Shown here: positions 1 to 64,000 of the stretch, one piece after another | Layout of the letters: each line of letters begins with the position of its first letter | Position numbering within the stretch: position 1 is the first letter of the stretch | Assembly (NCBI GenBank): GCA_030765065.1 | Contig: CM060979.1 | Location: forward strand, 18,691,001 to 18,755,000 | Direction of reading: 5' to 3' | Length of the DNA stretch: 64,000 nucleotides | From: Deroplatys truncata | Taxonomy: Eukaryota; Arthropoda; Insecta; Mantodea; Mantidae | Program-made: the position numbers and the translations under genes | The notes under the pieces: model-generated | What the model was told of the DNA's origin: nothing | What the model saw: the letters and a program-made list of their open reading frames with translations, nothing else | The model's database searches: none

Positions 1-2
1 AT

Positions 3-149
3 TCAATTGAGACTTAAATTTTCAAACATGGTTCCAAATCGATCACATTCCAGGCACATCATAGCGGTGTACTGCCGATAGAAATCATCTCGCATGCAAA
101 ATTTCCCATTGGCGTACTTCTGGATGTAGTCCTCAAATTGAATATCCAT
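3..149 (-). CDS. short ORF of 48 codons, unknown function
   Basis: On the minus strand an ATG at 149 opens 48 codons closed by TGA at 5..3. The product begins MDIQFEDYIQKYANGKF and has three cysteines (CMRDD; CLEC) and many charged and aromatic residues, so its composition looks more protein-like than the AT-rich flanks. I do not recognise a family. It could be the start of a longer gene or transposon protein broken by a frameshift or splice junction near the window edge, or a chance ORF. No promoter or neighbour supports it. Confidence 0.2.
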   Translation of the reverse strand: MDIQFEDYIQKYANGKFCMRDDFYRQYTAMMCLECDRFGTMFENLSLN

Positions 150-689
150 AGCTACAATCGTTAATAGACACAAATATCACTAAAAATACGTTCTTTTCCC
201 CTCATTTTTACTTTGTTTACACATTTTCAATAGCTTTTCACAAATTTACAAAACGATCACAAGCAAATCTAGTGAAATTTGGACAGAATAACGTCTGTAG
301 GGTCAGCTAGTACACGATAAAAATCACTTAACGTTTACAATCAGAATGTGTGCGAAAACGGACACGTAACGAGCCTTAAAGTACGTGAAAGAGGGTAAGT
401 AATTCATAAACTGGAAGTAGGCGATATTACGCGAAGTGTCTTGAGATGCGGTGAAGTAAATTTACCGAGAACAGATCGCGAAAACAGTGTCTCACGCGAA
501 GATGTAAATGTTTGTGTGGTCAGAATCGAGGAGTGGAGCTAAAGGGAACAATATAATTTGAGTATGAATAAAAGCATCTTTATTGAGCATCGGAAAACAC
601 GACGTGAGATAAGACAAACACTATTCCACCACGCAACTCCGTGTCTCTCCCTCTCCTTACCTCCGAAAAGACATTCCTGTCGTAACTTA
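150..689. other. no recognised feature
   Basis: Both strands were read and no protein family, repeat family or RNA gene was recognised. A frame of about 45 codons (about 400-540, plus strand) is open but resembles nothing known to me. Confidence 0.4.
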
Positions 690-1194
690 AAGTAAGTAGA
701 GGAAGTATTGTGGCGTGTATGTGTGTATTGTCACGGCACACACATTATTGCGTCGTTGGCGACAGCATTGTTGGGGTAATCCTTTCGCCTGGGGTTTTGA
801 AGCTTCCTCTGGCGTGGCGACTCGCCACCGTCTAGCTGGTGATTCTAGCTAGCGGTGGAGAGTGGGGGAAGTGAGCATTACTCTCTTTGTGTGGTGAGCG
901 TTCACTACGGTCGAGTGTTGAGTCTGGAAGGATGTGTGAATCCTGTGAATGTAGTCGCGTGTGTGTAGCATCTCCCTTGAATTTCTTCCTTTTTTATCTT
1001 TTGTGTGTGAAGTAGGGGCACCGTGTTTATACCGAATAAACCACAGGTAATGTGATTAATGTGAAATTCTGTCTATTTTGTTATAACTATCCCACGCCTG
1101 CTCTTTGGAACGCGTAGTTTAAGATTCTAGTCCTCTCGCTACTGCAGCTATGCCTCCCAATGTATATGCTGGGGTAACTAAAAATTAATATCTA

Positions 1195-2122
1195 CACTAT
1201 ATTCACTCTTAGGTTGATCCTCGGCAAAACAAACCCACGTGATCAGTGCAGCGTGTTGCAACAGGGTAGCAATGCGCCCAGGAAAGTAGTTCCATGCTAA
1301 TCTCTGAATTTATCCTTAAATAGTATAATATTCTACACAAATATCTGAGGTTTTATTTAACGCTGATTTATACCGTAAAACAGAGCTACAAGTCCCATGA
1401 CGCAATTCGTATGAGTCACCTGAGATCTGGGTAGGCGCAGAATATTGTTTACAGCCAGAAACAGCAGTTGTGTTTAGTATCGTGGCGGACGGTGAATTCG
1501 CTCTTGTGTTTTCGTCGAATTAAGTAAAGCATTAGCCGCGCAAACCATTGATTAGAGGTGAAAAAACAGTAGTTTTGAATGTTTTTATAAGTTATGCGAG
1601 AAAAATTCAACACTTTCCGCGAAAGAAATGGTGAAATTAACTTCTGAGTTCTCCGGTGTTTCGAGTACAAGTATAAATAGTGCTTGTGCAGAAAAATCGG
1701 AAACAAGAAAGGTGGTTACACCCGGAAAAAAAGAAAGCATACGAAATACGCGATGCAAGAATGTAGTGATTTTGAGAAGAATGCCTTTCGCGTAACAGTG
1801 CACAATTTCTTTTTTAAACTGAGCCGGCAACAGTTAATAAAGTGCCGCTTCCAGAGAGCGAATAAATTAGGTTATCGCATACCTGTTACTTTATTTTTCG
1901 CTCATTTATTTTAGAATTAACTATTATTATATGTGCAAACGTTTATTTTGTTGCAACTATCCATCTTATCACCTTTAACCCTAAACAGAATATGCTAGTC
2001 ACCGCACATGTTCTGAAAGTGTGACAGTATTTCTAGTGCGAATGTCGGAAGGATACATTATATCGGTGCACTGGTCACCTGGATTTGTTTTGACGCGGAT
2101 CAACCTAAGAGTGAATATAGTT
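1195..2122 (+). mobile_element. 928-bp TA-flanked transposon inside LTR-C
   Basis: The ends are perfect inverted repeats of 25 bp (starting ACTATATTCACTC, with one extra unmatched outer base) flanked by TA at 1193-1194 and 2123-2124. The LTR-C copy at 7997-8527 preserves the uninterrupted sequence with a single TA at 8488-8489, so both the insertion and the TA duplication are directly visible. TA duplication and a decayed transposase N-terminus inside place it in the Tc1/mariner superfamily. It is too short for a full transposase, so it is a non-autonomous deletion derivative. Confidence 0.88.
1642..1800 (+). pseudogene. transposase N-terminal remnant (Tc1/mariner superfamily)
   Basis: Two overlapping frames hold pieces of one protein. 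One gives ...KSETRKVVTPGKKESIRN and the next gives ECSDFEKNAFRVTVHNFF. Their order, a basic VTPGKK-type segment followed by DFEKNAxRxTVHxF, matches the linker and second helix-turn-helix region of the transposase remnant at 40.5-42.1 kb (TGKKHKVPKRITEIDDFE...IRRTIHNSY). A frameshift lies near 1740 and everything downstream, including the catalytic domain, is missing. This suggests that the enclosing element descends from a DD82E-like autonomous transposon. The assignment rests on a short match. Confidence 0.4.
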
Positions 2123-2320
2123 TAGCTGCAAACCTATTGGCCTCACCCCAGTATATAACAGTATTGTATTCCACCCAAGTATATTGCGATTTCGCCAGAA
2201 ACGCATATTTTGAGGTCTCCTGAATAAACAAGAAAAGCATATTTAGAAAAATGTCAGTAGGGAAAAGGAAGTTATACACGTTTCATAAACTTTCAGGTTT
2301 CAAATTGCTCCCGCTGGCTC

Positions 2321-2749
2321 AACTTTTACACGCAGGATTATATTTTGTTATTCCGAAACGCACAAATTAAGCACTGGAGTTTCCGCCTACTCAAGCCATA
2401 GTCCCTTGATCCCGCTGCATACACTGTTAATAACATAGATACTGCAACTGGTTGATGTGATGCATAATACAGCGTTCCATTTGCTTTGACCACTCTCAAA
2501 TGTGCCGAGAGCAATCCCGTCAGCTAATAACGCAAATACCAGCTGTATCTCCGTAATAACACGTTCACATGTTCACGAAAAACTGCTAGTAGAGTTCCTC
2601 TCGCAAATTTTTGGGATATTATCGTGTTCGCCCTTTTCAACCTGCTGCGCTCGCTGCAAGTCGCAGAATTACTTCAGCTCACTCGATTAGCCGATGTTAA
2701 GTCCTGCTTATGTGAAGCAAATGTAGTTACGAGGCTTTCGTTCAAATAC
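2321..2749. other. no recognised feature
   Basis: No coding remnant, RNA gene or recognised repeat was seen in either strand. Confidence 0.4.
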
Positions 2750-3020
2750 TTGCTCCAAATAAAAACTCAAAATTTATTTCCTCGCAAATGCTGATGCCAC
2801 AAAACAGTTATTTCAAATAAATTGTGTGTTTTAAAGAGATCTACATTTCTTGTTTCGTTTATCCTTTACCGGTTATGCAAGATTATACAAAATTCCTTCC
2901 TAATGAACAAAACTTCACATGATATTCCCTGAAAATTGAAGATATGCATTTCATTTCTCATGTAAATATCTTTAATACATGGTATTTTAATCAAAATCGT
3001 TACAGCCATGTTTTACAAAA
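2750..3020 (+). mobile_element. old HINE-like repeat fragment
   Basis: The segment matches the middle of the diverged HINE subfamily on the plus strand: TTAAAGAGATCTACATTTC, a TTACCGGTTATGCAAGAT block and ATTTTAATCAAAATCGTTA. Both ends are missing. Confidence 0.6.
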
Positions 3021-3128
3021 TTAAGAATGGATTAGAAAAATAAGAGATGCACACCAAAGGACAGAGGGGGCAGAATCAGTGCAGAGGGGGGAGGGGCGAA
3101 AGATGGTAAAGGGCTACTAAGTGAGCTA

Positions 3129-4330
3129 CGAGGGCTGTTCCAGAAGTACCCGACCTAACAAAGAAAACACAAAATTTTGGGGGAAAAACATCTTTATTTC
3201 TCTACCTAGTTTCCTTTCAGCTCGATACACTTTTCCCAGCGATGTTCAATAGCTTCGATACCCTGTTTATAGTGAGAACCGTCGAGTTCTGCAAAATGCC
3301 CATCAACTGCAAGCTGCACCTCTTCATAGTTGGCAAATATTTTACCAACAAGCTATTTCAACTTAGAAACAGAAAATAATCGGTGAGGGCTAAATCTGGC
3401 AAATAGGGCGAATGAGGAAGGAATTCGAACTTTAACTCATTGATTTTGGTCATGGCGATAATGGATGTGTGAACTGGTGCATTTCCTGATGAAACTAAAA
3501 TTTCTTTTTCGCTAAATGCGGCCGTTTTTGCTTGATTTCATCATTCAAACGATGCAATAGGTTTGCACAATACTCGCCATTGGTTGCTGTTCCTTTTTGA
3601 AGATAATCAATGAAAATTATCCCACGCGCATCCCAAAAAAACTGACGCTATGACCTTGCCTGTAGATGGACTTGTCTTCGCCTTCTTTGGGCCCGATTCT
3701 CCCCCTTCAATCCACTGTTTTGACTGTTCCTTCGTCTCAGGTGTGAAGTGATGGACCCATGTTCATCCATGGTTATTGAATCGACGCAAAAACTCGGCTT
3801 TATTGCAGCGAAATATCGCCAAACACTCGACTGAAACATCCTCACGACGCTTTTTTTGTTACATTGTGAGTAAATGCGGCACCCATCTTGTGCACGGCTT
3901 TCTCATGTCCAAATTTTCTGTCAGTATGTGATGTATACAGCACTTTTTGAAATACCTACGATGTTTGTTAGCTCGCTCACTTTCAGTCAGTGGTCATCCA
4001 ATACCATTTTGTGGATTATCTTCACAATTTCTGGCGTGGTCACCTCATTTGGTCGACCACTGCGATGTTCGTCTTGGCAGCTCGTACCGCCTCGCTTAAA
4101 CTCTGTCACCCAATATTTTACTGTTGTAAACGAAGGAGCAGACTCCCCAGAGTAGAATCTAGCTCAGCTTTAATATTAGTTGGACTAAGACCTTTCAAAT
4201 GAAAGTATTGCATCACATAACGATGACCAGTTTTATCCATGTTTACATATTTGCTGAGAGCGTTCACTATTGATGGCTGACAAACAATTACTAAACAATG
4301 TAGCATTGTAAAACTTCAAACTTAAGCTTA
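3129..4330 (-). mobile_element. mariner transposon, 5' end truncated
   Basis: The left end begins CGAGGGCTGTTCCAGAAGTA directly after TA (3127-3128), a typical mariner 3' terminus for a minus-strand element. The matching inverted repeat is not found at the right near 4300-4340, so the 5' end is truncated or eroded. The interior is a decayed mariner transposase. Confidence 0.8.
3190..4250 (-). pseudogene. mariner DD34D transposase, decayed
   Basis: Read on the minus strand the order is: N-terminal helix-turn-helix (VMQYFHLKGLSPTNIKAELD, near 4230), second HTH (EHRSGRPNEVTTPEIVKII, then VGISKSAV), catalytic start (near MDEHGS, where MDETW is usual), a KGKVIASVF-like strand, GNAPVHTS, then PYLPDLALTDYFLF near the end. 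Intact mariner transposases are about 345 residues and the layout here is near full length. Stops and frameshifts interrupt it repeatedly. The second catalytic aspartate of the usual DNAP motif reads glycine (GNAP), so the enzyme would be dead even if the frame were open. It closely resembles the mariner type that is common in insects; the subfamily is not assigned. Confidence 0.85.
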
Positions 4331-5024
4331 CCACTTCCTCCAGAGCAGAAGAAAAAATTCCTACTGAAACACTTGTTAATCAGTAACTTTCAGACCTGTC
4401 CCTTTGTTCCTAAGTAAGGCAATAAAAGCAGATATGGATGCTGTGATCCTTCATCCCTCCTGTTTCGCAACGGGCGATGCATCACTTTGGACGAGAAGGG
4501 AGAAAGACTGATGACGGAAAGGAGTACAATACTAGATTATACTTCCAAATCAGTTTTATGTGGAGCTTGGGTGATTCAGCGCTGCGCGGCCGCTGGAGCG
4601 TGGAATAGGGAAAGTTTAACTGGCAAAGGACCCGCGGGCTCTCGGCAGCTAGGAGTCCCACTAGTTTAAGGGAGTAAAAAAAAAACTTCAGAAATTGTAT
4701 GCAGATGAAAGAAGGAAAGAAAATCAACAATGATGGAGCCTGCTTCACCTCCCAATACAGGCTGCATACACAATGGAATTCCTTCAGTGTTCTCAAGAAA
4801 GTTGTCTGTAGCCGTTGTGCTATAAACAAATACTTCTACACTTGGCTAAGTTTCCCAGAGAGTGAAGCAATGACCCTTAGGGATACCCATCTGTAAAATT
4901 TCGAAAATCCGCAACTTTGTTCAGATCATTTAAAATGTTAATACAATAATTATAATTTAATATATAACGTGCATACGAAATTTGATAGATGTGTTCAAAT
5001 TAGTTCTAGAAATATTACCTTTTT
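4331..5024. other. no recognised feature
   Basis: Unique-looking DNA with a slightly GC-rich patch at 4480-4680. The six frames show short ORFs only and none resembles a known family. Confidence 0.4.
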
Positions 5025-5964
5025 ACTTTCTCTACTACGTATAGTAAGTAGGGGAAGTATTGTATTCCACCCAAAAATTCAATACCGAAATTTCACCGGA
5101 AATACATGTTTTGAGACCCCCTGAATCCAAAAAAAGCATTTTTGGAAACATGTCCGTGTGTGTGTCTGTGTGTCTGTCTGTGAACAGCGTAACTCAGAAA
5201 CGAACAGTCGGATGAACACCAAACTTGGTATTTAGGTTCAGTAACTTCCAAGGATGCGACACGAAGGTTTTCAAGAAAATCCCCCACCCCAGATTACCCT
5301 TTACATGGAAAATTTTTCGAAAATTTTAATTTTCTCAAAAATGGCTCTAACGATTTTGATTAAAATATCATATGTTTAAGATATTTTCATGAAAAATAAA
5401 ATGTATATCTCGAATTTTCTGGGAATGTCTCCAAAAGTATTCTTCATTGTGAACGACTTTTGCATAACTGGTAAACCATAAGAGATAGACAAAATTTTAC
5501 TACACAAAAAATGTAGATCGCGTTAAAATACACAATTCATGTCATATACATTTTTTTGTTGAGTGAACCATTTTCGAGATATTACTTGTTATTCCCTTAA
5601 ATTTTTCAATACTTATTTTCTCAAATGGGAATTCGTTATTCATTTTTTTTGTCTTGTATACGCAAAGAGTATTAATCTGTGGCAAAGAGAATGGTGCTGC
5701 TCATAGCAACCAGCAATTAAGAGATATGTCTGTGCTTATATTGCCCTTGCAAATACAAAACAAGGGGAACATAGCACGCCCTTAAGCGATAGCCAAATAT
5801 TTTTAGATCTGGTCGCTATGTGTAAAATCTAATTCTCTTTGCATGTCAAAAGATCCTTTCTGCAAATGTTTATCTCCATTAATACGAAATAGATGGAGAA
5901 TAAGAGTTTGTAAAAAATAGTTTGTACAAGAGTAGAGAAAGTCATGTGAGTGTAACACATCAGA
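5025..5964 (-). mobile_element. HINE-like repeat, full length
   Basis: A complete 940-bp copy on the minus strand. The low-coordinate end is the element's 3' terminus (complement of CGTAGTAGAGAAAGT) and the high-coordinate end is its 5' terminus (complement of TCTGATGTGTTACACTC). ACTTTCTCTACT occurs at the very 3' end and about 22 bp inside the 5' end, giving asymmetric inverted repeats. The hairpin ACTATACGTAGT sits next to the 3' terminus. A short TG-rich microsatellite lies about 130 bp from that end. Both flanks are T runs. No protein is encoded. Confidence 0.85.
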
Positions 5965-6336
5965 TTTTTTTTATTGTTTTGAAATTGAGATGAACGCCAA
6001 TTAGCAGCAAAAACATTTGAAATAAAACTAAAAAGCTCATTTATAATTCTCTAGTACACAGTGTAGTACTCCATGGCGCAGAAACGTGGACGAATAAATA
6101 CGCCACAAGAAAGAAAATTATTAACAACAGAGATGGATTTTTGGCGGAGGGCTTTTCGAATCTTAAGGAGGGCATAGTTAGAAGTACAACATTTCTGGAA
6201 ATAAGGCATGTAAAAAAGAACGTATTGGAAGGAAGAAGAGACGATTAAAACGGTACGCGCATATGAAAAGAATGGGAAACGATAGAATAGTAACAATAAT
6301 GCTAGAATGGCAAGCTGAAGGAAACAGAGGACAGCT

Positions 6337-7720
6337 TTTTTTTTTTTTTTTCAAGTGGAGGAGAAAATGATTTAATCACTGACCCCAGCCCCGATGTGGG
6401 ACTCACCAATAGTCGGCATACCCACTAAAAACTCCTCCACCGGTGGAAAAAGGAAGAAGGTAAAAGTGGAATGGCGTGGCTTTGTGCGGTCCCGCATAGC
6501 ACCCGCGTTAGTATGTGAAAGATGGATGTCTCCGCCCTATGGGCTGGAGCGGGATAGGTGGTTACCAGGTTGCAGCCATGAAACCTGACTGCAACACTAG
6601 TGAAAAATGGCGTGGGTTTAGGAAAGAGTTGGTAAGGGGATTGTGTGGATGGTGTAGGTTTGCGTAGAACTTACTTCTTGGGAAGCTGCATCCTGCTCAT
6701 GAATTCTGCTGCGTAAACTGCGCTGGGCGAAGACCTTCGGCGGTTGCTTCGGGCCTCCGGTTTGGCTGGCTGCTGGAAGTGGGCACGTAGCTCGTGTTGC
6801 TGCGCTTCCAGAGATCGGATGGTCATGTCGATGGAGTCTAAGTGTTGAGCAATGGTGTCCGATGCTGTAGATGTAGTCTGGATGGAGTTGACTCTGGTAG
6901 TGATGATTTCCAACTGCCCAGTTAGGAAAACCTGCTGAGCAGCGGAGGTGTCTTGAAGGTCCCTGATGAGTTCCTCCAGGGCTGTCAGCTTCGTCGTCAT
7001 GTTCAGGAACTCCGCGTGGAGATCCTGAACGGCGTCGCGTAGGCCCTGGACTTCCTCGATGATCGGTGCTGAAGATGAAGGTGTCGGCGCTGGTGATGGT
7101 GCTGGTGTCGGCGTCTGTGGAGGTGATGCTGGCTGAGATGAAGGTGCTGGCGGCTTCTGCGTTGCCTTCCTGCGAGGATGCAGGGGGCAGAGCGCTTGGC
7201 CGGTGAAATGTGTTGACCCTCCACAGGTCGCACAGTAGCGGCGTCGGCGGCGAAGGTCGTGCTGCGTGCACGAAGACGTAGTGCTGGAAGCGCCACAGTA
7301 GTGGCACCTTGGTTGCGCCGTGCAGGAGGTCTCGAACAGCGTCGGCAGGGAACCTGGCGTTCCATTCGGCTGGCCTCGATGCGTAAGCACCGCCCTAACA
7401 AGGGCAGGCCCGCCTTCAAGGCCGCTTCCTGGTCACCAGGGTCTGCGAACTCGATCCTGACTAGGGATGTGGGTCCCTGTGCTCCGTGGATCCGAGCGGC
7501 CTTCATGGCTGAAGACCACTGTTGGCGTGCTGCGCTGATGAGGAACCTGATTGGCAGGTCCCTCGGGGCCCCTCGGATTACAGCGCTGTACCTCCCATGA
7601 GGCACAGGCTGTGACTGCGCTGGCTGGACAGTATCCAGGATCGTCCGGCGTTGGCTGCGGTGAAGCTGGCGGCAACTGCGGAGGCAGTCTTGGCGAAGCT
7701 GCGCTGGCACGTGGCGAAGA
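6337..7720 (-). mobile_element. ORF1-only LINE derivative (half-LINE), minus strand
   Basis: On the minus strand the unit has an ORF1-like gene (about 7600 down to 6671), about 300 bp of 3' UTR-like sequence, and a 3' A tract (T17 at about 6338-6354 on the plus strand). No ORF2 lies between ORF1 and the tail. It is GC-rich compared with the flanks. It interrupts the LINE ORF2 tail above; the right boundary is uncertain within about 7700-7730 and no clean target duplication was found. The arrangement is like mammalian HAL1 (half-L1) elements, here by analogy only. Confidence 0.65.
6671..7600 (-). pseudogene. LINE ORF1 (gag-like) protein, frameshifted
   Basis: Domains in order: an RRM-like segment (AVIRGAPRDLPIRFLISAAR, then LVRIEFADPGDQEAALKAGL) near 7400-7600; after a frameshift near 7380, two cysteine/histidine clusters (CHYCGASSTTSSCTQH and YCATCGGSTHFTGQALCPLH) that look like zinc knuckles; a proline-rich linker (PPQTPTPAPSPAPTP); and a heptad-rich, probably coiled-coil C-terminus (LRDAVQDLHAEFLNMTTKL; LEELIRDLQD; LEAQQHELRAHF) ending LPKK. 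Such proteins bind LINE RNA and chaperone target-primed reverse transcription. The downstream 240-codon frame (7390-6671) is intact, unusual among the relics here, and suggests a fairly recent copy. The clade (Jockey, I, R1 or other) is not resolved. Confidence 0.65.
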
Positions 7721-7996
7721 CCAAGAGAAGGATGTTCCGAAGAAGCATGTCGTATAGAGGACTAGCAGATGAAAAAGCAGAGGATAGGGATTTATATAGA
7801 AATAGAGCTACGAAGGATTGTAGGAAAACTACTGTATGGTTGATAATCCGTAAACACAAAGAAATGCTTCACACGATGTAACTATTTTTTGAAACATTAA
7901 TATTTTACAACTAACTCTTCAGCAGTATATTAACACATTGTAGAGATTACTTTTTAATTATTCTACTAGTTCTGGAAAAAAATAAATGTTAAATAT

Positions 7997-8527
7997 TGTG
8001 GTGTGTATGTGTGTGTATTGTCATGCCAGACACATTATTGTGTCGTTGGCGACGGCATTGTTGGGGTAATTCTTTCGGCTTTGGGTTTTGAATTTCGTCT
8101 GGCATGGCAACAGCTCTTCAGTCCGAGCCGGCGGGTCAGGCGAGGGTTAGTGTGGGGGAAGTGAGCGTTACTTCTTTGTGTTGTGTGGTTAGCGTCACTT
8201 TGGTCTAGTGTCTGCTATGTGAGGTTGTATGTGAGGAGTGTGAATGTAGCCTCGTGTGTGTAGCATCTCCCTTCAATTTCTTCCTTTTTATCTTTCGTGT
8301 GTGATGTAGGGGCACCGTGTTTATACTGAAAAAGCCACAGATAATGTGATTAATGTGAAATTCTGTGTATTTTGTTATAACTATCTCACGTCTGCTCTGG
8401 TACGTGTTGTTTAAAATTCTGGTCCTCTTGCTACCTCTGCAGCTATGCCTCCCAATGTATATGCTAGGGTAACTAAATGTTAATATCTAGCTGCAAACCT
8501 TTTGGCCTCACCCCCAGGTATATAACA
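7997..8527 (+). repeat. solo LTR, family C, copy 2
   Basis: An uninterrupted 531-bp copy from TGTGGTGTG to GGTATATAACA. The flanks are ATAT and GTAT, an imperfect 4-bp duplication. It shares with copy 1 the blocks GTGTGTAGCATCTCCCTT, TGTGATTAATGTGAAATTCT and AGCTATGCCTCCCAATGTAT. It supplies the empty site for the 928-bp transposon of copy 1. Confidence 0.7.
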
Positions 8528-8856
8528 GTATGAGATTTCAATTATTTTTTTTAATTCACACAGTTTGAGAACTGTTGTTTAATAACATCAGAACTAAGCA
8601 TGTTCACAAAAATTCATATCATTTTATCCTCCCATTATTTCAGTTATGCTGAAAACTACATGTGTGGAAGAATTTGAAAATGAGATTGTGCCGACAAATG
8701 AAAATTCGAGAAACATATTTACAAATAACACTAAAATAACTTTGTTACTTTCTCTACTACGTACAGTAAATAGGAGAAGTATTGTATTCCACCCAAAAAT
8801 TCCATACCGAGATTTCACCGGAAATACACGTTTTGAGACCCCCTGAATTCAAAAAA

Positions 8857-9196
8857 TCTGATGTGTGACACTCACATGACTTTCTCTACTCTTGTACAAT
8901 CTATTTTTACAAACGCTTATTCTCCATATGCTTCATGTTAATCGAGATATCGAGATGTCAATCTTATTGCTAATTTTCTTGTAGATGCAAGGGAAATAGG
9001 GTAGGTTTTAAGCGATAGTCAAACATTTTAACGCTGGTTGCTATGTGGCGCATTCCATTCTCTTTGCATGTACAGGACATAAAAAAATGAATAACGAATT
9101 TGAGAAAAAGTATAAGTATTGGAAAATTTAAGGAAATAACAAGCAATATCTCGATAACGGTTCACTCAACAAAAGAAATGTATATGACATACATTG

Positions 9197-9237
<41 letters not shown>

Positions 9238-9364
9238 CATGTTTCCAAAAATTCTTTTTTTGGATTCAGGAGGTCTCAAAACATGTATTTCCGGTGAATT
9301 CTCGGTATCGAATTTTTGGGTGGACGCAATACTTCCCCTACTTACTATACGTAGTAGAGAAAGT
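8857..9364 (+). mobile_element. HINE-like repeat, nested and internally deleted
   Basis: This copy starts TCTGATGTGTGACACTC and ends GTAGTAGAGAAAGT, between six A on each side. It is only 508 bp because about 400 bp next to the microsatellite is missing; a (CA)18 tract takes its place at about 9198-9234. It is opposite in strand to its host copy. Confidence 0.88.
9198..9234 (+). repeat. (CA)n microsatellite inside HINE-like copy
   Basis: About 18 uninterrupted CA units at the position where other copies carry short CA/GA-mixed tracts. Confidence 0.95.
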
Positions 9365-9955
9365 AAAAAAGCATTTTTGAAAACATGTCCGTGTGTGTGT
9401 GTGTCTGTGAACAGTATAACTCAGAAACGAACAGTCGGATAAACACCAAACTTGGCATTTAGGTACAGTATCTTCCAGAGATGCGACACGAAGGTTTTCA
9501 AGAAAATCCCCCACCCCAGGCTACCCTTTACATGGAACATTTTTCGAAAATTTTAATTTTCTCAAAAATGGCTCTAACGATTTTGATTAAAATATCGTAT
9601 GTTTAAGATATTTTCATGACAAATGAACTGTATATCTCGAATTTTCTGGGAATGGCTCCAAAAGTATTCTTCATTGTGAACGACTTTTGCATAACTGGTA
9701 AACCATAAGAGATAGACAAAATTTTAATAGACAAAAAATGTAGATCGCGTTAAAATACACAATTTATGTTATATACATTTTTTTGAGTGTACCATTTTCG
9801 AGATATTGCTTGTTATTCCCTTAAATTTTCCAATACACATTTTCTCAAATTCGTTATTCATTTTTTTTGTCCTGGTAATGCAAAGAGAATGGAATACTCC
9901 ACATAGCAACCAGTTCTTAAAATATTTGATCATCACTTAAAGCCTACCAATTCTC

Positions 9956-10140
9956 CTTTGGGGTTATCATAAATCATTGGTTTATGTCAATGAACCCCGA
10001 AACATTCGCAAGTTAAAGCAGGAAATTCGAGGAGTTGGTAAGTGGAATCGTTCAGTCAGTCATAGTGAATTTCGCGAATAGAGCTCGTGCATGCCATCAC
10101 AATAGGTCATATGCTCGATATCATTTTCAGTGCCTGAAAT
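9956..10140 (+). pseudogene. transposase C-terminal fragment (Tc1/mariner type)
   Basis: The plus strand reads LVYVNEPRNIRKLKQEIRGV and, after a frameshift, NFANRARACHHNRSYARYHF. This has the shape of the C-terminal tail of insect Tc1/mariner-type transposases (VYxxxPxxxxxLKxxIR ... NFxxRxxxCxxxxGxHxxxxxF). The catalytic part is absent. Identification rests on about 50 residues. Confidence 0.4.
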
Positions 10141-10727
10141 AAAGTTCATAATTTGCTATATCAAATCCGGCTCGCTTTCTGAAGAATCTGTACGAACATA
10201 AACTGCAGCCGTGTTTAAAGATGCAGGAATATTCTTCTGAACATTAATGGATGAAACTATAGCAAAACTGTAACTTACGGAAATCATAGCAATAATGGAT
10301 TCCTGTGGAAAACTGTTTAATAACCAGCAAGTTTTCACTGTGTGGAGTTCATCAACTCTGCCTACACGAAATACCAGCACTCGGAGCGTTCTCCTCTGGA
10401 ATTAGCCAACATAGTTTTACGTTAACTGAGAAGCAGCGCATGGTCCGTGCTAATGAGAAATCAATATATGCCATTGGGAAAACTCTTCTATTGAAAGTGG
10501 ATTGCCTCGCTGCAACCAAAACTATGTACGTGATGACGCTTTTAATTTCAATTTGTAGCCATATGACAGGACCTTTGACTGTTAAATATCCAAATATTTC
10601 ATCTTGGTTGACAATCAAGTTACTTAAAATATTAATTTATGCACGAATACAGTAAAACTCCGCTTAAACGGCGCAGGAGCACACTACGAGATGCTCAAAT
10701 TCGCGCTGGCAACGTTGCTATAACAAT
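10141..10727. other. unassigned; possible pogo/Tigger-like end near 10650
   Basis: ORFs up to 116 codons (10305-10655) resemble nothing known to me. ACAGTAAAACTCCGCTTAAA at about 10649-10668 resembles the CAGTAGAACCTCGCTTA-type terminus of pogo/Tigger elements, but the second end was not found. Confidence 0.3.
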
Positions 10728-11122
10728 TGAGACAGTATTTTTAACACTTAAATGATTTCAGTCAAATTATATGGTATAAAATACAATAATCGCCCGCCTT
10801 AAAGCACTATGTGTATGTAACAATATATAAAAAGTTTATAAAATAGCCAATCAACAACCACAAAACAGCTTAAGTTGAATAAAAGTATTCTATTCGATTA
10901 GAAATAGCCAATCAGGGACTTGAAATACAGAAATTTACAAATTTAGGCGGTAGAAATCAAGTCAGTTGCTTATAGAAGCGCTCATAACTGGACGCGTTGG
11001 TTGTAGACAGTGTTCCTAACCGGACGCGAGATGTGTCCTCGAGAAGTTTAATACGTATTCAGTGTGAGATGAAAATAGTTTAGTGTTAAAAAGTGCAAAT
11101 AATTAACAAAAGAATCTCACAG

Positions 11123-11166
<44 letters not shown>

Positions 11167-11567
11167 CAGTGAAGTGTTATTTAAATAGTGTCAAGCATTA
11201 ATAAAAGGAGTGAAGTAAAAATTATAATCTGTGTAAGCCTACATTCTTAGCCGCACTACTCCCTGCAAAGAAATCCATGCCTCTAACAATAATACTGACG
11301 CAGCTGAGGCAAACATAAATATGTATTATTTAAAGAAACAGTCAAATTACAAAATTAATATTTTTTAAACATTTTGGGGCAAAGGCCACCGGAAAGTAGA
11401 TTTGGGGCGAAGGCTAGCGGAAACCTTTTACCATACGTGCGGGTGCAACTACTTCAAGTTCGGCTCCCCAACAGTCGAAATATATTACATAATACAACTC
11501 CTTCATACAACTAACAAACCTTCCCAACGCGTGGGGCAAATAACATTACAACAAAATAACTACTTCA
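10728..11567 (+). repeat. LTR family A, solo copy 1
   Basis: From TGAGACAGTATTTTTAACAC to ATAACTACTTCA, flanked by CAAT at 10724-10727 and 11568-11571. Plus-strand signals in order: tandem CCAAT boxes (ATAGCCAATC, twice), a conserved GGACGCGAG block, AATAAA (about 11201) and AGCCTACATTCTT. The 3' part holds the GCAAAGGCCACCGGAAAG and GTTCGGCTCCCCAACAGT blocks and one primer-site-like CCCAACGCGTGGGGC. A (CT)n(AT)n tract lies at 11122-11166. No coding sequence. Confidence 0.85.
11122..11166 (+). repeat. (CT)n(AT)n microsatellite in LTR-A
   Basis: About 12 CT units followed by about 10 AT units. Other LTR-A copies have only a short CTCTCTATATC here, so the tract expanded after insertion. Confidence 0.95.
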
Positions 11568-11571
11568 CAAT

Positions 11572-11968
11572 AGGCGATGTAGACAGGCCGCAGGTAGACA
11601 GGTCACAGAGACGGGCGCAAGTTGCGCGAAGAGCACTGCTGGAGTTGCCCAAAAAGGGCGGTGAACGACCCTCGACTAAGTGGCCCTATAAGGTCCACGT
11701 GGACATATTCTTTAGTTTGAGTAAGCATCCGCGCTATCTGTCCGGCACCGTCATACACCACGAAACCTTAAAAGATGAGAAGAAAACGGAACGAAAGGGA
11801 AAACGATGGAAAGGAAATCGCGCTAGATGAAAAACCACCCTAGCATTCGCTACCGACCAGGTAAAACGTGAAAAACCAAAGGTCAGATAGGTCCGTTAAA
11901 GGGAATCGAAACCAGGACATCCCAAATGCCAGCCGCACAGATTACCGCGGAGCCATCTCGGTCGGCTG
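11572..11968 (-). mobile_element. tRNA-derived SINE, family S1, copy 1
   Basis: On the minus strand the head (about 11968-11900) has a tRNA-like A box (GAGATGGCTCCGCGG) and B box (GGTTTCGATTCCC), followed by TTTTTCACG and a CTTTCCATCG/TTTTCCCTTTC pyrimidine-rich body. The tail block GTCGAGGGTCGTTCACCGCC is shared with the copy at 36.7-38.6 kb. Adjacent to the right end of LTR-A. Confidence 0.65.
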
Positions 11969-12345
11969 TAACACAGGTACTTGGTATTGTAAGCAATTAA
12001 TCCTTACGCCCTTCCCCACATTCCATAAATATTGTACCGTTATAACAAGTGTCCACTGTTTGCACACGCATTCAATGCGGAGGCCAAATGTTATTCTGTG
12101 TTGGTGTTGATCAGTGTGGTTATTTGCTTTACGTCAGCAAGAAGAAGCGTGTTATAAGAAGCATTAAACAGAAAGTGACAGCGGACGAAGGTACCAAACC
12201 ATTTGAGAAAACAAAGACTAAAAATTCGTATCCAAATCTTAACAAGAAATATTGAAATACGAAGCTATCAATAACATAAAAATTTTTGTTTGTAGCAGAG
12301 CAGTGAACAGAGAAACTCATATGAATATAACATATCAGATTTTTA
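11969..12345. other. no recognised feature
   Basis: A lysine-rich ORF (12049-12255) ends inside but matches no family I recognise. Confidence 0.3.
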
Positions 12346-13237
12346 TTTTCTCTACCACGTACCTAGTAGGTACAGTGTGTATTGCATTCCAAAAAAAAAA
12401 AACTGACGTGTTACACTCACATGATTTTCTCTAGTCTTACACAAACTATTTTTACAAACGCTTATTCTCCATATGCTTCATGTTAATCGAGATGTTAATC
12501 TTATTGCTAATTTTCTTGTAGATGCAAGGGGAATTGGTAGGCTTTAAGCTATAGTCAAATATTTTAAGAGCTGGTTGCTATGTGGCGCATTTCATTCTCT
12601 TTGCATTACCAGAACAAAACAAAAATGAATGACGAATTCCCATTTGAGAAAAAGTATAAGGATTGGAAAATTTAAGGGAATAACAAGCAATATCTCGAAA
12701 ATCGTTCACTCAATAAAAAAATGTATTTGATATAAATTGTGTATTTTAACGTGATCTACATTTTTTGTGTAGTAAAATGTTGTCTATCTCTTATGATTTA
12801 CGAGTTATGCGAAAGTCGTCCACAATGAAGAATACTTTTGGAGACATTCCCAGGAAATTCAAGATATACATTTTATTTGTCATGAAAGTATCTTAAACAT
12901 ATGATATTTTAATAAAAAACGTTAGAGCCATTTTTGAGAAGATATTGGAAGATACTGAACCTAAATACCAACTTTGGTGTTTATCCGACTGTTCGTTTCT
13001 GAGTTATGCTGTTCACAGTCACACACACGGACATGTTTCCAACAATGCTTTTTTTGGATTCAGGGGCTGTCAAAACATGTATTTCCGGTGAAATCTCGGT
13101 ATCGAATTTTTGGGTGGAATACAATACTTCCCCTACTTACTATACGTAGTAGAGAAAGTAATTAGATAGCAAGATTTCACCGAGAATGCACGTTTTGAAA
13201 CACTCTGAATCCCCCCCAAAAGGATGTTTAGAAAAAG

Positions 13238-13270
<33 letters not shown>

Positions 13271-13829
13271 CAGCACAACTCAAAAACGAAAAGTTGGATA
13301 AATGCCAAACTTGCTATTTAAGTTCAGTATCTTCCATAGATGGGATACGAAGATTTTCAAGAAAATCTCCCCACCCCAAACTACCCTTTACATGGAACAT
13401 TTTTCTGAGAAGAGTCTTTGAAATTCTCTTCATTCGTAAAGAATTTTGTATAATCATCTATAACTGGTAAACAAAAACCTACTACTACTACACTCACACA
13501 CCCCAGAAATGTAGATCTCTTTAAAACACGCAATTTATTTCAAATCATTTTTTCTGGCATCAGCCATTTCCGAGGTATCCGTTATTAATGGTTCGAATTG
13601 TTCAATACTTCGCCATTGTGTTCAAGTCCTGTATATTTTCACTTGTTTCTCGCGATGTCATGGAAACAGTATGGAGTTTTAAGGCCAGCATATAGCGTCC
13701 AGTTAAACATTTGACTGCCGCTGTTCTCTTTGTATCTATAACGAAATGTGTAATGTAGCTATTTCTGCAAAGGTTTATTTGGATTAAAATGTAATAGAAA
13801 GAAACACAAACCTCAGTAAAAATACAATG
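12346..13829 (-). mobile_element. old HINE-like repeat, outer copy of a nest
   Basis: Segments 12346-12400 (TTTCTCTACCACGTACC...ATTGCATTCC) and 13160 to about 13810 belong to one diverged minus-strand copy. It has the subfamily blocks CATCAGCCATTTCCGAGGTA, TGTTTCTCGCGATGTCATGG and TCTATAACGAAATGTGTAA. A young copy sits in its A run, and a (TG)n tract lies at about 13239-13268. Confidence 0.75.
12402..13159 (+). mobile_element. HINE-like repeat, nested
   Basis: Plus-strand copy from CTGACGTGTTACACTCAC to ACGTAGTAGAGAAAGT, inserted in the A run of the CCACCCAAAAATTCG segment of an old copy. Confidence 0.85.
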
Positions 13830-14844
13830 TGATGCAGTAATTTGTATCATAAATTATTTAAATGTAAAGAATGATTTTAGTATGAATATGCATTTTTGTG
13901 TGACATTGATTTGAGATGTTTGTTGATTGTAATTATTGTCGAGAAGTAAGTTTATACTGCCTTACTGAAACTGACAATAATAGCATGCAATAATGCAGCG
14001 AGGGGGTGAGCTGTTTATCATTATTGGAAACGAGGAAGTTACGTAATGTTGGCGCGTTTTTCTGTAGAAATTGCTGGAACATTTCCCTAGAGCATATGTA
14101 TTCATAATTTTCATTGGATATAAAAATAGACGCAAATGTTGGCGCGTTTTATTAGCCAATTGCAGCTCAGTTATAATCTTTAGGCATATCGGGGTGTATG
14201 AGTATAAGAGGGCTAGGTTAGAGATAGACCCCGTCAGTTCATCAAAAATATTTGTACACTACACATCGTCTTCCCGTCAGTTCGTCGAAAGTATTTGTAC
14301 GGCACAAGTCGGATATCAATTTGCAGGTTACGCGTAACAGAGTTATGAAAAATCTCAAGTGTTATAAAGTTAATTATACAAAAAGTTGAAGTACGCGAAT
14401 TAACAATTATCAGTAATGAAGTTATTATAACAGTTTCAGTTTGGCGAGTGTCTAGATCAATGTGTAAATGTGATAGTGACAGTGTTCGACAATAAAAGTG
14501 TAAAAGAAATTCTTTCATCAGTGTTATCTTTGGATAAAAGATTCCTTTCCGTTTACACAACCTGTATAAAGAGAAGAGCTCGACCCAAAAGGATAATAGC
14601 TAGCCGGAGGACAGTAAAAAAAAATTAAATAAAATAAAAGTAGCATTCTTTCAAACAAAAACTAATACTGCCGCAAATTGGTAACACCAGATGGAGCTAC
14701 AAAACTAACAAAGAATCACGTCACAAAATGGCTTCACCATGTTGAGTAAACACATACACAAATAACATTATAAATTTACCATCGCAAATTGGCTCCCAAA
14801 TGTGGGGCTAACAAATACAAACATAAACAAATAATGTTACTTCA
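13830..14844 (+). repeat. LTR family B, solo copy 1
   Basis: From TGATGCAGTAATTTG to ATGTTACTTCA, flanked by AATG at 13826-13829 and 14845-14848. Shared with copy 2 (57.7 kb): GATTTGAGATGTTTGTT, CGAGGGGGTGAG, TTTAGGCATATCGGGGTG, TCAGTGTTATCTTT and GCTAGCCGGAGGACA. AATAAAAGTG at about 14493 suits polyadenylation. The last 200 bp contains three AATTGG-type primer-site-like modules, the best being AATTGGCTCCCAAATGTGGG. The LTR lies inside an S4 SINE sequence. Confidence 0.82.
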
Positions 14845-15000
14845 AATGCCATAGGCGGTATTTGAACCACGGATCTCCCGATCTGCGTCCTCAGTGGTTA
14901 GAACAACCGGACGGAGATTGGTGGTTGAAATCCCGGCTATGGCATTGAATTTTTCAGTTGTCTGATTCTACCTTTCCAACCTTGTCCAACACGCGGCTTG
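14845..15000. repeat. S4 SINE foldback (two tRNA-like heads in inverted orientation)
   Basis: Left arm AATGCCATAGGCGGTATTTG continuing to AACCACGGATCTCC (14845-14878); right arm GGAGATTGGTGGTTGAAATC continuing to CCGGCTATGGCATT (about 14913-14946). Each arm is the B-box half of the S4 tRNA-like head also seen at 41.4 kb. AATTTTTCAG and TCTGATTCTACCTTTCCAA follow as the S4 body. The LTR-B left flank (TAAAAATACAATG) looks like the other half of the same SINE. Confidence 0.6.
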
Positions 15001-15029
15001 TGTGGAAGAACAATTAATTCCTTTAGTAA

Positions 15030-15098
15030 AATAGTTTGTGTATCCACTAATAAACGATAGCGGGTAGAGAAAGTCATGTGAATGTATCACATCAGGTG
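15030..15098 (-). mobile_element. old HINE-like repeat, 5' end fragment
   Basis: ACTAATAAACGATAGCGGG, then TAGAGAAAGTCATGTGAATG and ATCACATCAG: the diverged subfamily 5' terminus on the minus strand. Confidence 0.6.
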
Positions 15099-15115
15099 TT
15101 TTGTTAAACAGTATT

Positions 15116-15976
15116 TGAGGCAGTATTTTTAACACTTAAATGATTTCAGTCAAATTATATAATACATAAATTCAATAACAGCCCGTCTTAAAGCAATATG
15201 TGTATGTAATAATTTGTAAAATTTATGTAACAGTCATTGCATATGCTTATATTATTGTAAACATCTTCAATAATGTTATGTGAATGCATTACGTAATTTA
15301 ATAATGTAGGAGCTGCGAGGTAAAAGATTGCTAACAAAGAGGCAACAATGAGGAAACCTAGAGGCAATAATGAATTTGAAAGTTTAAATGCTACTAGTCA
15401 CCACTGGAGGAACAATAATGTAAATTTTAGACAGTTTAAAAATAGTCAATCAACAACTGAAAAGGAGAAACATTAATAAATTTAGAAGGCAGTTGCCAGC
15501 AGACAGTGATTGTAACCGGATGCGTGATGCTTCCTCGATAGATTTAATACGTATTTTGTGCGAGGCAAAAAAAAGTTTACGTGTTAAAAAGTGCAGCAAG
15601 TATTTAATAAAAACATCTCACAGCTCTCTCTCTCTCTCTATATCAGTGAAGTGTTATTTAAATCGTATCAAGCATTAATAAAAGGAGTGAAGTAAAATTA
15701 TAATCTGTGTAAGCCTACATTCTTGTCGCATCACGACCCTACTAAGAGAAACGTGTCTCTAACAATAATACTGACGCAGCCGAGGCAAACATAAATGTAT
15801 AATATTTAAAGAAACAGTCAAATTACAAAGTTAATATTTTTAAATTTGGGGCAAAGGCCACCTGAAGGAGCGAAGGCTACAGGAAACTGTTTACTATACA
15901 TGTGGTTGGAACTACTTCAAGTGTTCGGCTCCCCAACAGTTGAAATATAATACAACTCCTTCAATACAAACTACTT
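15116..15976 (+). repeat. LTR family A, copy 2
   Basis: Begins TGAGGCAGTATTTTTAACAC and carries all family A blocks, including AATAAAAGGAGTGAAG and TTCGGCTCCCCAACAGT. The right end stops at ACTACTT without CA, where a HINE-like fragment begins at its internal microsatellite, so the end was lost by recombination or deletion and no target duplication can be scored. Confidence 0.8.
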
Positions 15977-16687
15977 GTCTGTCTGTCTGTATGTCTGTGA
16001 ACAGCATAACTCAAAAACGAACAGTCGGATAAGCACCAAACTTGGTATTTAGGTTCAGTATCTTCCAGAGATGCGACACGAAGGTTTTCAAGAAAATCCC
16101 CCCACCCCAGACTACCCTTTACATGGAACATTTTTCGAAAATTTTAATTTTCTCAAAAATGGCTCTAACGATTTTGATGAAAATATCATATGTTTAGGGT
16201 AATGTCATGAGAAATGAAATGTATATCTCGAATTTTCTGGGAATGTCTCCAAAAGTATTCTTCATTGTGAACGACTTTTGCATAACTGGTAAACCATAAG
16301 AGATAGACAAAATTTTACTACACAAAAAATGTAGATCGCGTTAAAATACACAACTTATGTCATATACATTTCTTTTGTTGAGTGAACCGTTTTCGAGATA
16401 TTGCTTGTTATTTCCTTAAATTTTCCAATATACTTTTTCTCAAATGCGTTATTCATTTTTTTTATGTCCTGGACATGCAAAGAGAATGGAATGCGTCACA
16501 TAGCAACCAGCATTAAAACATTTGACTATCACTTAAAAGCTAACATATTTTCCTTGCATCTACAAGAAAATTACCAATAAGATTGACATCTCGATATCTC
16601 GATTAACATGAAGCATATGGAGAATAGGCGTTTGTAAAATTAGGTTGTACAAGAGTAGAGAAAGTTATGTGAGTGTAACACATCAGA
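15977..16687 (-). mobile_element. HINE-like repeat, 3' truncated
   Basis: A young minus-strand copy running from the GTCT microsatellite to the CACATCAGA 5' terminus. Its own 3' 130 bp is absent. Its 5' terminus lies in a T run of a further copy. Confidence 0.85.
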
Positions 16688-16797
16688 TTTTTTTTATTCA
16701 GGGGGTCTCAGAACATGTATTTCCGGTGAAATCTCGGTATCGAATTTTTGGGTGGAATACAATACTTCCCCTACTTACTATACGTAGTAGAGAAAGT
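16688..16797 (+). mobile_element. HINE-like repeat, 3' end fragment
   Basis: TTCAGGGGGTCTCAGAACAT through CGTAGTAGAGAAAGT, i.e. the last 110 bp of a plus-strand copy. It begins at the poly-T/A site used for nested insertion elsewhere, so the preceding copy probably inserted in this one. Confidence 0.85.
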
Positions 16798-16854
16798 AAA
16801 AATAACTTCTTCATATTTCATATATTTTGGATACAATTCTTTCTTTCGTTGCTT

Positions 16855-16925
16855 AAAATCGTTACTATCGATTATCCGAAACGGCTCTGCCCCCTTTACT
16901 TCGGTTAAGGGGGGGGTTTCTACTG
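16855..16925 (-). repeat. possible pogo/Tigger-like terminal repeat
   Basis: On the minus strand CAGTAGAAACCCCCCCCTTA is followed by CCGAAGTAAAGGGGGCAGAG and GTTTCGGATAATCGA. The CAGTAG...GGATAATC layout resembles Tigger/pogo termini. No transposase or opposite end was found. Confidence 0.35.
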
Positions 16926-16971
16926 TACTCCCTCTGCTTGTATAGGTGAGTAGTGGAGAAAGTAAAAGGAC

Positions 16972-17520
16972 GAGCAATAAAACACAGTGTTCTGACACAT
17001 TATATTGACGGTGTGTTTATCTGTTGGCTTTACGAATATGAAACGCTGGCCTTTGTGTAAAAGAGAGATAGAACGAATGCACGGCTCTATGCTGCGGTTT
17101 AAACGCAAAACTAATTATACTATGGGACACTTCAGGCTCGAGCCATATGTTCCACACCGCCAATCTTCAATTATGATGCGTTTCCCATAGCACATGCACT
17201 TTCACATTCCGCCGAGGGACGTGTCCGAGAGAGTAGTTTGCGGCTGCTGTGTTCATGCCCGTGCATTCAGGCTAAATGTTTTATGAGATGGAGGCGCATT
17301 TCGCGGTTTGGCAACCTCACGTCTCAACCTTTTATTGCAAAATAATAAAACAAATAAATGTAATCTACATCAATATTACAAAGAGAGAACATTTGGGTGT
17401 GTGTATACAGGGTAATCTCAAAAACCATTTGATAATTCTTTCACCATTGAAAAGCCCATTTCTTTCTGACGGACATGGGGCTTGTAGCGACATTTCCACC
17501 TAATTACGCATACACAAACA
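16972..17520. other. no clear feature
   Basis: A frame at 17005-17190 (NMKRWPLCKREIERMHGSML) faintly resembles a LINE ORF2 tail but is too weak to call. The rest shows no recognised repeat. Confidence 0.3.
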
Positions 17521-17918
17521 GAAAATTCGAGATATACAATTCATTTACCATAAAAATGTGTTAAACTTATGGTATTTTATTCAAAATCGTTGGAGCTATT
17601 TTTGAGAAAATTACAATTTTCGAAAAATGTTCCATGTAAAGGGTAGTCTGGGGTGGGGGGATTTTCTTCATAACCTTCATGTCGCATCTCTGGAAGATAC
17701 TGAACCTAAATACCAAGTTTGGTGTTTATCCGACTGTTCGTTTCTGAGTTATGCTGTTCACAGACAGGCACACAGACAGACACACGCGGACATGTTTCCA
17801 AAAATGCTTTATATGCATTCAGTGCACCTCAAAACATGTATTTCCTGTGAAATCTCGGTACTGAATTTTTGGATGGAATACAATACTTCCCCTACTTCCT
17901 ATACGTAGCAGGGAAAGT
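17521..17918 (+). mobile_element. HINE-like repeat, 5' truncated
   Basis: Plus-strand copy from GAAAATTCGAGATATAC to ACGTAGCAGGGAAAGT. It contains the recurrent reading frame beginning MFHVKGSLGWGDFL. Confidence 0.8.
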
Positions 17919-18550
17919 AAAAATCGATGAATTTACTGTTCCAGGTTCAATATAGGTTGCCCAGGTTTGGTCTAGCACATGTCTGTCCCTCCTGTAAGCT
18001 GCTGGGGTGTAAGGGAGGCTACGAGTTCGTAAAACGATGGTTACGCAATCACAGCATACTCTGTTATTATATTCAGATTCTAAACTTTCCCTCGGTGAAA
18101 GTGCTACTTGAATTTGGGGAAATGTCTGCTTTGGTTAAATATTTGCACTGAGCCAATATTTATAGAGTGACAATTTCTTTGCAAACATCATATGAACGAA
18201 CGTAAGTCGCGGAAACACTTAGGCGTGCGATTTTGGGGCCGACGGTTCGCAATTTAGTGCTGCAATAACGCCTTCGTGTCGCCCGCCGGAAAGGAGTAAA
18301 CGGCTGCCTGAGTTATTCATAGTGTGGGTCCGGGAAATGAAACTGTGACGAAGAGGCACTTCATCTGGGCTTCATTCGCGTCCCAGTGGCGGGCTTCAGC
18401 CTCGGGGAATTCTATAACCTCTGACACTCCTAGGTGTTTCTCCGCACTGCGGTCTTAAACGTATTCATTTTGTATGAATGCAAATACTGCATCCTCTATT
18501 TACTGTTCTCGTAAACTTTGCAGTACAAGGTAAACATTATGTATCTTTTT
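17919..18550. other. no recognised feature
   Basis: Contains a more GC-rich patch at 18210-18430 without recognised coding or repeat content. Confidence 0.4.
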
Positions 18551-19250
18551 ACATTCTCTACTACGTATAGTAAGTAGCAGAATAACTGTATTCCACCAAA
18601 ACTTCAACGTCGAGGTTTCACCGGAAATATATGTTTTGCGTGTCTGTGAACAGCATAACTCGAAACCAAAAATCGGCTAAACACCAAACTTTATATTGAA
18701 ATTCAACATCATCCAAGGAGGTGACACGAAGATTTTTCGAAAACTTTTATTTTCCAAAAAATGGCTCTAGCCATTTTGATTAAAATATTCGGAAGGAAAA
18801 TACTCATTCGGTAGGAATTTTGTACGATCTTGTATAAGTGGCAAAGTTAAGCGATAGAAGAAAACGCACTACACAAAAAATATAGATAGCTTTAAAACAC
18901 GCATTCTATTTCAAATAACTCGTTTTGTAGCATAACCCATTTCCGAGAAATCCTTTATTAATGGTTCGAATTGTTCAATTCTTTTGCCATTCTTTTAAAC
19001 TCGTGTGGATGTTCGCCTGTTTCTCGCGATTGCATGGAAACAGTACCGCGATAGCGTCCAGTTGTTAAACATTTTGACTATCGCTATTGCCTTTGTATCT
19101 ATAACGAAATGTGTAATGTAGCTATTTCGGGAAAGGTTTATCTCAAATTAAAATAATAAAGATAGAAAAAAAAACTTTCGTAAGAATAATTTGCATACCC
19201 ACTAATAAGCGCAAGAGGGTAGAGAAAGTTATGTGATGTAGCATATAAGA
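18551..19250 (-). mobile_element. HINE-like repeat, old subfamily
   Basis: ACATTCTCTACTACGTATAG at the left and GGTAGAGAAAGTTATGTG ...CATATAAGA at the right. Diverged interior with TTTCTCGCGATTGCATGG and TATCTATAACGAAATGTG. The segment between the 3' end and GCGTGTCTGTGAACAG is shortened. Confidence 0.75.
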
Positions 19251-19295
19251 TTTTTACAAAAAAGTCCATGTGAGTGTGCGTAAAAAAATTGAGTT

Positions 19296-19546
19296 CTATT
19301 TACGGACGATCTTTAAGCGTTATGGTTGCTAGCATCCCATTCTATATTGGGCGTAGAAGATCGGATATTTTGTTCAGATGCCTCTTTATCGGGCTTGAGG
19401 TTCTTTTACGTGCCGTAAATATACGACACGGGACCACCGGTACGGATTTTCAAGCGCGAAAAAAATCCAATGCGCACCATCGCGTTTGAACCCGTGACCA
19501 CGGGAACTAGAAGCTAGCATGATGACCACTACACCTCGGAGGACGA
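19296..19546 (-). mobile_element. tRNA-derived SINE, family S3, copy 1
   Basis: On the minus strand the head reads GAGGTGTAGTGGTCATCATG (A box) ... GGTCACGGGTTCAAACGC (B box), followed by a conserved body: GTCCCGTGTCGTATATTTAC, ACGTAAAAGAACCTCAAGCC and GATAAAGAGGC. The second copy at 62.7 kb shares these blocks. Confidence 0.7.
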
Positions 19547-19547
19547 C

Positions 19548-20216
19548 TTTATGTGTATGTGTGTGTGTGTGTGTGTGTCTGTCAAACTGGGCATTTAGGT
19601 TCAGTACCTTCCAAAAATGCGACACGAACACTTTGAAGAGAATTTCCCCAACCCAAACAACCGTTTACATGGAACATTTTTTCAACATTTTTGATTTTAT
19701 AAAAAATAGCTAGTGATTTTGATTAAAATACCACATATTAAAGATATTTACATGACAAATAAAATGCATATTGAACTTTCTGGGTATAGCTGTGAAGTCC
19801 TCTTCATTTGCAAGGAATTTTGTAACTATAAATTTGCATAACTGGTTAACGTTAAGCAAAAGACGAAAACGTACTAAAAAAAAAAAAAGGAAAAAAAAAA
19901 GAAGAAAGCGTTCTCTTTAAAACACACAATTTATTTCAAGCAACCTTTCTGTGGCATCAGCAATTTCCGAAATATCCGTTATTAATGGTTCGATTTATTC
20001 AATATTTTTATTCTTTGTAGGTCCCGTCGATTTTCAGTTGTTTCTCGTGATTGCATGGAAACAGTATGGAATTTTAAGACTAGCATATAGCGCTCAAATA
20101 TAGCTATTTCTGCCAATGTTTATCTCGATTAAATGGAGTAGCTAGAAAAATCAAATTTCTAATTGGTATAAATAAACGATAGACGGTAGAGAAGGTAATG
20201 TGAATGTAACACAAGA
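19548..20216 (-). mobile_element. HINE-like repeat, old subfamily
   Basis: Starts at a (GT)n tract, TGTGTGTGTCTGTCAAACTG, and runs to GACGGTAGAGAAGGTAATGT...ACACAAGA. The element's 3' end is missing where the S3 SINE adjoins. A short A-rich/purine expansion lies at about 19877-19909. Confidence 0.75.
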
Positions 20217-20388
20217 TTTTTATAACCTCTTTCAAAATACGTATGAGTGAGAAAAAAAATGTGTTACGGGTTTTGCTTTATGGGGAGCACAAGCGTGAAG
20301 CTCGATCTGTCGTCACAGAGCTGCAAGAGAAGAAATGACACTCCGATATTTCGCCCATAAAGGCCACCCATTGTGGAGGAGATTTTTT

Positions 20389-21295
20389 ACTTTCTCTACT
20401 ACGTATAGTAAGTAGGGGAAGTATTGTATTCCACCCAAAAATTCGATACCGAGATTTCACCGGAAATATATGCTTTGAGAGACCCTGAATCCAAAAAAAG
20501 CATTTTTGGAAACGTGTCTGTGTGTGTGTGCGTGTGTGTGTGTGTGCCTGTGTGTCTGTGAACAGCATAACTCAGATACGAACAGTCGGATAAACACCAA
20601 ACTTGGTATTTAGGTTCAGTATCTTCCAGCGATGCGACACGAAGGTTATCAAGAAAATCTCCACCACCACAGATTACCCTTTACATGGAAGATTTTTCGA
20701 AAATTTTAATTTTCTCAAAAATGGCTCTAACGATTTTGATTAAATTTACAGGATATTTTTACGACAAATAGAACGTATATGTCGGATTTTCTGGGAATGT
20801 CTCCAAAAGTATTCTTCATTGTGAACGACTTTTGCATAACTGGTAAACCATAAGAGATAGACAAACTTTTACTACACAAAAAATGTAGACTGCGTTAAAA
20901 TACACAATTTATGTCATATACATTTTTTGTTGTTGAGTGAACCATTTTCGAGATATTGTTTGTTATTCCCTTAAATTTTTCAATACTTATTTTCTCAAAT
21001 GGAAATTCGTTATTCATTTTTTTTGTCTTGGATATGCAAAGAGCATTAATCTGTGGCAAAGGGAATGGTGCTGCACCTAGCAACCAGCTATTAAGAGATA
21101 TGTATGTGCTTAAAAGCTACTGTTTTTCTATATTGCCCTTGTAAAAATATTTTTCCTTATATCTACAAGAACATTAGCAATAAGATAGAGTCTGCAAATG
21201 TTTATCTCGATTAACATGAAGTAGATGGAGAATAAGCGTTTGTAAAAATAGTTTGTACAAAAGTAGAGAAAGTCATGTGAGTGTAACACATCAGA
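20389..21295 (-). mobile_element. HINE-like repeat, full length
   Basis: 907-bp copy with both termini, ACTTTCTCTACTACGTATAG to GTGTAACACATCAGA, and T runs on both sides. Confidence 0.87.
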
Positions 21296-21689
21296 TTTTT
21301 TTTATGAAATTTCTCTACTTGGCGAACAATGTCGCCTGTAGAAGGATATGCATTTTAATTCTTTATGTAGAATAAATTGAAGTTCATTCAATGTGTGACA
21401 AATGTAATTTATGAGCACAGCTTACAAGAAATATCCCCCTGTGATAAACCTTTAAATACGAGTAAATGACAAGCAATACTGGTGCGAAGTGTGTTTTAAA
21501 GTGTACTGAATCGCATGAAAATAAACTAGCCGAATACAAACTACTAACTCTTGTTTTATTCAAAAAAACGGAGCTCATTAAACGCAATGCTTGTACAGCC
21601 TTCCTTTCGAATTGCAAATGTAGGTGCAGACTGCTTTTGAACCAGGTTTAACCTATTGAAACTCCGTTCACATCGGCATAAATTAGCCG
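21296..21689. other. no recognised feature
   Basis: AT-rich; no family recognised in either strand. Confidence 0.4.
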
Positions 21690-22432
21690 CACGGTAGAGA
21701 ATGTATTTGTATCGCACCCAAAAATTCGATACCGAGATTTCACCGGAAATATATGTTTTGAGGCCTCCTGAATCAAAAAAAAAAAAAAAGCATTTTCAAA
21801 ACATGTCTGTGAGTGTCTGTGAACAGCATAACTCAGAAACGAAGAGTCGCACAAACACCAAACTTGGTATCTAGGTTCAGTATCTTCCAGAGATGCGACA
21901 CGAAGGTTTTCAAGAAAATCCCCCACCCCAGATTACGCTTTACATGGAAAATTTTTCGAAAATTTTAATTTTCTCAAAAAAGGCTCTAACGATTTTGATT
22001 AAAATATCATATGTTTAAGATATTTTCATGACAAATGAAATGTATATCTCGAATTTTCTGGGAATGTCTCCAAAAGTATTCTTCATTGTGAACGAACTTT
22101 TGCATAACTGGTAAACCATAAGAGATAGACAAAATTGTACTACACAAAAAATGTAGATCGCGTTAAAATATATAATATATGTCATATACATTTTTGTTGT
22201 TGAGTGAACAATTTTCGAGATATTGCTTGTTATTCCCTTAAATTTTTCAATACTTATTTTCTCAAATGGGAGTTCGTTATTCATTTTTTTTGTTTTGGAT
22301 ATGCAAAGAGTATTAAACTGTGGCAAAAGAATGGTGCTGCACCTAGCAACCAGCTATTAAGAGATATGTCTATGCTTAAAGGCTACTGTATTTCTATATT
22401 GCCCTTTTATATTTGCCCTTCTATATTTTAGA
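21690..22432 (-). mobile_element. HINE-like repeat, both ends damaged
   Basis: From ACGGTAGAGAATGTATTTG to CTATATTGCCCTTTTATATT. The 3' hairpin is degraded and the 5' terminal part is absent. The young-type interior is well preserved. Confidence 0.8.
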
Positions 22433-22817
22433 TAATGGCAGTCACTTGGTTTTTGGAATAGGTATTATTTGCAAATATAGAGTTTTTACTAATTTTTACT
22501 CTCATACAAAAGAGTCCAATTATATACAGTCCTCACAATAAAACACTTTCTTCTTGGCACTAACTTTTGGTGAAGCCATATCCTACAACTCACACACTGG
22601 ATCATGTCCATCATTTCAGACAATTCACATATTCATGTCATCCACTGTTTTTAACATGATTTTTTTTAACTTAGCATATTATATGAATATTTATTCACAC
22701 GATATACTATTCGCAGTTGAGCAATCCTAGAACTTCAATAGGTTTCCTAAATTGGACCAGTTCAATATAGGGTTCAAACAGTGGTTCAATTTAAGAGGCG
22801 GTTCAAATTAGGGCCCT
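22433..22817. other. no recognised feature; small GTTCAA repeats
   Basis: At 22757-22810 the words AGTTCAATATAGGGTTCAAA, GTGGTTCAATTTAA and GCGGTTCAAATTAG form a short degenerate direct repeat. Nothing else is recognised. Confidence 0.35.
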
Positions 22818-22896
22818 TTCCCATATTTCCGGCGAAATCTCGGTATAAAATTTTTTTCGTACCTTCTCCACCTACTATGTACGTGGTAGAGAAAGT
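22818..22896 (+). mobile_element. HINE-like repeat, 3' end fragment
   Basis: CATATTTCCGGCGAAATCTC through ACGTGGTAGAGAAAGT, a diverged plus-strand 3' terminus. Confidence 0.6.
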
Positions 22897-22899
22897 AAA

Positions 22900-23367
22900 A
22901 ACGGAAAAGATACCGAGCACCGCGCCGAGGCCAGTGTGGTCCTTTATGCTTCGAATGCGGCCTGAGAGGGAAGGATGTGGAAGGGAATCAAAGGGCGACC
23001 ATACGCGTCTCTTAACGTTTCCAGATATAACGCATCCGACGCCGCTCATGCCCTGAAACCCCGCGGTCCCCTTAAGGGGAACCTGTTCCGTGAGCACACC
23101 GACCGACGTCGGGGAGAAATCTTCACAAAGTGCTACACCTCCGCCCAGCCGCAATACACCGAATACCGTCGCTTGGTCTTTTATCCTGAAACAGTTAAGG
23201 AAGGACATGATGGGCAGAAAAGTAGAAGGGGAATCGCAACAGAATTCGCCTACCGATCAGAATTAATCACGAAACACCCATGGTCAGAATGAGCCGTCGC
23301 CGGGAATCGAACACGGAACCTTTCGAATGCGAGTCTCAACGTCACCACGGAGGCATAGCGCTCGGCC
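22900..23367 (-). mobile_element. tRNA-derived SINE, family S1, copy 2
   Basis: Minus-strand head with B box GTGTTCGATTCCCGGCGAC near 23300 and A-box region CGCTATGCCTCCGTGGTGAC; the body begins CCATGGGTGTTTCGTGAT. The long GC-rich tail (22905-23140) is unlike other S1 copies and may be a different body or an adjoining sequence. Confidence 0.55.
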
Positions 23368-23465
23368 AAAAAGAAAAAAAAAACTTTTAAATACCAAACT
23401 TAATATCTTCCAAAGACACGGTACGAACATTTTCAAGAAAAGCTCCGTTACTAAAGGTTGGAATT

Positions 23466-23760
23466 TTTTTTTATAGTTCCATTTATACCCCGCCTTTAAC
23501 TACATTGGTATTATCGGAAGCCTTTCTTTTGGAACTTATTGCCTAAATGGCGATGGTGTTAACTCATGTAACTCTTGTCGTTGTGTTTCTTGCAGTTTGG
23601 TTTTTAATAATTAGATCACACTCTCATTCATACTTCCAGACTCTAGGAAGGATAGCGAATAATCTTGGCTAGAGAAAAATTCTCACCCTCCAGCCGGGAA
23701 TCGAACCTGGGACCCGTCACACAACACAGATGCTCTACCAACTGAGCTACGGGGACATCC
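23466..23760 (-). mobile_element. tRNA-derived SINE, family S2, with 11-bp target duplication
   Basis: The minus-strand head reads CCCCGTAGCTCAGTTGGTAG (A box, near-canonical tRNA D-arm) and CAGGTTCGATTCCCGGC (B box), and an A-rich 3' end lies at 23466-23474. AGGTTGGAATT occurs at 23455-23465 and 23761-23771, an 11-bp target duplication that fixes both ends and indicates LINE-type retroposition. The anticodon stem does not pair, so it is not a functional tRNA gene. Confidence 0.88.
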
Positions 23761-24214
23761 AGGTTGGAATTGTTCAATACTTGTCATTCTTTTAAAGTCC
23801 CATCGATTTTCAGTTTTTTCTCGCGATGTCATGGAAACACCATGGAATTTATTTTAAGGCCAGGGCATAGCGTGTATTTCTTAAACATTTGAATATCGCT
23901 ATTCCCTTTGTATCTATAACGAAATGTTGCTGTCGCTATTCAGCTGTTTCTTACGAAGTCATTGAAGGAGTAAGGAATTTCAAGGCCAGTATATAACGAC
24001 TAGCTTTGAAACACTTCACTTTCGCAATTCCATTTGTAGCTGTAACTAATGATGCAGTGAAGTACAGGTGAGACAAAAGACTCCAAACCGCCTGCGCGAT
24101 GTTTTTCCTGTCTGCGTCCTCGGCGCTCATTGCCGTCTGCCGCGATCATAGAAAGGCGCGGATGAAACCATACTACATTTTTAAAACTACTTTTAAAGGC
24201 TTTACTTACCAACC

Positions 24215-24538
24215 TTATGAAAGAAAATGCTGAAACTGGCCACCATCGTTGTCCATACATTTTTGGCACCTCTTTAAGAAACTATCCATCATGGAATTTT
24301 TGGGGGGAATTCTCCAAAAGATTACCAATATCGTCTGATGTCTCTTCGGTAAGAACCGAACGCCGTCTTTTAGATTTCTTGGCCTGAAAACTTGCTGTGG
24401 CCGGAAATTTACTTTAAAGTTCTTTACACCTGGAAATCTTTCTGCAAATCGTACTTTCTCTTGGCGAGTTGACGGAGTTAACACATAGGAATCATAAATA
24501 AATACACGATGTGCAGTAGAAAACATATACTGAGGCAT
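24215..24538 (-). pseudogene. DUF4817-type transposase, N- to C-terminus deletion fusion
   Basis: Open frame of 107 codons. The N-terminus (STAHRVFIYDSYV ... RFAERFPGVKNF) matches the N-terminal helix-turn-helix of insect transposases often annotated DUF4817. The C-terminus (MDSFLKRCQKCMDNDGGQFQ) is the last segment of the same protein. The catalytic DDE core is absent, so internal deletion joined the two ends in a continuous frame. It could not catalyse transposition; a DNA-binding peptide is conceivable but unproven. Confidence 0.65.
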
Positions 24539-24734
24539 AATATACTTTGTGACTAAGTACAGGACAAAACTGAACTACAACACATCACCGTCAACTCAAA
24601 ACTGCACTTCACACTACACAGCAAAGTCACAGCAGCAGTGCGTTATCATGTTTTTATCATATTTCCACACTCCCAGTGGAAAAACACCGCGCAGCCGGTA
24701 ATATTGTTCATAAAATACCCTTCCGGGGTAACTT

Positions 24735-24898
24735 AAAACATAAAGTGTACAAGACAAACCCACACACCCTGAAAGAATGAAAACAAAATATCCGACAGGA
24801 AATTTCTCAAGTGAACTACGACGAGTGATGGATAGTTTCCTAAAGAGGTGCCAAAAATTTATGGACGACGGTGGCCAGTTTCAGCATCTCCTTTCGTA
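24735..24898 (+). pseudogene. DUF4817-type transposase C-terminal fragment
   Basis: The plus strand reads WGNLKHKVYKTNPHTLKE-like sequence (in broken frame), then ELRRVMDSFLKRCQKFMDDG and GQFQHLLS before a stop at about 24898. It is the C-terminal quarter of the same protein family as the minus-strand fusion, in the right arm of the composite. Confidence 0.6.
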
Positions 24899-25160
24899 AA
24901 GTTGGTAAGTAAAGGCTTTAAAAGTAGTTTTAAAAATGTTGTATGGTTTCATCCGCGCCTTTCTATGATCGCGGCATACGGCAACGAGTGACGAGGACGC
25001 GGACAGGAAGAACACCGTGCAGGCGGTTCGGAGTCTATTGTCTCACTCTGTAATGAAGTTTATATCAGTTTTGTAACAGTTGGAGAAATCAATTTTAACA
25101 AGAATAGTTTGTAGAGACTATATAAAAGTAAACGATACCGTGTAGAGAAAGCCATGTCTC

Positions 25161-25621
25161 CTCTGCTTGACAGTCAACAACCACATATCATTCCACGGAT
25201 TACGATAAAATCATATAACATATTAATTACATTTGAGGAATAGTTACGGAATTATAAACCGCAGATACGCCACTGACTATAATATTGGTGATCACGCTCT
25301 GCACACTTTCGTGCATAATTATTGCCCGCTAGAGTGAAGCTGCGGTTCGTCGAGTTCTCGGATGGATTTAGAAACTCTCTCACGGCAGTAATTATGTCTG
25401 GCGACTTTTCCAGCCATTTCAAGAGTACCTCCCGTCCAAGATAAAATGCCACTCTCATTGTGAAGTCCTTAAAACAATACTTGAGAGCCTCAGTGTCTAC
25501 CTGAGACTTCTGCTCTTCCTGCCGTGGTTATGTCACTACAGACGAGTTGTTAATTACGTTTTTAAACTTCATAAAATGCAAATGAGCGCCTAATTAATAA
25601 GAATATAAATGAGAAAAAAAA
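25161..25621. other. no recognised feature
   Basis: A 68-codon minus-strand frame (25458-25252, MRVAFYLGREVLLKWLEKSP) has protein-like composition but no family I recognise. Confidence 0.3.
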
Positions 25622-25776
25622 TCTGATGCGTTGCACCCACTCTTCCACGATCTATTCTTATAAAAACATCATTTTCCGCCTACTTCGTCTTAATCCAGAT
25701 AAACTTTCTTGAAACTCTATCCTCTTTGCATGAAACAGGAGGAAAAACGAATAGTCACTAACCACTTGAAAAAAAA

Positions 25777-27552
25777 TCTGATGTGTTACACTCACATGGC
25801 TTTCTCTACTCTTGTACAAACTATTTTTACAAACGCTTATTCTCCATCTACTTCATGTTAATCGAGATAAACATTTGCAGACTCTATCTTATTGTTAATT
25901 TTCTTGTAGATGTAAGGGGAATATGTATTTACAAGGGCAATATAGAAATACAGTAGCCTTTAAGCACATACATATCTCTTAATATCTAGTTGCTAGGTGC
26001 AGCACCATTCCCTTTCCCACAGATTAATATTCTTTGCATATCAAAGACAAAAAATCTGATGTGTTACACTCACATGACTTTCTCTACTCTTGTACAATCT
26101 ATTTTTACAAACGCCTATTCTCCATATGCTTCATATTAATCGAGGTATCGAGATGTCAATCTTATTTGTAATTTTCTTGTAGATGCAAGGGGAATATGGT
26201 AGCTTTTAAGCGATAGTCAAATATTTTAACACTGGTTGCTATGTGGCGCATTCCATTCTCTTTGCCTGTCCAGGACATAAAAAAGTGAATAACGAATTTG
26301 AGAAAAAGTATAAGTATTGGAAAATTTAAGGAAATAACAAGCAATATCTCGAAAACGGTTCACTCAACAAAAAAAATGTATATGATATAAGTTGTGTATT
26401 TTAACGCGATCTACATTTTTTGTGTAGTAAAATTTTGTCTATCTCTTATGGTTTACCAGTTATGAAAAAGTCGTTCATAATGAAGAATACTTTTGGAGAC
26501 ATTCCCAGAAATTTCGAGATATACATTTCATTTCTCATGACATTGTCTTAAACATATGATATTTTCATCAAAATCGTTAGAGCCATTTTTGAGAAAATTA
26601 AAATTTTCGAAAAATGTTCCATGTAAAGGGTAGTCTGGGGTGGGGGGATTTTCTTGAAAATCTTCGTGTCGCATCTCTGGAAGATACTGAACGTAAATAC
26701 CAAGTTTGGCGTTTATCCGACTGTTAGTTTTTGAGTTATGCTGTTCACAGACACACACACAGACATACACACACACACAGACACACACACAGACATGTTT
26801 CCAAAAATGCTTTTTTTGGATTCAGGAGGTCTCAAAACATGTATTTCCGGTGAAATCTCGGTATCGAATTTTTGGGTGGAATGCAATACTTCCCCTACTT
26901 ACTATACGTAGTAGAGAAAGTAAAAAATGAATAACGAATTCCCATTTAAGAAAATAAGTATTGAAAAATTTAAGAGAATAACAAGCAATATCTCGAAAAT
27001 GGCTCACTCAACAACAAAATGTATAGGACATAAATTGTGTATTTTAACGCGATCTACATTTTTTGTGTAGTAAAATTTTGTCTATCTCTTATGGTTTACC
27101 AGTTATGCAAAAGTCGTTCATAATGAAGAATACTTTTGGAGACATTCCCAGAAATTTCGAGATATACATTTCATTTCTCATGACATTTTCTTAAACATAT
27201 GATATTTTCATCAAAATCGTTAGAGCCGTTTTTGAGAAAATTAAAATTTTCGAAAAATTGTTCCATGTAAAGGGTACTCTGGGGTGAGGGGATTTTCTTA
27301 AAACCTTCGTGTCGCATTCTTGGAAGATACTGAACCTAAATACCAAGTTTGGTGTTTATCCGACTGTTCGTTTCTGAGTTATGCTGTTCACAGACGCACA
27401 CACACACACAGACACACAAATGGACATGTTTCCAAAAATGCCTTTTTTGGATTCAGGGGGTCTCAAAACATGTATTTTCGGTGAAATCTCGGTATCGAAC
27501 TTTTGGGTGGAATACAATACTTCCCCTACTTACTATACGTAGTAGGGCAAGT
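25777..27552 (+). mobile_element. HINE-like repeat, middle copy of the nest
   Basis: Segments 25777-26054 and 26922-27552 form one plus-strand copy, from TCTGATGTGTTACACTCAC to ACGTAGTAGGGCAAGT, interrupted in the A run before TGAATAACGAATTCCC. Confidence 0.87.
26055..26921 (+). mobile_element. HINE-like repeat, innermost copy, full length
   Basis: 867-bp copy from TCTGATGTGTTACACTCAC to ACGTAGTAGAGAAAGT, with A runs on both sides (AAAAAA) derived from the host copy. Confidence 0.9.
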
Positions 27553-28189
27553 AAAAAATGTATATGACATAAATTGTGTATTTTAACGCGATCTACATTT
27601 TTTGTGTAGTAAAATTTTCTCTATCTCTTATGGTTTACCGGTTATGCAAAAGTCGTTCACAATGTAGAACACTTTTGGAGACATTCCCAGAAAATTCAAG
27701 ATATACGTTTTATTTGTCATGAAACTATCTTAAACATATGATATTTTAATCAAAATCGTTAGAGCCGTTTTTGAGAAAATTAAAATTTTCGAAATATCTT
27801 CCATGTAAAGGGTGTCCTGGGGTGGGGGTATTTTCTTGAAAACCTTCGTGTCGCATCCCTGGAAGTTACTGAACCTAAATATCAAGTTTGGTGTTTATCC
27901 GACTGTTCGTTTCTGAGTTATGCTGTTCACAGACAGACACACAGACACACACACGGACATGTTTCCAAAAATTGCTTTTTTAGATTCAGGGGGTCTCAAA
28001 ACATGTATTTCCGGTGAAATCTCGGTATCGAACTTTTGGGTGGAATACAATACTTCCCCTACTTACTATACGTAGTAGGGAAAGTAAAAAGGTTTAAGCA
28101 CAGGGTTATTCAACAAGAAAGAACATACTTTAAAGATTTATTTCTAATGAACGAAAATAGATGGATATCATAAATAGACCTAGTATATA

Positions 28190-28963
28190 TAAGGGTCATT
28201 CAAATGAAATCTGGTCACTTGTGTAAAGTAACGGTAACGATTTTATTAACTCTAAAATAGTCGCCAAAACTGTTGGCACATTTATCCCATTGCGACACTA
28301 GACGGTCGATTCCATCTTTGAAGACGTTGGTAGGCTGCTGTCGGACCCAGGCCTGGATCCATTCACATACTTCGTCGTCCGTTGTGAATTGATGTCCGCG
28401 AATAGCTTGTTTTAGAGTTCCATAAACATGAAAGTCACACGGTGAAAGGTCTGGACTGTACGGTGAATGTTCCAGCGTTTCCCATCGAAACTGCTGCAAT
28501 GTCGTCTTCGCCGCATTGGCAGTGTGTGGGCGGGCATTATCATGCAGGAGAACATGCCTGGGCGTTTCGACTTGATGGCTCGTCTAAGGTTCTGTAAAGT
28601 GGCTTGATAACGTTGGGCATTGATGGTGGTTCCCGTTCCAGGAACACGACAAGCAGTGGGCCCTTCTGGTCAAAAAAGGACATCATGACCTTACCAGAAC
28701 TGGTGTGCACGGCCTTTGATTTCTTTGGAGGTGGTGAAGTCGCATGTTTCCACTGCTTGCTCTGACTCACTCCTCGTTGTTCCTGCTTACTCGCCTTCAT
28801 GTTCAGTAGTGGACGATAACTTGTGTGACCACCCTCTCTTCGGCGTGAAACCACACAGTCGCTCTACCAATAGATGGTGCCACCATACACGCAGTTACGT
28901 GGTGCCACCTTACGTGTATGCAAAGTTAGACGCACTGACCAGGTTTCATTTGAATGCCCCTCA
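28190..28963 (-). mobile_element. mariner, internally deleted, with TIRs and TA duplication
   Basis: The 28-bp inverted repeats share the core GGCATTCAAATGAAA-type block (left TAAGGGTCATTCAAATGAAA, right complement TGAGGGGCATTCAAATGAAA), ending CTGGTCA, with TA at 28188-28189 and 28964-28965. At 774 bp it lacks about 40% of a mariner. Confidence 0.9.
28215..28854 (-). pseudogene. mariner transposase, C-terminal two thirds of catalytic domain
   Basis: The minus strand reads SKQWKHATSPPPKKSKAVHT, SSGKVMMSFFDQKGPLLV, then after frameshifts LLHDNARPHTANAAK and HSPYSPDLSPCDFHVYGTLK. Counting from the D of HDN to the D of PCD gives exactly 34 residues, the mariner D34D signature. Both N-terminal HTH domains and the first catalytic aspartate are deleted. 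The C-terminal 95 codons are open and end VTVTLHK at the inverted repeat. Confidence 0.85.
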
Positions 28964-28965
28964 TA

Positions 28966-29576
28966 CATTAAATACATCGCGTAACGTCAGTATTCCAGCT
29001 TGCTTCACTGGAGCAGTGTGTAACTGTTTTCTAGTGATTTATATAGCTATTTACAGAAAGGAAGAACTGTACACAGTCAAACTCGAGAAATAGTGGCTAA
29101 CGTTGTTAAAATCTGTGACGAGGAAAGTAAACAAAAGCAATTGGTCATTCAGCATTGCTAGCACAAGAGCGTGTGTTTTCTAAGAGGCCTTAAGCTTTGT
29201 TGGTATGTTGAAAGTAGAGCCGTAATCTTTCTCAGACTGTACTAGAATTGTTAATGTCAACACATTCCCTACACACATTCTCGTGAGAGGAACACAGTAC
29301 TTATGCGCAATTTAAAAGCAGTCAGTTTATCATCATGGAGCAGGCCTGTCGGTCTGCTAAAATAAAACACAGCCGAGGCAAACCTAAAGAAATGCGAGCG
29401 GCAAACGATCACGGATTGTTTAGCGATGCTTAAGAAAGAAACCTTATGATACTACACAACAATAGTAATCCTTCAACATGTAGATTTAATAAGTTACTGG
29501 CAATGTCTTGCTCGATTTATTGTCAAAAAGTTAGCCCTGCTACAGCTAGTGTTGTAAAACGTCTGTGCACACATGC
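28966..29576. other. mostly unassigned; small transposase fragment inside
   Basis: Apart from the fragment at 29060-29152 no family was recognised. Confidence 0.35.
29060..29152 (+). pseudogene. DD82E-like transposase N-terminal fragment
   Basis: The plus strand reads GRTVHSQTREIVANVVKICD, then EESKQKQLVIQ before a stop. It resembles the N-terminus of the transposase relic at 40.5-42.1 kb (LHSQSREIIAIVIDFMKQEA). Only about 30 residues support it. Confidence 0.4.
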
Positions 29577-30111
29577 TGAGGCAGTATTTTTAACACTTAA
29601 ATGATTTCAGTCTAATTATATATAATATATTGTCGTAGCCTCTTTCTTTATATGCTCTAACTGATGGGGCAACTCGCTTGCAAAGATGTACCGGAAAATT
29701 AATCAATTTCTTACATGGCGAGGCTACGACGAGGGACGCAGCTAAAGAAAGTGCAGAAAATATTACTAATCAGAGACGTTACATGGCTTAAAGGAAGGAA
29801 AGGACTCTACCCTAACATAATTAAAACTTCAAGAGAATGGATGGTTCACAATTTAATAGATAAAGATAGATATCGTAGTGCTTACACTCTTAGCCCACAT
29901 GTCCACCGGGCGAGGCCGCATGGCTTGGCACGGAGAAGGCAGTTGCACGTCCTTACAGCTCGAAGGTCACCCCCTGACTCTCTGTCCCAAGTGACGCTAC
30001 TCAAAGCGTCAGGGAAGCCAAACAAACTCATCCCCTCCTAAACTCCAACTGCCATCTCAAATCCCGGTGACCAGAGAGACGTATGTCCTATAATCTCTGC
30101 ATAGTCACAAA

Positions 30112-30142
<31 letters not shown>

Positions 30143-30976
30143 AACAGCCCGCCTTAAAGCAATATGTATATCTAACAATATATAAAAAGTGTATATTACA
30201 GTCATTGTATATGTTTATATTATTGCATACATGTGGAATAATGTCATGTGAATGTATTACGTAATTTAATAATTAAGGAGCTGTGAGAATAATAGGTTAA
30301 AGGTTGCCAACAATGAGGTAATAATGAGGTAACCTTGAGGCAATAATGAATTTGAAAGTTTAACAATACTACTTGTGATTCTTAGAAGCAATAATGTAAA
30401 TTTTGAGACAGTTTATAAAATACCCAATCAACAACCAGACTTGAAATACAGAAATTTACAAATTTAGGCGGTTTACAAATCAAGTCAGTTGGTTGTAGAC
30501 AGTGTTCCTAACCGGACGTGAGATGTGTTCTCGAGAAATTTAACACGTATTTTGTGTGAGGAAATAGTTTACGTGTTTAAAAAGTGCAAGTATTTAATAA
30601 AAGAATCTTACAGCTCTCTATATCCGTGAAGTGTTATTTAAATCGTGTCAAGTATTAATATAAAGGAGTGAATAAAAAATTAAAATCTGTGTAAGCCTAC
30701 ATTCTTCAGCCGCACCACACCTTGCAAAGAAATCCATGTCTCTAACAATAAATAGTGACGCAGCCGAAGCAAACACAAATATATAATATTTAAAGAAACA
30801 GTCAAATTACAAAGTTAATATTTTTAAGTTCGGCTCCCCAACAGTTGAACTACAATACAACTCCTACTTCAAATTGGCTTTCCATACGTGAAGCAACAAC
30901 CTACTTCAAATTGGCTGCCAAAGCGTGGGGCAAAATAACAACGTAAAAATAACAATACAACAAAATAACTACTTCA
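29577..30976 (+). repeat. LTR family A, copy 3 (interrupted)
   Basis: From TGAGGCAGTATTTTTAACAC to AACTACTTCA; flanks ATGC (29573-29576) and ATGT (30977-30980), an imperfect 4-bp duplication. Unrelated DNA (29631 to about 30113) interrupts it at the AT-rich segment 50 bp from its start. Two primer-site-like modules occur near the 3' end, the best reading AATTGGCTGCCAAAGCGTGG. Confidence 0.82.
29631..30113. other. about 480-bp insertion in LTR-A, unidentified
   Basis: It starts TGTCGTAGCCTC and ends near CACAAA before an (AT)n tract. GTCGTAGCCTC (29632-29642) and GAGGCTACGAC (29720-29730) are a perfect 11-bp inverted pair. A 108-codon frame (29715-30041) starts on the second arm; I do not recognise it. 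Confidence 0.5.
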
Positions 30977-31079
30977 ATGTACGTCAAACACGTGGCGAGT
31001 TGGCTACGCTCCGCCAAGTTTACAAAAGGATGTTTCTTGTCTAAGACAGAGTATACAAACTAGTATTATTACAAAAGCT

Positions 31080-31379
31080 CATTCTTCTATTTACTTCTTG
31101 TTAAAAAATAAATCCACTTTACACATTTCGTTGTAGCTATAAGAAGAATACAATAAGCTAAAGCGATACTCAAATCTACTCAAAGCTGGTCGCTGTGTGA
31201 TGTCTTTGAAATTCTGTTCTCTGTACATGAACATGAAAGGAAAGGTAAAGAGGAAAAATGATAGCGATCTGTATTTAGTGAAGTATAAGTATTTGAAAAT
31301 TTAAGGCAATAACAAATAATATCTCAAAATGGTTGAGGCAGTATTTCTAACACTAAAATGATTTCAGTCTAATTGTATA

Positions 31380-31427
<48 letters not shown>

Positions 31428-32490
31428 CAATAACAGCCCCCCTTAAAGCAATATGTGTATGTAACAATATATAAAAAATGTATGTAACAGTCATTGTATA
31501 TGTTTGTATTATTGTATTCATGTGTAATAATGTTATATGAATGTATTACGTAATATAATAATGTAGAAGCTGTGAGAATAATAGGTTAAAAGTTGCTAAC
31601 AATGAGGTAACATTGAGGCAATAATGAGTTTGAAAGTTTAAATGCTACTAGTCATTATTGGAGCAACAATAATGTACATTTTGAGACAGTTTAAAAATAC
31701 CCAATCAACAACCAGAAAAAGCTTCAGTTAAAGAAGGTATTCTATCGGATTAGGAATAGCCAATCAGAGACTTGAAATACAGAAATTTACAAGTTTAGCG
31801 GTTGAAATCAATTCAGTTGCCTGCAAACAGTGTTCTTAACCGGACGCGAGGCACGTCCTCGAGAAGTATAATACGTATTCGTGTGAGACGAAAATAGTTT
31901 ACGTATTAAAAAGTGCAAGTATTTAATAAAAACATCTCACAGCTCTCCCTCTATATCAGTTAAGTGTTATTTAAATCGTATCAAGTATTAATAAAAGGAG
32001 TGAAGTCAAATTATAATCTGTGTAAGCCTACATTCTTACTCGCACCACTATCCTGCTAAGAGAAACGTGTCTCTAACCATAATACTGACGCTGCCAAGGC
32101 AAACATAAATATTAAATATTTAAAGAAACAGTCAAATTGCAAAGTTAATATTTTTAAAAATTGGGGCAAAGGTTACCGGGTACCATACGTGCGGTTGCAA
32201 CTACTTCAAGTTCGGCTCCCCAACAGTTGAACTACAATACAACACCACAATAAAATAAAACTTCTTCATGGTTAACTCCACAATTGCTTTGACATAATTG
32301 TATACTTTAATGAAATCCACATTTTTGTGTCGTAGATTACGTCTCTCTCTTACTATTTACCAGTTGCACAAAAGTCGTTTAGAATGAAGAGTACTTCTCA
32401 TGTTATTCCCAGAAAATTCAAGATATACATTTTAAATGTCATGCAAATATCTTAAACAATGGCATTCTAATCAAAATTTCCACAGGTATT
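31080..32490 (+). mobile_element. old HINE-like repeat split by LTR-A
   Basis: Segments 31080-31333 and 32269-32490 are consecutive plus-strand parts of a diverged copy (ATAATATCTCAAAATGGT | TGGTTAACTCCACAATTGC), with TGGT duplicated around the LTR. Confidence 0.75.
31334..32268 (+). repeat. LTR family A, copy 4, solo with 4-bp duplication
   Basis: From TGAGGCAGTATTTCTAACAC to AAAACTTCTTCA, flanked by TGGT at 31330-31333 and 32269-32272. The uninterrupted host is known from other HINE-like copies, so both ends are certain; this copy fixes the LTR boundaries for the family. It carries an (AT)n expansion at 31384-31421. Confidence 0.92.
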
Positions 32491-32573
32491 GTTGAGAGAA
32501 AGCGTGTATGACTCAAAGCATTTATTTCTGCTTGTCTGGAATTTTTGAGTGAAATGCAAATTTTCCTCTTTTT

Positions 32574-33411
32574 ACTTTGTCTACTACGTATAGTAAGTAG
32601 GGGAAGTATTGTATTCCACCCAAAAATTCGATACCGAGATTTCACCGGAAATACATGTTTTGAGACCCCCTGAATCCAAAAAAGCATTTTTGGAAACATG
32701 TCCGTGTGTGTGTCTGTGAACAGCATAACTCAGAAACGAACAGTCGGATAAACACCAAACTTGGTATTTAGGTTCAGTATCTTCCAGAGATGCGACACGA
32801 AGGTTTTCAAGAAAATCCCCCCACCACAGACTACCCGTTACATGGAATATTTTTCGAAAATTTTAATTTTCTCAAAAATGGCTCTAACGATTTTGATTAA
32901 AACATCATATGTTTAAGATATTTTAATGCCAAATAAAATGTATATCTTGAATTTTCTGGGAATGTCTCCAAAAGTATTCTCCATTGTGAACGACTTTTGC
33001 ATAACTGGTAAACCATAAGAGATGGACAAAATTTTACTACACAAAAAATGTAGATCACGTTAAAATACACAATTTATGTTATATACATTTTTGTTGTTGA
33101 GTGAAACATTTTCGAGATATTGCTTGTTATTCCCTTAAATTTTTCAATACTTAGTCTCAAATGGGAATTCGTTATTCATCTGTGGGAAAGGGAATGGTGC
33201 TGCACCTAGCAACCAGCTATTAAGAGATATGTATGTGCTTAAAGGCTACTGTATTTCTATATTGTCCTTTTAAATATATATTCCTCTTACATCTACAAGA
33301 AAATTAGCAATAAGATAGAGTCTCGTTTAACATGAAGTAGATGGAGAATAAGCGTTTGTAAAAATAGTTTGTACAAGAGTAGAGAAAGTCATGTGAGTGT
33401 AACACATCAGA
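32574..33411 (-). mobile_element. HINE-like repeat, full length
   Basis: 838 bp from ACTTTGTCTACTACGTATAG to GTGTAACACATCAGA, between T runs. It directly precedes a LINE RNase H remnant whose start it may have disrupted. Confidence 0.87.
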
Positions 33412-33479
33412 TTTTTACTATTGTAGTACCTGGATGTACTCAAGACAGCCAGGCGGCACCATCAGCACCCTTCACGAGA

Positions 33480-33900
33480 TCAAATATCTCTAGAATGGGC
33501 TCCTGGCGACACTGAGGTGATTGGAAGTGAAAATGTAGACACACTACCCAAAATGGGAGCGCAGACTATATATATATAGGATCTGAGCCTGTCTTGGGTA
33601 TTACCAATCGATAGTAAGGACAAATCTATTAGACTGGATTCAAAGACAGCATACTGGAATACCGGAAACATATCGAAAAACAAAGAATGGAATGCTAATG
33701 ATGCAACAGCCATGACTTAAAAGAAGTACTGCTGTTCTTAAGTAAGAAGCAGATGAAACTCTGGAGGGTCTGATGGCTGGTCGGGGAATTTGAAAAAAAA
33801 AACACCTGCAGACAATGGTGCTCTCAGAAGATCCAAAATACAGAATGTGTGGTGTAGAGGAAACAGCCTCACACTTATTACTGTAACAATCCTTGGTGGG
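33480..33900 (+). pseudogene. LINE ORF2 C-terminus: RNase H end and zinc-knuckle region
   Basis: The plus strand reads WAPGDTEVIGSENVDTLPKM, matching the end of a LINE RNase H domain (W-V/A-PGH...GNE.AD.LAK.GA). Then GAQTIYI, and after a frameshift in a TA-repeat tract, GSEPVLGITNR. Further on, KHLQTMVLSEDPKYRMCGVE, then ETASHLLL, matches the RxHxxxMxLxxDPxCRxCGxEEETxxHLL motif that follows RNase H in Jockey/I/R1-type elements. The reverse transcriptase is absent and the frame is broken. The catalytic RNase H start lies outside, cut by the adjacent HINE-like insertion. Confidence 0.65.
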
Positions 33901-33959
33901 ATTCGAGCCATAACCAGGAAGCTGCATCAGCAAGTGGCGCAACTGGGATAAACTGTTCA

Positions 33960-34579
33960 ATTAGGACAGCACGTTGCTGAAGCTGCATAACGAAGAGTAT
34001 TTATTGGTCAAGGGTTTAGGTCAACGCGACAATCGCCACTCAAACTTGTCGCCGTCACGCTGAAGCGAAGACACTTCACTCTACCTAGGGTCTCAAACGC
34101 CGTCCTACTTCGAATAGTGCCTCAAGACCTGCTAGAACTATTTCCCAATTGTAATTAAATGGCGTAGCTCACAGTTATTTATAGAATCTGGCGCATTCTT
34201 ATTTGATGACCCTAGTTTCCCCATGGTAATCCACAACCACTGTACCGACTGCTCCTTACCTCCGAGACTATTACTCCCCTATTGCTAGCAATCTCCGGGG
34301 TTTCTACCTCTAGGGTCGCTACAATATTCACTGTGAGGCACTGGAAGTGAACAGATACGATCAATTTGGAACTGTTGATCCAAATGAGATTGTATCTAGT
34401 AGAAACCTACGCTATGGACTTCCGAGACTTATCGGAGTTTAGGGAGGTGATGATTAAAAGAAACAGGGAAGAAAACTTGGTAGTAGTAGAGAAAGTAAGG
34501 ACGTTTATCAGGATGGGGATGCAAGAACTATGATACATTAATCAAATCATTATACCTTATACACTTATAGTTTAAATCA
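33960..34579. other. no recognised feature (possible LINE 3' UTR)
   Basis: Follows the LINE remnant. No coding content. A diverged HINE 3' end (GTAGTAGTAGAGAAAGTAAG) may lie at about 34479-34498. Confidence 0.3.
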
Positions 34580-34581
34580 TA

Positions 34582-35981
34582 CACTGGTGTGCAAAACCTA
34601 AGGACGGGTAAAGTAACATAACAAATGAACTACTAGGTGGAAGTAGATGAAGGTGCGGGAGCATGTTGCCAGAGGTCTTTCTCACACGTACACAGAAAGC
34701 TGGACGTCAAATGGCGTGAATGTAGCGAGCCTATAGTGCCAAATGCGTCTGCTCCAGGAACACGGGGCAGTTGACATTGGACAAGGCGGTGTGTGGCAAT
34801 TAGCGAGCTGTTACGGTGCACTGTAGTGGTGTTCTTTATTGCAACATGGCTCGTAGACACCATTTGGGTAACTTCACACAGGGAAGTCATCGGGAAACAG
34901 GAGGAAGGGGGAAGTGTGACGAGTGTTGCTCAGGAGTTTGGAATTGCTCACAGCATGGGGAACCTTCCACACCACAGGCACTTCTGTCCCAAGGAGAAGT
35001 GGTGGTCGACCACGAGCAGATGGCCGCTATATTGTGCAACACGCAAGAAGGGATCCACGCCAAACAGCGGGTGCAATTGCAACCACGTTTAACAGGACAG
35101 CTAGGCACGCAATCTTACGATACACAGTGGCACGGTGACTACACAGAGGTGGTCTCTTTGCCCGACGGCCAGTACGTTGTGTTCCATTGACATACGCACT
35201 TGGCGGCACCGTTTGCGATGGTCCCAAGAACATCAAAATTGGACAAACGAGGAATGGGGTCGCGTGCTCTTCTCGAATGAGAGCAGATTTAGTCTAAGTA
35301 GTGATTCTCGACGTACCCTCATCTGGCGAGAGGTGGGAAAACGTAACGGACCCAGGCACATTCTTCAACATGATCGTTTTGGTGGTCCGGGTGTTATGGT
35401 TTGGGGAGGCACAAAGTTGCATGGGCGCACCGACATCCAAATCCTTGAACAGGGTACGCTCACTGGTCAACGTTATTGTGATACTGTACTCCTTCACCAT
35501 GTGCGTCTTTTCAGGGGTACAGTCGGCCCTGACTTCATTTTTATGGATGACAATGTGCGACCGCATCGAACGGCGTAGGTGGAGGATCTCTTGGAACGAG
35601 AGAATATTCGGCGAATGGACTGGCCTGCCCGTCCCCCCGATTTAAATCCCATCGAACACGTGTGGGATGCTTTGAGGAGTCGCATTGCAGCACATCCACA
35701 TGCACCAACGACCATCCAACAGTTGTAGAGCATGCATTGCTGTCCGTGGTGATGATACACCCTTTTAAACACCATGTATCTGTTTCTGTAAATCTAGAGA
35801 GCCATCATATGTCGTATTGATTTTAGTGTAGCTTATGGACTATGAATAAAAGTGGCATTTCTGTTCGTCTCATTGCATATGTCGTTTAGTTGCCTACTGT
35901 AGCAGTTCCCTCTATGTTTCATCGAGCTATGTGTCATAGCATGCGAAGATTACTTTCGTGCTTAGGTTTTGCACACCAGTG
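34582..35981 (+). mobile_element. Tc1-like transposon, 1400 bp, complete but inactive
   Basis: Inverted repeats of 24 bp with one mismatch (CACTGGTGTGCAAAACCTAA at the left; its complement, TTAGGTTTTGCACACCAGTG, at the right) flanked by TA at 34580-34581 and 35982-35983. Length and layout are those of a full Tc1 family element. The single gene is a plus-strand pseudogene. Confidence 0.93.
34846..35728 (+). pseudogene. Tc1 DD34E transposase, decayed
   Basis: The start codon is at 34846 (MARRHHLGNFTQG). The paired-like N-terminus is split over three frames (SVTSVAQEFGIAHS; GRYIVQHARRDPRQTAGAIA; TFNRTARHAILRYTVAR). The catalytic domain then runs WTNEEWGRVLFSNESRFSLS, FGGPGVMVWGG, FIFMDDNVRPHRTA, a stop, VEDLLERENIRRMDWPARPP and DLNPIEHVWDALRSRIA. 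The second D and final E are 34 residues apart (DD34E). The first catalytic aspartate is asparagine (FSNES for the usual FSDES), and at least two frameshifts and one stop are present, so no active enzyme is made. Confidence 0.9.
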
Positions 35982-35983
35982 TA

Positions 35984-36689
35984 GTTAGACGCGCTATACC
36001 TTAACCGCGGTAAAATGCAGTGATAAATGTTTTGATGCACTGTAACTAAGCAACAAACAAACCCCGGGAAAGAATGCGATATTACAGCGCACTTTTCCCC
36101 AGAAGCCGCGCCAGGAACATATATATCATTTTTTTTATTAAACTTGTATGGCTTTTATCGCATTTCAATGAAGCTCAGTTCTCTGTGTGCTAGCTGGCAC
36201 AATCAATAAAATTTAATTCATATTTAATGGCAGTTGGAGGGGGGCGGAAAGTGGCTTGCTGTGTATTGGAGCATAGAAGGATCCCAACACACGTGGTTAG
36301 CTGAAACGGATACATGGATTTTGAAATTTAAGGACTTTAATTAAAAATAAAACTTTAGGAACGATGGGAAGGGGAGGTATATGCGTTCCGAAACTGGTTT
36401 TTCCCGCCAATGTTGCCATGATAACTTGGTGGTGAATGACACGTGAGGGGAGTGGTTATAGCGTTGCATCTCACTCTCATAGCATTTCTAACAGAGGAAA
36501 AACAATAATTTCAAATAATGCTTTCCTTTTTTACCTTCCCTATCAAGTACTTATTCATATTTACTGTCAGATGGCACATTACAGGCATTGGCAGTGTCAA
36601 AAGGCAGTAAAATACTCTGTCGATACAAAGAAGACTTTTTAACACAATACTTCATTGGCATGTAAATTTAAAAACACATCCAAAATATA
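35984..36689. other. no recognised feature
   Basis: No coding remnant or recognised repeat in either strand. Confidence 0.4.
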
Positions 36690-37112
36690 AAAGGGTATTA
36701 CAGAGCGAGATACTCTAAGGTAACGGGTTGGGCTCGCATTTGGGAGGTCTTGGGTTCGATTCCCGTCGACCGCCCACTCTGACCTTGGGTTTTTTGTTGT
36801 TTTCCCTCGTAGATTGGCCAATAATTGGGTGGTTTCTCACCTAACACGGTTACCTTTCCACCATTTTCATTTCATTCCGTTTCCTTATCTTCAGGTGTGC
36901 TTCTAACGGGAGAGCCAAGAAACTACGAACCGACTGCGCGGTGTTTTTCACAAGGCGTGTGGAAACATGATAACGCACTGCTGCTATAAACAAGGTTGAC
37001 GTGGTTTTGCTCTGCAGTGTGAAGTGGAATATTGAGTTGACGGTGATGTGATGTAGTTCACTTATTACGACTTATGTATTATTTTGTCCTGTACTTAGTC
37101 ACAAAGCATATT

Positions 37113-38128
37113 ATGGCTCAATATATATGTTTTCTACCGCACAGCGTGTATTTCTTTATATTCCTATGCGTTAACTCAGTCAGTACGATTTGCAGAAACA
37201 TTTCCACGTGTAAACGTTGTAGGCCGTACAACAATCCATGAACTTTACAATAAATTTCAGGCCGCAGGAAGTGTTCAGGCTAACAAATCTAAACGACGGT
37301 TTTCGGTTCTTACCGAAAAAACATTGGACGGTCTCATTACACATTCCCTAGGGTCATCGTTTGGAGAATTCCCCCAAAATCACTTAGGCGTCTTTAACAA
37401 ACCAGGCAGTCATTTCTTCTGGGTCTGCGCGAAGAGCTACCAAATTGTTGAAGTTAAAACCATATAAAATAACTGTGGCATATGCTATTCAACCAGGTGA
37501 TCCTGTAATTAGGCGCACATTTTGTGAGTGGAGTCTCTATAGTGTACACAATGGCGAAATAGACCCATATTTAATACTTTTCACGGACGAGGCTTGGTTC
37601 CACCTTTATGGATATGTGTGTACACAAAATAATCGTTATTGGAGCTCTGACAAACCTAATATGTTCACGAAGTACCACTTCATGACGAACACATTGCTGT
37701 GTGGTTCGCCATGAGCGGAGAAAGAGTTGTAAGGCCAATTTTTTTTCGAGGCAACAGTTGACACGCGTACATACGCGAATATAAGTTTGCCCGCTTTTTT
37801 AGAGAATTAACAGACAGGGAGTGTGATTTTGCCTCTGCAATGCGACCAGTATTTCGATGAGAACAGTTGAAAGTGTGTTTGGGGACAGAACTATTAGTAG
37901 AGATTTGTGGCCCCTCGGTCCCCGGACCTAAGCCCTGTGATTTCTAACTCTGGGGTAACTTAAAACAAAGTGTACAAGACATACCCACACACCCTGGAAG
38001 AATTAAAACAAAATATTCGCCAGGAGATTTCTCAACGTGAACTACGGCGAGTGATGGATAGTTTCCTAAAGAGGTGCCAAAAATGTATGGACAACGACGG
38101 TGGCCAGTTTCAGCATCTCCTTTCATAA
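37113..38128 (+). pseudogene. DUF4817-type transposase, decayed
   Basis: The N-terminus starts MAQYICFLPHS-like at 37113 with frame breaks (related to STAHRVFIYDSYV). It is followed by a second HTH region ending LKLKPYKITVAYAIQPGDPV, then a DDE core: CEWSLYSVHNGEIDPYLILF, TDEAWFHLYGYV (first catalytic D intact), QNNRYWSSDKPN. The second catalytic motif is lost in a frameshifted stretch. Near the end come APRSPDLSPV and ELRRVMDSFLKRCQKCMDND. The order and spacing match insect transposases of about 340 residues. Multiple stops make it non-functional. Confidence 0.8.
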
Positions 38129-38244
38129 AGTTGGTAAGTAAAGCCTTTAAAAATAGTTTTAAAAATGTTGTATGGTTTCATCCGCGCCTTTCTATGATAG
38201 CGGTAGGTGGCAACGAGCGCCTAGGACGCTGACAGGAAAAACAC

Positions 38245-38385
38245 AGTCTAACTGGGAGGTCTTCGGTTCGATTCCCGTCGACCGCCCACTCTGCCACATT
38301 AAACTTGGCGTGACGGGAAGGAAAAGTTTGGCACTGCCCAATTCTTAACTTACGTCGTTAATGTAAGCCACGTTAAGCCAATCCT
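38245..38385 (+). mobile_element. 141-bp SINE-like insert with 6-bp duplication
   Basis: AAACAC at 38239-38244 and 38386-38391 flanks the insert inside the transposon's right terminal repeat. Its first 48 bp is a tRNA-like B-box segment (TTCGGTTCGATTCCCGTCGA), nearly identical to the S1 head; the remainder is a 96-bp block repeated at 39278-39373. No A tail is evident. Confidence 0.7.
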
Positions 38386-38584
38386 AAACACGCGCAGCCA
38401 GTTCGTAGTTTTTTGACTCTCTCTGTAAGTTTCGTGGCGTGGAGGAGGGGACAGATTCGCGGACGCTTGCTGAAAGGAAAGAGTACCCCCGTGGACACTA
38501 GCGAGTTCTTTGGTCGACGGGTCGTTCATCGCCCTCTCTAGGCAGCTCCAGCAGTGGAACGGATCTACGGGCCTGGAATTCTTA

Positions 38585-40232
38585 GGGCGGTATTCATAGT
38601 CAATTTTGGTCCGGACCAACTTGCTACTTCCGGTGGATTTACAGCGGACCATCGAGTTTCTTATTCATAGACCGGGACTTGCGTTGATCCGGGGATCAAA
38701 CGCCTTGGTTGGGCCCAAATTTTGGTCTACTCAGAGGGGTAGATTAAAGGCAGACCATCTTTACAAAATGGGTGACTTTGGAGTAATGGGCGTGACTGCT
38801 TGCGTAGAATTCGCAAAATGAGACGGTGGAGTAAAACTATCTACCGAAATTAGACATAATTGGAAAGTATCGCGACCTAAACTTCAAAACAAATACAGGT
38901 TAGAAGGCTGATAAAACGGTTTGTTCCTAACCTATATGACAGAGACGATAACCGAGGATTGAGTATCTCAATTGATACGATGCTAATAGCACTTCCACAT
39001 TATGCAAGAGAAGGGTATCAAGAAAACACTACTGACCTTAGTAAGGCATCATTAAGCGCATTATAACTAATGACTCATGTGCCGTTGCTAGATTTACCTT
39101 CGTTAAACCGGGATTACTATGTACTTTACGTAACATGACGGGATGTAACGCGAAGTTAAGAAATTCTACAGTAAAGGTTTAATTAGGAAGCACTTAACGT
39201 AACGGGAATGAATCTTGATTGACTGTTCTTCCATTACTTTATGCTACTACGTTACGCCGATTGGTTCTAATTGCCATGCCACATTAAACTTGGCGTGACG
39301 GGAAGGAAAAGTTCGGCACTGCCCGATTCTTAACTTATGTCGTTAAAGTAAGCCACGTTAAGACAATCCTAAATAGCTCCATTTAATACAAAGTATAAAG
39401 TCTTCACGTTATGTCGCGTTAAGTCACTTGGGTTAACTTCGAAGTAATTCAGGCTTTACTTACGTTTTCCCGGCGAGGAGAGGAGGATTACAACTCCCGG
39501 AAGGTTTATGGTGTGTTAGAATTTCCTCACGTAATTATTTCTGTATAAATACCATCAGACAATATTTATTTGGTTAAGATCCAGGGTGAGATTTTAATAA
39601 CAGCAAATGTTCCTTCCTATTTAAATACGATTTGATTCTGAAATTGTAAGGTTAAAAGTTAATATTCCAGCAAGTTAAATTCTTATTGAAATGATTAACA
39701 ATGCCATGAAACTGTGTGGATAAGAACGTTTCCAAAAAGGGAGGGGTGGCAATGGGTTAGACTCATGTACAAAACTGCCTCTATATGTAATATTATCTCC
39801 ATCCATCCATTTTTTTTTTTTGCGCTTGCATTTGTCGAAACCGCTTTGTTTTCAATAATACCATCTTTTTTGTATTAAGGAAAACAGGCATTTATCTCCG
39901 ACCATTTTAATGCACGCTTCTAGGTTATATCCTTTGGGAGAGGCTGAGGGCGAGTAGTGAGCACTGAACCGATGAAAAAACACCTGTGAAACGACCATAA
40001 AAGTTAAAAACTAGGGAGTAACAACGGTTAGTTTACTATTCTATGGCAGTCGCGCATGCGCAGAACTACCTTTCTTCGACGTGTAACATTTTCTCCTTGC
40101 TGATCCACGGCCTTTCTTGGTTCGAGACTTTTTTGATCGTCTATGAATATCAAAAACTTGGTCGGCCTTTGTTCCGGAACCAAATGAGTCTGGAGATATT
40201 CCAGACCTATGTGAAATCTATGAATACGGCTG
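38585..40232. mobile_element. PIF/Harbinger-like non-autonomous element (likely)
   Basis: GGGCGGTATTCATAG at the left and the complement CAGCCGTATTCATAG at the right, flanked by TTA at 38582-38584 and 40233-40235, fit the 3-bp TTA/TAA duplications of PIF/Harbinger elements. Subterminal TATTCATAGACCGG (left) and GTCTATGAATATC (right) extend the inverted symmetry. No transposase is seen. ISL2EU or another superfamily is possible. Confidence 0.5.
39278..39373 (+). repeat. 96-bp direct repeat (second copy of 38293-38388)
   Basis: GCCACATTAAACTTGGCGTG ... GCACTGCCCGATTCTTAACT ... AAGCCACGTTAAG, about 95% identical by eye to the tail of the 141-bp insert, same orientation, 985 bp apart. The surrounding 39100-39470 is rich in degenerate GTTAAG/CGTTACG words. 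Confidence 0.85.
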
Positions 40233-40473
40233 TTATAATCGGCGCAACAGTTCTAGACACGTGAAAATCTTAATGAGAGCTAATGCGAGTTGTTTACCAG
40301 ATCAGGTGGTGACCGGTCGACGGCATGCTGCAGGAGTGCGTGGGACAGTCATCGTCAAATATCCACAACGGTTATGCACTGTGTTGCGCTGATAAACTTA
40401 GTTATATACAGTATATTAAAATCCACGCTGTAAAAAGCGCTTAATATAAAAAACGCTGTCAATCATTGCCTCC

Positions 40474-42062
40474 AATTCTTCCACATCTAACAACCCTTCC
40501 TCTTCTGCGGAATCACTCACATTATTGCCGTCATCGCTGCTGTCACTACCTTCTGCACCATTATCCTGGATGAGAATTATTTCTATTTGATTTTCTGCAA
40601 TTCCGTATTTTTCGGAATAATGATTCTTAATTTATTCAGCATGTCGCCATACATTTTCCCATTCTGGCCTTCCAATTTCAGCAAATTGCTGGCGTTATAA
40701 CTGCTCCACATATTTTAATTTAAAAGTGATATTTCTGCATGCCACCCATTTTTTGATATCAGCCCAGATTAATTCGATTGGGTTTAGATCTGGGCGATAC
40801 GATGACAGTCTAAGTACATTATGGCGATGTTGTATTACTATCTGGTCAAGTATGTATGACTTCTGAAGCTGTTTGTTGGCTTTAATTAAGTTATATAGCT
40901 TTGTTTTACTCATGCTTTCATCTAAAGCTTTATTATGTCTAAGTAACCAAGCTCTCATTTCTTCTTTCAAGAAAGTTGAGGTAGGTGGTTTGTGAATTTG
41001 AGTGTTGACGCATTGTGAAGCATTGTCGATGACCAGAACAGACCCAGCAGGCATATTAGGTATCAACATGGCGTTGATTCACTTCATGTAATTTTCTGTA
41101 TTCATTTCTTGATGAAAATCTCCTGTTGTTTGTTGCGACTTGTAAAAGAAGGGCATTTGGAACGAAGCCGATCTTTCCAACAGCACGAACGATAATAAGT
41201 ATTTGCCCTTTGGCAACAGGTGCCTGCAAACCTAATTCGCTATCGTCACTCCAACTTTTAGATGCTGTATGACTGCTGTGTATGTATGACTCATCTTCAT
41301 ACATTATAGTATTTTTCTGAAATTTGTAGCACCACCTTGAAAATTGATGCTGATATAAGTACACACTGATACAAGTACATATAAAATTATAGTCATTTGG
41401 AAAGGTAGAATCAGACTGAAAAATTCAATGCCATAGCCGGGATTTGAACCACGGATCTTAGGCTTTCCGTGTCGTTGCTCTAACCGCCTAAGCTATCATG
41501 GCAACATTTAATTTTTATTTTTATTTTTTTTATTATTATTTTTTATTTTATTTATTTATTTTGCTTTTCTGTTAGAACTCTTCTATTTTATTTCGGTTTC
41601 TTCCATTTGAACCCTAAATCTTTAATAATTTTTCTGAGATTTGTAGCATCACCTTGAAAGTTTCTGCTGTCTTTCAGCTGGATGAGCAATCTGCTTATTG
41701 TTAGCACAGTTTTTTCTTCCACATAGGAATTGTGAATTGTGCGCCGAATGACGCATTCGAAATCGTCTATTTCTGTAATACGTTTAGGGACCTTATGTTT
41801 CTTCCCAGTTGTGTCAAATGGTACTCTTTCATCCATATGTTTTTTTCTCTTATCTTTGAGAACTCTGGAAACGGAACTTCGGTGAAACACCAGTTGCTTT
41901 GACTACTCTTTCTTTCACTCTCATAAGGCTTTTGTGGAACTCGGATATAATTTCTTCCTTCATCTTTGCTTCTTGCTTCATGAAGTCGATGACAATTGCA
42001 ATTATTTCCCTACTTTGACTATGTAACACCTTACCACTTAACTTTGAAAACATAGGAGCCAT
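40474..42062 (-). pseudogene. DD82E (Sailor-like) transposase, decayed, SINE inside
   Basis: Minus strand, start MAPMFSKLSGKVLHSQSREI at 42062. HTH (RVKERVVKATGVS), a frameshift near 41880, SVSRVLKDKRKK, TGKKHKVPKRITEIDDFECV, IRRTIHNSYVEE, NLRKIIKDLGFKWKKPK, then an S4 SINE and AT-rich DNA (about 41365-41580), then the core TIMYEDESYIHSSHTASKSW, PVAKGQILIIVRAVGKIGFV, VLVIDNASQCVNTQ, LSSYRPDLNPIELIWADIKK. I count 83 residues between the D of VIDNA and the E of NPIEL; this exceptionally long spacing is the hallmark of the DD82E/Sailor group. An acidic tail (SDSSDDGNNVSDSAEEEG) ends the frame after two stops. Terminal repeats were not identified. Confidence 0.78.
41395..41508 (-). mobile_element. 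tRNA-derived SINE, family S4
   Basis: Minus strand: TGATAGCTTAGGCGGTTAGA (A box), GTGGTTCAAATCCCGGC (B box), TATGGCATTGAATTTTTCAG and CTGATTCTACCTTTCC. Inserted in the DD82E-like transposase gene; an AT-rich tract (41512-41580) adjoins its 5' side. Confidence 0.75.
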
Positions 42063-42599
42063 GGTTATAAATATAACAAATATAAAATAAGTACTATTTA
42101 GATACTGCAGCTCTCTTTAAAATTACAACCAGATGCAGACTGTATGTGTTACGCACTGTGAGTAAGCAAAGGTATTATATCGCTTTCGTTGATAAAGCTA
42201 AACATAAACCATTCCTAGGCTCGGCAGCTGGGGTAGCAATCAAGGTCACGATTCCAGAAGTTTTGCGCGAGTAATAGCAACCGCCTCTCCTAAAGCCTCG
42301 TGTGGTTCCTTCACTGGAGGTGGTAGCCACGGTAGATACAGGTATACTTTCCTAAATGTAAACAGGATTTTAAAGTTTATCTTGCACCTGTTTAACGAAT
42401 ATGAATACCAACAGTTTTTTAATTGTGAACGTCCAGAACTCTGCAGTGGTACACATGAGGTTGGCCTAGCTAATCTCTAGATATTGGTACGAAAAAGCTT
42501 GTTACAAGGAAAACTGTAAAATAATTAAAATTATGTTGTCTATGAGGAATTGTTTCTGCAAATATTCTTGTTTTGTAGTGATATCTGTTTTGCTTATCT
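42063..42599. other. no recognised feature
   Basis: Probably includes the 5' part of the DD82E-like transposon, but no terminal repeat could be fixed. Confidence 0.35.
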
Positions 42600-42742
42600 G
42601 CAGGGTCTGGTTATCGGAACGATGAGTGTTTGTTCTATTTATACGCCGCTTTTAATATCAAAGGTCATATCGGGGGCTTTGCCTTTGGAAAAAATGCTCA
42701 TCGGCGATGGTGTTCACTCGCTTTACCTACTGTTGTGTTAAT
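42600..42742 (-). mobile_element. S2 SINE body fragment, diverged
   Basis: TTATACGCCGCTTTTAATAT, CGGGGGCTTTGCCTTTGGAA and CGGCGATGGTGTTCACTC align with the 3' body of the S2 SINE at 23.5 kb. The 63-codon ORF in it is therefore not a gene. Confidence 0.5.
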
Positions 42743-42785
42743 ATTTAGGTTTTTCTTTACAAACATTAAACTCACACACCAATTT

Positions 42786-43873
42786 TGAGGCAGTATTTTT
42801 AACACTTAAATGATTTCACTCTAATTGTATAATATATAAATTCAATAACAGCCCGCCTTAAAGCAAATAGTGTATGTAACAATATATAAAAAGTGTATAT
42901 TACAGTCATTGTAAATGTTTATATTATTGTATCCATGTGTAATAATGTTATGTGAATGTATTATGTAATTTAATAATGTAGGAGCTGTGAGAATAATAAG
43001 TTAAAAGTTGGTAACAATGAGGTAACCTTGAGGCAATAATGAGTTTGAGAGTTTAACATTACTACTTCTGATTCTTGGAAGCAATAATGTGAATTTACTG
43101 ACAGTTTATAAAATAGCCAATCAACAATCAGAAAACGAAGGTTAAATGAAGGTATTCTATTGGACTAGGATTAGCCAACCAGAAATTAAAAACGAGACAA
43201 ATTTACAAATTTAGAAGTCAGTTGGTTGCAGACAGCGTTACTAACCAGACGCAAAAAGTGTCCTCAAGAAATTTAATATGTATTCGTGTGAGACGAAAAA
43301 TAAATTTACGTGTTAAAAAAGTGTAGTTAATTAATAAAAAGAATCTCACAGCTCTCTATATCAGTGAAGTGTTATTTAAATCGTATCAAGTATTAATAAA
43401 AGGAGTGAAGTAAAATTATAATCTGTATAAGCGTACATTCTTGTCGCATCACAACCCTGCTAAGAGAAACGTGTCTCTAACAATACTTCTGACGCAGCCG
43501 AGGCAAACATAAATATTAAATATTTAAAGAAACAGTCTAATTACAAAGCTAATATTTAAAAAAAAAAACTTGGGACAAAGGCCACCTGAAAGTACATTTG
43601 AGGCGAAGGCTACCTGAAACTGTTTACTATACTGCGGCGGTTGCAACTATTACATGTTCGGCTTCCCAACAGTTGAACTATAATACAGCTCCTTCAATAC
43701 AAACTACTTCAAATTGACGCCCAAAGCGTGCTGCAAACAAGATAATATTTTTTTAAATTTGGGACAAATAACGTAAAACAATCATCTTCAATTTGGTGCC
43801 CAAAACGTGGGGCTAATAAATAACATTTCTCGAATTGACGCCCAAAACGTGAAGAAGCAAACCATCTTTCTCA
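42786..43873 (+). repeat. LTR family A, copy 5, solo, longest
   Basis: 1088 bp from TGAGGCAGTATTTTTAACAC to ATCTTTCTCA, flanked by ATTT at 42782-42785 and 43874-43877. The last 170 bp holds three primer-site-like modules: AATTGACGCCCAAAGCGTG, ATTTGGTGCCCAAAACGTGG and GAATTGACGCCCAAAACGTG, each preceded by TTCA or TCTC. Confidence 0.9.
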
Positions 43874-43877
43874 ATTT

Positions 43878-44026
43878 ACATTCTCTCTCTCATACTTTCG
43901 GACTCGTTAAGGAGAATGGGGAATAATCCTGACTAAAGAAAAATTCCCAACCTCTAGCCGGGAATCGAACCTGACACATGTGAATTTGGAAGCTAGCATG
44001 CTACCCACCAAACCACAGAGGCAGCC
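43878..44026 (-). mobile_element. tRNA-derived SINE, family S2, copy 2
   Basis: Minus strand: GCCTCTGTGGTTTGGTGGGT (A-box region), TCAGGTTCGATTCCCGGCTA (B box), then GAATTTTTCTTTAGTCAGGA as in the 23.5 kb copy. 3' part truncated next to LTR-A. Confidence 0.65.
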
Positions 44027-44233
44027 AAAGGAAGGTTTGTCATATTTTGTTATGGACATTCGTTTTTTATATTCATTGAAAATCCTTTTTATGACACCTT
44101 GTTTGTAACACAATGTAATATTTCTTTATGCGTTTAACGCATCACAAATAATATTTAAACTTGTAAAATCTCTATATTTGAGAAGCTATGATGGTAACGT
44201 CTGCTTACGACGTTCACAAGCAAGATGTCTATT

Positions 44234-45382
44234 CAGTGGCGGCTGCTGCATAGGAACACGTGAACACCCTTAACTTTTGACACCTTGCAGATTTATTGGT
44301 TATTTTTTCTTTGAAATCTACTGCGCTATTCCTCTAAGCTTCATGAAACATGACAACAGGGTCGGTAGCACATTTTCACGTCTGCACGTTTTAAGGAGCT
44401 TTTACGCATGCGTTACCGGTATGGCGTAATTACCTTATGTGTCAAATACATACGGTTCGTGCACACTTGAAGGCGTGCACGAAGCTTCTCCCGCGCTGTT
44501 TCCATACTATCACTACAATTTTACGTTAATATCACTAGATGGTAGCACTACGGAAGAAGTAAACGAACGGGAGGGGCAACGTCTGTGGCCCTGATTCGGT
44601 TCCCGGTGACTGCCCGCTATGACAATGGAGTTTTTCGTGGTTTTCCCCTGGTCACCTAGGCAACTGTCGGTGTGATGTATTCTACCACGATTTTTCTCTT
44701 CCCCCATTTCCTCTCTCCCTTTCATGTTATTGGGTCCTGCGGAGCTGGCGGTGTCGGGCGGATGGCGTAGTTTCTTGTCCATTGTAAAAAATTTCTCTCC
44801 GTTAATGAGTTGTCCCACCCTGTTAGGGTCGATTCGTCACCCTCTCTTTGGATTATTCGCGTCGACTGGTGCGCGGGTGTTCTAAGCGGAAATGTTAGGG
44901 ACTTATACGCGTCTCTGTGGGCCTGCCAGTCTGCGGAACTGCGACCTTCTACGTCTCCTTCATCTCATCCCTGCCGCCCGGGTGGGTGTAGCCACAATAT
45001 ATCCATCTGGTGGCAGTAGCAAGGTGTCCCCATCCGATAAACGTATCCTACATTCTTTGGCAAAAGTAGATAACGTGCACGAGCGCGGAAACTTCTCCCG
45101 GTTTCTCCACACCATCCATTATCTCAACTAGAATTTAACTTACACATTACCCCGTTCTTGTCCTAAAACTCTGTCCTTCATTACATATGTACACAACAGC
45201 CACAAAAAACCTTTTCTTTCGTCAGAGAACTTGTGCATTATTGTTATTATTATTGTTATTGGGAGCGGTTTATCACTTTATTCATAATCTTAACTATAGT
45301 GCAGTAGAAGGTATTTCACATTTTTAAGGTGACTCTCCAGCATTTTGTGATCCCCAGAATGTATCCTTACAAGCCGCTACTG
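44234..45382. mobile_element. hAT-like non-autonomous element (likely)
   Basis: CAGTGGCGGCTGCTGCATAG at the left and the complement CAGTAGCGGCTTGTAAGGAT at the right give a short hAT-type inverted repeat (CAGTRGCGGCT). The flanks TGTCTATT (44226-44233) and TGTCTACA (45383-45390) match at 6 of 8 positions, as expected of an aged 8-bp duplication. No transposase; an S1 SINE fills much of the interior. Confidence 0.5.
44558..45125 (+). mobile_element. tRNA-derived SINE, family S1, long copy
   Basis: B box GATTCGGTTCCCGGTGAC near 44590, S1 body GGAGTTTTTCGTGGTTTTCC, TTCTACCACGATTTTTCTCT, and a tail with CAAGGTGTCCCCATCCGATA that recurs at 49.2 kb (GAGGTGTCCCCCTCGATAA). The A-box side is degraded. 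Confidence 0.6.
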
Positions 45383-45423
45383 TGTCTACAATTCCAATGT
45401 CTTAATAGTATATTATGCAACGA

Positions 45424-45510
45424 GACTATGATGGTAGTAATTATTATTAACCGAGAGAGCGAAGCGAGGTTAATAATTATCATACGAGCGTTTTAATCAC
45501 CATTATAGTC
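45424..45510. repeat. 87-bp imperfect palindrome
   Basis: Outer arms GACTATGATGGT and ACCATTATAGTC; inner arms AATTATTATTAACC and GGTTAATAATTAT; loop GAGAGAGCGAAGCGA (45453-45467). It lies 34 bp outside the hAT-like element. Confidence 0.8.
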
Positions 45511-46396
45511 AAGTTTCATACCACCATTTATGCTCGACCATGTATCTAAATTAAAGGTTTCATAAGTATTCGTTTCTGGTTTGAGTGATGTGTTACAATC
45601 GTTATTCCTTTATCTATACCTTGTAGCACCTGTGTCAAACAAAGTTGTGAGACGTACTACGCAGAATAGTCGATACTTAACGCCTTCACAATGTTACGTG
45701 GCCACTTCTGATAGGTGGAATACCAATACTTTAATGAACAGATATACTTTAATGAAGCCCATTAAAGTACTGCTACCAGTCGTATAAATACTACATTTTG
45801 GCATGGTCGAGCATCAAAATAATTATTTACCTGGACCGCAATGGTATCTAATGATGAGCTTTTGTCTTTCCTTTTTAGATATTCTTTCTCGAACGTTCTG
45901 AAATCAATTTACACAATTTCCAAGCCTGTATCGTGCTATGCAAGGTAGCTTATGCGGGGCACGTACACGAAATTGTAACTGTCCTTTTCTAACCACATTG
46001 TAGGTGCTTTATTGTGGGCATTAATTTGTGTCACACTGCACTTTTTAAGCGACGTATAACATTAGCATATAAATGAATGTTACATGTGAGCATAAAACAG
46101 AAATATACACGAAATTAAATAAAATTAAACACAAAGAATGAACTTGAAACAGTGCTATTAATGAATTATTCTTTCTTAATACATAAAAGTCAATGTATGC
46201 ACGTGTGTGTACCTTCTTTATAGGCTTCTACACCGTTGGATCGATTTCGACCAAACTTGGCACAAATAACCTTTGACACAAGGCGAAAATTACTCTCTAG
46301 CTTAGAACTTGAAATGTCACCACATTTTACACGATTGTTTTATTTTATGTGATGCCTACAAAAGCTGGCACGGTCGTCTCAATGATCATCGTAATA
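45511..46396. other. no recognised feature
   Basis: AT-rich without recognised coding or repeat content in either strand. Confidence 0.4.
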
Positions 46397-47677
46397 CGAG
46401 AGGCACTATTTATATTTTGAGCCTAATAATTAAAACAAAGTAATTTCTGATTGAAAACAGCTTTATTGTTTTTCAAAATATTCCCCTTTATGATCAATAC
46501 ACTTTTGCATCTGTTTGAACCATTTGTCAAAGCATTTATTCAGTCTTCTTGAGACACGTCCAAAACATGGTTTATGGAGGCATCAACGGCTTCTTCTGTC
46601 AACGAAAATCGTTGTCCCGCAATTTATTCTTGATGTTCGGGAACAAAAAGAAGTCCTTGGGTTCCAAATCAGGACTGTATGGCGGATGACCCATCAATTC
46701 GATTTTTTGAGCCTTCAAATGCTGTGTTGTTAGACGAGATTTGTGTGCGCTCGCATTGTCTTGTTGAAGAACGCTCCTACGGTTCTTGTGGTTATCCTTA
46801 TTTCACCGAAGACTTCCGGCAAACAAATGGTTGTGTACCATTCGGCATTGACCGTTTTACGTTCCTCTAAAGGCACTGTTGCCACATGGCCAGTTTTGCT
46901 GAAAAAGGAGGCGACCATTTTCTTCGAAGTGCTTCGAGTGCGAACAACTTTTGTTGGATTTGCTTCATCTTGAAACACCCATACAGTCGACTGCTGTTTA
47001 CCTTCCGGCTCATACGCATAGATCTATGATTCGTCATCTGTTACAATCTTATATACGTCTTTTGAGGTACCACCATTATATTTCTTGAGCATTTTTGTAC
47101 AACAATCGACACGAACATCTTTTTGAGATTGCGTCAAATTATGTGGGATCCAACGAGAGCAAACCTTTTTCACGGCTAAATAATCATGCAATATTTTATA
47201 TATGCTGGTGGAACTAATGCCTAGGGTTGCCTCAATCTCACAATATGTCGCATGACGATCTTTCATTATTAGTTTTTGCACAGCATCAATGTTTTCTGGC
47301 ACAACAACTGATTTTGGACGACCTTCACAAACTTCATCATTGAGCGAACGGTGGCCACGATTAAATTCGTTATACCAGCGTTTCACAGTGGCAAAGGATG
47401 GAGCTTTGTCGCCAAATGTGGAAGTTAGTTGATCGATGCACTCTTGTCTTGATAATCCACGTCGAAAGTCGTAATAAATCATTGCCGAACATTATCACGA
47501 GTCAATTCCATGTTTTTGTTGACACAATTTTCAAGTTAGCGTAAACAAATGACGCTCTATTCACAAAATGTTTGAAGTAGATTATGGTCAAAAATGTCAA
47601 ACTTTCCATTGGAAACGTCAGATGGCACCACAACATTCAGGGTTTGCCAAGGCTCAAAATATAAATAGTGCCCCTCT
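46397..47677 (-). mobile_element. mariner, 1281 bp, full length
   Basis: Inverted repeats of about 27 bp share GGCACTATTTATATTTTGAG, with TA at 46395-46396 and 47678-47679. The size is that of a complete mariner. Confidence 0.94.
46460..47482 (-). pseudogene. mariner transposase, lightly damaged
   Basis: From MIYYDFRRGLSRQECIDQLT the frame runs 152 codons without a break: first HTH (FATVKRWYNEFNRGHRSLND), linker GRPKSVVVP, second HTH (YCEIEATLGISSTSIYKILH), the WIPHNLTQSQK motif of mariners, up to the first catalytic motif DDES, where the usual W codon TGG reads TAG. The same frame continues downstream (YAYEPEGKQQSTVWVFQDEA; FFSKTGHVATVPLEERKTVN; EWYTTICLPEVFGEI). A frameshift near 46790 destroys the second catalytic motif, and the C-terminus persists in another frame (NKCFDKWFKQMQKCIDHKGE). 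It is among the youngest DNA transposons here. Confidence 0.88.
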
Positions 47678-47817
47678 TAGCTTTGCAAATATAAGAATAA
47701 TAATTACTTAGGTTTTCACGGCCTGAAAAAATAAAAAAGCACTAACATGCTCCCATGTTATTCATTGATCTCGTTGACATACATCATGGAGCTATAGCAC
47801 AGTCAAATAAATAATTA

Positions 47818-48034
47818 TCCGATGTGTTACACTCATATGACTTTCTCTACTCTTGTACAAACTATTTTTACAAACGCTCCTCTACTTCATGTTAATCGAG
47901 ATAAACATTTGCAGATTTTATTGCTAATTTTCTTGTAGGTGCAAGGGGAATATGGTAGGCTTTAAGCGATAGTCAAATGTTTTAAGAGTTGGTTGCTATG
48001 TGGAGTATTCCATTCTCTTTGTATGTCCAGGACA
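47818..48034 (+). mobile_element. HINE-like repeat, 5' part only
   Basis: TCCGATGTGTTACACTCATA to GTATGTCCAGGACAG; plus strand, 3' three quarters missing. Confidence 0.82.
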
Positions 48035-48141
48035 GCCCGAATGTGACAGCACAGCACACACTCAGCTGCATTCACGAGAAATCATCATTACAAAATGTGG
48101 TATTTGTGGATGTTCAAAGGTGCTTTTGCATAGTACTTATT

Positions 48142-48269
48142 ACTTTCTCTACTACGTATAGTAAGTAGGGGAAGTATTGTACTCCACCCAAAAATTCGAT
48201 ACCGAGATTTCACCGGAAATACATGTTTTGAGACTCCCTGAATCCAAAAAAAGCATTTTTGGAAACATG

Positions 48270-48300
<31 letters not shown>

Positions 48301-49001
48301 CTGTGTGTGTGTCTATGAACAGCATAACTCAGAAACGAACAGTCGGATAAACACCAAACTTGGTATTTAGGTTCAGTATCTTCCAGGGATGCGCCACGAA
48401 GTTTTTCAAGAAAATCCCCCCACCCCAGGATACCCTTTACATGGAACATTTTTCGAAAATTTTAATTTTCTCAAAAATGGCTCTAACGATTTTGTTTAAA
48501 ATATCATATTTTTAAGATGTTTTCATGACGAATGAAATGTATATCTTGAATATTCTGGGAATGTCTCCAAAAGTGTTCTTCATTGTGAGCGACTTTTGCA
48601 TAACTGGTAAACCATAAGAGATAGACAAACTTTTACTACACACAAAATGTAGATCGCGTTAAAATACACAGTTTATGTTATATGCATATTTTTTTTTTGA
48701 GTGAACCGTTTTCGAGATATTGCTTGTTATTCCCTTAAATTTTCCAATACTTATACTTTTTCTCAAATTCGTTATTTATTTTTTATGTCCTGGACATGCA
48801 AAGAGAACGGAATACTCCACATAGCAACCATCTCTTAAAATATTTGACTATTGCTTAAAACCTACCATATTCCCCTTGCACCTACAAGAAAATTAGCAAT
48901 AAGATTAACATCTCGATAAACATGAAGCATATGGAGAATAAGCGTTTGTAAAAATAGTTTGTACAAGAGTAGAGAAAGTCATGTGAGTGTAACACATCAG
49001 A
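48142..49001 (-). mobile_element. HINE-like repeat, full length
   Basis: 860 bp from ACTTTCTCTACTACGTATAG to GTGTAACACATCAGA. It contains a (TG)n tract at about 48272-48310. A TTTC repeat (49002-49022) adjoins its 5' terminus. Confidence 0.88.
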
Positions 49002-49057
49002 TTTTTCTTTCTTTCTTTCTTTATGGGGTCCTGAGGGTTTCAATTAACTCTTTAAGT

Positions 49058-49489
49058 GTCTTGTGCAATAATTTTTATGCCTCCAAAGAAACGCAAGGCT
49101 AATGGGGAACTGCAACCTAAGGGTAAATGTTGTAAGGATAAACCGTTAAACCACGGACAACGCCGGGTAGGATGTTGGATGGAATTATCGAGGGGGACAC
49201 CTCGCCACTTCGACCAACCAGAGCTATTGTGGATTCGCGCCCCGCTCTCGCCAGTAGAGGCGAAGAGTTCCGCGAGAGAGCGACGAAGCGGCCCTTGGAC
49301 TACGGAACCCGGAGACACTGCCTGAAAGATGAAATGACGGGAAATGAGGGAAAGAAGAAATCGTAGTAGAATGCACCAGCCCAGCATTCGCCTAGGGAAC
49401 ACCACGAAAAACCCCAGGGTCAGGGAATTGAACCGGGCACCTCTCGAATTCGGCCCACAAACCTCGGCGTCCGAGCCATCCCGCTCGGT
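49058..49489 (-). mobile_element. tRNA-derived SINE, family S1, minus strand
   Basis: Minus-strand head ACCGAGCGGGATGGCTCGGA (A box) and GTGCCCGGTTCAATTCCCTG (B box), body GGGGTTTTTCGTGGTGTTCC, and GC-rich tail with AGGTGTCCCCCTCGATAA. The ORFs in this stretch (89-117 codons, both strands) are by-products of its base composition. Confidence 0.65.
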
Positions 49490-49983
49490 ACAAATTCGGG
49501 CATTTCAGATTTTATAATAATTACAATCCAGAAACATTAAAAGAATCTTATACGGCCTCGGGATTAAATAAGTAACGCCTCAATACGACGCAACCTGGGC
49601 TACAAGATCAGGATCATCTGCTCGACCACAAACATGCTGGCATAATCGGGTTTCTCAACATTCCATGCAGGGCAGGTTCTCTCCTCGGATGGTCTTTGAG
49701 ATAGAGTTACACTTGCCAATGATATGACGACACTTGAGAGGGAGGCGTGCTTCGATGATTAAGTGGAGATTGGAGTATACACAGGAATGTTTACGCACAA
49801 TTAGATAACCATAGCTAAGGTATTTAGTTTCCGTTATGGCCTTTGTTTACGCCACATGTATAATATAACAGGCGTCATGCTCGAATCAACCAGAAAGTGT
49901 TCGGCTCCACGCCTAAGAAACGCACTTTTGTATTACTCCGCGCAATACGTGCACATCATATGCAATCGATATGGGATGACTGC
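49490..49983. other. no recognised feature
   Basis: No recognised repeat, RNA gene or coding remnant. Confidence 0.4.
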
Positions 49984-50938
49984 TGAGTAAGTATTTTAAC
50001 ACTTAAATGATTTCAGTCTAATTAAATAATATATAATTCAATAACAGCCCGCCTTAAAGCAACATGTGTATGTAACAATATATAAAAAGTGTATATTACA
50101 GTCATTGTATATGTTTATATTATTGTATACATGTTCAATAATATTATGTGAATGTATTACGTAATTTAATAATGTAGGAGCTGTGAGAATAATAGGTTAA
50201 AAGTTGCTAACAATGAGATAACAATGAGGTAACCTTGAGGCAATAATGAATTTGAAAGTTTAACAATAGTACTTTTAATTCTTGGAAAACAATAATGTAA
50301 TTTTTATGACAGTTTATAAAATAGCCAAATAGCTTTAGTTAAATGAAGGTATTTTATTGGACTAAGATTAGCCAATCAGAAACATAAATGGAGCAAAATT
50401 TACAAATTTAGAAGTCAGTTGCTTGTGGACAGTGTTCCTAACCGGACGCGAGATGTGTCCTCGAGAAATTTAATACGTATTCGTGTGAGACGAAAATAGT
50501 TTTATGTGTTAAAAAGTGCAAGTATTTAATAAAAAACAAATCTCACAGCTCTCTCTATATCAGTGAAGTGTTATTTAAATCGTGTCAAGCACTAATAAAA
50601 GGAGTGAAGTAAAATTATAATCTGTTTAAGCCTACATTCTTCAGTCGCACCACTCCCTGCTAAGACATTCATGTCTCTAGAAAAAATATAAATACTGACG
50701 CAGCCGAGGCAACATAAATATATAATATTTAACGAAGCAGTCAAATTACAAAGTTAATATTTTTTAAACATTTGGGGCGAAGGCTACCGGAAACTTTTTA
50801 CCATACGTGCGGTTGCAACTACTTCAAGTTCGGCTCCCCAACAGTCGAAATATTATACAAAACAAAAATAGCGGTTCTTCAAATTTGGTTCCCAAAGCGT
50901 GGTGCTAAAAATAACGTAATAAATAATATACTACTTCA
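49984..50938 (+). repeat. LTR family A, copy 6, solo
   Basis: From TGAGTAAGTATTTTAACAC to ATACTACTTCA, flanked by CTGC at 49980-49983 and 50939-50942. One primer-site-like module (AATTTGGTTCCCAAAGCGTG) preceded by CTTCA. Confidence 0.88.
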
Positions 50939-51239
50939 CTGCTCAGTTTCAAGAAAATAATTGGTTTATATTTCCAAATAAGAGTGGAAATATAGTATAT
51001 GACAATGAAACCATTAAATCTATCCATTGGGACATTGTAAAAGTAATAACATAAAGAAAAGGTGAGATTAATTTTCTGCTCTTAGGCTGAGTGTTGAGGT
51101 CAGGGGCCAATGAGAGCATTCACTGCGGTCACGTGCTTGGGGCTGCTTCTCGCCTTTGTTTATTTCAGGAAGAGAATAGAGCAGACACATTCATCCTCTG
51201 AGGAAAACTCCTTCATACTCATTTACACTACCTTTGAAA

Positions 51240-51706
51240 CTATATAGTTATGTACAGCTTACCTCCTATGGGTCCAAAACTCTGTGTGGGTTCCTCCATT
51301 TTGTAGCGTAATTTAATGCCCTTCCATGTTCGATTGTTCAACCGCAAGAGCAGATTAGGGGTGATGGTTTGAAACGCCGCACAAACTGCGTTTTTCAGTT
51401 GCCCATCGTTTACGTGTCGGCGTTTTCTCACATCTTCTTTCACAACACCCCACAGTGCATTATCAGGTGTGGTGAGGCCAGGACTTCTTGGAGGCCAAGG
51501 TAATGGAGCCGGAGATTGTTCTGAGCCACGTCCAATCCAGCGATTTGAAAAATTTCGTCCAGGTGCTGGCGGACGCGGACGGCGAAATGTCCTGGCCTCC
51601 CGTCATGTTGAAAGAAGACGGTGTCGGCAATTCCTCGTGTCGTCAATTCTGGTAGTAACCACTCTTCGATCATTTTCAAATAATTGATGCTTCCACAGCA
51701 GCACAA
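51240..51706 (-). pseudogene. Tc1/mariner-type transposase C-terminal half, decayed
   Basis: The minus strand reads YLKMIEEWLLPELTTRGIAD, TVFFQHDGRPGHFAVRVRQH, LDEIFQIAGLD, then in a second frame PHLIMHCGVL-like/NALWGVVKEDVRKRRHVNDG and NAVCAAFQTITPNLLLRLNN, RTWKGIKLRY. This matches the second catalytic D (HDG..PHFA), the DLTPxDNALWG region and C-terminal tail of insect Tc1/mariner-type transposases. A frameshift lies near 51455. The first catalytic residue and DNA-binding domain are not found; the upstream DNA (51710-51990) is not transposase. Confidence 0.65.
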
Positions 51707-52319
51707 GTTTCAAATCGAGTGCTCGGTCGCCCACTGCTTTGCGCAACGAGAACCCTTCCCGTGGCAAAAGTGTTTTTCTCCAATTACGTTGGAAGTGACG
51801 GTGGTGCCATACGAAAACGTACCACGAAGTTGTTCTGGATATCCTATTTTGAAAACCACTATTAAGTTAGCTGTTTGCATAAATAAGCATTTATACAGCT
51901 CTGTTTCATTCCCCTCAGCAGGGGTTGCTAAACCTTTCATAACGGGGGTCACATTAACTGTCAGAGAATGAACCGTAGGCGAAGCCACATAAAGATGGGA
52001 ACCATAAACTCATAGGCGCGAAGCGCACGAATCAAATTACTTTTTAAAAATAGTGTTTTAATTCACTAAAATCTACACTTAGATGTAATTAAATGCTTAA
52101 CCAATGATCAATCTTTCATTGTCTCATGAACATGTATTAATATCAGTTCATATTCAATGAAAAGAATGAAACTGACTTTTCTGTGCTATAATTCCAGACA
52201 CTTGTTCTATTTTTGTGCTGCCTATAATAAAAATCTACTCCAAATGTTTATCAGTCGCAGCAGACCTATGGTTTGATTTGATATATTTAATTCTTGAAAA
52301 TGTCTTCATGGGTATACGT
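51707..52319. other. no recognised feature
   Basis: A 92-93-codon frame exists on each strand (51684-51988); neither resembles a family known to me. Confidence 0.35.
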
Positions 52320-53300
52320 TGAGGTAGTATTTTTATTCACTTAAATGATATCAGTCTAATAATATAATATAACATATAATAACAGCCCGCCTTAAAGCAA
52401 TGTGTATATAATATAACATATAAAGTTAATGTAACAGTCATTGTATTATGTTTATTTTATTATGTATATGTACAATAATGTTATGTGAATGTGTTACGTA
52501 GTTTAACAATGTAGGAGCTGTGAGAATAGAAGCAAGCTGCTCTTCGTAGCAAACAAAATTACAAAGTAGAAGCTGAAAGTTGCTAACAATAAGGTAACCT
52601 TGAGACAACAATAAATTAGAACGTTTAAAAAGGCTACTAATAGTTCTTGGAACAATAATAATGTAATATTTAAAACAGTTTAAAAATAGCCAATCAAAAA
52701 ACTAGAGACGCTAAAAGTTAAATAAAGGTATTCTATTGGAGTAGGATTAGCCAATCAGAAACTAGAAATAGAGAAATGTACAAATTCGAACGACAGACGC
52801 TACAAGAAAGCGTACCCAAGTAGTTCGGTTCGGTACGGGTCAATGATTCTATTCTCATTGCGGTGAGAATAATATAAAGTTTAACTGTTAAAAGTGTAAT
52901 TAACAATAATCTCGCGGCTGTATAGTAGGATACATCAGTGAAGTGTTATTTAAACGTGTGAAGAACTAATAAAAAAGGTAAAATACAATTATAATTTGTA
53001 TAAGCCTTATTCTTTAGCCTTACCAGCCCTGTTAAGAGATACGTGCTCTACAAAATACTACTAACGAAGCCGAGGCATATATAATATTTAAATAAATAAC
53101 ATAAAAATAGTTATTACACATAAAGTAAACGTGGGGCGAAGGCCACCGGAAAGTTTGTACCGTACGTGGGACGAACACTCCTAGAAACGTATCTCCCGCA
53201 AGTTTGGTGCCCAAACGTGGCTCAACTCCTTGCTTCAAATTGTCTCATCAACGTGGGGGCTACACCTCCTTCAAATTGGTGCCTATACGTGGTGCAGCCG
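52320..53300 (+). repeat. LTR family A, copy 7, diverged, right end unresolved
   Basis: Starts TGAGGTAGTATTTTTATTCA; family blocks throughout are more diverged than in other copies. The array of primer-site-like modules runs past 53250 (GTTTGGTGCCCAAACGTGG; AATTGGTGCCTATACGTGG). ACGT flanks the start (52316-52319) and recurs at 53251-53254, but ACGT is part of the module itself, so this is not safe evidence for the end. Confidence 0.7.
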
Positions 53301-53351
53301 CAACAATTTGATGCAAACACTTGATATTAATCCTGGTGCAAAATCTTCCAA

Positions 53352-53644
53352 ATGAGGAAATGTGTGGCTCGGCAGACGGTCGTAGAAACCAGCAAAATTA
53401 ACATCTTGTTATCAATTTACTCGCCCAAACTCAAAATAAGTTGGCCAACACTGGCTTATAGTAACAGCCGCAGAAAGCAGCGCACCGCATCTCTCAATGC
53501 TGTAATTCTCATATTCCAGTCACAATTCTCAAATCCTGGAATAAAATTCTCAACCTTTTACTGCTCTCGTAATTCTATGTACACGATATACAGTGGAGTT
53601 AAATCCCTCGGCATGAACCGCCAGTCTCAATCGATCCAATTAAG

Positions 53645-53686
<42 letters not shown>

Positions 53687-54173
53687 GAGACAGAAGAGAA
53701 GAATAACAAACGCTGTTAATTGCTTAGTGGTTTTATATGTTGCACGTCTCTTTTGGGCACCGTCTAGCAGTAGAATTCCCTTTACTCCTCGAAGAAACAG
53801 CACCATGAATTCTCACACTAGTATATTCCGCACTTTGCTTGGACATTCGCCATTCAAGCCGCATCAAGAATGCAGTTCATGTAAACTTCAGAAAATGAGA
53901 AGTATAAATTCAATCCTTCTTTTTTCAGCCGTGAACATGTTCATTCATACTATCCTTGGTTGGCAACATTGTCCTCAGCACTGCCTATCAAGTGTTCGCA
54001 ATGTTGAATTTGGCAACCATCAACAAAGTGGCGGGTGCACACGATTCTCGAGACTTCGTATAGTAAATTTGCATTTGTTTATATTTGTAATTTGTAGACA
54101 CAAAGCGAATACTTTTGGAGACATTTCCAGAAAATTCGAGATAAACATTTCATTTGTCATAAAAATATCTTAA
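53352..54173 (+). other. 273-codon open frame, unrecognised, probably not a gene
   Basis: The frame runs from MRKCVARQTVVETSKIN through a (GA)n microsatellite (about 53651-53682, coding for an RE repeat) into a HINE-like repeat (the last 20 or so codons). It has no domain, signal peptide or membrane pattern I recognise. Its length is notable for AT-rich DNA, but the ending inside a mobile repeat argues against function. Confidence 0.25.
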
Positions 54174-54519
54174 ACATATGATATTTTAAGCAAAATCGTT
54201 AGAGCCATTGTTTAGAAAATTAACATTTTTGAAAAATGTTCCATGTAAAGGGTAATCTGGGGTGGGGGGATTTTCTTGAAAACCTTCGTGTCGCATCTCT
54301 GGAAGATACTGAACCTAAATACCGAGTTTGGTGTTTATCCGACTATTCGTTTCTGAGTTATGCTGTTCACAGACAGACACACACACGGACATGTTTCCAA
54401 AAATGCTTTTTTTTTGGATTCAGGTGGTCTCAAAACATATATTTCCGGTGAAATCTCGGTATCGAATTTTTGGATAGAATACAATACTTCCCCTACTTAC
54501 TGTACGTAGTAGAGAAAGT
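54106..54519 (+). mobile_element. HINE-like repeat, 5' truncated
   Basis: AATACTTTTGGAGACATTTC to ACGTAGTAGAGAAAGT, plus strand. Confidence 0.83.
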
Positions 54520-54524
54520 AAAAA

Positions 54525-54708
54525 TCAGAAGGGAACGCAATGAAAGGGAAATGACGGAAAGGAAACCGTGGTAGAGAAGAAACAACCCCAGCCAACCCCA
54601 AGGAAACCACGAAAAACCCAAGAATCAGAGTGACGATTACCGGGAATCGAACCCGGAACTTCCGGAATGCGGGCCACAAATTTGCCGCCTGAGCCATCAC
54701 GCCCGGTT
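54525..54708 (-). mobile_element. tRNA-derived SINE, family S1, head half
   Basis: The cleanest S1 head: minus strand GGGCGTGATGGCTCAGGCGG (A box), GGGTTCGATTCCCGGTAATC (B box), TTGGGTTTTTCGTGGTTTCC, and CTACCACGGTTTCCTTTCCG, ending abruptly at the preceding HINE-like copy. Confidence 0.78.
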
Positions 54709-55709
54709 ACACTACAGGCTACTCTGTAATGAAAGTAAAAACGATGTCCTTGTTCGTTTTGTTTAAGGTCAAGAAATTGCGCTATCATCGCCCATAATTA
54801 GAAATGCGCAGATTCTGGTGCGCCTAATGTGGACCAGTTCTGGGACTGTGAGACTCAGCAAACATTGTTCTCATTAACAAATGCTCTATGAACAAAGAGT
54901 TTTATAAACGAATCCCAAATGAATTTAGTTCGATTCCTGCTTGTCACAATATATTTTGTCCTCTCTGCATTCGAGCCATTGTTTTATCCAAAGGGAACAG
55001 ATGAAATGCGATGCATAGAATAAACAAAAGGCTGTATCAATAAACGGCAAAATAATCGCAATAATGAAATTACATGCCTGCAGAAAAACCATTGCAGTTC
55101 ACTGAATGCCAATTTTTTTTAGAACTGCCTCACGTATGAGTGCGTATCCATCAGGTATAATGGAAATTACTCCCCGAAGAATAGTTGAGCACCAGGTTTA
55201 ATTTGCACATAAGGTGTTCTTCAGCAGGATTAAACCATACTGTGATGCAGTTACGGGCTGAATTTATTGCGTGGGAAGCGGTGGCCTTTAGCGCCAAACG
55301 CCTGGACGGTTAAAGAGATAAGGAGACGGAGGCGCTTACCGCGAACTCTCTCGAAACTCCATCTGCTATATCCTTCCGAGTGTGCGTCAGCAGTAAGTGA
55401 GATAGCGATTTGTTCTTGATGCGACAAAGTGCTGATTACTCGGCGTGTTCTACGAGTGAGATTGTGACGATAGTTGCAACGTATGGTGAGTGCTGCTATT
55501 GCGAGCAATTCGAGGGGTTTTGAGTTCGATACTCCAACGAGTGAAGTGACACTGAACCCTCGACAAAGTCAGAATAATTTTTTTACTAAATGTAAGGAAT
55601 GTAATAAGGTAAAAGCCCGAGTTTGATTACATTTTAAAAATAGGTTAAAAAACATGCATAAATTTAGCAATTAAGAAGAACATATTTTAATGTGACATTT
55701 ACAAAGATA
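54709..55709. other. no recognised feature
   Basis: About 1 kb without a recognised family on either strand. Confidence 0.4.
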
Positions 55710-55711
55710 TA

Positions 55712-56951
55712 CGGAGGGTTGCCCCACTTAAGCTCGGACGACTTTGGATCAGCTCACCGCGAGTGCCAGCTGTCTGCTGGGCCAGTCTGAGGCAAAGTTT
55801 ACTCGTAATGGCTTCAGCAATCGCTGACTTGTGGCAGGGGTACATTGTTGGGCTTTCCGATGCCGGTTACACCCTTTCAATGATAGTGGAAAGGTGCAAA
55901 CAAAAAGGTGCAAGTCGTGTGTGGGGCGTATAACACAAATGCATAAAAATGGAATCCCACCTGAGGCTCGGTTTGCAAAAAAACTAGCAAGAAAAAGGTC
56001 ACAACCAACACGACCTAAAACAGTAGTAGCGAAGGTGAGTGCAATAGTGACTCAAGAAAACCCACCAACCCAAAGAAGCATTTCCAGCCACATTGGAATA
56101 TCCAAAGGGACCGTCTATCGGATAATACACAACAATTTGGTTCTAGAACGGCGACATAAAGCACGTGGATACGCCTTCAAAGAGCGGCACATCAGAGAAC
56201 ACTTCACCAAGGCAAGAAAACTCTATGAACACCACCTGGCAGGTGAAAAGTGGCAATGGGTGGTTTCTTTAGATGAAGCATGGGTTTATCTAGGTGACAC
56301 AAAAAAAAAAAAAAAAAAAAAACTGAGCCATTTATTGCCACCAAGTGGGTCAAAAGGGGGCTCCAACCTTACTCGGGAGAACAAGGAAAAGTTTTCAAAG
56401 GGATTCATGGTGGTTGCAGGTTATTGCTCTCGGGAGAAACTCGCATTCACACAGTTTCCAACAATGCAAAAATTAATGCAGCCTACTATTATAGGAATGT
56501 TATGGACCCAATTTTTGATGGAGGGATTCGTCGGTTGTATGGTGAGGATGCCCCAAATGTTTGTATGCACATGTCACACCTCTCGGTCTTCCCAGCATTA
56601 CTACCACTGGAAACCTATTGAAACGGGTGTCAATGTGATACCATTTAAAACGATCCCTGTCAAGTCACCAGATGCCTCGCCAATGGAGTTTTGCAGATTT
56701 GGTCTGCTGAAACAGCGCCTTGTTTCTCGGCATCCCACCACAATTGAAGGATTCTGGAAAGTCTGCCAGGAACAGTGGACTAACATTCCCCTTCCTGTTC
56801 TTAGACGCAGCCCTCTTCAATGGAAATTGCGCTGCAGAACCATAGTTAAAGCCCGTGGAAATCACATTGAACAAAATAGGCGATGGCGAAAGGGAATCTT
56901 GCCATGAAAAAACAAGCAAAATCATCCGAGCTTAAGTGGGGCAACCCTCTG
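55712..56951 (+). mobile_element. Tc1/mariner-superfamily transposon, DD37D-like, 1240 bp
   Basis: Inverted repeats of about 30 bp with two or three mismatches (GAGGGTTGCCCCACTTAAGC core) flanked by TA at 55710-55711 and 56952-56953. Full-length layout with one transposase gene. Confidence 0.92.
55808..56907 (+). pseudogene. DD37D-like transposase, decayed
   Basis: The likely start is 55808 (MASAIADLWQGYIVGLSDAG), whose frame shifts near 55900; the rest lies in the frame that stops at 56907. HTH region PTQRSISSHIGISKGTVYRI, first catalytic motif WVVSLDEAWVYL, then an A20 tract (56301-56320) that encodes poly-lysine, GGSNLTRENKEKFSKGFMVV, a frameshift to NNAKINAAYYYRNVMDPIFD and GEDAPNVCMHM. 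About 12 bp with the second catalytic aspartate is then deleted (M-S-H, where MDKAxSHTS is expected), followed by VNVIPFKTIPVKSPDASPME. Restoring only the count, the second-to-third D spacing is about 36-37, as in maT-like elements. Inactive. Confidence 0.78.
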
Positions 56952-57194
56952 TACAATATCCTTTGAAATAAACATTTTTTCATACTTAACGTTAACACAA
57001 TTAAGAGAAAAACAGCTGTACGTATTACCCATTACTAGAGTGCTGTATGATACAGTGCTTTACCCATTACCGGGACACTCTTTGAAACATTTTAAACTTC
57101 TTTTATACCTCTAGTCATTTTTAGAGCTAATTTTCATATTCTGAGATTTTCATTTTCACTTATATTTTGATTATACAATCATTTTTAACTGATG

Positions 57195-57430
57195 TGCCCG
57201 GTATTGGATAGAAAACGCTGAATTTCACAATTTTTACGCTTTAAGCCAATAAATCGCTTGGCAGCTGCTGAGTTTGGCAAGTTCTGACAGGTATGATGAT
57301 ACCAAGGTTTACACTTCTAACAAAAAATCCACGATTCACCACGGCAGTCATCGTTGAAACTTCTTCTGCAAGAGCCACAATCATCTTCTTCGTATTCTGG
57401 TTCATCTTCTAAAACACTCATCTGAGCAGC
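57195..57430 (-). pseudogene. PHD-like zinc-finger tail of a transposase
   Basis: The minus strand reads MSVLEDEPEYEEDDCGSCRR, SFNDDCRGESWIFC, a stop, then KCKPWYHHTCQNL. CxxC ... WIxC-xxC-xxWYHxxC is the PHD-type C4HC3 pattern found at the C-terminus of many pogo/Jerky-like and some piggyBac-like transposases. One stop interrupts it and no catalytic core lies upstream within the next 200 bp. Host PHD genes remain an alternative. Confidence 0.45.
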
Positions 57431-57672
57431 TGTCAAAGCTCTGTTTCTTCCTCTTATTCTTATTCTTCTCCTGAACTTCAGCTACAAACGTAAGACAACT
57501 GTTTTTGTTATTCGCCTTGTCCTCTCGTTTGTTTACAAGAAAATGGCGACGCCACACTAAACATCGTTTTGTGTGCTGCAGTATGCAAAGAGTAAATCCA
57601 TTGTTTCATTGCAGCGTACATTTCGTTGTAAGTTCAACAACGAGCCGCCTCGTCATAAAACAATTTACAATG

Positions 57673-58578
57673 TGAGGCAGTATTTTATATCACAACACTG
57701 TGAATGCCAGAGTGATTGTAGTGTAAATTAACATTATTGTATGACAATGATTTGAGATGTTTGTTAATTATAAGCATTGTTAGGAAATAAGTTTACACGG
57801 CCTCACTGAAACTGACAATAGGAGCGGGTAATAATGAGCGAGGGGGTGAGTTGTTTATCAATTATAAGAGACAAACAAATGACGTCAGAGTAGCGCGCTT
57901 TTCTTTAGAAATGGAGGGAATATCTTCCCTAGAGCATATGTGTTCGTAATTTTGATTGGATAATAAAATAGAAGCCAATGTTGGCGTGCTTTATTAACCA
58001 ATAGCAGCTCGATTATAATCTTTAGGCATATCGGGGTGAGGGAGTATAAATTCTGAAGCCAGAGACGGGTAACGCACAGTTCAACAGAATCATTCACGGG
58101 TTATACGTCGCGCAGTTTTACAGAATCATTCACGAAGTACACGTTATGCAATTCTACAGAATCTCTCGCGTCGTAAAGTTAGTTACAAAATGTGAAATAC
58201 TCGAATTAATAATGTGCGGCAAATAAGTGATTATAGTTACATTCGAAAATATGACAGTTTCAGTCGGGCGTGTATCAAGAGTAATTAAGTGAAATGAATA
58301 AAGTGTGATGGCAATAGAAGTGTAAAAACAAATTCTTTTATCAGTGTTATCTTTTAGTAACAACTCCTTTCCGTTTACACACCCTGTTTAAGAGATTTGC
58401 TCGACTGGTAATAATAGCTAGCCGGAGGACAAAGAACTCAAAATTCAAAATAGTAAAACAATAACAGGCGCTCAGCAAATAAGATAACACGAACGATACC
58501 GCGACAAATGAATACAATAAATTCGTAGAAGATGGTTGCGTATGCAAACGGAAAAGCACTGGTCGTCCTCGCATAACA
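57673..58578 (+). repeat. LTR family B, copy 2, solo
   Basis: From TGAGGCAGTATTTTATATCA to CGCATAACA, flanked by AATG at 57669-57672 and 58579-58582. It shares the start with family A but a different body. CCAATAGCAGCTCGATTATA and the ATCGGGGTG block may be promoter elements. The 3' end lacks clear primer-site modules. Confidence 0.85.
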
Positions 58579-58691
58579 AATGGTGCTCATTTTAAACACA
58601 TAAAATAAAATTTTCAACCTTTCCCTATTCAGTGATGTGTCGCCATCTAGAGATACATATTTAAAATCTGTTCCTTCTTTTTGAATAACCC

Positions 58692-58915
58692 TATATTAAA
58701 GAATTGTCCGAATTGTTCAATATTTATTTATTCTTTTCAACTCCTGTTTAAAATGTTTCTCGCGACTGTATCGCTCCTCCCTTTCTATCTGTAACGAAGT
58801 ATGTAACATACCTATTTCTGCAAAGGTTTATATGTATATAATGGAGTGATAGAAAATTATAGGAATAGTTTGCATACCCACTAATAAACGATAGAGGATG
58901 GAAAAGTTATGATTT
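58692..58915 (-). mobile_element. old HINE-like repeat fragment
   Basis: CCGAATTGTTCAATATTTAT to AACGATAGAGGATGGAAAAG, minus strand, 5' region of the diverged subfamily. Confidence 0.6.
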
Positions 58916-59297
58916 TTTTTTAAATTCAGATTAGTCCATTTAATCGTAGTAGGACATGCCAGGAGAAGGCCTGATATGCTGTTGCCTACGAACAGTGAAG
59001 CTATGGGAGCAGCGTGAATGTTATATCAGACTTTGGCTCTTTTCTACCAGCACTCTCGAAATTTAAGATATAGGTCTGCAGCTATCACTTAGGGTAATTA
59101 GTTGGCCCGCTGTCAACATGCAGATACTTCTAGTAGGAGCACGTGTGTCAGCAGCCTGGCAGTAAACTCGGCCGCCCTGCACTAAGCCTTAGAATGCAGC
59201 AAGCTCTGCTCTAGGTCTTCCAAAACATTAATTGAATTCTTTTCTAGAAAGAAAGCCCTAGAAACACATTTTACGAAAAAATACTAATGTTAGATTC
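58916..59297. other. no recognised feature
   Basis: No recognised repeat or coding remnant. Confidence 0.4.
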
Positions 59298-59592
59298 ACA
59301 TTACTTTCTCTACGAATTATCGTTTATTTTTATATAAGTTCTACAAACTATCCTTAGAGAAGCTTATTTTTCTCTCTCTTAACGCAGCAGTTATATAAAA
59401 TTATACAAAAATGTCTTCCGATTGAACAGGATTTCATAGGCTTAATCCCAGGAAATTGAAGGTATACATTTTGTCATGTAAATATCTCAAATATATGGCA
59501 CGAAGGGTGATCAGCAACTAAGGTTACAAAGGCTGCAGTGAAGCGTGCACGTTTTATTTCATACAACCAACACAGCCAACTCATAGTACATA

Positions 59593-60497
59593 CGAGGGCT
59601 GATCAATAAAGACTGAGACTGTTTTTTTTCTTCTGTAGTTTCCTTGATAGTTTTATGTCTTTACCACGAATACTTGAAAAGAGCAGGGTTTCATGTATAA
59701 TGTCCATAAGCGACAGCACTCGTAACGGTAGGTTGGTAGTAATGCTGTATATCGTTGACCCTACTTGAATTTCGCATACCACAAAATGGAGGTGACACGA
59801 GAGGAGCAATACAGCGCCATAAAATTTTATTTTCGTTTAAATCCTACAGCCTTGAAACTTTCGAAAAGCTGAAGCAAGCATACGGTGAAGATGCTCTACC
59901 TCGTGGAACGGTGTTTAGGTGGTTCAAGGTCTTTAAAGAAGGGCGAGTCCTCTGTGCTAAGCAAGGTGGGCCTAGTGTTTCGGAATGAAATGATTTACCA
60001 GCATGCAGTTCCCCCCCCTCACACTACTGTTACAGCAGCTACTACACGTCAGTATTGGCTACACTGAGGAAGCACATTACAAGGAAACGTCCAGAACATC
60101 ATCGGAATGAGTGGCGACTTCATCGCGACAACGCGCGGCCTCACGTCGCAAATCAAGTCCAGGAATTTTTGGCTAAATTCAACATCATCTGTGTGCCGCA
60201 TCCGCCTTAAAGCCCCGGTCTTACCCCCTGTGATTTCTTTTTATTCCCATTACTAAAGGCAAAGCTCCGGGGCATTCGATTTGAGAGCACTGAAGCAGTG
60301 CTAAAGAAAAGAGGCGATTCTCAAAGACCTGACAAAGAATGGCCTGCACCATGTGTTCGAGGACTGGCAGAGACGGTATAAAAAGTGCATTCAGTTAGGA
60401 GGGACTACTTTGAAAAAGATCATGTCAACATTGAAATGGAGTAATAAATATCTGTGAAAAAAAAAATCAGTCTCAGTAATTTATTAATCAGCCCTCG
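59593..60497 (+). mobile_element. mariner (nested), 905 bp, internally deleted
   Basis: CGAGGGCTGATCAATAAA and its partner TTTATTAATCAGCCCTCG form inverted repeats, continuing ACTGAGACTG, with TA at 59591-59592 and 60498-60499. Inserted in the 3' UTR-side of the outer mariner in the opposite orientation. Confidence 0.92.
59786..60440 (+). pseudogene. mariner transposase (nested element), deleted and frameshifted
   Basis: Starts MEVTREEQYSAIKFYFRLNP at 59786; the first HTH (ETFEKLKQAYGEDALPRGTV, FRWFKVFKEGR) is open to 59988. The second HTH and first catalytic D are deleted. The rest appears in other frames: EWRLHRDNARPHVANQVQEF, FFLFPLLKAKLRGIRFES and EDWQRRYKKCIQLGGTTLKK. The second D (HRDNARPH) is present; the third is in PxxSPGLTPCDFFLF with a stop just before. 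No functional enzyme. Confidence 0.85.
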
Positions 60498-60499
60498 TA

Positions 60500-61540
60500 T
60501 ATTAGGTTATTTTTCGACATAGTCTACATATCGGTTTAGGCACTTGCTGCTTCGTGGGATCAATTTGAATATTCCCACCTGGCCTTGCGTGTTCAGCCAC
60601 GTTGTCGCGAAGTGTTTCACCTCCTCGTCTGAAGCGAATCGTCGACTTCCTAGGTGCTACTTCAGGTGAGAAAAAAAGTGAAAGCCGCTTGGAACGTGGT
60701 CTGGGCTGTAGGTAGGGTGGACGATGATGTCTCAGCGAAACGGCTTCAACAGCGTGGTGGTCTTCCGGGCTGTATGAGGTCGCGCGTTGTCGTGAGGGAA
60801 GGTGACGCCATCGGTGAGAAGTCCTGTCCATTTCCTCCTGACTACTTCGCGCAATCATGTCAAGGTCTCAATGTGTGTCCTGTTCCCAAAAACTTCACGA
60901 GTATGACACTCGCACTGTCCCAAAATACCGAAAATACCGAGACCATCACCTTCCCGATTTCTTTGTCTTTGAGAGAGGAGGGGTGTTTCCACTTCATTGA
61001 CAACCGCTTAGTGCTGGGGGTGTAGTGATGGATTCACCTTTCGTCACCCGTGACAATGTGCTGAAGTAAACTGTTCCCTTCCGTGGAGAACCGTTACAAA
61101 AGTTGCAGACTTGTCCCCATGAATTTCTACTTGCGTTGGTTGGACACCTTTCGTGGAACCCATCGGGAACAAACTTTCCGATACTGCAGAATATCGTGAA
61201 CAATGTGACGAACGCTTCCGAACGACATTTCCAATTCTAGCGCCATATGCCGTAACATGATGCTCCTGTTGCCCTGAATCAGCCCCTCCACGCGAGCTGT
61301 GTGCAAATCTGTGAATTCCGTGCTGGGTCGGCCACTGCGATCCTCGTCAGTGACATTTTCTCTACCGGCCGCGAATTTTCGACACCATTCTGCGACATGC
61401 GGACGAGACATTGCAGTCTCTTCTAAACTCTACTAGCTGCCTGTGAATTTCAGCTGCGGTTACATGTTTCGCCCATAGAAATCGAACACCGGAATGGATT
61501 TCCTCGCGAGACCAGTTTTACAAACGAGTCGCCATTTGTT
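60500..61540 (-). pseudogene. mariner transposase (outer element), decayed
   Basis: Minus strand: MATRL-stop-NWSREEIHSGVRFLWA near 61530, a frameshift, then VAEWCRKFAAGRENVTDEDR, SGRPSTEFTD, ALELEMSFGSVRHIVHDILQ and YRKVCSRWVPRK (open 61411-61127). The catalytic region is broken; near the end HDNARPHTARK and HPTYSPDHVPSGFHFF are visible. The third catalytic position, 34 residues after the second D, is glycine (PSGF for PSDF), so the enzyme is inactive independent of the stops. Confidence 0.85.
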
Positions 61541-61807
61541 TTTATCTTCAACTAGCGCTCTAGGTATCGGGAACTCTGCACAGTTGCCAACAGCATGTAT
61601 TAGAATTACCGCACATTACTAATTTCTCTATAGCGGACGAAACTCAGGAATATCGACTGTGTAACCTTAGTTACTTATCATTCCTCGTATATTAAATTAA
61701 AATCGTTAGAGCCATTTCCTGAAATCGAAAGGTCTCGCATCCTTGGAAGATAAATATCAGCTTTGGTATTTAACCGACTTTTCGTTTTTCAGTTACCTAT
61801 GCGCTTC

Positions 61808-61809
61808 AA

Positions 61810-61853
<44 letters not shown>
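61808..61853 (+). repeat. (CA)n(GA)n microsatellite
   Basis: About 6 CA then about 17 GA units, inside an old HINE-like copy at the position of the family's microsatellite. Confidence 0.95.
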
Positions 61854-61856
<3 letters not shown>

Positions 61857-62139
61857 GAGTGAGACAGGGGCCTTTTCTTCCTCTTTTTTGCTTCAGGAAG
61901 TCTCAAAAGGTATATTTCGGGTGAAATCTTGGTATCGAATTTTTGCGTGCAATTTATTTATTTATTAGTCAGGCTCATAACTGAACTTACCTAGTGACAC
62001 AGAATAAATATAAATTTAGTGGATTTAAAGAACAATTTATAAGTGAATATTACAAATAAAATGTTTTAGCATACACTATAAGAGTAACATTAAAATTAAG
62101 TTGTGAGAAAAAATTGTAACGGGTGGGGACTCTCTATTT

Positions 62140-62600
62140 AGAGACAACCCCATTTCAGGAAGTAGCGAACGTAGCCTACGTGAGCTCCAGGATCCTCTGG
62201 TCCGGAGGGTAGTACCTGGTTAGAGCCGGTTACGGGTGAAGACCTCAACGGCTAAACAACGGAGAAGGAATCCTTCGGTACGATGAATATGGCGGAAGGG
62301 GCATATCAGGAGAAGCATACTCCATAATAAACCCGCGTAGAGGAAACTCGTGAAAGCGGTGAAAGTAATCCTCTAAGGACAGGAGAGCCTAAGAAATCTC
62401 CCCGGTCCTCCAGGTTGGGGGTTGTGCGTCTGGGTTGGTATCCCGTCCATGTAAAAACAAAATTTACTCATAAGCCTCAAAATAAAAAGACCCAGAAAGA
62501 CATAGATAAGATCGATAGAGGCCGGAACAAGCCGATTGGTCTAATCCCTGTCAGGAAGAGAAATAAACTGTAACAATGACTACGAAGTATGTGCAATAAC
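62140..62600 (+). mobile_element. possible LINE 5' leader fragment
   Basis: A GC-rich segment with AACGGCTAAACAACGGAGAA, CTCCAGGTTGGGGGTTGTGC and TGGTATCCCGTCCATGTAAA, then AAAAAGACCCAGAAAGACAT and GAGGCCGGAACAAGCCGATT. This reads like the leader of RTE/CR1-type LINEs. No ORF follows before the S3 SINE. Identification is from general resemblance only. Confidence 0.35.
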
Positions 62601-62737
62601 AATAAAAAGAGAATCGTTTTTTGAAATAAAGTGATTTCTAAACGATAATCCATTTTACATGCTCTTTAAACCATACACAAGTTTCCGAAAGATGGGTACG
62701 GAATATTTTGTTACATGTTAAATTAAATAGAGCTTTA

Positions 62738-63003
62738 TTTGTGGACGCTCTTTAACTGCTGTGGTCCTTATCACCCCATTCTATATTGGGCGTGAAAATC
62801 CGGAAATTTTGCTCAGAGGCCTCTTTATCAGGCTTGAGGTTCTTTTACGTGTTGTAAATCTACGACACGGGACCACCGGCTTTACTTCCCTTCCGAAGGA
62901 AGCCATGCTAAGGATTTTTACGCCCGAAAAAATCCACCGCGTTTGAACCCGCGACCTCGGGAAGCAGAGGCTAGCATGGTAACCGCTACACCACAAAGGT
63001 GTA
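62738..63003 (-). mobile_element. tRNA-derived SINE, family S3, copy 2
   Basis: Minus strand: TTTGTGGTGTAGCGGTTACC (A box), TCGCGGGTTCAAACGCGGT (B box), GGTCCCGTGTCGTAGATTTA, ACGTAAAAGAACCTCAAGCC and AAAGAGGCCTCTGAGC. It has a 25-bp extra segment after the head that copy 1 lacks. Confidence 0.75.
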
Positions 63004-63339
63004 TGTACATCTTGAATGCTTTTATTAATTTTATATTTCCCCCTCCATTTCACAGACATATTTGTGATTGTTCCTCGAGATTAAAAAATAGGCCTAGTAC
63101 CTGTTTGTTTGTTTTTTAAGGTTCTAATTTTCTTTAAAGTATGGTATGGCAGACTCATACATTTTATTTTTCTCTAGATGGACTTCCTGAATTTGTCTTT
63201 ATTCAAATCAAAGCGGATGGTTTGGTCGATTATCTTAATTGCAATGGTATCTATGGCACTGAATTTCCTCGTAAACTGCACTACAGTTTCCTATAGATTT
63301 ACTCTAGAGAATATTTTAGTCAAAAGAAAGACTGCTTCA
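63004..63339. other. no recognised feature
   Basis: An 82-codon frame (63178-63426) starts after a TTTTTCTCTAG stretch but runs into an old HINE end, so it is not called. Confidence 0.35.
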
Positions 63340-63436
63340 TGGCAATTCCGGCGAGAATTTCAGTCCCTGTATATTCTCCAACCTTTCCTTTCTGCCATCA
63401 GTGACAATAACAGTTACTACATGTAGTAGAGAAAGT
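63340..63436 (+). mobile_element. very old HINE-like 3' end
   Basis: CAATTCCGGCGAGAATTTCA ... ACTACATGTAGTAGAGAAAG: a strongly diverged plus-strand 3' terminus. Confidence 0.45.
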
Positions 63437-63568
63437 AAAAAGAACAGATAACAGTAGAAGGAAACGAGTGACAGGAACGGAACAGCCTATTTCAAATGAT
63501 CAGTAAACGAGTAAGCAGACTCCAACGGTACCCCTAAAATCCGTTGTTTGGAAATTGTAATAATTTAA

Positions 63569-63639
63569 ACTGACAGTTTAAGCTCCTGCAATGTTTTAAC
63601 AGCTAATGAGACATACAGCAGGAGCTTACCAGTGTCAGT
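63569..63639. ncRNA. hairpin with miRNA-precursor-like shape (candidate)
   Basis: ACTGACAGTTTAAGCTCCTG and its partner CAGGAGCTTACCAGTGTCAG pair as 7 bp, a small internal loop and 10 bp around a loop of about 28 nt. The arm length (about 21-22 nt) is compatible with a microRNA precursor, but a small foldback transposon fragment is as likely. No expression evidence. Confidence 0.25.
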
Positions 63640-63745
63640 GGGGTCAAACAGTTTAATAAAATGGTAAAAGGTCTGACCTAGCAGTTGACAGTGTTGTCGA
63701 TCGGTAGAACGGCGCGTACGAGGGGAAAAATTGAATAGGAAAAAA

Positions 63746-64000
63746 TGTGATGTGTTACACCTACATGACTTTCTCTACTCTTGTACAAACTATTTTTCCA
63801 AACGCTTATTCTCCATATGCTTCATATTAATCGAGATGTTAATCTTATTGCTAATTTTCTTGTAGATGCAAGGGGAATTTGTAGGCTTTAAGCGATAGTC
63901 AAATATTTTAACAACTGGTTGCTATGTGGAGTATTCCATTCTCTTTGCATTACCAGGACAAAAAAAAAAAAGAATAACGAATTCCCATTTGAGAAAAAGT
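63746..64000 (+). mobile_element. HINE-like repeat, cut by window edge
   Basis: TGTGATGTGTTACACCTACA, CTTTCTCTACTCTTGTAC and onward to TTTGAGAAAAAGT at the last base; a young plus-strand copy continuing outside. Confidence 0.87.

Follow-up and report, generated by a model that had tools for sequence, protein, structure and literature searches.

Tandem tRNA-Lys primer-binding sites at the LTR/leader boundary of Ty3/gypsy retrotransposons of Deroplatys truncata and their probable role in setting the LTR end

The Ty3/gypsy elements described here carry a ladder of tandem primer-binding sites, any usable one of which probably sets the 3′ end of the LTR. Each repeating unit has an LTR-end motif, in most cases TCA or CGCA, separated by a gap of 3 nt from a tRNA-Lys site, to which an A-rich spacer is joined, and such units stand in tandem at the LTR/leader boundary. 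Under the proposed mechanism any usable unit could start reverse transcription and the chosen unit would set the LTR 3′ end; units upstream of it would join the LTR and decay there as fossils, those downstream would remain in the leader as spares, and duplication and recombination among similar units would lead to their gain, loss and shuffling. With a confidence only slightly better than even, we further propose that these LTRs have no fixed 3′ end, in that a heritable ladder of interchangeable sites resets the U5/leader boundary up or down at each round, that LTR length switches slowly as a result, and that the spares safeguard an element whose primer site is lost. Both the length and the ends of an LTR are commonly held fixed within a family. 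Here they vary by whole units and with an evident cause, which makes these elements a natural system for studying the choice among several primer sites and the reason for the very long LTRs of some lineages. Annotation is affected as well, as software expecting a single primer site after the LTR, or LTRs of equal length, could misplace many ends in this genome.

The solo LTR at 42786..43873 and other copies in the window

The window, a stretch of 64,000 nucleotides of contig CM060979.1, contains on its + strand a family A solo LTR of 1088 bp (42786..43873; TGAGGCAG...TTTCTCA), flanked by a 4-bp target-site duplication, ATTT, whose left and right copies (no strand assigned) lie at 42782..42785 and 43874..43877. 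Three LTR-embedded primer-site modules precede its 3′ end on the same strand: module 1, TTGACGCCCAAAGCGTGCTGC, at 43714..43734, similar to one found in many family A copies; module 2, TTGGTGCCCAAAACGTGGGGC, at 43793..43813; and module 3, TTGACGCCCAAAACGTGAAGA, at 43835..43855. Relative to the nearest of three module forms they show 4, 0 and 4 mismatches, respectively, and two of the three are immediately preceded by CA. A second fit of the duplication, at 43790, is due to the following module, which by chance starts with ATTT. The preliminary description of modules near the LTR 3′ end together with a 4-bp duplication is thus borne out at this LTR, and second modules within the LTR were seen in other copies (L004, L040, L061 and L066).

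A scan of the window for the site at up to 6 mismatches gave 15 matches on the + strand, as compared to 2-7 for that strand in each of 20 shuffles, and 5 matches on the − strand; when CA was required just 5′ of the site, 8 matches were found on the + strand versus 0-2 in the shuffles, and at up to 3 mismatches there were 5 versus an expected 0.21. Duplications had been claimed for several copies in the window, and among the eight examined they were perfect in five, those starting at 10728, 13830, 31334, 42786 and 49984, the other three copies starting at 29577, 15116 and 52320; for both 13830 and 42786 the duplication fits a second position too. All of the following lie on the + strand. The family A LTR at 10728..11567 has the duplication CAAT, the end CTACTTCA and, by eye, one degenerate module near that end. 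A family B LTR at 13830..14844 starts with TGATGCAG, has the duplication AATG (which also fits at 14798) and a module at 14789-14808. Family A LTRs were further found at 31334..32268 (duplication TGGT, end CTTCTTCA, no clear module) and at 49984..50938 (duplication CTGC, one module at 50885-50905). A family A LTR at 29577..30975, its end approximate, is apparently interrupted and carries modules near its end, including one at 30911-30931, its duplication being one mismatch off (ATGC/ATGT). The copy at 15116 is truncated. Three modules (53204, 53240 and 53276) at 53204..53295 lie in the tail, with a putative end, of a diverged LTR starting at 52320, to which no duplication was assigned.

The primer tRNA and the site at which the LTR ends

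The search for the primer tRNA covered the 4.29-Gb genome of this single species. Host tRNA-Lys genes end in GGTTCGAGCCCCACGTTGGGCG; a pattern that also admitted the extra bases of the family A modules matched 145 places, and all 100 of the 3′ ends among the matches listed have the normal form with no extra base. ARAGORN assigned four genes in one stretch (L081) to tRNA-Lys(CTT) and called no tRNA gene in a second stretch (L080), so that the tRNA identity rests on L081. Many of these genes, of which L081 is a sample, lie about 144 bp apart in a large tandem tRNA-Lys(CTT) cluster at G000:C9 ~191136768-191183788, which holds 91 of the 100 3′ ends among the matches listed (of 145). From the ends of these genes the expected primer site is TGGCGCCCAACGTGGGG, exactly as had been proposed for tRNA-Lys(CUU). 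The module as originally written is likewise of the tRNA-Lys type, yet it has two extra A's as compared to the tRNA complement, and modules of that form are therefore not perfect primer sites. Across the whole genome, TTGGYGCCCAAAACGTGG was counted 627 times (once for the reversed control), and the exact tRNA-Lys form TTGGCGCCCAACGTGGGGC, a 19-mer holding the expected site, 4866 times (reversed control 0).

Thirteen two-LTR elements of two related families, 11 of them family B with LTRs of 970-1333 bp, have perfect 4-bp duplications and constitute the verified set. They come from 15 pairs with both LTR ends, five collected first and then ten of family B, eight of which were verified; L094/L095 and L096/L097, in which the start of the 5′ LTR is altered or truncated, were left out; in both, the site at the LTR end is exact. 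L024 and L025 belong to the same element, L102/L103 stands outside the set as it has no LTR start, the edge of L010/L011 was taken on the 5′ LTR, and the LTR-end strings of the set were entered by hand. All 13 have LTRs of the form TG...CA in the Ty3/gypsy manner, the 4-bp duplication and, 3-4 nt beyond the closing CA, a site of the Lys type. By its own terms the preliminary description would have been contradicted by 5′ LTRs that stop ahead of the first module or by a primer unrelated to tRNA-Lys; the edge site is of the Lys type throughout, and nine of the 13 elements hold sites of up to 5 edits within the LTR, 22 in total, three of them exact. The edge site is exact in 10 elements and differs by 1 edit in L078, 2 in L022 and 4 in L070. 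A further site, exact in three cases, was found in the leader stretch examined of 7 of the 13 elements, that stretch measuring only about 130-150 nt for L086, L088, L090 and L092. Since 12 of the 13 were found by a search for the exact site, the exception being L070/L071, the exact share is inflated and fractions of this set are not genome estimates.

Both spare and buried exact sites were observed. In L015, L025 and L037 the LTR stops short of two exact sites, the second of them placed in the leader, while in L022, L076 and L078 the LTR encloses an exact site and its edge lies at a later site. The latter three have several LTR-internal sites, one of them exact in each, and LTRs that are 99.7% (L022/L023, duplication CCTT), 99.5% (L076/L077, TTAC) and 97.9% (L078/L079, ATAA) alike. 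In L010/L011, of the family A type, the LTRs are 97.6% alike (TACA), and the element has an exact Lys site and, in the leader, a second, non-exact one; in the 3′ LTR an exact site is succeeded by one more copy of the module before it, so that the two LTRs end unalike. The LTRs of L070/L071, 94.5% alike (AATT), end before one degraded site and another is kept in the leader. In standard retroelement replication the position of tRNA priming defines the 3′ edge of the LTR, and the differing edges of L015, L025 and L037 on the one hand and of L022, L076 and L078 on the other therefore point to a choice of site, with tRNA priming at the chosen unit expected to fix the LTR end.

The edge site is nearer to the tRNA than the other sites of its element (permutation p 0.0007, a value weakened by the exact-site selection), and decay grows upstream (p 0.0016 for 11 loci; 0.017 for 6 loci with the leader-adjacent site excluded). 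Such decay, together with the exact sites buried in the LTRs of the young elements L022, L076 and L078, would also be expected if, as first suggested, the site moved outward repeatedly, old end and site being swallowed each time and LTRs only growing. It is very unlikely that this one-way growth accounts for the elements, as the edge is marked by a site upstream of another in 7 of the 13 and as L015, L025 and L037 keep a spare exact site in the leader. The notion of fossil primer sites in LTRs hence survives, and that of steady outward growth is not supported.

What counts against a ladder of selectable sites is that three elements (L078, L022 and L070) used an inexact edge site and that the non-exact site TGGCGCCACCAACG recurs (L017, L022 and L102) with no host tRNA to match it, a genome search giving 0 matches. 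For that reason a second primer tRNA for TGGCGCCACCAACG was dropped from the account. Four elements were picked regardless of primer site; L098 and L100 fell short of the 5′ junction, and the two that reached it, L102 and L104, both without left flank, are non-exact at the edge. Family A elements were picked by polypurine tract, and two of the three (L072 and L074) had no 5′ LTR in the stretch examined. Ty3 strictly inherits its primer site according to the part of PMC7472051 available, and such inheritance could explain how non-exact LTR-edge sites recur in the absence of a matching tRNA gene. A non-exact site with two extra bases, TGGCGCCACCAACGTGGGG, adjoins the leader in L017, L022 and L102 and has no matching host tRNA, and related forms were noted in L018, L096 and L104.

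Unit number, spacers and turnover

Family A LTRs were followed in several samples. Of 45 LTR rows, drawn from the loci then collected and from the window (two loci, one of them the window copy, appear twice), 21 show T[TCA]CA at 850-2000 bp with the 4-bp flank of the copy directly behind it. Some of these are chance matches; 200 shuffles of the flanks gave 6.4 on average and 13 at most. The tails of 90 LTR starts held 71 sites at up to 3 edits, a count inflated by the many loci chosen by exact site, as compared to 1 in the first 600 bp and 0 in shuffled tails. Thirty loci were picked by LTR similarity (L039-L068, L039 being the window copy at 42786-43873); a plausible end with duplication was present at 921-1088 bp in 19 and, in a separate scan, in two more (L047 and L059), while the remaining nine gave no plausible end with duplication, the end of L054 being implausible. 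Tails were listed for 25 copies chosen for a matching flank, with L008 ambiguous and L039 and L050 each fitting two ends, and with L008 set aside the LTR ends in TCA in 19 of 24, in TACA in 4 and in GCA in 1.

No module precedes the LTR end in L051 and L055, one does in, for example, L043, L045, L047 and L059, two in L004, L040, L057, L061 and L066, among others, and three in L031 and L039. At the far extreme L005 (G000:C1:45527131-45530148, duplication GACA) has 19 modules in a 1779-bp LTR, the array including a 45-bp unit repeated 16.6 times, over which a higher-order period of 357 bp is laid. Family A copies accordingly carry 0 to 19 modules rather than the one to three first reported, and the measured spacing of about 45-100 bp replaces the steps of 45-60 bp given earlier; LTR length in copies with matching flanks is 921-1779 bp. 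In a tree built from the first 840 bp of the LTR, with good support for just 6 of its 24 inner branches, module number is scattered: close copies differ (L064 has one and L066 two; L041 has one and L051 none), and the first-splitting pair, L004 and L031, already has 2-3 modules, which further disfavours growth in one direction.

Modules embedded in LTRs might instead be retained for some other role, such as soaking up tRNA fragments that block the primer site. Primer sites are reported to be targets of tRNA fragments (PMC7472051), and in 13 of 86 clusters, built from the first 100 matches listed, a span of 250 bp holds at least 2 exact sites of the same strand. Upstream modules nevertheless decay and several copies have none or only one, and we regard this role as highly improbable.

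The movement of units was traced through their spacers. For 5 of the 7 elements with an extra site in the leader (L015, L025, L037, L088 and L092; L010 and L070 were left out) the leader spacer was compared to other LTRs. That of L015 lies in the verified LTR of L022 with 36 of 36 aligned bases identical; that of L088 matches 44 of 47 bases in L090 and 42 of 47 in L076, where it ends exactly at the LTR 3′ end; and that of L025 matches 36 of 42 in L076 and 35 of 42 at the very end of the L090 LTR. Matches of the L037 and L092 leader spacers to other LTRs were no better than shuffles. With three of the five recurring inside the LTRs of others, some modules therefore belong to the leader of one element and to the LTR of another. 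Spacers were parsed in 13 of 14 loci (L027 lacked a leader match), an exact site in L009 being missed by the parsing and visible in the spacer; similar spacer pairs numbered 47 of 435 versus 2 of 8700 in shuffled sequence, and both their orders and the neighbouring site variants differ.

Changes are also seen within single elements. A two-module block is duplicated in L022, the 5′ LTR of L086/L087 is about 111 bp longer owing to a duplication, the LTRs of L088/L089 differ by 11 bp near the tail, and the tails of L104/L105 differ as well, if both belong to one element. With tails unequal within three or four elements, some boundary differences may postdate insertion. Arrays arise partly by plain tandem duplication, as in L005 and L022, and we infer that unit number is altered by template switching as reverse transcription proceeds or by unequal exchange at the DNA level, both of which fit the changes seen.

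The L005 array with its higher-order repeat, the repeated block in L022 and the near-tail differences in L010/L011, L086/L087 and L088/L089 are likewise what would be seen if the tails were plain minisatellites, resized by chromosomal slippage or unequal exchange, with the boundary following passively and no alternative priming. That process accounts for the numbers of units but not for duplication-verified LTR ends at differing units with intact spares in the leader, and is as a complete explanation quite unlikely; alongside a ladder of selectable primer sites it fits well, and it may supply the units. At G000:C1:9533391 and 9536117 (L013/L014) an LTR with its leader is repeated in tandem at a distance of 2.7 kb, the two copies being 99.96% identical; a polypurine tract precedes the second LTR, and the arrangement is probably an LTR-internal-LTR-internal chain.

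Element type and relation to known systems

Between the LTRs L010 and L011, the internal region L069 encodes RVT_1, RNaseH, Integrase_H2C2 and rve in Ty3/gypsy order, with rve below its cut-off and the frame broken, in one element of the L010/L011 type, outside family B. A purine-rich tract precedes the 3′ LTR, AAAGGGGG in the A type and AGTGGGG in the B type. Judged by the pol order of L069, the LTR ends, the duplication and the tracts, the elements are Ty3/gypsy (Metaviridae), and the tRNA-Lys primer, the LTRs of ~1-2 kb and the 4-bp duplication make the Osvaldo lineage a likely fitting label.

Tandem, duplicated or multiple primer sites had no earlier description in the literature searched, which included the Osvaldo and Woot elements and LTR length. 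Retroviral vectors have reportedly been built with two primer sites, either of which can start reverse transcription. Such vectors are artificial and have two sites only, whereas the arrays described here are natural, inherited and often longer.

Among known elements the Osvaldo-lineage cqgypsy families of Culex are alike in their tRNA-Lys primer, long LTRs (997-2055 bp) and mostly 4-bp duplications, and unlike in that no tandem or LTR-internal sites are described in the part of the source available (PMC3286476). For three mosquito elements 29-30 nt are reported to be unusually conserved across the LTR/primer-site boundary (PMC3286476); in the elements described here a boundary motif recurs. 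One Culex element has a tRNA pair inserted at the boundary, as opposed to an array of sites, according to the same partial source (PMC3286476). As for mouse ETn, MusD and IAP, non-exact sites are common in successful copies, a point of likeness to the present elements, and multiple or tandem sites were not found in the available part of that account (PMC7472051). The available parts of PMC3601003, PMC4580426 and PMC3212995 had no bearing on tandem primer sites.

Family B is abundant, with 5057 3′ junctions at up to 1 mismatch (control 0). The first 94 of the 100 junctions listed gave 35 pairings with a listed exact site lying 1.5-9 kb upstream, 31 of which span only 1.7-2.5 kb, and it is likely that many family B copies on G000:C1 are internally shortened and form a large non-autonomous group. 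By eye, the 3′ flanks of L099, L101, L103 and L105, the four 3′ LTR stretches chosen irrespective of the primer site, enter tandem satellite-like repeats.
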